A stretch of 35,759 bases of DNA. Origin: Betaproteobacteria bacterium (GTDB lineage Bacteria; Verrucomicrobiota; Verrucomicrobiia; Methylacidiphilales; UBA1321). Under the pieces are notes generated by a model. The model was not told where the DNA came from. It saw only the letters and a list, made by a program, of their open reading frames with translations, and did no database searches. The translations under genes and the position numbers were made by a program. The stretch is from the NCBI GenBank assembly GCA_903970275.1, contig CAJCIA010000179.1, positions 1 to 35,759 on the forward strand, written 5' to 3'. Of this stretch, positions 1 through 35,759 are shown piece by piece. The first letter of the stretch is position 1. The number at the start of each line of letters is the position of its first letter.

Positions 1-1
1 C

Positions 2-415
2 GGCAACAACCTCGCCGCGGAAAAAGGCGAGCACCAGCTCCGCTTCACCATTGACCGCGCCGCGGCGGATGACGCCGACGTCTGCTTCACCGCCGGCGCG
101 CTGCAGTACATCGAGGAACCCTTCGCCGACATCATCGCGCGCCTGCCCCGCCGCCCGCGCCACATTCTCCTCAACCGCGTCCCACTCTGGGATGGCGATC
201 CTTTCATCACGCTGCAAAATAACGGCGCCTGGACCGTCCCCTACAAGATCGACAACCGCGAGCAATTTGTCCAAAGCCTCCTCGCGCTCGGCTACGACCT
301 CATCGACCACTGGCGCACCAGCCGCACCCTCCAGGTTCTCACCAGCCCCGGGCACTTCGTCGAGAATTACCACGGCATGTACTTCCGCCTCGACGAAAGC
401 CACGAGCGGGAATAG
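2..415 (+). CDS. Methyltransferase, TIGR04325-like family (3' part only)
   Basis: The open frame enters from the left edge and ends at TAG 413-415, so only the C-terminal 137 residues are visible. They include ADVCFTAGALQYIEEPF, which resembles the end of a SAM-methyltransferase fold, then LNRVPLWDGDPFITLQNNG and a terminal YHGMYFRLDE. The 'LNR-P-L-G-P-F-TLQN' block and the terminal 'Y-G-YFR' are what I recall of the TIGR04325 (LIC12133-like) putative methyltransferases, which often lie in surface-glycan gene clusters. The SAM-binding glycine motif would be upstream of the window and cannot be checked. The acceptor substrate is unknown. The gene converges on a minus-strand gene, and the gap between them is filled by a palindromic repeat element. 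The family assignment is fairly secure; a role in glycan modification is inference. Confidence 0.75.
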   Translation, partial: GNNLAAEKGEHQLRFTIDRAAADDADVCFTAGALQYIEEPFADIIARLPRRPRHILLNRVPLWDGDPFITLQNNGAWTVPYKIDNREQFVQSLLALGYDLIDHWRTSRTLQVLTSPGHFVENYHGMYFRLDESHERE

Positions 416-425
416 GCGGCATCAG

Positions 426-609
426 GTAGCCGCCGTCGGCCCGACGGCGGTCGCGGCGAAAAAACTTCGCCCAGGCAAAACGCTCCTCTCCCGCGATCAA
501 CGATTCCTTTCGCCCGACCGCCCCACACCACTCCAAGAGGCGCGACCTAAAACTCCGCGCCCGCGCCGCCTCACACCCCGCGCCCCGCCGTCGGGCCGAC
601 GGCGGCTAC
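426..609. repeat. Compound palindromic element (REPIN-like) filling a convergent gene gap
   Basis: The 25 bases at 426-450 and 585-609 are exact reverse complements of each other, separated by 134 bases. Each arm is also nearly self-palindromic, with CCGCCGTCGG and CCGACGGCGG around a single C. The whole 184-bp unit begins 10 bases after one stop codon (415) and ends just before the stop of the opposing gene (611-613). It has no coding signal. The geometry resembles a doublet of REP sequences (REPIN) or a small MITE. It could also act as a bidirectional terminator, although no T-run follows. Confidence 0.8.
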
Positions 610-610
610 C

Positions 611-916
611 TTAATCCCGAGGCGCCGCCGCCCCTGCCGACTCATCCCAAAACTCCCAGATCATGCAAGGAATCTCCCGCGTCAACGTCCGCAGCGACCA
701 CGCCCCGTCCGGTAGCCCATCGACATAACGCTGCGGGTCCTCGCATTCCAGCAACCCCACCACCAGCGCACGGTTTTCTTCGAACCGCTCGCGATGCGGA
801 TGCTCCGGATGCTCCCAGACGTAAAGCAACCGTGGGCGGGTTTCAGGCGATTGCCAGAGCACCCGTCCATAGTGCAGCCGCGCCAGGTCCTCTAAGTCGT
901 AACGCAGCGCGGGCAT
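611..916 (-). CDS. Small protein of unknown function
   Basis: I do not recognise this 101-residue protein. It is acidic and Trp-rich, with segments such as LLYVWEHPEHPHRERFEENR and IPCMIWEFWDES. No membrane segment or signal peptide is seen. I chose ATG 914-916 because it lies 8 bases after the TAA (925-927) of the upstream nucleotidyltransferase-like gene. An in-frame ATG at 950-952 would add 12 residues and overlap that gene by 28 bases. Tight spacing puts it as the last gene of a minus-strand set with mqnD. The upstream gene ends rather abruptly, so a frameshift joining the two frames cannot be excluded. The stop codon abuts the palindromic arm at 585-609. Confidence 0.55.
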   Translation of the reverse strand: MPALRYDLEDLARLHYGRVLWQSPETRPRLLYVWEHPEHPHRERFEENRALVVGLLECEDPQRYVDGLPDGAWSLRTLTREIPCMIWEFWDESAGAAAPRD

Positions 917-924
917 GTACGATT

Positions 925-1374
925 TTAACACAATCCGAGGCGATGTGCCCACTCCGCATGCGCCACATCACGCGCTTCGCCCCTGGCTATTTTGGGCACC
1001 AGCAAATCCTCGGGCGCAGGAACAATCACGTGGAGCCGGCCATAATCTTTCTTCTCTGAGCGATCACGCCAGTCGGCGGGAAGATGGGACAGGGCATCTG
1101 GGGGCATCAAATTCACGTGCCATCCGTGCTTTCGTTCAAACGCGGATCCGATGTGCGCTTCGTATCCGAGCGCCGCGACCTCCTCGCTCGTCGTGATTGG
1201 GTCCACGTCCATGCTGTTTTCCGGTAGCGGCATTTCGATGCCACGCTGCGCGGCATGCCACAGCAACGCGCCCGATCCGATCAGGATCATTTCGGCCGGG
1301 CTCTGAACACGCGTGCCCCAATCAGCCAGCCAAGCCTCCACCTGCGACGGATACTTCAGCTCACGTCGCGGCAT
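925..1374 (-). CDS. Nucleotidyltransferase-like protein (DUF6036/AbiEii-like)
   Basis: This 149-residue protein has the layout of small nucleotidyltransferase-fold proteins: an early glycine/serine loop (MILIGSGALLWH, about residues 29-40), then an acidic pair in SMDVDPITT, then HVNLMPPDAL and a late PEDLLVPKIARGEARD segment. The last block, a helix with 'DLL-PK-ARGE-RD', is the feature that most resembles the DUF6036 and type IV antitoxin/AbiEii-like families. The third acidic position appears to be Asn (HVNL), so catalysis is doubtful. It starts 3 bases after the mqnD stop, so it is probably co-transcribed with mqnD. No partner toxin is recognised unless the small downstream gene is one. 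The family call is moderate and any function is unproven. Confidence 0.55.
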   Translation of the reverse strand: MPRRELKYPSQVEAWLADWGTRVQSPAEMILIGSGALLWHAAQRGIEMPLPENSMDVDPITTSEEVAALGYEAHIGSAFERKHGWHVNLMPPDALSHLPADWRDRSEKKDYGRLHVIVPAPEDLLVPKIARGEARDVAHAEWAHRLGLC

Positions 1375-1377
1375 GGC

Positions 1378-2217
1378 CTACACGAACTCCAGCTCCACCG
1401 GCGCGGGCAGCAGCCCCGCCGCGTAGCCGCGATCCAAAAACTCCCGCACGCCGCGCCGGCCGCGCTCGCCGTAATCCAGCGTCAGCTCGTTCACGTACAT
1501 GCCGATGAACTTGTCCGCCAGCGCGCGATCCAGCCCGCGGCCCAGCGGCAGCGCGTGCTCCACGCCCGCCACGCGATCCTCCAGCCCGTACTTGATGCTC
1601 GCATAAAGAATTTCCGACAGCTCCGCGATTCGCGCCGCGCCCAGCGACTTCTTCACCGCGTTGCCGCCCAGCGGCAGCGGGAGCCCGCCCGTCTCCGCAA
1701 ACCACCACTGCCCCAGGTCCGCGCTCAGTGCAAAACCCTCGCCCGCGTAGGTCAGCTGCCCCTCGTGGATGATCAGCCCCAGGTCCGCCTCGCCGCGCCG
1801 CAGCGCGTCAAAGATCTCGTCAAACGGCACCACCACAAAATTCAGCTCCTCCTGGCGCTTGCCCAGGAAAAGCTGGAGCGAAAGAAACGCGCTCGTCATG
1901 AGTCCCGGCACCGCAATCTTCACCCGCGCCATCTCCTCGCGCGGCACCACGCGGCGCCCCACCAGCATCGGCCCGTAATTATCGCCCATGCTCGCCCCGC
2001 TCCGCAACAGCGCATAATCCTTCAGCACGTAGGCGTAGGCGTGGATGGAAATCGCCGTGATATCCAGCTCCGCCCGCAACGCCCGCTCATTCAGCGTCTG
2101 GATGTCCTGCAGGATGTGCTGGAACTCGTACCCCGGCGTCGGCAACAGGTGCTTCGCCAGCGCGTAAAACATGAACGCATCATCCGGATCGGGCGAATGC
2201 CCCAGCGTCAACTTCAT
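1378..2217 (-). CDS. mqnD: 1,4-dihydroxy-6-naphthoate synthase (futalosine menaquinone pathway)
   Basis: MqnD converts cyclic dehypoxanthinyl futalosine to 1,4-dihydroxy-6-naphthoate, a late step of the futalosine route to menaquinone. The 279-residue protein has the periplasmic-binding-protein-like fold of this family: it opens with LTLGHSPDPDDAFMFYAL, continues with the Ser/Thr-containing VPGLMTSAFL segment near residues 103-112, and carries IIHEGQLTYAGEGF with His151 in the position of the proposed catalytic His of Thermus MqnD. Length is normal for the family. No other mqn gene lies in the window, so the pathway genes are probably scattered. The next gene starts 3 bases after the stop. 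No Shine-Dalgarno is evident. Confusion with MqnA is unlikely because of the HEGQLTY motif. Confidence 0.88.
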   Translation of the reverse strand: MKLTLGHSPDPDDAFMFYALAKHLLPTPGYEFQHILQDIQTLNERALRAELDITAISIHAYAYVLKDYALLRSGASMGDNYGPMLVGRRVVPREEMARVKIAVPGLMTSAFLSLQLFLGKRQEELNFVVVPFDEIFDALRRGEADLGLIIHEGQLTYAGEGFALSADLGQWWFAETGGLPLPLGGNAVKKSLGAARIAELSEILYASIKYGLEDRVAGVEHALPLGRGLDRALADKFIGMYVNELTLDYGERGRRGVREFLDRGYAAGLLPAPVELEFV

Positions 2218-2447
2218 CGCGCAAGCCTACGCGCGTCAAAGGCTCCAACAAGCCGAGTTTGCGCGACCGTGCTAGGGCCGGTCCGCCAGACGAAGCGCAG
2301 AGGGGTTGATGCATCCCAACTAGATCGCGCCTCGACTAGGGGCGAATTCCTTCGCGCCACGGACGGCAGCCAACCGTACTTCGTAACAGGAACGCGACGT
2401 AACCACGATCTGCAGGCCATTCTTACCCGCGATTAGACAGCGTGCGT

Positions 2448-2455
2448 GCCGATAA
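2448..2455 (+). promoter_or_regulatory. Candidate sigma-28 -10 element
   Basis: GCCGATAA matches the -10 consensus of FliA-type promoters exactly and lies upstream of the operon that encodes a FliA-type sigma factor. No TAAA is found at the expected 15-base spacing (2429-2432 reads GCGA), which weakens the case. If real it would give a leader of about 200 bases and positive autoregulation. Confidence 0.25.
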
Positions 2456-2506
2456 TATGTCCAGGATCACTAATCAACAGCGGAATAAAAGGCACTATTT
2501 TCCTAC

Positions 2507-2530
2507 TCTTTCTTACCAAAACGGTAAAAA
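2507..2530. promoter_or_regulatory. Imperfect palindrome, possible operator
   Basis: TTACC (2513-2517) and GGTAA (2523-2527) are separated by AAAAC. The pairing extends outward through CTTT and AAAG with one bulged base. No T-run follows, so a terminator is unlikely. The position upstream of the motility operon would suit a regulator site. No regulator can be named. Confidence 0.3.
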
Positions 2531-2625
2531 GTTCTCTATGGAGTGTGTTTCAAGCGGACACTGTAATTCTGTAAGTCGTTTATTTGGAGGCATCTGTCGA
2601 AATATGTAGAGCGTGCTGACACGGG

Positions 2626-2641
2626 TGGCCCTTTCCGTGCA
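2626..2641 (+). promoter_or_regulatory. Candidate sigma-54 -24/-12 promoter
   Basis: TGGCCC at 2626-2631 and GTGCA at 2637-2641 place GG and GC at the fixed sigma-54 spacing and match most of the TGGCAC-N5-TTGCA core. Transcription would start near 2652. That is only about 4 bases before the ATG at 2656, so either the transcript is nearly leaderless or the first gene begins at the later ATG 2695. Flagellar genes are often sigma-54 dependent, which makes the location suggestive. Confidence 0.35.
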
Positions 2642-2655
2642 TTACGGACGGTGCC

Positions 2656-2934
2656 ATGCGAAACAGGATCCCGTCCTTCATCTCACGCATTTCGATGTCT
2701 TTGGCGCTGATTGGCGCATTCATCGGGGTGGCGATTAGTTACAACAACGGCGACGCGATTGGCTGGTCGTTGTTGCGGGGGGCGGTCCTCTTCCTGGCGT
2801 TCGGACTCGTGAGCCGCTGGTGGCTCGGGAGCATGGCCAAGGCCTGGCTGGAAAGCCGGCTCGAAGCCCTTCAGGCAAAAACAAAGTCCGCGGAAACCCC
2901 GGTCCCCGTTCGCGCGGGCCGCGCGGCGAACTAA
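2656..2934 (+). CDS. Small two-helix membrane protein heading the motility operon
   Basis: I do not recognise the family. The 92-residue protein has two likely membrane helices, about residues 14-29 (SLALIGAFIGVAISY) and 39-56 (SLLRGAVLFLAFGLVSRW). They are joined by a short polar turn, and a basic, probably cytoplasmic tail carries a short amphipathic helix (AKAWLESRLEALQAKTK). It lies 27 bases upstream of the sigma-28 gene in the same direction, so a motility-related role is likely but unproven. The start is uncertain: ATG 2656 has no good ribosome site, and ATG 2695 (13th codon) would remove a basic leader yet keep both helices. A candidate sigma-54 promoter directly precedes it. Confidence 0.65.
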   Translation: MRNRIPSFISRISMSLALIGAFIGVAISYNNGDAIGWSLLRGAVLFLAFGLVSRWWLGSMAKAWLESRLEALQAKTKSAETPVPVRAGRAAN

Positions 2935-2961
2935 CCCGTCAGCTAACAGGAGAGCACCCCC

Positions 2962-3744
2962 ATGATCGCAACCCAAACCCAGGAACTGACGCAGGACTGG
3001 CAGACAGATGCCGCCATCGTCGCCGACACGCAACCGCAGGAGCGCGACGAAAAAATCCGCAGCCTGCTCTACCTCGTCCAGCACATTGCCGGGCGCGTCG
3101 TGGCCAAGCTGCCCGCCCATGTGGCCAAGGAAGATCTGATCAGCGCCGGCGTAGTCGGGCTGATCGATGCGGTGGATCGCTTCGACACGTCGAAGGGCTG
3201 CAGCCTCAAGACCTACGCCAGCCTGCGCATTCACGGCGCCATGGTGGATGAGCTGCGCCGGCAGGATTGGGTGCCGCGCACGGTGCATCGCGACGAGAAG
3301 ATTTACGACGCGGCCAACGATAAGCTCGCCCAGAAGCTCGGCCGCCAGCCCGACCCGGAGGAAATCCGCCAGGAGCTCGGCATGACCCCCGAAGCCTTTG
3401 AGGCGTTCCAGGAGCGCACGCAAACCATCCCCAGTTTCTCGCTCAACGAAGCGTGGAGCGACGAGGACGGCAACTCCATCGACCGCGGCGAGTGCATGGC
3501 CAGCACGGCCACTCCCACGGCCTTTGAGGAAATGCTGCGCGAGGAAGACCGCGCCCTGCTGCGCGAGGAGCTGAACAAGCTGCCGCGCGCCGAGAAGATC
3601 GTGCTCTGCCTCTACTACATGGAGGACCTGCGTCTGAAGGAAATCGCGCTGATCCTGGAAGTCTCCGAGTCGCGCGTCTCGCAGATCCACACGGAAGCCA
3701 TGCGCAAGATCACGGCCGCGATGAAGAAGGCCCACGCCTCCTAA
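2962..3744 (+). CDS. fliA: RNA polymerase sigma factor, FliA (sigma-28) type
   Basis: This is the sigma factor that directs RNA polymerase to late flagellar promoters. The 260-residue protein has region 2 at about residues 55-105 (EDLISAGVVGLIDAVDRFD, then KTYASLRIHGAMVDELRRQD, the FliA/WhiG signature), region 3 at about 107-160 and region 4 at about 208-255 (LPRAEKIVLCLYYMEDL, then the helix-turn-helix LKEIALILEVSESRVSQIH). It starts at ATG 2962, which is preceded by AGGAGAG at 2948-2954, one of the few good Shine-Dalgarno sites in the window. motA follows after 21 bases. The nearby GCCGATAA octamer would allow autoregulation. No anti-sigma factor FlgM is seen here. A WhiG-like sporulation role is unlikely beside stator genes. 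Confidence 0.92.
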   Translation: MIATQTQELTQDWQTDAAIVADTQPQERDEKIRSLLYLVQHIAGRVVAKLPAHVAKEDLISAGVVGLIDAVDRFDTSKGCSLKTYASLRIHGAMVDELRRQDWVPRTVHRDEKIYDAANDKLAQKLGRQPDPEEIRQELGMTPEAFEAFQERTQTIPSFSLNEAWSDEDGNSIDRGECMASTATPTAFEEMLREEDRALLREELNKLPRAEKIVLCLYYMEDLRLKEIALILEVSESRVSQIHTEAMRKITAAMKKAHAS

Positions 3745-3765
3745 ACCCTTCCCCTCCTCGCCCCC

Positions 3766-4626
3766 ATGCTCATCTTCGTTGGCTGGATCATCGTGTGCGT
3801 GGCCATGCTCGGCGGGTTCGTCTACTCGGGCGGCCACCCGGCATCGCTCTTCGTCGTCGGCGAGTACGCCATCATCCTCGGCATCTTCATCGGCTACATT
3901 GTGGCCTCTTCCAGCATGCCGGTGCTGAAGCGGATGCTCTCCTCCGTCCTGCAGGTGCTGAAGGGCTCGCCCTACACCCAAAAGCGCTACATCGAGCTCA
4001 TTCAGGCCATCTACCAGGTGCTGGTGCTGGCGCGCGAGAACGGCGTCATCGGCCTGGAGGAACACCTGCTTAATCCCAAGCAGAGCTCGATCTTCACGCG
4101 CTATCCGAGCTTCCTCAACGACTATCACGCCGTCCACTTCCTGCAGGACACCTTTCGCCCGCTGCTCGACGGCAAGGCCAAGCCCGAGGAGCTCTCGCGC
4201 TCGGTGGAGATGCAGCTGGACAACTTTTTCGCCATGCACTCGCAGCCCACCGCCGTACTGACCAAGGCCAGCGACGCGCTGCCCGCCATCGGCATCGTTG
4301 CGGCCGTGCTTGGCATCGTCATCACCATGGGCTCCATCGCCGGGGACAAGATGGAGATCGGCGAGCACGTGGCCCACGCGCTGGTCGGCACGTTCCTTGG
4401 CCTGCTGCTCAGCTACGGCTTCACGCAGCCGCTCATCAATCGCATCGAGACCATGCATGAGGAAGAGATCAGCTACCTCGCCGTCATCGGCCGCATGGTC
4501 GTGAGCTACGCGCTCGGCTCCCCGCCCATGGCCGCCGCGGAAACCGGCCGCCTCACGATCCCCGTCCAGCACCAGCCGAGTTGCGAGTCGATGGAAGCGC
4601 AGCTCAAGAGCACCACCTCGTCATGA
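3766..4626 (+). CDS. motA: Flagellar motor stator protein MotA
   Basis: MotA forms the proton- or sodium-driven stator channel with MotB in the inner membrane and pushes on FliG. The 286-residue sequence has the usual four membrane helices, two near the N-terminus (about 2-20 and 31-48) and two at about 172-192 and 202-222. Pro173 (ALPAIGIV) and Pro222 (TQPLINRI) fall at the same numbers as the essential prolines of E. coli MotA. Arg90 and Glu98/Glu99 sit where the FliG-contacting charges are expected. Its final bases overlap the motB start as ATGA (4623-4626), indicating translational coupling. The coupling ion cannot be decided from sequence alone. Confidence 0.95.
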   Translation: MLIFVGWIIVCVAMLGGFVYSGGHPASLFVVGEYAIILGIFIGYIVASSSMPVLKRMLSSVLQVLKGSPYTQKRYIELIQAIYQVLVLARENGVIGLEEHLLNPKQSSIFTRYPSFLNDYHAVHFLQDTFRPLLDGKAKPEELSRSVEMQLDNFFAMHSQPTAVLTKASDALPAIGIVAAVLGIVITMGSIAGDKMEIGEHVAHALVGTFLGLLLSYGFTQPLINRIETMHEEEISYLAVIGRMVVSYALGSPPMAAAETGRLTIPVQHQPSCESMEAQLKSTTSS

Positions 4627-5411
4627 GCCGGAATAGGCGAGGCCATGGCGGCGGAGGTCACCACGGCGGCTCGTGGAAGGTCGCCTATGCCGACTTTGTG
4701 ACCTCCATGATGGCGCTGTTCCTCGTGCTTTGGCTCGTGGGCAGCGACCAGGAAACGCGCCTCGCCGTGCAGCGCTATTTCCGCGGCGAGATCACCAAGC
4801 AGGGCAAGGACGGCACGCAGAATTACTCCAAGCAGCAGCCCTTCGCCAACCAAGCCAAGGACCGCGCCAGCCGCAATCTCGTCGAGCAGGAAAACATGAA
4901 GCGCGAGCTCGAGCGCCTGCGCGAGCAGCTCAACACCTCCAGCGAAAATGGCGACGACCTTATCCGCTACCAGTTCCTGGCCGACGGCGTGCGCATCACG
5001 GTGATCGACAGCAACGCCAAGCCCTTCTTCGATCCCGGCACCGCGCACCTGACCAGCTACGGCACCTGGGTGCTGAAGACGACCGCTTGGTATCTCGACC
5101 GCTTTCCTTTTCAGCTTGAGGTCGAGGGCCACACGCAAAAGGGCGCGGAGATCGCGGGCACGCCCTCAACCGGCGGCGGCGACCAGCCCAACCAAAATTG
5201 GGATATTTCCACCACGCGCGCCATCGCCGCCCGCGACACGCTGCAGGATTCCGGCCTGCAGCCGGAACGCTTCTGGCGCGTCATCGGTTATTCCGACCGC
5301 GTGCCCCTCGAGGGCCTCAAGCCCGAGGCGGAAGAAAATCGCCGCATTACCATCGTCGCTCGGCTCAAGCCCGATGAAGTGAGCGACGCCATCCGCAGCA
5401 CGCCCGAGTAA
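4623..5411 (+). CDS. motB: Flagellar motor stator protein MotB
   Basis: MotB is the ion-binding, peptidoglycan-anchored partner of MotA. The 262-residue protein opens with a Gly/His/Arg-rich tail, then WKVAYADFVTSMMALFLVLW, a single membrane helix in which Asp24 is the conserved ion-carrying Asp (Asp32 in E. coli). A plug/linker follows, and the C-terminal OmpA-like domain spans about residues 110-250, with FFDPGTAHLTSYG, VEGHTQ and TRAIAARDTLQDSGL, ending with EENRRITI. I place the start at ATG 4623, which overlaps the motA stop as ATGA, rather than at an upstream in-frame ATG (4581) inside motA. The His-rich N-terminus (HGGGGHHGG) is slightly unusual. Confidence 0.95.
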   Translation: MSRNRRGHGGGGHHGGSWKVAYADFVTSMMALFLVLWLVGSDQETRLAVQRYFRGEITKQGKDGTQNYSKQQPFANQAKDRASRNLVEQENMKRELERLREQLNTSSENGDDLIRYQFLADGVRITVIDSNAKPFFDPGTAHLTSYGTWVLKTTAWYLDRFPFQLEVEGHTQKGAEIAGTPSTGGGDQPNQNWDISTTRAIAARDTLQDSGLQPERFWRVIGYSDRVPLEGLKPEAEENRRITIVARLKPDEVSDAIRSTPE

Positions 5412-5435
5412 ACACCCCTCCATCCCCACATCCTC

Positions 5436-5711
5436 ATGGCCACCTTCGATCGCGGTTCCAAGATTCCTTCTGCCTGTTTCGCGCCGGAACCCACCGCGTA
5501 TTCCGTCCGCGTGATCAAGGCTGCCGACGCCGACGTGCACCTCGCACCCGAGCACAAGACTCACGCTCATTCCCCGAAGGAACCGCGCCAGCCCACCGAG
5601 GTTCGCCTCGTCGCCACGGGCCCCGATTACTGCGATCTCGAACTCGTCTGCGGCTGCGGCGAAGTGACGCGCTTCCGCGCGTGGAATACGCCCGGCGCCG
5701 CGGCCGCCTGA
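5436..5711 (+). CDS. Small Cys-containing protein, last gene of the motility operon
   Basis: This 91-residue soluble protein is not recognised. The first 50 residues are rich in Pro, Ala and His (PEHKTHAHSPKEPRQP) and look disordered. The C-terminal part forms a compact segment, VRLVATGPDYCDLELVCGCGEVTRFRAWN, with three Cys in a C-x5-C-x-C arrangement that could bind a metal or iron. It follows motB by 24 bases and its stop is 4 bases from the end of a convergent gene. Membership of the motility operon is inferred from spacing. The codon pattern is consistent with real coding sequence. Confidence 0.6.
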   Translation: MATFDRGSKIPSACFAPEPTAYSVRVIKAADADVHLAPEHKTHAHSPKEPRQPTEVRLVATGPDYCDLELVCGCGEVTRFRAWNTPGAAAA

Positions 5712-5715
5712 CGCG

Positions 5716-7326
5716 TCACGGCGTCAGCCAGCGCCGTAGCCCCGCGCCGGGAGAAGACTCCGCGTGCATGAGCGCGACGCGTCGCAGGGTCAGCTCGCCC
5801 GTTTTGTAATAGGTAAACGCGATGGTGTCGCCGGTGTGAATGCGCTTGGCGCGGAAGATCAGCGAAACGTCGTACGGTCCCGTGCCCTGCTGGCTCATGT
5901 AATAGTCGACCGGCTCCGACAGGGTCGCGCCGTTAAGCGTCATGCCGAACTTGTGATTGGCCTCGGCCGTCGAGCCGAACCCGTCCGGCGCCTTTTGGAA
6001 GAAGAGCCGCATGTCCTCGATCGGGCCCACGTCGCGTTGCATCGTCACCGTCGCGTGGAATGTCTCGTCCTGGTAGCTCGTGGTGAGCACCAACGGTGAG
6101 CCCGGGTCATCGCTCGCCGCAACTTCCACGCTCTTGAAGCCGACGCCTGCCGCGAGCACGACCGGCATGAGCAGCGCCGCTACATAGACTGGGCGGGCTA
6201 GCGTCAACGGCGCCTGCCGAAAACTCAGGTAAGTAAAAAAGATCAGCCACGGCATCATCCACCAGTAGTAGTGGAATGACGTATACATCCAGGAGAACGC
6301 CGGGCTGTTGACCACGTCGTAGGACAGGTAGAAGCCGAGCGTGAGCAGGATGGCAAGATACAGGCCCCACACTGCCGGCCCGCACACGCGCAGCAACGAA
6401 AGCACGCCCGGACCCATCAGTAACAAATAGGGAAAACGCTCCAGGATCTGATGTGGCCGGGAACCAATCGGCATGATCGACGCACCGGTGAGAAACGTGC
6501 CGTCGCAGAAGAGCTGATAGAATTTCAGCAGCGGATGGTCATAGCTGAAATGGCCCCGCTCCGCCGTCACGTACGGCGAAACCGGCGCGCCATAAAGATA
6601 GAAGTTGATGGAGACGATTACCGCGGCCGCGCTCGTCACCGCTCCCAGAAAAAGACCCAGCGCACGCCATTTTCGCGGATCGCGCCAGAGCAAGGCCGCG
6701 ACGAGGAAGAGCGGCGCCAGCGCGATCAATTCATTCGGCCGGGCCAGCAGGGCAAAGCTCGTCGCGGCCGCAGCCACGGCGAAGCGCGGCAGGCTCGGTC
6801 GGGCGAACACCATCAAATAGGCCGACAGGTAAATGGCCGCGTAGGCCGGCATGGTGTTCCACGGCACCACCAGGCAGCGCTCGCGGAGCACGTCATCGGC
6901 AAAGACGACCGCAAACGCCACCAGCAGCCACGCTTCCGCGCGGCTCATGACATGGCGGCAGCTCGCGAAAAACGCGCCGAGCATCACCAGCACTAGAAAC
7001 AGATCCGGAATGAGGAAGGTGTGCCGCGGCAGCAGGTAGTGAAACGGTGCACCCAGCGCCAGGTAGCCGATCCAGTACGCATTCGGCTTCAGCTCGCCAT
7101 GTGCGAGATCGATGGCGCCGTTGAGATACCGCATCTGGTCCGCCCCCGCGAGCCAGGTATAAACATCGTTCTTCGGATCACCCGGAACCCACACGCTGTG
7201 AAAGTAGGTGTGCAAATACCACGCTGCGGCCGCGCATAGAAAGATCAGCCCGCTCCCATCAAACAGCGAAATTTCGGCCGGCGCTTCGCGGCGAAAGAAA
7301 GACCGCACGATCGGTGCAACGCGCAT
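5716..7326 (-). CDS. GT-C-like polytopic membrane protein with C-terminal soluble domain
   Basis: This 536-residue protein has about ten hydrophobic helices over residues 25-400, then a soluble tail of about 130 residues (from SVEVAASDD to the end) predicted by eye to be beta-rich. The N-terminal periplasmic-loop-like segment PGDPKNDVYTWLAGADQMRYLNG, with an early acidic residue, is typical of GT-C membrane glycosyltransferases (GT39/GT83 type) that use polyprenyl-phosphate sugars. I cannot assign a sugar. The gene lies downstream of another GT-C-like gene and of a gene resembling polyprenol-phosphate-sugar synthases, which fits supply of a lipid-linked donor. The start is ATG 7324-7326. A membrane protein of unknown non-enzymatic role is the alternative. 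Confidence 0.65.
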   Translation of the reverse strand: MRVAPIVRSFFRREAPAEISLFDGSGLIFLCAAAAWYLHTYFHSVWVPGDPKNDVYTWLAGADQMRYLNGAIDLAHGELKPNAYWIGYLALGAPFHYLLPRHTFLIPDLFLVLVMLGAFFASCRHVMSRAEAWLLVAFAVVFADDVLRERCLVVPWNTMPAYAAIYLSAYLMVFARPSLPRFAVAAAATSFALLARPNELIALAPLFLVAALLWRDPRKWRALGLFLGAVTSAAAVIVSINFYLYGAPVSPYVTAERGHFSYDHPLLKFYQLFCDGTFLTGASIMPIGSRPHQILERFPYLLLMGPGVLSLLRVCGPAVWGLYLAILLTLGFYLSYDVVNSPAFSWMYTSFHYYWWMMPWLIFFTYLSFRQAPLTLARPVYVAALLMPVVLAAGVGFKSVEVAASDDPGSPLVLTTSYQDETFHATVTMQRDVGPIEDMRLFFQKAPDGFGSTAEANHKFGMTLNGATLSEPVDYYMSQQGTGPYDVSLIFRAKRIHTGDTIAFTYYKTGELTLRRVALMHAESSPGAGLRRWLTP

Positions 7327-7397
7327 CCGCGCAGCTTAGGTCAGGCGTCCATCGTGTCGTGCGAAAATCGACGATTCCTTTCGCGGGCTCCCGCTGT

Positions 7398-7426
7398 CTG
7401 TAGCGGCGGCCTACGACCGCCGGCGC
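7398..7426. repeat. Dispersed palindromic repeat, copy 1
   Basis: CTGTAGCGGCGG, a short centre and CCGCCG form a hairpin in the gap between two minus-strand genes. Closely similar copies occur at 32716-32742 and 35711-35737. Just upstream (about 7372-7385) is ACGATTCCTTTCGC, which is also found inside the 426-609 element. Confidence 0.75.
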
Positions 7427-7495
7427 TTACCCAGCCGACAATGCCACGAGCACGAAGCCGCACAAACCTGTCCCACCCAACCACCACCAGTCCCA

Positions 7496-9376
7496 TCACC
7501 GCAGCCGCACCAAATACCAATGATCGGTCTCGAACGTCTTCAGCGGAAAGTCGGTCGACGCCACCACGGTGCCGGGCCACTTCGCCAGGAAACCGTCGAT
7601 CGTGAGCCCATCGTCATGGGCCAGGAAATTGCCGCTCACCGCAACGTAGTGGATCCCCTGCTGCTGCGCGGTTGCCGCCGTGTCGCGTGGTAAATGAAGC
7701 TCCACCACCTCGCGCGAGCCAAAGGGCAGCCAGAGCGAGGTGCCCGGAATATCGTCGCCCTCGATCAGCCCGACTCGTCGTTCCGAGGGCGGAATGGCAG
7801 TCCGCAGCACACGCAACGCGTCGTAGTGCACCGCCCGCAGCGCCTCGTTCTTCTCCCAGCCTTCCGCGACGCCGACCGGTGCGTGCGCGGCTTGCAACGC
7901 TGCCGCGACCAGCCGCGGCGGAAGCAGCGGCCGGCCGGGCGTGATTGCCACCATCACTAGCGCCATTAATAGCGTGAGATAGGCGAAGCCACGCCACACC
8001 GCTCTCCGCGTCAGCCGACCATCAAACGGCACCAAAGCCATCAGCGCGCCGGAGGTAAGCAGATAGTACGGCGCCATCAGGCGCGGTGAGCCCTCGCTGG
8101 CCAGCTTGCCCATCAGGACGAGCCACGAGCCCGCTATTCCGAGAGCGATCCAGCGTGTGGCGCGCGGAATTGTCGGCCGCTCTCCCCGCGCCGCGGCCCG
8201 GCATCCATACAGCAGCGCCAGCAGCACAAAAAACGAGGCGCCTAGCCCAAACGAGCACGACTCCTCCAGCATCAATGCCGGCGACCGTGGGGAAAAGCGG
8301 GGGAATTCCTTCGCCAGTACATCCTGGAGGTGGCCGGAAAAGGGGTGCCACAGAATTTCGTGCGGCAGAAAGGGAGGCGAGAAATTCGAAACCGCCGTCA
8401 TGATGCCGGTGCCAAGCAGGCCCAGCAGCGGATTTTTGATCTTCATGCCTTCCCAGTCGGTGGGATCGCCGGCGTAGTCGCCCGTGAAGTGATAATTCAG
8501 CGCCATGATGACCGCCGCGGAAACCAGCAGGCCGATCAGCGAGGCGCCAGCCAGCACACCCCAGCCGCGCGCATCGTGCGGGAAGCGGCGCCAGCTCAAA
8601 GCCACCAGCACCAGCCAGGGCAGGACGAGCGGAATGTTGGAAGCCTTCGCGTCCGTCAGCAAGGCCGCGGACAAAATCGCCAGGCTCATCGCCACCACGG
8701 AACCGCTCCGCGCCTGGCCCGCGTAATGGAAGGCGGCCAGGAGATAAACGCAGCAGAACATGTCGTTGCCCAGCCCGCCGGCTTCGAGCGCATAGCAAAG
8801 TCCCGCCGGCAGCACCCACATCGACCACCACGCCACTCGTCCGTTCACCCCCAGGGTGCGAAAGACCGAAAACACCAGCCCCGGCAGCATCACGTAAGAG
8901 ACGAGGTTGATCAGGAAGAAGGGCCGGTCCGTGTGGAACAAAACGAAGATCGGCGCCATCAGCCACTCGAAGCCCGGCGCGCTGAAGTTCTCCCGCAGAT
9001 TGGTTGAGTCGATCCAGTACCAATGATGCGCCCACCACCAGTGGAGCAGCCGCGTCGCGCGATAGGTCAGGTAATCGAAATTGTCGCCGTGGTGGCCCAG
9101 CCCCTCCGCCAGGGAGATAAGCACGAGCAGCAGCCAGAGCTTGGGGGCGAGCCGGCGATACGTCGATCGGCGCAGGAGGAAGAGCGGGCGTTGCGCCGCG
9201 ACTAGCCAGTAACGGCGGCTGAAGAAAAGACCCGCGGCAAAGAGCACCAGGGCCGCGCCGTAGCCGGCCCGGTCCAAATGCCCGAGGATCGACAGACCCC
9301 AGCCGCAAAGTGTGCACCAGGCGGACCACAAGATCCAAACCGCGAGCCAATCGCTCCGCCACCGAGGGCGGTTCAT
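7496..9376 (-). CDS. Large GT-C-like polytopic membrane protein
   Basis: This 626-residue protein has about eleven to twelve hydrophobic helices over residues 8-490 and a soluble C-terminal domain of about 120 residues ([20 protein letters not shown] onwards). The first large loop contains [20 protein letters not shown] and [13 protein letters not shown]; the Asp-containing loop after the first helices, followed by Arg/Tyr, is typical of GT39/PMT-like GT-C enzymes. Its start overlaps the stop of the upstream glycosyltransferase (9373-9376, ATGA), so the two are translationally coupled. A role in moving a sugar from a lipid-phosphate donor to a surface acceptor is inferred from that coupling. 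The acceptor is unknown. Confidence 0.65.
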
Positions 9377-10095
9377 GGACGAAAAAGATTATACCGCAGG
9401 ATGGCAATCAGGGCGGAGACGCCGTCGCGCCAGCCAATCTTTTTTCCTTCCTCGTAGGTGCGGCCATAATAGGACACGGCCACTTCATAGATGCGCAGGG
9501 AGGGCTTGATATGGGCCACCTTGGCCGTGATCTCCGGCTCGAACCCGAAGCGGTTTTCCTCGATGCGGATCTGCTGGATGATCTCCCGCCGGAAGGCCTT
9601 GTAGCACGTCTCCATGTCGGTGAGATTCAGATTGGAAAGCATGTTGGAAAGCATGGTGAGGAAATAGTTCCCGACCGAATGCCAATAATAGAGAACGCGG
9701 TGCGCCTCGGCGCCGAGGAAGCGGGAGCCGAAGACCACGTCCGCCCGGCCGCTCAGGATTGGGCGCAACAGTCGCGGATACTCGGTGGGGTCGTACTCCA
9801 GGTCGGCATCCTGGACGATCACGATGGGCGCCGTCGCCTTGGAAAATCCCGTGCGCAGCGCGGCGCCCTTGCCTTGGTTGACCTCATGCGTGAAGACTCG
9901 CAAGCGCGAGTCGCTCGGCGCGATCTCCTGCAAGACGCTCCAAGTGTCGTCGCTGGAGCAGTCGTTGACGATGATCAGCTCCGCCACTTCCGGCTGAGCG
10001 AGCACCCGCTCGATGATCTCAAGGACGGTGCGGCCCTCGTTGTAAACCGGCATGACGACAGAGAGGCAGCGCGAGGCGTCGATCGGAGCGGTCAT
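9373..10095 (-). CDS. GT2 glycosyltransferase, polyprenyl-phosphate sugar synthase (DPM1)-like
   Basis: Members of this group transfer a sugar from a nucleotide donor to polyprenyl phosphate. The 240-residue protein is the right size for a DPM1-like enzyme with no membrane tail. It has [20 protein letters not shown] at the N-terminus, [11 protein letters not shown] (the first acidic site), [10 protein letters not shown] (about residues 75-84), and [20 protein letters not shown] with the DAD metal motif. Later come FGSRFLG and [13 protein letters not shown], both typical of the DPM/DPG-synthase-like subgroup. It ends in the ATGA overlap with the 626-residue membrane protein, which would be a logical user of its lipid-linked product. 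The sugar is unknown. Confidence 0.85.
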
Positions 10096-10111
10096 GGGAA
10101 AGGGCCTACGT

Positions 10112-11236
10112 TTAGCTGCCCGACGGGGCGGTGCCTAGCAACGTTTCACCGCGCCGCGTGAAATACGGATGATGCTGGAGGTAGGTGCGCAATTCTCGCA
10201 GGACGATGGCCGGGCTCAACTGGGTCAGGCAATAAGCTTCCGGAAAATGGCAGTAGTCCAGGCACGGCCGGTACGGGCAGATGTCGCGCATGATCACAAG
10301 GCTGTCAGGTGAAAAGGGCCGGAACTTCGAGGGCTCGCCCGTGCCGAACAACGTCGCCACCGGCACGCCCAGCGCGGCGGCCACATGCCCCAGGCCGCTG
10401 TCATTGGCGATCAACAAGCGGGCATGGCTCAGCGACGCCTTCAACTCGCCCAGCGTCAGGCCGCTCAGCACGTGATCGGCCAGGACGACCAAATCCTGGC
10501 CGTAGCCATCCACGTCCGGATAAAGCGCCAGTTGAAAGTCGAACTCGGACCGCAGCTTGGTGATCAGCTCACGCAGGTAACGTTCCGGCCAGCGTCGCAC
10601 CGCGATGCGTGCGCCGCAATGCAGGGCCAGGACGGGTCGGCCGTCCCGGGCGAAGCGCTCACGAAAGCGCTCCTTCAACGCGGCCTCCGCGCCCAGCCGG
10701 GGCGGCAAGGTCGGCGCCGTTGGACTCACCTGCCGCTGAATCGTCCACCAATCCTCCACCCGATGCTTTTCCGCCGGCGGCTCGGGCAGCGGTTCGTTCA
10801 GGAACCAGAGGCTGTACCGCGTCCGAAATCCCACCCGGCGCGGAATGCCCGCCAGCCACATCATCAGGTGATCGCGCGGATCGCTCCGGCCGGACACGGC
10901 CACGTCAAATCGCTCGCTCCGCATCGCGCGCCAGACGCGCCAGAGTTCTCGCCACGGCCAGCGCCAGAGCCGGTACTTGCCGTAAAACACCGTCCACGGC
11001 GCATCGAAGATGATCCAACGCACCTGCGGATAATCCTCTTCCAGCAGGAGCCGGGTGGTTGCCTTGCAGGCCACGAATACCTGCGCGCCCTCTGCCAAAA
11101 GGCCCTCCAGGACAGGGGTCATCATGGTGGCATCGCCGATGTGCCAGAGTTCCAGCACGAGGCACTTGCCCGGATTTTGCGACTGCGTTCTCGCCCCGGG
11201 CGAGAAAGGGGGCGTGCTCAAGGCGGCGGAATCCAT
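10112..11236 (-). CDS. GT9 glycosyltransferase (ADP-heptose:LPS heptosyltransferase-like)
   Basis: GT9 enzymes add heptose or related sugars to lipopolysaccharide core. The protein is about 374 residues from ATG 11234-11236. It has [22 protein letters not shown] near the N-terminus, the family's 'GD-L--TP-L--L' segment, then [19 protein letters not shown] (nucleotide-sugar region) and [22 protein letters not shown] near the C-terminus, a GT9 hallmark. A Cys-rich tail ([18 protein letters not shown]) is unusual and might bind metal. An in-frame start at 11317 would add 27 residues with no family character and leave only 23 bases to the divergent epimerase gene, so I prefer 11236. It lies 16 bases upstream of the GT2 gene. 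Confidence 0.82.
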
Positions 11237-11262
11237 GAAGGCCGGGGCTGGATTAAACCTCG

Positions 11263-11290
11263 TTGCTACCGCGCACGACTCCTGTACTAT
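11263..11290 (+). promoter_or_regulatory. Candidate sigma-70-type promoter for the epimerase gene
   Basis: TTGCTA (11263-11268) and TACTAT (11285-11290) are 16 bases apart, each matching four of six consensus positions. Transcription would start near 11297 and give a leader of about 44 bases to ATG 11341. No Shine-Dalgarno is seen in the leader. Confidence 0.3.
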
Positions 11291-11340
11291 CTCCTTCCTT
11301 TTCGTCCCCACAACCATAAAAGAAAAACCTTTCGAATTGT

Positions 11341-12324
11341 ATGCCTGACCTCCAGCAACCCATCGTCGTCTGTGGCGCAGGCGGATTCATCGGCGGTCAC
11401 CTGGTGGCGCATCTGCGGCAGGCCGGCGCTACGCGCGTACGTGCGGTGGATCTCAAGCCGGTGGACGAGTGGTACCAGAAGTTCGACGATGTGGAGAACC
11501 TCTCGCTCGACCTGCAGCGCCTCGACACCTGCCAGCAGGCGGTGAAGGGCGCCCACACCGTCTACAACCTGGCGGCCGACATGGGCGGCATGGGCTTCAT
11601 CGAGCTGAACAAGGGCCTGTGCATGCTGACGGTGCTCATCAACACGCACCTGCTCATGGCCGCGCGCGAGGCCGCCGTGCAGCGCTACTTTTACAGTTCC
11701 TCCGCCTGCGTTTATGCGGCGGATAAGCAAGTCGACGCCGATGTTTCCGGCCTCAAGGAAAGCGACGCCTATCCTGCGCAGCCCGAGGATGGATACGGCT
11801 GGGAGAAACTCTTCAGCGAGCGGATGTGCCGCCATTTCCGCGAGGACTTCGGTCTGGCGACGCGCATTGCGCGTTATCATAACGTCTATGGCCCCATTGG
11901 CACCTACGAGGGCGGTCGCGAAAAAGCGCCGAGCGCGATCTGCCGCAAGGTGATCGCCGCGAAGCTCAGCGGCAATCACGAGATCGAGATCTGGGGCGAT
12001 GGCCGTCAAACCCGCAGCTTCATGTACATCGACGACTGCGTGCACGGCTCGAACCTGCTTCTCGACAGCGATTTTGTGGAGCCGATCAATGTGGGCAGCA
12101 GCCAAAAGGTGACGATCAACCAACTGGTCGACATCGCGGAGGATATCGCCGGCATTAAGCTGAAGCGCCGCTACAAGCTCGACGCGCCCAAGGGGGTCAA
12201 CGGCCGCAACAGCGATAACACGCTGATCAAGGAGGTTCTTGGCTGGGAGCCCTCCATCCGCCTCGAAGACGGTCTTGAGAAGACCTATCGCTGGATTTAC
12301 GACGAGATCACGCGCAAAGCGTGA
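11341..12324 (+). CDS. GDP-mannose 3,5-epimerase-like SDR sugar epimerase
   Basis: The plant enzyme GME converts GDP-D-mannose to GDP-L-galactose and GDP-L-gulose. The 327-residue protein is an extended SDR: the NAD-binding GAGGFIGG is at 12-19, and YNLAADMGGMGFIELNKG at about 75-92 is strikingly GME-like. SSSACVY contains Cys123, DGYGWEK contains Tyr152 and Lys156, and GREKAPSA contains Lys195. These correspond to plant Cys145, Tyr174/Lys178 and Lys217. GRNSDNTLIKEVLGWEP near 288-304 includes Arg289, matching plant Arg306. All catalytic positions I can recall are kept. It probably supplies a nucleotide sugar for the surrounding glycosyltransferases. A related GDP-mannose epimerase with a different product is the main alternative. 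Confidence 0.85.
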   Translation: MPDLQQPIVVCGAGGFIGGHLVAHLRQAGATRVRAVDLKPVDEWYQKFDDVENLSLDLQRLDTCQQAVKGAHTVYNLAADMGGMGFIELNKGLCMLTVLINTHLLMAAREAAVQRYFYSSSACVYAADKQVDADVSGLKESDAYPAQPEDGYGWEKLFSERMCRHFREDFGLATRIARYHNVYGPIGTYEGGREKAPSAICRKVIAAKLSGNHEIEIWGDGRQTRSFMYIDDCVHGSNLLLDSDFVEPINVGSSQKVTINQLVDIAEDIAGIKLKRRYKLDAPKGVNGRNSDNTLIKEVLGWEPSIRLEDGLEKTYRWIYDEITRKA

Positions 12325-12367
12325 TCTGCAGTGTGGCGGGTAGAGAACCGCGAGTTGCTCAGGGCTC

Positions 12368-13936
12368 TTACGCCGGGACCGGGAGCTTGGTCCGTTCCGG
12401 ATCAAACGGAACCATTCGACTGTAGACCGTCGGTCGGTATCCGAACTTTTCCAAGCGGTTCAGGTGGACCCAAACCGCGGCGTACGCGCACGTGCTGGGA
12501 AAGAAACTGATGATGGCCCCGAAAACGGTGAGGAAGGAAAAGACACTCCCGGTCACATTGACGAAGAGCCAGATCTTCAGGGGAAAGAGCGACGAACCAC
12601 GATCGGCCGTTTGGCTGAACACCATCTTGCCGGAAACCCAGATCAAACCGAAGGCAAGGATCGACAAGAGTCCGCACCCAATGAACCCGGTCCCGTCATA
12701 CGCGCTGATCCACCCCGTGTGAAACATCTTGGCCGAGAGAAAGAGCTTGGTTCCATAGTAGCCGTCCTCGGTCTCATGAGTCTGAGCCAAAAACGTATAG
12801 CGCTCAAAGTCCGCGGCCTCGTAGGTAATCCCATTACCGAGCCAGGGACTCTTGCCCGCTTCTTCCTTGAGGTAAACATTGCGAATCCGCTCCCGGAATT
12901 CGTTGGAGGATTGAGTGCTGCTTACGGCTGTCGGATCCCAGTCCCCCGGCAAGAAGGACAAGGTTCTCTGGGCCGTTTCCGGCAGTTGAACGAGATGGCT
13001 GTTTTGCAGGGCAACGGCCAAGGCGATGATCCCAATGAGTGGTGGCGCCAGAGTCAGCGCGCGCCAGGAGGAATGGCACCAGACCGCAAGCCCAAACATC
13101 AGGACAAACGAAACAAATTCGCTTCGGAATCCGCCGCTGACAACGAACCATGAACAGACGGCCGCCAGTATGGCGATCCACCAGCGATCCGGCCGCCACC
13201 ACGTGTGAATGGGGAAATAGCAAAGCAGAAAAATCACCACCGCCGCGCCGATCTGCGCCAGACTGCCGCTGCGAACAACGTCGGCAGTTCCCCCGACCAC
13301 GTCCACGATGTAAGCATCGATGTTGATGTTATCCGTGAAGAGGTAGAAAAACTCCGCCGTTTTGGGTAGGTAGGTCGTCATCACGCTTGGGAATCCAGTG
13401 ACCACCAGCGCTGTGATGCAAAAAACGGGCGTGAGCGAAAACAGCCGCGCGGAAGGACTGTTGAGGCTGACCGCGCAGACAAAGGCGATGGCAGCCACCA
13501 GGATATCCACGACGCCCCGCCCGCCTTCGCGGCCGCCGCCCGACAGGCCAAGGCTGATATGCGGATCGTGCGCGAAAATAATCCCCGCAAAGAGCATGAT
13601 GGGTACGAAAAAATAAAGCGGCCCGGTGAGAACGACTTTGCGCCGGAGGGCCGCGTAAGCGATCAGGTAGTAGATGACCACCGCCGCCGCCCCGAATTCC
13701 AAGCCGCTCGGCTTTCCGGGAATCAGCTTCAAGTCGCCTGCCAGGTACAGGCCGACCAAGGGCGCGATGCATAGCATGTCCCGCGCGATCCCGAACATGA
13801 AGACAACCAAAGCCAACCCCGCCACGATCAGGATCGGCAGCTCGTTCTGCCGAACCAGTGAAAAGGCCAGGTAGGGACCGAGGATGATCCCCCCCATCCA
13901 AATCAGGAAATTGATGATGGATCGCTCGGTCAGCAA
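12368..13936 (-). CDS. O-antigen ligase/polymerase-like membrane protein
   Basis: This 522-residue polytopic protein has about eleven to twelve membrane helices and a large loop in the second half (residues about 330-410, LPETAQRTLSFLPGDWDPTA to ETEDGYYGTKLFLSAKMFHTG). That loop carries His and Glu residues and lies between late helices, as in the Wzy/WaaL (O-antigen ligase) superfamily, and the helix before it ends in LQNSHLVQLP. Sequence conservation in this superfamily is low, so this is a topology-based call. The longest frame begins with TTG at 13934-13936; an ATG at the 14th codon (13895-13897) is a plausible alternative. It converges on the epimerase gene 43 bases away and would polymerise or ligate the glycan made by this cluster. 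Confidence 0.6.
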   Translation of the reverse strand: MLTERSIINFLIWMGGIILGPYLAFSLVRQNELPILIVAGLALVVFMFGIARDMLCIAPLVGLYLAGDLKLIPGKPSGLEFGAAAVVIYYLIAYAALRRKVVLTGPLYFFVPIMLFAGIIFAHDPHISLGLSGGGREGGRGVVDILVAAIAFVCAVSLNSPSARLFSLTPVFCITALVVTGFPSVMTTYLPKTAEFFYLFTDNINIDAYIVDVVGGTADVVRSGSLAQIGAAVVIFLLCYFPIHTWWRPDRWWIAILAAVCSWFVVSGGFRSEFVSFVLMFGLAVWCHSSWRALTLAPPLIGIIALAVALQNSHLVQLPETAQRTLSFLPGDWDPTAVSSTQSSNEFRERIRNVYLKEEAGKSPWLGNGITYEAADFERYTFLAQTHETEDGYYGTKLFLSAKMFHTGWISAYDGTGFIGCGLLSILAFGLIWVSGKMVFSQTADRGSSLFPLKIWLFVNVTGSVFSFLTVFGAIISFFPSTCAYAAVWVHLNRLEKFGYRPTVYSRMVPFDPERTKLPVPA

Positions 13937-14060
13937 GGCGGTACCGGGGGGTAAGAGGCCAACTTATCCCTCGCGGGACCAGGAGCAAGCCCGAAGCTCC
14001 CCGCCGCCAGTTTGTGACTGGCGAAAGACCGGGAAGCCTCTAGCCTGAGCCCTCGTCATC

Positions 14061-14831
14061 ATGTCTGACCGTGTGAACGTCCTGGGAGTCGGCGTGAGTT
14101 CCCTCAACCTCCCGCTTGCGGTGGCGGCCATGGCCCGGGCCATTGAGCACCGCTCGAAGGGCTACATCTGCGTCACCGGCGTGCACGGCGTTTCCGAGGC
14201 GCAGGCGAATCCCGCCTTCCGCACCATCCTGAACCGCGCTTTCCTCAACACGCCGGATGGCATGCCCATGGTCTGGCTGGGCCGGTTGGCGGGCGAGAAG
14301 AGCATGGATCGCGTGTACGGGCCCGATCTCTTCCTGCAAGCCTGCCGCGTCTCGCTTCAAACCGGCTGGCGGCACTTCTTTTATGGCGGCGCGCCCGGGG
14401 CGGCGGAACTGCTGGCCGAAACGCTCCGGCGCCAGTTCCCCCATCTGCAGGTGGTGGGCTGTTACACGCCGCCCTTCCGCCCGCTCAACGAGCAGGAGCG
14501 GGAGCAATTGCGCGGGCAGGTCGCCGCGGCCCGACCGGACATCATCTGGGTGGGCCTGAGCACGCCCAAGCAGGAAATCTTCATGGCCGAGGCGCTGGGC
14601 TGGCTCGACACCACGCTTATGGTCGGCGTCGGTGCGGCGTTTGATCTCCTCAGCGGCCGCGTGCGGCAGGCGCCGCGCTGGATTCAACGGTGCGGGCTCG
14701 AATGGCTTTTCCGCCTCGTCCACGAACCGCGCCGGCTTTGGCGCCGCTATTTCAAAAACAATCCGCTTTTCATCGCGCGGCTCTTCCTGCAAAAAACGGG
14801 CCTGCGGCGTTATTCGCTGGAGGGAGCCTGA
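14061..14831 (+). CDS. WecG/TagA/CpsF-family glycosyltransferase (GT26)
   Basis: GT26 enzymes add an N-acetylmannosamine-type or similar sugar to a polyprenyl-diphosphate-linked intermediate at the inner face of the cytoplasmic membrane. The 256-residue protein starts VNVLGVGVSSLNL, then has FLNTPDGMPMVWLGRL with Asp66 at the catalytic Asp position described for TagA, HFFYGGAPGAAELLAE at about 111-126, and DIIWVGLSTPKQEIFMAE at about 160-177. GVGAAFDLLSGRVRQAPRW follows. The basic, aromatic C-terminal segment (LEWLFRLVHEPRRLWRRYFK) is the membrane-docking tail typical of the family. A GT2 gene follows after 13 bases in the same direction. Confidence 0.9.
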   Translation: MSDRVNVLGVGVSSLNLPLAVAAMARAIEHRSKGYICVTGVHGVSEAQANPAFRTILNRAFLNTPDGMPMVWLGRLAGEKSMDRVYGPDLFLQACRVSLQTGWRHFFYGGAPGAAELLAETLRRQFPHLQVVGCYTPPFRPLNEQEREQLRGQVAAARPDIIWVGLSTPKQEIFMAEALGWLDTTLMVGVGAAFDLLSGRVRQAPRWIQRCGLEWLFRLVHEPRRLWRRYFKNNPLFIARLFLQKTGLRRYSLEGA

Positions 14832-14844
14832 CCTTCGCTGACAA

Positions 14845-15735
14845 ATGGCGCGGTCCAAGACTCAATTGCTCGTGACCTCTCCCGAGACCATCACCATCTC
14901 TGTCGTCACGCCCAGCTACAAGCAGGCGGATTACCTGCGGCTCTGCGCCGCCTCAGTCGCGGATCAAAAAGGTGCCGGGCTCAAGGTCGAGCACATCGTG
15001 CAGGATAGCCTTTCCGGTCCCGACGTGGCGGAAGCTGTACGGCGCTTTCCCGAGATCCAGTTCATCAGCGAGAAGGATGAGGGGATGTACGACGCGATCA
15101 ACCGCGGCTGGGCGCGTGCCTCGGGCGATATTCTTTCCTGGCTTAATTGCGACGAGCAGTACCTGCCGGGAGCCCTCGCCCTCGTCGCCGATTATTTCCG
15201 CCAGCATCCCGAGACCGACATCCTCTTTGGCGACGCCGTCGTGATTGACGCAAAGGGCGATTACATCTGCAGCCGGCAGGTGCTCAAGCCGCAGCTTTAC
15301 CATACCTGGACGTGTCACCTGAACACCTTCACCTCCTCCATGTTTCTCCGGCGCGAGCTGCTGCGGGAGCGCGGCTTCCGGCTGGACCCGTATTGGAAGG
15401 ACGTGGGCGACGCCGCCCTGATCCGCGACCTGATCCTGGCCAAGGCCAACATGGCGGTGTGCAACAACTACCTGTCCACTTTTGTCGATAGCGGCGACAA
15501 TCGCAACCTCCAGCCTTGGGCGCGCAAGGAAAGCCTCGAGTTCTTCCAGCAAGCCCCCGGGTGGATGCGGCAGACCCGCTCGCTCTGGCGGCTGTTGCAC
15601 CGGGCGCGTCGCTGGATGAACGGTCACTATCGGCCCAAGCCGTTTGCCTACGAAATCTACACGCCCGGCAGCCCGCAGCGCCGCCTGCATATTGAAGTGC
15701 CGCGCCCCACATTCTTTTGGGAAACGCGGATGTAG
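14845..15735 (+). CDS. GT2 glycosyltransferase, WcaA-like
   Basis: This 296-residue cytoplasmic enzyme belongs to the inverting GT-A family 2. ISVVTPSYKQADYLRLCAAS lies near residues 17-36, HIVQDSLSGPD gives the first acidic site, and ISEKDEGMYDAINRGWARAS and ILSWLNCDEQYLPGAL carry the D-x-x-Y and the NCDE nucleotide/metal motif. FISEKD followed by GMYDAIN is characteristic of the colanic-acid WcaA/WcaE-like subgroup. The probable catalytic Asp is in FRLDPYWKDVGDAALIRDL near 189-206. It follows the GT26 gene by 13 bases, so the two probably act in sequence. Donor and acceptor sugars are not predictable. Confidence 0.85.
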   Translation: MARSKTQLLVTSPETITISVVTPSYKQADYLRLCAASVADQKGAGLKVEHIVQDSLSGPDVAEAVRRFPEIQFISEKDEGMYDAINRGWARASGDILSWLNCDEQYLPGALALVADYFRQHPETDILFGDAVVIDAKGDYICSRQVLKPQLYHTWTCHLNTFTSSMFLRRELLRERGFRLDPYWKDVGDAALIRDLILAKANMAVCNNYLSTFVDSGDNRNLQPWARKESLEFFQQAPGWMRQTRSLWRLLHRARRWMNGHYRPKPFAYEIYTPGSPQRRLHIEVPRPTFFWETRM

Positions 15736-15738
15736 GAT

Positions 15739-15899
15739 GGAAGGCGGATCAGGGCCAGCGCAAATGATCAAACGAGCAACTTGCGTGAGGTAGCCTTCGC
15801 CCGGAGGTCGACGGCTATCTTCGGTTTCGGCGGCGGATTTGGCCGCGGGCGCTCCAAAGAGTGGGCACCCTCAAACTTGAAGCACGCCGGTCCTCCTTA
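15739..15899. other. Convergent spacer with degenerate palindromic sequence
   Basis: No gene is visible between the GT2 gene and the EpsI-like gene. The stretch around 15790-15835 (GAGGTAGCC, then GAGGTCGACGGCTATC) resembles the 'GTAGC...GACGGCGGCTAC' arrangement of the 426-609 element but is degenerate. It may be a decayed repeat or a weak bidirectional terminator. Confidence 0.35.
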
Positions 15900-16649
15900 T
15901 CAAAGACCGATGCTGGGCTCGGTGGGCATTTCGGATTTTACGAAGGTGGGGACCGCCTCGCGGATGAAGGCTTTCAGGGCTTCCGACGTTTCCGCCTGCG
16001 AGCGGCCGCCCGGGACGAGGTTGTCGGTGACGTAGGCGGCGCAAATGATGTAGGACCAGCGCTGGTTGGAGCGGTGGACGATCAGGTCCCAATTCGTCAG
16101 CAGCACGCGCATGAAGCTGTAGGGAGTGGTCACGCTGCGGCCGACGTACCAGTAGTCGTAGCACATGATGAGCTGGGCGGGCGTGCCGTCGGTCTTGGTC
16201 ACCGGCCGCGTGAGGACGAGGGCGGTGATCTTGAGCAAGTGACCGGACTTGAGCTGGACGGGGACCACCCGGCTGTCGATCACGCTCCAGCCCTGGCCCG
16301 GCAGGCATCGTTCCGGCCGATGGATGCTGCGCTTTTCCCGGCCGCTGAGCACGATCTTGCAGAGGAAACGGTCCAGCCAATCCGTGGCAGGCATGTTGAA
16401 CGGACCGTAATTGCGCGACGCGAACTCGGTATCGGGCGGAAGGATTTCGTGCTCGGCCTGGCTGACGGGAACAGGCAGGCCTTCCAGCCCGGCGATCTCA
16501 ACGGGCAGGTCCATGTTCACGCCCACTTCGCCGGCGGACTTGGCCGGGGGGATGAGCCAGCAGGCGGTGACGGTCAGGGCCGCCAACACGAGAACGATGA
16601 CGCTGGCGCGTGGGGAAAGCGCCGGGGTGGGAGCGGGCAGCGTGGTCAT
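15900..16649 (-). CDS. EpsI-like exosortase-associated protein
   Basis: EpsI-domain proteins (DUF3485) accompany exosortases, as separate genes or as fusions, and are thought to act on the outer face of the membrane in exopolysaccharide/protein sorting. The 249-residue protein has one N-terminal membrane helix (about 14-35, SVIVLVLAALTVTACWLIPP). It then has a periplasmic domain with the family signature SIHRPERCLPGQGW at about 108-121, with its conserved Arg, Cys and Gly, and MCYDYWYVGRSVTT. I start it at ATG 16647-16649, which overlaps the exosortase stop as ATGA. An upstream in-frame start at 16694 would only add sequence inside the exosortase gene. Translational coupling supports a joint role. 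Confidence 0.87.
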   Translation of the reverse strand: MTTLPAPTPALSPRASVIVLVLAALTVTACWLIPPAKSAGEVGVNMDLPVEIAGLEGLPVPVSQAEHEILPPDTEFASRNYGPFNMPATDWLDRFLCKIVLSGREKRSIHRPERCLPGQGWSVIDSRVVPVQLKSGHLLKITALVLTRPVTKTDGTPAQLIMCYDYWYVGRSVTTPYSFMRVLLTNWDLIVHRSNQRWSYIICAAYVTDNLVPGGRSQAETSEALKAFIREAVPTFVKSEMPTEPSIGL

Positions 16650-17695
16650 GGCACCTCGTTCCGCTCCTCTGCCGGCGCCGGGCGGGAAGACCACTTGGTC
16701 AGCAGCCAGCCCACGCCCAGCAGGCAGCCGAAATTGATGAGGTACACGACATAGCCGGCGCCCTCGTGGAACCAGGAGGGATGATCATTTTCGCCCAGCG
16801 CAAACTTCTCCCCGAAATGGATCGTCGCCAAGGTAAGCATGATGATGCGCACCAAGTTGCCCAGGATGACCAGCGGAACGGAGAGTGCCAGGATGATGAG
16901 CTTCTGCCAGGTGTGCCGGTAGAGAACGAACGCAGCCAGGGCGGCGATCATCACGAGCGCGAAGAGGGAGCGGATGCCGCTGCACGGATCGGCAATATCG
17001 ATCGCAAACGGCGGCGTCTGGTTCGGCGGCGAGATGATGGCCGTGCCGTTGAGCGCGTTGGGGACGCCGATGAGCGTGAGCGTGTGGTGGCTCAGCGTGG
17101 ACATGAGCAGGCGCAGCTGGAAGGCCACGTCCTCAAAGAAGCCGTAAGGCCACATGAAGAGCAGAAAGGCGACCGGAAAGAACAGGACGCGCATGATCGG
17201 CCAGCCCAGGAACAGCACGATCAGACCGCAGTAAACCACTTCCATCGAGACCACGCCAACGTAGTAGTTCTCCGCCAGAAAGCCGAGCAGGTAGAGAACC
17301 AGCCCGGTGCCGAGAATCGCGTAGCCCTGCGTGCTGCCGCGCACGGGCATCTCGCGCAGGCGCGGCCAGAGCCAATAGACCATCCAGCCAACGATGAAGG
17401 GGACGAAAAGGCACTGCGTCCATTCCGTGGCCACGACTTCCCCCGCCAGCGAACCGCCCGGCGAGCTGCCGTGCAGCAGCGCGCCAAATTGATCGCGCAA
17501 GTCGTCCCAGAACGTGCTGATGAAGAGGCCGACCAGCGTGCAGCGATTGTTGCCAAAGGTGGCGCGATAAGAGGTGTCGCAGTAAAGCACCGCGTCGAGC
17601 AGGGACCAGCAGGTGAGTGCGGCCGCGGCCACGCCCAGGATGTTCTGCCGCGTCCACCGCCAGTTTTTCAGGGGCGCAGCTGCTGCAAAGTCCAT
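16646..17695 (-). CDS. Exosortase/archaeosortase-family transpeptidase
   Basis: Exosortases are polytopic membrane cysteine proteases/transpeptidases that process C-terminal PEP-CTERM-like tags. The 349-residue protein has about eight membrane helices and the three catalytic residues: Cys238 in IADPCSGIRSLFAL, Arg283 in ILGNLVRIIMLTL and His310 in SWFHEGAGYVVY. Length is somewhat above the minimal family size because of an N-terminal extension of about 90 residues (one helix and a loop with CDTSYRATFGNNRC). Its stop overlaps the EpsI-like start. The exosortase subtype cannot be assigned by eye. No protein in the window shows a recognisable tag (short motif, hydrophobic helix, basic end), so its substrates lie elsewhere. 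Confidence 0.92.
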   Translation of the reverse strand: MDFAAAAPLKNWRWTRQNILGVAAAALTCWSLLDAVLYCDTSYRATFGNNRCTLVGLFISTFWDDLRDQFGALLHGSSPGGSLAGEVVATEWTQCLFVPFIVGWMVYWLWPRLREMPVRGSTQGYAILGTGLVLYLLGFLAENYYVGVVSMEVVYCGLIVLFLGWPIMRVLFFPVAFLLFMWPYGFFEDVAFQLRLLMSTLSHHTLTLIGVPNALNGTAIISPPNQTPPFAIDIADPCSGIRSLFALVMIAALAAFVLYRHTWQKLIILALSVPLVILGNLVRIIMLTLATIHFGEKFALGENDHPSWFHEGAGYVVYLINFGCLLGVGWLLTKWSSRPAPAEERNEVP

Positions 17696-17863
17696 CGCTT
17701 AACTATAGGGATGTTTCCAGAATAGACCAGTCGAGCCAGCCGCCGAGGCGTGACGATCCTGAGGCAACGGGAGGTTCAGCCCGCCAGCCACTTCGATCAG
17801 CACGGCGCGGCTGACCGCAGAAATTCATCGCGAAGTTATAGGAACGGCATTTAGGCTGCACGC

Positions 17864-18586
17864 GTGCCGGAAGATCGATTTTATCCCCGCGCCGCTCCGG
17901 CCCCCGGCCTCTTGGGCGCGATCGTCATTCCGACGGTGCTGGCGGCGGGTTTGCTGCTGATCGATTTCTTCTGGCTGCCCGGCATCTTCTCCCTGCCGTT
18001 GCTGCTGCTGATGCTGTTGATCTTCCTGGCCATGCGGCTGCCGGCGCGGGCGGTGGCGCTGTGGACCCTGCTGTTCGGCGCGCTCATCTTCGTGATCCTG
18101 CTCTTGCCGATCGAGGCTCGCGTGACCGATCCGGTTTTCCGGCCCTACGTGCGGACGGCGATCTTTCTGACCGGCGGCTGCGCCGCGATTCTCCTGGCGC
18201 GTTACCGGCAGCGGCTCGAGCTCGGTCACGAGGCGCTTTTTCGCGTCATCTCCGCGCTGCCGCTGCCGGTCATCGTCTCGGATATTTCCGGCATCATTCT
18301 TTTGCTCAACGAGCAGGCGCAGCACGTCCTGAAGAATCACCTTCCCGACAAGCAGGAAGCGTCCTTCTTCTCCACCTTCGTCAGCCCGACGGATCAGGGC
18401 AGGACGATCGCGCGGTACATCAGCTACTTCGATCCGGCCCATGTCGGCACCGTTTCCACCGTCCTGCACACGCGCGGCCAGCCGGCGCTTTCCCTGCACG
18501 CCTCGATCACGGTGGTGAGCATCGACAAGCATCGGTACGCCATTACCGTGGTCGAACGCATCGAGCACGTGGCGGCGATTGGTTAG
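17864..18586 (+). CDS. Membrane PAS-domain protein, divergent from exosortase
   Basis: This 240-residue protein has about four membrane helices over residues 15-112 and then a PAS-like domain (about 122-235, ALFRVISALPLPVIVSDISG, then LLLNEQAQHVLKNHL). There is no kinase, cyclase or output domain after the PAS domain, so it is a sensor-only protein or part of a larger complex. The start is GTG 17864-17866; no ATG lies in frame near it and no ribosome site is clear. It reads away from the exosortase gene across a 168-base gap, which may hold both promoters. Known PEP-CTERM systems include a PAS-containing kinase (PrsK), so a distant regulatory link is possible but unproven. Confidence 0.7.
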   Translation: MPEDRFYPRAAPAPGLLGAIVIPTVLAAGLLLIDFFWLPGIFSLPLLLLMLLIFLAMRLPARAVALWTLLFGALIFVILLLPIEARVTDPVFRPYVRTAIFLTGGCAAILLARYRQRLELGHEALFRVISALPLPVIVSDISGIILLLNEQAQHVLKNHLPDKQEASFFSTFVSPTDQGRTIARYISYFDPAHVGTVSTVLHTRGQPALSLHASITVVSIDKHRYAITVVERIEHVAAIG

Positions 18587-19755
18587 CGCCGCGCCGGGCC
18601 GCCTCTTCGGTCGAGCACCTCGCGGTAAACCTCGAGATGCTTTTGCGCGACCACGGTCGGATGGTAACGCTGGACCAGGACGTTCGGCGCTGCGGCAGGT
18701 TTTGGCCGGTTGAAGTCGGCCCGTCGCAGCCAAAGCCGCAGGCCATTTCTCAGCCCGGACCAGTCGTTCAACGGGTAGATTTCCACGTCTGGCACGCCTG
18801 CCGCTATGTCGTGAATGCAGCCGACATCCGAGGCGAAGAGCGGCAGGTTGCGCGTCAACGCCTCAGCGAAGACCAAGCCAAAGGATTCCTCGCTTGAGAA
18901 GTGGACCATGGCGGACGCGTGATCGAAGAGGCGGCAAAATTCTTCGTCGCTGAGCCGGGAGATGTGGCGGAAGTGGTCGAACTCGGCTGCTGCCGCCGCG
19001 AGTTCTTTCTTGAACTCCGCGGCGTAGGGCCCGGCGTCCGCGCCGACGAAAAGCGTCTCGAACTCGAGACCCTCGGCGCGCAGGTCCCGCAGTACGGCGA
19101 GGATTTCGCGCTGCCGTTTGCGCTCGCTAAGGACGCCGACGTTGACCAGCAGCGGCGACGATCGTTTTTCGAAGGACCGCGGAAAATCGAAGAACATCCG
19201 CTGCAGCGCATTGGGAATCGGCCAGAGCGGCACGCCATAGCGGCGAACCAGATTCTCGACGTAGTTCGAAATGCAGATGATGCCGTCCGTGCGCGGCAGC
19301 GTGATGTTTTCCACACGGGCGGCGAACCAGTGAAAGCTGCCGAATCGCGCGCGGTAAATCTGCGCGATCTCCGTCATCTTTCCGTGAATGGTCAGGACGT
19401 TGGGATAGCCGGAAAACACCGCGCTGATGGCGCAATCGCGCTCCGTGCCCTGACCGTGGACGATGTCGGGTCCAATCTCCCGCAGCCGACGGCGCACCGC
19501 GCGAATGCAGCCCTGATAACCGGTGCGCAGCCACCCGATCTTGGGCACGTGCAGGCTGTGAAAAAAGGTGTTGGCGCTCAGTTTCTCCGGCGCGGCCATC
19601 GGCTGCTGCGTGCAGGAGACCACGTGCACCTCGAGGTTCGGCAGTTCGGCCAGGCCCTCGAGCAGCGCCTGCGGCGCCGTCCCAAACCAGGGCAGGGGCC
19701 GGTCGTACTGCCGGAACATGTCGCGATTATCGGTCGTGAGCAGGGCGAGCTTCAT
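18583..19755 (-). CDS. GT4 glycosyltransferase
   Basis: This 390-residue retaining GT-B enzyme begins MKLALLTTDNRDMFRQYDRP. The N-terminal domain has LPWFGTAPQALLEGLAELP and DIVHGQGTERDCAISAVFSG. The C-terminal domain has the donor-binding segments LVNVGVLSERKRQREILAVL and the acidic motif FSSEESFGLVFAEALTRNLP, the E-x7-E of family 4, followed by LFASDVGCI. I place the start at ATG 19753-19755; an upstream start at 19830 would add 25 residues of no family character. Its stop codon overlaps the stop of the convergent PAS gene by 3 bases. Activity on a lipid-linked or core glycan is inferred from context. Confidence 0.87.
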   Translation of the reverse strand: MKLALLTTDNRDMFRQYDRPLPWFGTAPQALLEGLAELPNLEVHVVSCTQQPMAAPEKLSANTFFHSLHVPKIGWLRTGYQGCIRAVRRRLREIGPDIVHGQGTERDCAISAVFSGYPNVLTIHGKMTEIAQIYRARFGSFHWFAARVENITLPRTDGIICISNYVENLVRRYGVPLWPIPNALQRMFFDFPRSFEKRSSPLLVNVGVLSERKRQREILAVLRDLRAEGLEFETLFVGADAGPYAAEFKKELAAAAAEFDHFRHISRLSDEEFCRLFDHASAMVHFSSEESFGLVFAEALTRNLPLFASDVGCIHDIAAGVPDVEIYPLNDWSGLRNGLRLWLRRADFNRPKPAAAPNVLVQRYHPTVVAQKHLEVYREVLDRRGGPARR

Positions 19756-19924
19756 GGTCCAGACTGGTGCGCCGACCCGCGGCGGCGGGGCACGACGTAC
19801 GGTCTTAGCGGGGCCGATGGCGCTCCGCAATCAAACGCGGCGTAACGGAGAACCCGCCGCTTTAGATTTACCGCGCTGTTTTTTTCGGGGAGAAAGGCTT
19901 CCGCCACCGCGCTCGCGCTACCTC

Positions 19925-20920
19925 GTGAAAGTCCTTTTCGATCATCATCTGCCTTTTGCGCTGGCCCACGGCGGGCTGCAGGGGCAGATCGAACAGACCA
20001 TGGCCGCGCTGGTGCGCCGCGGCGTGGAGGCCGAGCCTATTCGCTGGTGGGACGCGACGCAGCGCGGCGACATCATCCACTTTTTCGGCCGGCCCGACCG
20101 CACCTACATCGACCTCGCGCACGCCAAGGGGATGAAGGTTGTGGTGGCCGAGCTGCACAGCGCCCTGGGTTCGCGATCCGGCGCCGCGCGCTTCGCGCAA
20201 AAGAGCATGATGCGGCTGACGCAGGCTCTCGTGCCGTCGGCCTTCACGGCAAAACTGGCCTGGGACGCGTACGAAAAGGCGGACGCCTTCATCGCCAACA
20301 CGACCTGGGAAGCGCACATCATCGAGACCATGTTCGACGCGGATCCGGCGAAAATCCATGTGGTGACCAACGGCATCGAGAACGTCTTCTTTTGCCCTCA
20401 CGTGGGAGGAACGCATCTGGTGTGCACGGCCGCCATCCACCCGCGCAAACGCGTCGTGGAACTGGCCGAGGCGGCGGCGAGCGCGAAGGTTCCGCTCTGG
20501 ATCGTCGGCCGGCCCTACGCCGAGTCCGACACCTACTATCGCCGATTTCTCGAGGTGCAAAAAGCGAATGCCCGCTGGATTCGCTACGAGGGCGCCATTG
20601 GCGATCGGGCGCAGCTCGCCCGCATCTACAGCGAGGCGCGCGGATTCGTGCTGCTGAGCACACAGGAAACCTTGAGCTTTTCCGCGCTCGAAGCCGCGGC
20701 GGCCGGTTGTCCGCTTCTGCTCAGCGACCTTCCATGGGCCCGCAGCGCCTTTGGTGAGCATGCGAGCTATCTTCCGCTTGCGTTATCGACACCGGAAGCT
20801 GCCCGCCGAATACGGACATTTTACGAGCAGGCTCCCACAGCACCGCCGGGTTTTAAGCCGCTAACTTGGGATGAGGTGGCTGTCCTGTTCGTTTCCGTGT
20901 ACGAAAAGATGGCTTTGTGA
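19925..20920 (+). CDS. GT4-like glycosyltransferase
   Basis: This 331-residue GT-B protein begins at GTG 19925 (read as Met), directly before KVLFDHHLPFALAHGGLQGQ, a typical GT4 start in which the His/Gly segment binds the acceptor. The frame is open further upstream, but that sequence lacks family character and lies opposite the neighbouring gene's promoter. The C-terminal half has VTNGIENVFF, CTAAIHPRKRVVELAEAA, PLWIVGRPY and LLSTQETLSFSALEAAAAGCPLLLSD, the family-4 acidic motif with ETLSFSALE. The donor is unknown. It reads divergently from the GT4 gene on the other strand and converges on a GT9 gene. Confidence 0.85.
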   Translation: MKVLFDHHLPFALAHGGLQGQIEQTMAALVRRGVEAEPIRWWDATQRGDIIHFFGRPDRTYIDLAHAKGMKVVVAELHSALGSRSGAARFAQKSMMRLTQALVPSAFTAKLAWDAYEKADAFIANTTWEAHIIETMFDADPAKIHVVTNGIENVFFCPHVGGTHLVCTAAIHPRKRVVELAEAAASAKVPLWIVGRPYAESDTYYRRFLEVQKANARWIRYEGAIGDRAQLARIYSEARGFVLLSTQETLSFSALEAAAAGCPLLLSDLPWARSAFGEHASYLPLALSTPEAARRIRTFYEQAPTAPPGFKPLTWDEVAVLFVSVYEKMAL

Positions 20921-20962
20921 AAGCGGGCGGTTGACTTAGCAGCAGCGCGCTCTTCCACTTGT

Positions 20963-22036
20963 TCATTCCTGATTATCAGCCGGCGGAACAGCTACTTTAT
21001 CCAGAAAGCTGCCTGTGCGGAGGAAACGGTCTGCGGTGGCGAAGACGGCGTCGAGGGACAAGTCGGCCATGCAGCGGATGTTAAAGGGACACCCGGTTTG
21101 CCAATGGAGGCGGGGCCGTCGATGGTGACAGAAGGAACAATCGATCAGATGAACGATGGCTTGCGAACGCTCGAGGTTCCAGAGCCGCAAGGCCGGATCG
21201 GTTGGCCCGAACAGCGCGAGACAGGGCGTGTTCACTGCAGCCGCGACGTGGACCGGTCCACTATCGACGGCGATCAGCAAATCCACGCTCGATATCGTGT
21301 CGATCAGCTGGCCGACGTCATTGTCACATTTGATTCCCGGCACCCCATCGATTCGTTGAGCGAGGGAGTTCGGTAGGGTGATATTGCGGTCCGAGGCGAT
21401 CTGCAGCACCACGGTGTTGGGAAGGGATCGAAGCCGGACCGCCAGATCGCGCCAGAATTCCAGCGGCCATTCCCTCACCTTCCAAGTTGGACCCGTATGC
21501 AACAGCACGAGCCGGGTGTCGGATGCGACGCCCAACTTTTCGCGCAGCACTCCGGCCGAAGATTTATCTGCCGACAGCGCGATGTGGCGGGAGTCAACTT
21601 CCTCGCCGATGCTCAGGGCAAAGTCATCCATGAAATGGCCCGGCACACGGTTGGAGACTCGCTTTTCGTCCCCGTAATACAGCCGCAGGTATTTTGCGAT
21701 GAAAGGCCACGCGAACCAGGGCAAGTCCACATAGCGCTTGACCGAAAGTACGGGTAGAGACAAACCGCTGCGCACGACGATCTGGTCGAAGGGGCCGGTG
21801 GTAACGTAAAGAAATTCTCCTCTCGGATGCCGGCGCATATATGTTCGTACGGCGGGCAGGCTGCCGATCACATCTCCAAGCGCGCCAAACCGGACAAAAA
21901 TGACCAAGCGCCGCCGCTTCCTTAAGGATAGGCTGGCAAGGCGAAGGACGAAGGACAGCTGATCGAAGGGCCGGCGCAAGCGGTCCATCACGTTGAACCG
22001 TTGAACACGCTCAAGGAAGCGAGCTGCTCGTTTCAT
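20963..22036 (-). CDS. GT9 glycosyltransferase (heptosyltransferase-like)
   Basis: This is the second GT9 enzyme of the window. The 357-residue protein has a basic, amphipathic N-terminal segment of about 45 residues, then LVIFVRFGALGDVIGSLPAV, the family's 'R-GALGDV--SLP' segment at about residues 44-63. LLHTGPTWKVREWPLEFWRD near 184-203 and IAVDSGPVHVAAAVNTPCLALFGPTDP near 258-284 are GT9 signatures. The C-terminal tail contains several Cys and His (IDCSFCHHRRPRLHW), as in the other GT9 of this cluster. It lies 47 bases downstream of the Wzt-like gene on the same strand, so it is probably co-transcribed with the ABC exporter. Function: addition of a core-type sugar, inferred. Confidence 0.87.
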   Translation of the reverse strand: MKRAARFLERVQRFNVMDRLRRPFDQLSFVLRLASLSLRKRRRLVIFVRFGALGDVIGSLPAVRTYMRRHPRGEFLYVTTGPFDQIVVRSGLSLPVLSVKRYVDLPWFAWPFIAKYLRLYYGDEKRVSNRVPGHFMDDFALSIGEEVDSRHIALSADKSSAGVLREKLGVASDTRLVLLHTGPTWKVREWPLEFWRDLAVRLRSLPNTVVLQIASDRNITLPNSLAQRIDGVPGIKCDNDVGQLIDTISSVDLLIAVDSGPVHVAAAVNTPCLALFGPTDPALRLWNLERSQAIVHLIDCSFCHHRRPRLHWQTGCPFNIRCMADLSLDAVFATADRFLRTGSFLDKVAVPPADNQE

Positions 22037-22083
22037 GCTTCAACAAAGTGACCGAGCCGGACGCTGGGGTCGGGCCCTGGCCT

Positions 22084-23361
22084 TCACCCTGGTCGCAAGC
22101 TGTCAATGTTCCAGCGCACTTGTTTATTCTCCATGATCCAGCGCGCTCCAGAGCGGACGCTCGGCGCGCCATCAACCAGAAACGGAGGAGTCCGCGACCC
22201 GGCCCCAACCTCAAGCTGGAGACAGGAGCCCACGTAATCGGTACAAATGCTGTTTCCCGAACGCAAGCCCACGTCCAGGCTGTAGATGCCTGGTTGAAGC
22301 TGAAGTTCGTCGATTTCAATTCGAACCTTGAGCGGCCCTCCCGTGGCTGACATCCGCTCCTGACGCAGATCGCTGTCGTAGGAGAGCAGGCGCGTGCCGT
22401 CGATGGCGGAAAAGCCGATGCCCGCCGCCAGATCCGGCACCGGTCCGGCCAGGTTGGCCTCGAATTCGACGACCAGCGGTTCGCCGTGGAAAACTGGTCG
22501 CAGCTTGTTCACCTCGACTCGAAAGATGCGCGAATTTCCGTGAACGAAGGATGCCCGCGGCCGCTTGTCCAATCCTGCTGCTTCCATCTGCAAATGACTT
22601 CCGAGCATGGAGTATTTCTCCACGATGGAGGCAATCGGCCCCTGTGCGACTCCCACGCCTTTGTTCAGCAGCAAGCCATTTTGGCAGAAGGTCTGGATGG
22701 CCGCCATGTTGTGGCTGACGAAGATCACGGTGCGGCCGGCCTCGGCCACGCTTTGGATCTTGTTGAGTGACTTCTTTTGAAACTGCGCGTCGCCCACGGC
22801 GAGGACTTCATCGATGAGCAGGATTTCCGTTTCCAGGTGCGCGGCGACGCCGAAGGCGAGCCGGACGTACATGCCGCTGGAGTAGCGTTTCACCGGCGTG
22901 TCGAGAAACTGCTCGATCTCCGCAAAGGCGACGATCTCGTCGAACTTGGACACCACCTCCGCGCGCTTCATGCCCAGGATGGCGCCGCTCAGGAAAATGT
23001 TTTCGCGGCCCGTGAGCTCGGGATGGAAACCGGTGCCGACTTCCAGCAGCGAGCCAACGCGGCCGCGCATGGTCACTTCGCCATCGCTCGGCGGCGTGAT
23101 GCGGGAGAGGATCTTGAGCAGCGTGCTCTTGCCCGCGCCGTTGCGGCCCACGATGCCGATGACATCGCCGGGTGCCACGTCGAAGCTGACGTCGCGCAGC
23201 GCCCAAAATTCGTCGTGCGTGGAGCCGCGGCGCCACTTGCCGCGCAGCAGCGCGGCGGCGGAGTCGCTAATCTCGTCGCGCAGCGTGCGATAACCCTTTG
23301 CGGTCTGGTGGGCGAGACGGTAGCGCTTGGAAATTCCCCGCACCGAGATGGCAGGCTTCAT
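22084..23361 (-). CDS. wzt: ABC exporter ATPase with Wzt C-terminal carbohydrate-binding domain
   Basis: Wzt hydrolyses ATP to drive polysaccharide export through Wzm and recognises the finished chain with its C-terminal domain. The 425-residue protein has Walker A GRNGAGKST (72-80), the signature YSSGMYVRL (160-168), Walker B ILLIDE (180-185) and the H-loop His217 (SHN). An N-terminal extension with an ordered insertion (LRDEISDSAAALLRG) is typical of Wzt/TagH. Residues about 265-410 form a separate beta-rich Wzt_C-like domain (RIFRVEVNKLRPVFHGEPLVV, GIYSLDVGLRSGN), normally specific for a chain terminus. The start overlaps the permease stop (ATGA, 23358-23361). The polymer is not identifiable. 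Confidence 0.92.
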   Translation of the reverse strand: MKPAISVRGISKRYRLAHQTAKGYRTLRDEISDSAAALLRGKWRRGSTHDEFWALRDVSFDVAPGDVIGIVGRNGAGKSTLLKILSRITPPSDGEVTMRGRVGSLLEVGTGFHPELTGRENIFLSGAILGMKRAEVVSKFDEIVAFAEIEQFLDTPVKRYSSGMYVRLAFGVAAHLETEILLIDEVLAVGDAQFQKKSLNKIQSVAEAGRTVIFVSHNMAAIQTFCQNGLLLNKGVGVAQGPIASIVEKYSMLGSHLQMEAAGLDKRPRASFVHGNSRIFRVEVNKLRPVFHGEPLVVEFEANLAGPVPDLAAGIGFSAIDGTRLLSYDSDLRQERMSATGGPLKVRIEIDELQLQPGIYSLDVGLRSGNSICTDYVGSCLQLEVGAGSRTPPFLVDGAPSVRSGARWIMENKQVRWNIDSLRPG

Positions 23362-24173
23362 ATCGTGTCGGCGAAGGATTGCTCAACGTGGCGGAACACC
23401 AGGCCGCCTCCGAGCAGAAGAACGAGGCCCGTGACCGCGGCCGTGCCGATTTCCAGCGCATTCGGCGCGGGATGGCCGGTGACCCCGTAACGAAAGAGGT
23501 CGGTCGCGCCGGTCATGGGGTTGAGATAAAACCAGAAGCGGTAACGTGCAGGGACGATGGAGCTCGAGTAGATGATGGGCGTGGCATACAGCGCAACCTG
23601 GAGAAAGAACGGTACGATGTAGCGAAAGTCGCGGTACCGCACCGTCCAGCCCGCCAGTGCGGTGCCGAGCCCCGCGGAGGCCGCAAGGGTGATGAGCCCC
23701 GCCGGGATGACCGCGAGCAAGGCAGGCCCGGGAAAGTAGCCGTAGAAACAGGCGACGATGAGAAGCAGGACAAAGGCGACCAGGAAGTCGACGCCCGAGG
23801 AAGCCACCGCCGCGACGGGGATGACGGCGCGCGGAAAGTAGACCTTGGTGATGAGCTTCTCATCCGCGATGACGCTGGTGCCGGCGCGGCCCAGTGCGCC
23901 CGAGAAAAAGCCCCACAGCGTCATGCCCGCAAAACAGAAAAGGCCGTAGGGAATCCCATCCGACGACAGCTTCGCGTAGTGGCCGAAGATAACGGTGAAG
24001 AGCACGGTGGCCACCACCGGCTGGATGACCACCCAGAGAAACCCGAGCACGGTCTGCTTGTACCGCACGCTAATTTCGCGGTAGGCGAGAATCCAGAGCA
24101 GGTCGCGGTAGGCGATGAACTCGCGAATGGAGGCGACCAGCGTCGGGCGCCGCGCGGTGATGTGCAGTTCCAT
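23358..24173 (-). CDS. wzm: ABC-2 type polysaccharide export permease, Wzm/TagG-like
   Basis: This 271-residue inner-membrane protein forms the channel for lipid-linked polysaccharide export. It has the family's N-terminal amphipathic segment and the conserved YREISVRYKQTVLGFLWVVI at about residues 31-50, followed by IQP, then six membrane helices with LGTALAGWTVRYRDFRYIV in the second half. I start it at ATG 24171-24173 (MELHITARR); the open frame extends far upstream but that region lies antisense to a GT2 gene and has no permease character. The ATPase gene follows with an ATGA overlap. It is divergent from a GT2 gene, with 153 bases between. Confidence 0.92.
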   Translation of the reverse strand: MELHITARRPTLVASIREFIAYRDLLWILAYREISVRYKQTVLGFLWVVIQPVVATVLFTVIFGHYAKLSSDGIPYGLFCFAGMTLWGFFSGALGRAGTSVIADEKLITKVYFPRAVIPVAAVASSGVDFLVAFVLLLIVACFYGYFPGPALLAVIPAGLITLAASAGLGTALAGWTVRYRDFRYIVPFFLQVALYATPIIYSSSIVPARYRFWFYLNPMTGATDLFRYGVTGHPAPNALEIGTAAVTGLVLLLGGGLVFRHVEQSFADTI

Positions 24174-24326
24174 GATTTGAATGGCGGCGGAAGCGGCCCA
24201 TGCTACCGTGGCCGCCGACGAATCGTGCGTGCGCAACCGGCCTGAACCAGGGGACTGCGAATGAAAGACGGCACGGGCGAAAAAGTCGATCCTTTCCCTC
24301 ATTAATCCCGGGCCACGCAAGGTGTC

Positions 24327-25124
24327 ATGACAGCCTCTCGCCGGATCAGCGTGGTCGTCCGCACCTCGAACTCGGAGGCCGCCCTGCGCCGCCTGGTCCG
24401 CCGCTTGAAGATCAGCCCCGGCGACGAGCTGATTGTGGTGGATACCGGCTCGCGCGATGGGACGCTGGCGGTGGCGGAGGCGGCCGGCGCCCGCGTCATT
24501 CGAAACCCGGAAGCCTTTCATTATTCGCGGACGCTCAACCTGGGGTTTGCCGCCGCGCGCAACGACTGGGTGCTGGCGCTGAGCAGTCACTGCGTGCCGA
24601 TTGTCGAGGACCTGCTGGAAACGTATCGCACGGCCCTGGCAGCCTGTGACGAACCGCCCGCGGCGATGTGCGGCGCCAACGCGCTTTCCCGCGGACAGTA
24701 CGCGAGGATGGCGAAGTTGCCGCTGGTCGAAGTTTGTTCCCCGGCGGGACCGCCCTGGGCCGGCAATGCCAACTGCCTCTACGCGCGCGAAGCCTGGCAG
24801 CGCCGGCCTTTCGATGAATCGCTGCCCACGGGCGAGGACATGGCGTGGCTGCAGGCGGCGCTGCGGGATGGCTGGCGGTGCGTGCGCGCGCCGGCGGCGG
24901 CGGTTCTTTACCATCACGTCGGCTCGCCGCTGTATCGCTTTCGCAAGGGCTACGGCGAGGTGCGGATTTCCGCCCCGAACGTCGTGCCGATGACGCTGGG
25001 CCAGCTGGGTCTCGGCCTTGCGCAGGCGACCCGGCGGCTGTTGTGGGAGGAGCGATCGGTGGCGTCCTGGCTGGGTCAGGTGGCCCACCAGTTCGGCGCG
25101 TTTGTCGCAAGCCGGCAGGCGTGA
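24327..25124 (+). CDS. GT2 glycosyltransferase
   Basis: This 265-residue inverting glycosyltransferase reads divergently from the ABC exporter genes. It begins RRISVVVRTSNSEAALRRLV, has ELIVVDTGSRDGTLAVAEAAG (first acidic site) and LNLGFAAARNDWVLALSSHC where the usual D-x-D position is replaced by SSHCVP, a variant seen in some rhamnosyltransferase-like GT2 proteins. WAGNANCLYAREAWQ and FDESLPTGEDMAWLQAAL, with the ED motif that supplies the likely catalytic base, follow. There are no membrane segments. Sugar specificity is unknown. The replaced metal motif makes metal-dependence uncertain. Confidence 0.83.
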   Translation: MTASRRISVVVRTSNSEAALRRLVRRLKISPGDELIVVDTGSRDGTLAVAEAAGARVIRNPEAFHYSRTLNLGFAAARNDWVLALSSHCVPIVEDLLETYRTALAACDEPPAAMCGANALSRGQYARMAKLPLVEVCSPAGPPWAGNANCLYAREAWQRRPFDESLPTGEDMAWLQAALRDGWRCVRAPAAAVLYHHVGSPLYRFRKGYGEVRISAPNVVPMTLGQLGLGLAQATRRLLWEERSVASWLGQVAHQFGAFVASRQA

Positions 25125-25225
25125 ATGGAGGATTCTCGAACGATCGCGTTGGTTGGTAGCGTTGACTTCCGCACAACAGGCACGGAGAGAATGCGTGCCC
25201 TTCAGTCCCCGCGCCCAGAGGCTAT

Positions 25226-25858
25226 CTAGATTGCTTCCAGGTACGGATTGGTCTCCACCTCGTGACCGATCGTGGTGGAAGGTCCGTGGCCAGCGTAAAC
25301 CCGGGTCTCGTGCGGCAGGGGAACCAGATGCTTGTGCAGCCCGTGCAGCAGGGCGCTACGCGAGCCGCCGGGCAGATCCCAGCGGCCGACTCCGCCGCAA
25401 AACAGCGTGTCCCCGCTGATGAGCACGCCCCAGCCGGAATGATAAATCACCACGCTGCCGGGCGAATGGCCGGGCAGGTGGAAGAGGCGGAATTCCTCGC
25501 CCGCGCAGAGGAAGCTGGCGCTGCCCTGATCGGGCACGGGGAGATCCTCCACCCGATCGGGCGCGCGAGGCGGCGTACCGATGCCGAACATCTTCACGTA
25601 CGACGTATCGAGCACCATGGGCGCATCGGCGGTGTGAATGTAAACGGGGCACTTGTAATCCTCATGGATAAGCGCCGCATCCCACATGTGATCGAAGTGA
25701 CCGTGGGTGAGGATAAGCGCCACCGGCGTGATTTGCTGGCGCATCAACTCGCGCGCCATGCCCTCGGGGGCATCGAAGACCACCGCGCCTCCCCGGGCTT
25801 CAAGCACGTAACCGTTGGTGGCGAGATCGCCTCCGGTAAAAACGCGCGGTGAGATCAT
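25226..25858 (-). CDS. MBL-fold metallo-hydrolase (glyoxalase II-like)
   Basis: This 210-residue protein has the complete metallo-beta-lactamase-fold metal site: THGHFDH at residues 51-57 (His52, His54, Asp56, His57), the later His in HLPGHSPGSVVIYH, the Asp of ISGDTLFCGGVGRWDLPGG and the terminal His in YAGHGPSTTIGHE. The motif GDTLF--G-GR-DLPGG is typical of the glyoxalase II-like/YcbL subgroup (thioester or related hydrolases). I start it at ATG 25856-25858, which overlaps the GH1 stop as ATGA; the frame is open further upstream inside the GH1 gene, but without family character. Co-translation with a glycosidase is unusual, and the substrate is unknown. Confidence 0.85.
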   Translation of the reverse strand: MISPRVFTGGDLATNGYVLEARGGAVVFDAPEGMARELMRQQITPVALILTHGHFDHMWDAALIHEDYKCPVYIHTADAPMVLDTSYVKMFGIGTPPRAPDRVEDLPVPDQGSASFLCAGEEFRLFHLPGHSPGSVVIYHSGWGVLISGDTLFCGGVGRWDLPGGSRSALLHGLHKHLVPLPHETRVYAGHGPSTTIGHEVETNPYLEAI

Positions 25859-27597
25859 AGAGGTTGGACGCCATTCGGTGGCGAAATGTTCGATTCTACC
25901 GAAGGTATAGCAGGAGCCGCGCCGAGTGCGTCGGGGTCGTCGCCGGCCCGTTTCTCGGCCCGCCGGGCGGCGGCGGCCAATTGCTCGCGCGCCTGCTCGA
26001 TCTCCTGCTTGTAGGTCGCGCTGGCATTGTCGCCCATGGCATCGACCGCGTGGCGGGTGGGGTACACGGTGTAATCCAGCGAGAAGAGGCCGAAGCGCGG
26101 CGCGAAGGAGCCCCACTCGTAGTTGTCGAAAAGCGACCAGTGCAGGTAGCCGACCAGCGGCTGGCCCTGCTCGATCAGCCGGGCGACGACCCGCACGTGC
26201 TCGCGCAGGTATTGGCTGCGCGCCAGGTTGTCGCGGCGCTTAAGTGAGCGGTTGTCCGGCAGCCGGCGCAGCGCCATGCCGTTCTCCGCGATGAGCAACG
26301 GCAGCCCATGCTTGCCCAGGTGGCGGACGAAAAACGCAAGCCCCTCGGGCAACATGCGCCAGTCCCACCACTTGCTGGCCACGCTTTCCAGCACCCAGTC
26401 GCGAGCCGAGCGCTTGCGCAGTTCGAAGTCGTGCCAGCTTGGCCAGCGCAGCGCGTGGGCAATGAACGGGTCGTAGTAGTCGAAGCCGATGTAATCGAGC
26501 GGGGCCGCGGTCGACTCGTAGAGCACGTCGAGCAGGCGATCCCAGATTTTCGAGTTAAATCCGCTCCGCGCGAACTGGTGATGCAGACCCTTGAGCAGCT
26601 GGCCCAGGAAGTAACGCGGACCGTGCAGCGGGAAGAGTTTCGCGCGGTTGAACTCCTGGTCGAAGTCGATGGCGCGTGCCACCAGGTCGTGCCGGATCTG
26701 CTCGCGCGCCACGCCCCGCGACGGCGCCAGGAGAAGATCCACCATCGCCACGTCGCCCCAGTAAAGGTCGCTCGCGTAATTGTTGAAGCCCACCATCGGC
26801 TTGGGCCGCCGCGGGCCGTCCGTCTCGCTGTAAAGCCGGTGGATAAGCCGGTACACGCGCACATGCGCCTCCAACAGATTCGCAAGAGCCTGCACCGTGG
26901 GCTCCAGCCCGATGCGGCCGGAGGGGAAAATGCGGTAGAGATAGTGATTGAACGCCTGCAGGTTCGGCTCGTTGATGGTGATGAACCAGCGCGGCGGCGC
27001 GCAGCCGAAATCCTCCGGCAGGGTGCGCAGGAGATACCGCACGGTGTGCTCCGCGAAGGCGACGAAGTGGTCGATCGTTTCCGGATTCAGCCACGCATCG
27101 AGCCCCAGCCAGGCTGGGTAGACGAAGTGGTGCAACGTCACGATCGGCTCCAGCCCGTGTGCGCGGCAATCGGCCAGCCGCTGCGCGTAGCCGTAGAGCG
27201 CGCGTTCGTCAAACGGCGGCGGCGGCGTGCCCGCCGGCGGGCCGGCCTTGTCGCCCATCACGGTGGAGGGCTGCACGCGCGACCACTCGATGCTGAGGCG
27301 AAACGCGTTCAGACCCATGTCGCGGCAGCGGCCAAAGTCCTCGTGCGACAGGTTCCAGAAATCCGAGGTGCGGCCCGAGGGCACGACGTCGCCCGCCGTC
27401 TCCGCCCACGCCCAGTTGTTGAGCGGCTCGCCCGGGCCGTTGTAGCCGCCTTCCGATTGGTAGCCGGACGTCGCCACGCCCCAGAAGAAGTCGCGGCCGG
27501 GATAAGCCATCTCGTGCGGCGCGGTCGCCTCCGCGGTCAGGTCCGGCTCGCGCCCCTTCTCAACGGAAGGAAGGCGGTGCGTGTGGCCGGAAGACAT
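25855..27597 (-). CDS. Glycoside hydrolase family 1 (beta-glucosidase-like)
   Basis: GH1 enzymes cleave terminal beta-linked sugars with two Glu residues. The 580-residue protein keeps both: the acid/base Glu210 in FITINEPN and the nucleophile Glu438 in LLIAENGM. FFWGVATSGYQSEGGYN (about 37-53), NAFRLSIEWSRVQP (97-110), TLHHFVYPAWL and WSLFDNYEWGSFAPRFGL (487-504) are also standard. It is about 100 residues longer than most GH1 proteins, with a polar N-terminal leader of 30 residues, an insertion near 255-350 and a charged C-terminal tail. No signal peptide is seen, so it is probably cytoplasmic. Substrate specificity cannot be told from sequence. The MBL gene overlaps its stop. Confidence 0.9.
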   Translation of the reverse strand: MSSGHTHRLPSVEKGREPDLTAEATAPHEMAYPGRDFFWGVATSGYQSEGGYNGPGEPLNNWAWAETAGDVVPSGRTSDFWNLSHEDFGRCRDMGLNAFRLSIEWSRVQPSTVMGDKAGPPAGTPPPPFDERALYGYAQRLADCRAHGLEPIVTLHHFVYPAWLGLDAWLNPETIDHFVAFAEHTVRYLLRTLPEDFGCAPPRWFITINEPNLQAFNHYLYRIFPSGRIGLEPTVQALANLLEAHVRVYRLIHRLYSETDGPRRPKPMVGFNNYASDLYWGDVAMVDLLLAPSRGVAREQIRHDLVARAIDFDQEFNRAKLFPLHGPRYFLGQLLKGLHHQFARSGFNSKIWDRLLDVLYESTAAPLDYIGFDYYDPFIAHALRWPSWHDFELRKRSARDWVLESVASKWWDWRMLPEGLAFFVRHLGKHGLPLLIAENGMALRRLPDNRSLKRRDNLARSQYLREHVRVVARLIEQGQPLVGYLHWSLFDNYEWGSFAPRFGLFSLDYTVYPTRHAVDAMGDNASATYKQEIEQAREQLAAAARRAEKRAGDDPDALGAAPAIPSVESNISPPNGVQPL

Positions 27598-27690
27598 CGC
27601 GTGGAGTGTAAACGAGTTTGCCCTTGTGCGCCAGCGGGGTGGTTTGCGCGACGTGAAGGAGAGCTCGTGGCAAGAGGACGGTTTGTCTTA

Positions 27691-27802
27691 ACGGAATTGA
27701 CGGAATACCGACGGAATTAACGGAATGAGGAAAAGGTCCCGCGCCTAACTCCAATGAATTCCGTCCTGCTCCCGTTAATTCCGGTCAAATCATTCCGCCG
27801 GA
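27691..27802. repeat. Array of ACGGAAT units with facing inverted units
   Basis: Four direct units with core ACGGAAT lie at 27691, 27700, 27711 and 27720. After about 30 bases the same core appears inverted as ATTCCG at 27758, 27779 and 27792. CGGAATTAACGG (27712-27723) pairs exactly with CCGTTAATTCCG (27772-27783), so the region can form a long, imperfect hairpin. It fills much of the 261-base gap between the GH1 gene and the next gene and has no coding signal. Confidence 0.8.
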
Positions 27803-27858
27803 ATCGCCACGCACAAACGCAAATTGCGCCGCTCCGCCGCGCGCGCTAGCCTGCACGG

Positions 27859-28986
27859 ATGCCCCTTGCGCCTTCCACCAGCCATACGGACGAAATCAAC
27901 GCCCGCATCCTGGCCGTGTCGGAGGACCGTATTGCCGGCTTCGTGCGCGACCCGATGGGCGAGATCGCGCGGCGCTGCGAGCTGCCGGTGGAGACGGTAA
28001 TCGAGCGCATCCGCGCCATGCTGCGCGGTGGCACGATCCGGCGCGTGCGCCAGACGCTCATGGCCACCGACCTCGCGCCCGGTGCGCTCGTGGCGTGGGA
28101 AGTCGATGCGGACAAGCTCGACGCCGCGTTCGACTTCATGTTCCAGCAGGACCCGTTTTCCGGCCACGTGGTCGTGCGCTCCACCGACACGCCGAGCAGC
28201 GGCTCGCAGTACCGGCTGTGGACCACGCTGAAAGTCCCGCACGGCTTTGCCATGAAGAAACACGCGGACTACCTGCGCGACCGTGTCGGCGCCCGCAGCT
28301 ACCGGCTCATGCCGGCCAAGGGCATCTTCGCGCTCGGCGTCGGCCACACGCGGCGCCAGGCGATGGAGCTGGGCGCGAAGTCCGACGCGCCCGCCGAGAT
28401 GCACACGGTGCGGCAGGTAAAGCTAGGCGACCTTGAATGGCGCGTCCTCACCGCGCTCAAGCGCGAGTTCGAGCCGGAGGAAATCGTCGAAGCCATCTGG
28501 GTCGCGCGCGCGAAGGAGGCCGATTTGCCGCTGCCCGTCTTCTACGAAATCGCCGAGAGCCTCAACCAGCGCCAGGTCATCGGCCGTTTTTCCACGTTCC
28601 TCGAGCACGTAAAACCCACCGCGACGGGCGAGCGCGTCACACGCTTCAACGCGCTTTTTCATTGGGCCGTGCCGCCCGGCCGCGAGCTGGAGGCGGGCCG
28701 CGAAATCGGCCGGCACCACATCCTCACCCACTGCTACTGGCGCGAAGGCGGCCCGGAATTCCAGAACGTGAACATCATGGCCGTGGCCCACGGCACGGAC
28801 CGCGACCGCGTCCGCGCCCACAAGGCCGCCATCGACGACCATCTGCGTGCGATCGACATGCCCTTCACCTACACCAACGTTTTCTGGGGCGGCCGCAGCG
28901 AAATCAAGCCGTCCGAGATCGCGCCTGCTGCTTACGTCGAGTGGTGTCGCGCAAACACGATCGATCCCGACAGCATGCGCGGTTAA
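27859..28986 (+). CDS. Two-domain AhbA/AhbB-like (siroheme decarboxylase family) Lrp-type protein
   Basis: Siroheme decarboxylases (AhbA/AhbB, NirD/L/G/H) are AsnC/Lrp-like proteins that remove two acetate carboxyls from siroheme. This 375-residue protein contains two such units in one chain. Unit 1 (about 10-175) has a winged-helix-like start (DPMGEIARRCELPVETVIER) and SGHVVVRSTD followed by YRLWTTLKVP. Unit 2 (about 187-375) has DLEWRVLTALKREFEP and ILTHCYWREGG then VNIMAVAHG, close to the family motif 'SHCY-R...YNLF-M-HG'. Annotation pipelines would often call it an Lrp/AsnC regulator. No heme or nitrite-reduction genes are adjacent. ATG 27859 lies 56 bases after the repeat array. Enzyme versus regulator is unresolved. 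Confidence 0.72.
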   Translation: MPLAPSTSHTDEINARILAVSEDRIAGFVRDPMGEIARRCELPVETVIERIRAMLRGGTIRRVRQTLMATDLAPGALVAWEVDADKLDAAFDFMFQQDPFSGHVVVRSTDTPSSGSQYRLWTTLKVPHGFAMKKHADYLRDRVGARSYRLMPAKGIFALGVGHTRRQAMELGAKSDAPAEMHTVRQVKLGDLEWRVLTALKREFEPEEIVEAIWVARAKEADLPLPVFYEIAESLNQRQVIGRFSTFLEHVKPTATGERVTRFNALFHWAVPPGRELEAGREIGRHHILTHCYWREGGPEFQNVNIMAVAHGTDRDRVRAHKAAIDDHLRAIDMPFTYTNVFWGGRSEIKPSEIAPAAYVEWCRANTIDPDSMRG

Positions 28987-29197
28987 AGGAATCCGAGACA
29001 TCTTGTGGCCATCCCTCGGGTAGCTTCTTGCGCGCAGGGCGCGCGGTAGCCGTCGACCTCTGGCGACGGAGCCGCAGCGGCGGCGGAATGCAGTCCTGCT
29101 TTTGCCTTGCAGGAAAGAAGCGAGGCATTCTGGTCGCTTCGCTGCGGCGCTAGGAGCAGCGCTCGCTACCAAACCTCCTGCTCAATCGTGGTTCGGG
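28987..29197. other. Palindrome-rich convergent spacer
   Basis: No gene is seen between two convergent genes. The spacer contains GTAGC-type repeat fragments (GGGTAGC near 29019, then GCGGTAGCCGTCGACC near 29041) and an imperfect palindrome whose right end is GGAGCAGCGCTCGCTACC (about 29153-29170). AAAGGAATCC at about 28985-28994 resembles the GGAATCG motif seen in other repeat spacers. It probably serves as terminator or repeat residue. Confidence 0.45.
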
Positions 29198-30625
29198 CTA
29201 CTCCGCGTCCCATCCCGCAAGCACAATTTCGGCAGTGCCCCGGTCCGTCAGGCCATCGCTGCCCGGATCCAGCGTGCCCGGCCCGCGCAAAAAGAATCCC
29301 CGTTTCAAGTCGTCGTACAAAGCGAGCGGAACTGCGGGCGAGCCATCCGCCCACGTAAATAAACGCGCCGCTGTGACCGCAGGTCCTGGCGCGCCTCGAC
29401 GCAGCGTGGCCACCACGCCATTGGCGCCCAGCGTCAACAGGTCGCGCCCGTTTGCCGCATCTGCCAGTGGACGGCCGGGCACCTCACCCTGATAGCGGCC
29501 CTGCACATCGAAAAACCAAACGCGATCCGGAACATCCCAACTTCCCGAGTGAATATAGACATCGTGCGATTGGGGCCAGAAGCCAAAGCCTCCTTCGCCC
29601 TGCGAGATGACGGCTTGAAATTTTGACGGCTTCAGCGAATAGGCCGGCCAGCCCACGCCGATACCGTGGCCCGCAGCGTCCCGGCTCAGCGTCAGCGCGC
29701 CGTCATCACTGTCGATGAAAAGCGACGTGAACATGCCGCGATACGCCATGCTGCGCGGGTAGACGAGCCGCCACATCTCCGTGTCGTTACGCAGCGGCAC
29801 GATCTTCCGTGCCGGAGTAATCAACGCCAGGCCGCGGGCCCAATCGGTCCCGAAAGAGACCAGCCATTCCCGGCCGGTGCGGTCCGCACGCGCCCAGCCG
29901 CAGGAAGGCTCCGGGCTGTCGGATGCGTATGCCGGCTGGTTCAGACGGTTGATTGCCGCCACGGCGTCCCGGCCCGGAAGTTCCCAGCGCGGGTCGCCCT
30001 GCTGATCGAAAAGCGTTAACTGTCGGTCATTTGCCCAAAGGTCCGTTGTGATCCAGCGGCCGTCGGGCAGGAAGGCGCCCAGCCAGTCGCGGCCGTTTCC
30101 ATCCCTTCGCGGCACGTGGACGTCGGCCAGCACCCGCCCCTTCGCGTCAAAGAGCCAGCCTTCCTTCGGAGTCCAAGCCTCAAAGCGGGTGGCCGCGATC
30201 CGCCGAAAAACGGGAATATCCGGCGCGTCCATTTCATCACGGTGGACACCCGGCAGGACAAAAACCGGCCGAAGACGTATCTTCGACGCAGGTGGAATCG
30301 GCAGCACCTTTTGCGGCAATCCATCCCGGGCCACTTCATCGGCAATCTCCACCGGCTGCTCGCCGAAATCATGGATCACGGCTTCCACCAATTGCGCGGC
30401 CACGTCGCTTCGCTTCGCGGGATCATGTTCCGTCTGCCATTGCGCGTGCAGGAGCTCGACCTGCGCTCGCGATTCGGAAACCCCGTGATCGGTCGAAGAC
30501 TCCATTTTCACCATCGCGTGGTAGGCCTCCGGCGAGGTCGTGTCGGCGGCCGGCGTGGCTGCCATGGCCGAAAAGACAGCTCCGGCGGCCGTGAGAAAAG
30601 CCGGCAGAGCGAGGCTTCTCGTCAT
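29198..30625 (-). CDS. Secreted protein of unknown function, propeller-like
   Basis: I do not recognise a family. The 475-residue precursor has a Sec signal peptide (MTRSLALPAFLTAAGAVFSA, likely cut after AMA near residue 23). The first 100 residues are helical and charged. From about 130 the sequence has repeated short beta-type blocks such as GWLFDAKGRVLADVHVP, RWITTDLWANDRQLTLFDQQ, KIVPLRNDTEMWRLV and RVWFFDVQGRYQGEVPG, in which 'F-D--G' turns recur, as in beta-propeller proteins. No membrane anchor or sorting tag is seen. It lies 12 bases after the sensor-kinase-like gene on the same strand, so it is probably co-transcribed and could be its target or ligand-related partner. Confidence 0.6.
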   Translation of the reverse strand: MTRSLALPAFLTAAGAVFSAMAATPAADTTSPEAYHAMVKMESSTDHGVSESRAQVELLHAQWQTEHDPAKRSDVAAQLVEAVIHDFGEQPVEIADEVARDGLPQKVLPIPPASKIRLRPVFVLPGVHRDEMDAPDIPVFRRIAATRFEAWTPKEGWLFDAKGRVLADVHVPRRDGNGRDWLGAFLPDGRWITTDLWANDRQLTLFDQQGDPRWELPGRDAVAAINRLNQPAYASDSPEPSCGWARADRTGREWLVSFGTDWARGLALITPARKIVPLRNDTEMWRLVYPRSMAYRGMFTSLFIDSDDGALTLSRDAAGHGIGVGWPAYSLKPSKFQAVISQGEGGFGFWPQSHDVYIHSGSWDVPDRVWFFDVQGRYQGEVPGRPLADAANGRDLLTLGANGVVATLRRGAPGPAVTAARLFTWADGSPAVPLALYDDLKRGFFLRGPGTLDPGSDGLTDRGTAEIVLAGWDAE

Positions 30626-30637
30626 GTCAGGCGGGTC

Positions 30638-32431
30638 TTACGCCTTTTCCGCGATGACGCCTTCGATCACCTGCTGCAGGCGCTCGAGCTTGTAGGGCTT
30701 TTCCAACACGGCGGTAAAGCCGAACTTGCGGTGGTCCTTCATGCAGGGATGATCGAGATGGCCGCTGCTGGCGATGATCTTCGCCTGGGGATCGATCTGC
30801 CGGATGGTGGGCGCGGCTTCCTGCCCGCCGATGCCCTTGGGAATGATGAGGTCCATCATGACCACGTCGAACGGCTCGCCCTGCGTCTTGGCCTTGGTGA
30901 AGGCCGCGATGGCGTGCGCGCCGTCGGTGGTGGTGGTCACGGTATAGCCGAGGTGGGTCAGCATGCGGCTGACGATATCGAGGATCATCTGCTCGTCGTC
31001 CATGAGCAGGATGCGGCGCATCGGCATGGTCGCCGCGGTGGCCAGCCGGCCGGAACGCGTGGTGGAGGAATCGGTGGCCGGTGCAGGCAGGTAAAGATGA
31101 AGCGTGGTGCCGACGCCCGGCGTGGATTGCGCGGTGAGCGTGCCGCCCATCCGCTGCACGGCCGAGAGCGCGGTGGCCAGGCCGAGCCCCTTGGCGCCGG
31201 GCCGCGTGGTGAAAGAGGGCTCGAAGGCGCGGGCCAGCGTCCGCTCGGACATGCCGTGGCCCTGATCCTGGATGGCAAGATGGATGTAGGAGCCGCTCTT
31301 GAGCACCAGCGGTGCCTGGCGCGCCACGGTGTCGGCGGGCAGCACCTCGGCGATCACGCGCACGACGCCGCGGTCCATCGATTGGATCGAGTTGGTCACG
31401 ATGTTGCGCAGCGCCAGGGTAAAGGCCTCAACGTCGATTTCCGGCTGCGGCAGGCGGCGCGGGAAGAGGTATTCCGCGCGCACCAGCGTGCCGCGCAGCA
31501 GGCCGTTCACGACATCCTGGATCAGCGGCTCGAGCGCGACGCGCGTGGCGCCCTGCTCGGAGTTGCCGGAAAGCGTGCCCACCTGCTCGAGGATGGTGCG
31601 CGCCTGCTTCAGCGCGCGGTCGATTTCGTTGAGCCGCGCGGAAACGGGATTCTGCGCACCGGCAAGACTCTTTGCGATGGTCAGGCTGCCGAAGGCGCCG
31701 GTCAGCACCTGGTCGAGCTCGCGCACCATCGAGCCAGTCAGGTCCGCGCTGCCCGACTGACGGGTGGCGAGCGCCAGTGCTTCGGCCATGGCCTTTTTTT
31801 CGGTTTGGTCGCGCGCGGCCAGCACGATCGACTCGACGCGTCCGGCGGAATTGGAAATGGGAAATAGGCTGGCCTGCAGATCGGCCCACGAGCCGTCCGG
31901 CCGGCGGGCGCGCAGCTCGAGCACCTGTCCTTCGCCCGACTGGATGGTGGCGTCCAGCGCCTCGGCGCACCGCGCGGCGTCGTCGGGATGCACGTCGGCG
32001 AAAAGGGAGGTGCCGTTGCCCTCGCGCTCGCCCGGCTGGCGCAGCAGTCGCAGGTAGACGGAGTTATTCCAGATGCGGCGACCCTGGGCGTCTCCGATGG
32101 CCAGCGCGTCGCCGACATGCTCGGTCACCGCCTTGAAGAGGCGGCGCTGGCCGTTCCACGCCGTTTCCGCACGGGCCCACTGGATCAGGCTGTGCCGCGC
32201 CTCCTGCAGCTGGGCTTGGAGCTCGTCGAATTCCGTGGGCAACGGTGGCAGTTCCGGCTCGGCTTCCGCGGCCGGCTCGAGGCGGGAGAGGCGCTGGGAA
32301 AGCAGCGGGCTGTTCGGCGTGGCGCGATGCCGCTCGCCGCTGGGCGCCGGTTCCGGGGGCACGACGCCATCGCTGGGGGTGGCGGAAGGCAAAGGCGAAT
32401 CCACGGCTTGAAGGAACGTCGAAAAGGACAA
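30638..32431 (-). CDS. Hybrid sensor-kinase-like protein lacking the phosphoacceptor His
   Basis: This 597-residue soluble protein has a PAS domain (about 97-210, with a PAC-like end LELRARRPDGSWADLQASLFP). A dimerisation helical region follows at about 225-290, then an HATPase domain (N-box Asn343/Asn347, G1 DQGHGM at 389-394, F-box FEPSFTT, G2 GAKGLGLA) and a C-terminal receiver (Asp478/Asp479, phosphoacceptor Asp527, Lys578). In PAS kinases of this type the H-box reads like 'AHDFNNLL'; here the aligned segment is SMVRELDQVLT, with Arg237 in place of His. The start is TTG 32429-32431, since no ATG lies nearby in frame. It is translated upstream of a secreted protein. It could signal allosterically or through a partner kinase. 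Confidence 0.8.
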   Translation of the reverse strand: MSFSTFLQAVDSPLPSATPSDGVVPPEPAPSGERHRATPNSPLLSQRLSRLEPAAEAEPELPPLPTEFDELQAQLQEARHSLIQWARAETAWNGQRRLFKAVTEHVGDALAIGDAQGRRIWNNSVYLRLLRQPGEREGNGTSLFADVHPDDAARCAEALDATIQSGEGQVLELRARRPDGSWADLQASLFPISNSAGRVESIVLAARDQTEKKAMAEALALATRQSGSADLTGSMVRELDQVLTGAFGSLTIAKSLAGAQNPVSARLNEIDRALKQARTILEQVGTLSGNSEQGATRVALEPLIQDVVNGLLRGTLVRAEYLFPRRLPQPEIDVEAFTLALRNIVTNSIQSMDRGVVRVIAEVLPADTVARQAPLVLKSGSYIHLAIQDQGHGMSERTLARAFEPSFTTRPGAKGLGLATALSAVQRMGGTLTAQSTPGVGTTLHLYLPAPATDSSTTRSGRLATAATMPMRRILLMDDEQMILDIVSRMLTHLGYTVTTTTDGAHAIAAFTKAKTQGEPFDVVMMDLIIPKGIGGQEAAPTIRQIDPQAKIIASSGHLDHPCMKDHRKFGFTAVLEKPYKLERLQQVIEGVIAEKA

Positions 32432-32715
32432 GCGCGACGACGGTCCGCTCGTTCAGGCGAGGCTATTTTGCGAGGGAAGGTTAAGCAAGGGAAAAGGGGA
32501 GGAGCCTGGAGCGAGAGAAGGCACGGTGAAGTAATTCCAACAGGGAGACGAGAAGGCAAGGATCTGATTCTCGCGTCTAGATGTGGTCGCCGCTGTCGTC
32601 ATGACTTCCGCCGCCACCGTGGCCGCCGCGATCAGTCCCGCACTCGGCCTTGGACCCGACGCCGAGGTCCACGTCGCCATCTTGGAAGAGGTGACGAGGA
32701 CGGCGCAGGTGTCTT

Positions 32716-32742
32716 CTGTAGCGGGGGTCTAAGACCGCCGAG
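32716..32742. repeat. Dispersed palindromic repeat, copy 2
   Basis: CTGTAGCGGGGGTCTAAGAC followed by CGCCG. The match to copies 1 and 3 is close, with a G for C change in the left arm. It is preceded by GTCTT, as is copy 3. Confidence 0.75.
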
Positions 32743-33018
32743 TACGAGCAAAAAACATTGTGTTACCCGCAAGCTATCGACGCCGTTTGCTTCATAGAAT
32801 CTCCGTCCAAGTCGGCCCATTACGGCCGTCGGTAGCCGCCGACCGCCGGGCGGCGGAAGGAGCGCAGCGACTGGAACGCCTTCCTCGCCGAGCGAGAAAG
32901 CCGAGTCGTTCGGCTCTGTCTTTAAGGAATCGCAACTCTGCTGAGAACGACGGCATGGTGCCCGCGCTTGGCGCTCGAACGGCATTCCGCTCTTTCCGCT
33001 CGCTCCGGCGTCAGGCAG

Positions 33019-33039
33019 CCGCCGCTGTCCAAGCGGCGG
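33019..33039. terminator. GC-rich hairpin downstream of cysK
   Basis: CCGCCGCT (33019-33026) pairs with AGCGGCGG (33032-33039) across a 5-base loop. It lies about 75 bases past the cysK stop on the minus strand and has no T-run, so it may be a weak terminator or another member of the palindromic repeats in this spacer. Confidence 0.35.
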
Positions 33040-33112
33040 TCAGATGCGGGCGCGCTTTCTACCCGGACCGCCGCTCGGACAGGCCGACAGCGTCCGGCGT
33101 CCACCGGCAACG

Positions 33113-34075
<963 letters not shown>

Positions 34076-34219
34076 AGTAGGGATTGTTGGGTAAAGGAAT
34101 GCCCAGTGTAAGCCGGGATGGAAAGGAGGCAACTCAATCCGTGGGGGCGTCACCGCGTCCCGGGTCCAGGTCTCATCCCGACCTTGTCTCGCAGGCATGG
34201 TCGCCGATAGTGTCGGGCG

Positions 34220-34810
34220 ATGTCCCGGCTTGTCTGTGTGTGGTTGCTGCTGGGCATGATGGCGGTCTCGGCGCGGCATGCGCACCATGAGGAACCGGAC
34301 CGGCCGCTGTTCACCGTCGGCGGCCTGCAGTTCGAGATTCCCGCCGCCTGGCAGCCGCAAACGCCGGAGACCAGCGCGCGCACCGGGCAGTGGGTTGTTC
34401 CGGCGCCCACCGGCGAGCCGGGCGATGGCGTGGAGATCGTGGTCTTCTACTTCGGTCCGGGCGTGGGCGGCACGGCGCAGCAGAACATCGACGGCTGGGC
34501 CGCCGCGGTCACCACGCCGGACGGCCAACCCACCGCGGCCGCGCCGTTAAAGCGCACGGTGGCGGGCCACGCCATTACCGAGGTCCTGCTCACCGGCACC
34601 TATGCGAAGAACAATCCGCAGCCCGCGCTGCCGCCCACCCCAAAGCCGGGTTATGCGCTGCTCGGCGCGGTGATCGAGAATCCAGGCGGCACGATTTACT
34701 GGCGGGCGACCGGCCCGGCCTCGCAGGTTGCGGCGCTTGCGCCGGTACTCGACAAGATCATCGACGATCTCAAGCCGCTGCCCGCCGCCGCCCCCACCCC
34801 GCCGCCATGA
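34220..34810 (+). CDS. Small secreted protein of unknown function
   Basis: This 196-residue protein has a short signal sequence ([18 protein letters not shown]), so export is likely. The mature part is a single domain of about 165 residues starting [20 protein letters not shown], with [38 protein letters not shown] and [20 protein letters not shown]. This resembles the small secreted 'PsbP-like/DUF' proteins with a 'F-IP--W' opening, but I cannot name a family. It ends in a Pro/Ala-rich tail. The gene is divergent from cysK (144 bases between) and its stop overlaps the start of the DNA glycosylase gene as ATGA, which suggests co-translation with a DNA repair gene, with no obvious functional reason. 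Confidence 0.65.
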
Positions 34811-35700
34811 CCGCGCGTGCGGAGCCGCCGCAGATCTCCCTGTCGCTCGCGCCGCGCGGCCTCGATCTCGACGCGACGCTGACCAGCGGCCAGGCCTTCT
34901 CGTGGAAGCGCACGACGGACGGACGTTGGCGCGGCTGGATCGACGGCCGCCCCTGCCTCGTCTGGCGGCATGACGAGGTGCTGCGCGCGGTCGGCCCCGA
35001 TCTGACGCACGAGGCGGTCACGCGCTACTTCGGGCTCGATGGGCCGCTGCGCGAGATCTTCGCCTCCTTCCCGGACGATCCCTGGCTGGCGCAGGCGCGG
35101 GAGTTTTCGCCCGGGTTGCGCGTGCTGCGCCAGGATCCGTGGGAGACGCTCTGCAATTTCATCTGCTCGGCGCTCAAGCAGATCGTCCAGATCGCGCAGA
35201 TCAACGCCGAGCTGCGGCGCGCCCTGGGCGAGCCGGTCGGGCCGGAGCTCCACGCCTTCCCCACCGCCGCGCGGCTGGCCCACGCGACCGAGGCGCAACT
35301 GCGCGCCTGCAAGCTGGGCTTCCGCGCGCGGCACCTCTTCGTCGCCGCGCGCCAAATCGCGCAGGGCGAGGTGTCGCTCGAGCAGATCGCCACGATGCGC
35401 ACCTTCGAGGCGCGCGAGGCGCTCATGCGCATCCAGGGCGTGGGTGAGAAGGTGGCCAATTGCGTCCTGCTCTTCGCCTACGGCCGGCTGGAGGCCTTTC
35501 CCATCGACGTCTGGGTCGAGCGGGTGTTGCGGCAGCTCTATTTCAAAGGTAGCACCCGTGTGAAGCTCGCCCGCATGGCCGATTTCTCGCGCGATCACTT
35601 CGGACCGCACGGCGGCTACGCGCAGCAGTTCCTTTTTCATTGGATCCGAAATGATCCCAAGGCGCTCGCCGCCGCGAAGCCAGCAAAGAAGGCGCGCTAA
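34807..35700 (+). CDS. OGG1-like 8-oxoguanine DNA glycosylase/AP lyase, variant
   Basis: OGG1-type enzymes excise 8-oxoguanine from DNA. The 297-residue protein has an OGG_N-like N-terminal domain (LDATLTSGQAFSWKRTTDGRW, about 21-41) and the helix-hairpin-helix IQGVGEKVANCVLLFAYGR with catalytic Lys215. AFPIDVWVERVLRQLYF carries the catalytic Asp234; these match human Lys249 and Asp268. The segment FICSALKQIVQIAQ (118-131) aligns with human FICSSNNNIARI, so the Asn triplet that reads the orphan cytosine is replaced by Leu-Lys-Gln. Start ATG 34807 overlaps the upstream stop. The basic tail (AAAKPAKKAR) is short. Substrate preference may therefore differ from classical OGG1. Confidence 0.85.
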   Translation: MTARAEPPQISLSLAPRGLDLDATLTSGQAFSWKRTTDGRWRGWIDGRPCLVWRHDEVLRAVGPDLTHEAVTRYFGLDGPLREIFASFPDDPWLAQAREFSPGLRVLRQDPWETLCNFICSALKQIVQIAQINAELRRALGEPVGPELHAFPTAARLAHATEAQLRACKLGFRARHLFVAARQIAQGEVSLEQIATMRTFEAREALMRIQGVGEKVANCVLLFAYGRLEAFPIDVWVERVLRQLYFKGSTRVKLARMADFSRDHFGPHGGYAQQFLFHWIRNDPKALAAAKPAKKAR

Positions 35701-35710
35701 GCGATGTCTT

Positions 35711-35737
35711 CTGTAGCGGCGGTCTATTACCGCCGAC
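35711..35737. repeat. Dispersed palindromic repeat, copy 3
   Basis: CTGTAGCGGCGGTCTATTAC followed by CGCCGAC, 10 bases after the glycosylase stop codon. The GCGGCGGT/ACCGCCG arms form a stable hairpin, so it could act as a terminator as well as a repeat. It shares the leading GTCTT with copy 2. Confidence 0.78.
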
Positions 35738-35759
35738 GGAAAAGCGGGAGATGTCGCCT

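Follow-up and report, generated by a model that had tools for sequence, protein, structure and literature searches.

The gene at 30638..32431 on the minus strand of the window, the 35,759-nucleotide stretch of DNA analysed here, encodes what is almost certainly a hybrid pseudo-histidine kinase of the order PAS-DHp-CA-REC, in which Arg237 (codon CGC, 31721..31723, minus strand) occupies the position of the phosphoacceptor His. It belongs to a small clade which is, as far as sampled, restricted to the window's order and in which the phosphosite is, judged from its sequences, unusually labile. Pseudo-histidine kinases are already known, and the family of the window protein is an undescribed member family as far as the literature was searched; a literature search on histidine kinases of the Methylacidiphilales gave no match.

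The protein comprises 597 amino acids when read from a TTG start, its true start being uncertain within an open frame of 604 codons. The PAS domain (residues 104-213, 31793..32122; Pfam PAS_4 and PAS_3), the CA (HATPase_c) domain (residues 334-451, 31079..31432) and the receiver domain (Response_reg, residues 474-589, 30665..31012), all on the minus strand, exceed the Pfam cut-off. Residues 210-287 (31571..31804, minus strand) form a DHp-like helical hairpin according to the alignment and to AlphaFold2, which predicts helices at 210-257 and 263-287 with moderate local confidence (whole-protein pLDDT 81.7); with a pTM of 0.38 the domain arrangement was left uninterpreted. The alignment confirms the claim of the initial annotation that the N (N343/N347), G1 (DQGHGM), F (FEPSFTT) and G2 (GLGL) boxes as well as Asp527 and Lys578 of the receiver are intact. 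What an active hybrid kinase of the HisKA type requires is present in these four boxes and in the Asp/Lys pair, and is missing at the H-box, where Arg237 stands and where the HisKA model of Pfam finds no match in this protein even at E<=1. As no stretch of the protein is sufficiently hydrophobic for a membrane anchor, it is probably cytoplasmic and soluble.

Three routes place Arg237 in the His column. It aligns with the His of 23 canonical AHDFNN kinases; a phmmer comparison with the FixL kinase module (solved chimera 8a7f) lays MVRELDQ of the window protein over LAHELNQ, with Arg237 on the H-box His; and the orthologue L020/L025 (AMAHDFDQILT) matches HisKA at the same place, if weakly (19 bits). 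The proposed replacement of the H-box His at 31721-31723 was thus found to be correct in coordinates, frame and codon. The initial annotation had also raised the question of a nearby His that could serve instead, and none is present in residues 205-330 of the window protein, nor was an alternative His column found to be conserved across the orthologues. A His at column 260 of the DHp, which is common to several orthologues, was considered and rejected, this position being Gln in the window protein and Thr in L016. With the architecture of a histidine kinase, Arg in the His column, an otherwise intact protein and no other phosphoacceptor His in the DHp, the window protein is very probably a pseudokinase.

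Relatives were searched in the family, the order and the class as well as in the collection genome_contigs. The five orthologues from the same genus all adjoin a cysK-type gene (PALP family), which in the window lies upstream on the same strand (33113..34075, minus strand). As the order cysK then kinase on one strand is held at all six loci of the genus, orthology is confirmed; cysK is used here as an orthology marker, and a functional link to the kinase is putative. The answer to whether Arg237 is conserved among orthologues is a divided one. Four of the five carry Arg (L016, CGT; L017, CGA; L018 and L021, CGC), and L020 has His (CAC), which corresponds in part to an observation named beforehand as one that would speak against the reading. 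A sequencing error at Arg237, the other such objection, is rejected, since independent genomes carry Arg with differing codons (CGA, CGC and CGT). Beyond the genus the column holds Lys (L019), Glu (L048 and L049, the latter being a long branch whose alignment at this column is unsure), His (L046 and L047) or Gln. The Gln is found in a broken second family copy in the genome of L047 (L082, 553-2198, minus strand), which is spread over two frames.

In a tree calculated without the H-box columns, the 11 intact members of the clade are split from 23 canonical hybrid kinases with a support of 100/100. Nine of the twelve clade members lack the His (Arg in five, Lys in one, Glu in two and Gln in one), their boxes and receiver staying intact, and none of the 23 canonical outgroup kinases lacks it. 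By this comparison the common state of the family is the absence of His, not Arg as such. From the states in this column it follows that His was lost repeatedly, the Arg/Lys part, the Glu part and the Gln copy being the minimum. Among the more distant members (L046, L047, L048, L049 and L019), even those with His carry H-boxes eroded to forms such as HEFDS and HEFKN where HDFNN is usual, which suggests a looser constraint around the site throughout the family. One further genome of the genus (G005, 94% complete) yielded no kinase copy at E<=1e-50, and the gene may be absent from this nearly complete genome.

Loss of the His is rare elsewhere. A published survey found it missing in 0.9% of HisKA domains (PMC12632262). 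The window's genome contains 36 HATPase_c matches of at least 59 bits, among them GyrB, the window protein and one match cut by the end of its contig (C110) before the DHp, and all of the other 33 kinases checked keep their His. One of these 33 is a histidine-kinase gene seemingly split by a frame change (L114, contig C93, 884-2382, minus strand), the H-box part of which retains the His. A variable phosphosite is known from the chloroplast sensor kinase (CSK) of plants and green algae, in which the His is replaced variously by lineage (Tyr or Gln, Glu) and nucleotide binding is kept (PMC5054060); unlike the window protein, CSK is a eukaryotic organelle protein with modified CA motifs, and no comparable receiver has been reported in it.

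The His of L020 could reflect either a single late loss in its relatives or a reversion. An equal-rates model places Arg at the genus ancestor (0.975), by which the His of L020 would be a reversion. A tree that unites the five Arg proteins in a single clade, with L020 having simply retained its His, nevertheless withstands the AU test (p 0.123, log-likelihood 8.6 lower), and the species are left unresolved by the tree of the adjacent cysK gene. A single late loss is thus also compatible with the data, and reversion was not accepted as proven. It appears rather unlikely that Arg is ancestral in the genus and that one species regained His by one transition (CAC/CGC) with all else kept. If this were true, the pseudokinase state would be reversible, and one DHp-CA-receiver machine would work in both modes.

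Between the five orthologues of the genus, the window protein left aside, identity amounts to 84% in DHp helix 1, 74% in the CA domain, 86% in the receiver and 53% in the PAS domain. For L017 and L018, both of which carry Arg, dN/dS is 0.039 in the DHp and 0.041 in the CA domain. As DHp helix 1 is about as conserved as the receiver and these ratios lie near 0.04, the docking helix and the ATP site appear to be maintained without the His. The constraint on DHp and CA in Arg-bearing orthologues also argues against decay and upholds the initial annotation in its view of a pseudo-histidine kinase as opposed to a simply decaying gene. The window protein itself is more divergent, sharing with the five orthologues 39% identity in DHp helix 1, 57% in CA, 75% in the receiver and 40% in PAS. 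Its dN/dS values of 0.58-0.74 in the DHp versus about 0.21 in the receiver are unreliable as ratios with dS near saturation, the contrast between the domains alone being of note, and this suggests that the DHp was relaxed or re-shaped in the window's lineage.

The surroundings of the gene offer little beyond cysK. Near the six loci of the genus, neither a partner kinase nor an HPt protein or a regulator was found to be conserved. A gene for a secreted protein without a Pfam or NCBIfam match (29198-30625, minus strand) starts 12 bases after the stop codon of the kinase and may be co-transcribed with it in the window's genome. Homologues with 34-50% identity occur in seven other genomes of the order, by which the protein is a conserved family of unknown function. 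A role as functional partner of the kinase is not supported and a conserved operon is rejected, as none of the five orthologues has the secreted protein for a neighbour; none of its homologues stands beside a kinase orthologue, those of G003 and G007 being located on other contigs. Farther on, a convergent gene (27859-28986, plus strand) contains two AsnC_trans_reg2 stretches and a weak match to the HTH of siroheme decarboxylase (NirDL-like). This AsnC/siroheme-decarboxylase-like gene is common to the window, L073 and L076, and is 82% identical to the neighbours of two orthologues.

The best explanation of these observations, tentative as it is, is that the hybrid pseudo-histidine kinase constitutes a signal-controlled phosphate sink acting on its own receiver. 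By established chemistry, a protein lacking this His would have no phosphotransfer route to Asp527, as it could neither autophosphorylate at the H-box nor hand phosphate on to its own receiver in the normal way (PMC12632262). Asp527 would have to obtain its phosphate from elsewhere, be it from another kinase, an HPt protein or acetyl phosphate. The signal perceived by the PAS domain and the bound nucleotide would determine whether the DHp-CA core is docked on the receiver or released from it, and in the most likely step the core would speed the dephosphorylation of the receiver via the retained Gln at H+4. Such a phosphatase mechanism of the DHp-CA core is plausible and is put forward with reserve. 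An acidic residue at H+1 and Gln at H+4 are retained in all six same-genus proteins, the Gln being compatible with a phosphatase without kinase activity and not diagnostic of one, since the FixL kinase module has Gln at H+4, too. In the Deinococcus bacteriophytochrome DrBphP, a HisKA-type ATP-dependent phosphatase without kinase activity, Gln at this position preserves the activity (PMC8292422); DrBphP differs from the window protein in keeping its phosphoacceptor His and in having no acidic H+1. The His is not essential for the phosphatase activity of HisKA proteins (PMC12632262). It does, however, contribute to the reaction of HK853 (PMC5727384; PMC12632262), and Arg at this site may hinder the reaction, which counts against a phosphatase. 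The closest solved DHp-CA module by fold belongs to CckA, which has the same order PAS-DHp-CA-REC and provides the best DHp-CA and CA matches in fold and sequence (5idj, 5idm). CckA is, in contrast, a true bifunctional kinase with its His, and the similarity of the window protein to the CckA model of NCBIfam is far below the cut-off. Further points against a phosphate sink are the His of L020, by which kinase activity would persist or have returned in one species, the stronger divergence of the window DHp than of its receiver, and the lack of an HPt protein or partner kinase nearby.

A second possibility that deserves serious attention is an allosteric regulator with no enzymatic role as a kinase or a phosphatase. 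Its DHp-CA core would, with nucleotide bound, read a phosphorylated receiver, its own or that of a partner, and control another protein by binding. There is precedent in DivL of Caulobacter, a PAS-containing HisKA-type protein with Tyr550 at the His position, which is active neither as a kinase nor as a phosphatase and uses a conserved docking surface to bind DivK~P (PMC4211667), and in NifL of Azotobacter, a histidine-kinase-like anti-activator of the architecture PAS-H-GHKL, whose GHKL domain binds ADP and which regulates by protein contact (PMC8219145). The NifL-NifA complex (9qq6) is among the fold matches, and in the window family the DHp surface and the CA domain are likewise conserved without the His. 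Neither of the two has a C-terminal receiver in cis, however. DivL has N-terminal PAS repeats instead of the single PAS domain found here, carries Tyr and not Arg, and shows weak ATP binding, in contrast to the window protein with its intact ATP boxes; its profile match to the window protein covers the general kinase core alone (4q20). NifL acts on a dedicated partner, NifA, and the window locus has no NifA-like neighbour; apart from cysK no conserved partner gene stands beside the orthologues.

The strong purifying selection on the ATP site would also fit a mixed dimer in which a partner kinase receives phosphate on its His in trans from the intact CA domain or is modulated by it. A truncated ChrS pseudokinase acts via the paralogous kinase HrrS, and the native versions of the two proteins heterodimerise (PMC9491836), and RetS inhibits GacS through heterodimer formation (PMC12189002). 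Such an arrangement is nevertheless improbable here, as the window's genome contains no close His-bearing paralogue (the best is 27% identical) and each same-genus genome has one strong copy at the thresholds used. If the kinase were relaxed or beginning to decay in the window's lineage, with the receiver alone still in use, this would account for the low identity and the raised dN/dS of the window DHp, and the broken second copy in another genome points the same way. Such a course is quite improbable in view of the open frame, the intact CA boxes and receiver residues, the strong constraint on the Arg orthologues and the fact that Arg is shared and not private to the window, the raised ratios being weakened by the near saturation of dS. 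Hardly to be expected, finally, is a protein that is still a kinase and places the phosphate elsewhere, on a Ser for instance or on a His not belonging to the H-box. KdpD was reported to be a tandem serine histidine kinase (PMC11018627), and the acidic H+1 residue is retained here, but the lack of any His in the DHp region and of a conserved alternative column stands against it.

What is understood of pseudo-histidine kinases derives from a small number of well-studied cases. The present family is a natural comparison set, in which one syntenic locus provides Arg and His versions of the same hybrid protein and related genera add versions with Lys, Glu and Gln. With this set one could test directly what a histidine-kinase core with an intact ATP site and a receiver of its own does once it can no longer be phosphorylated, and whether this state is reversible.
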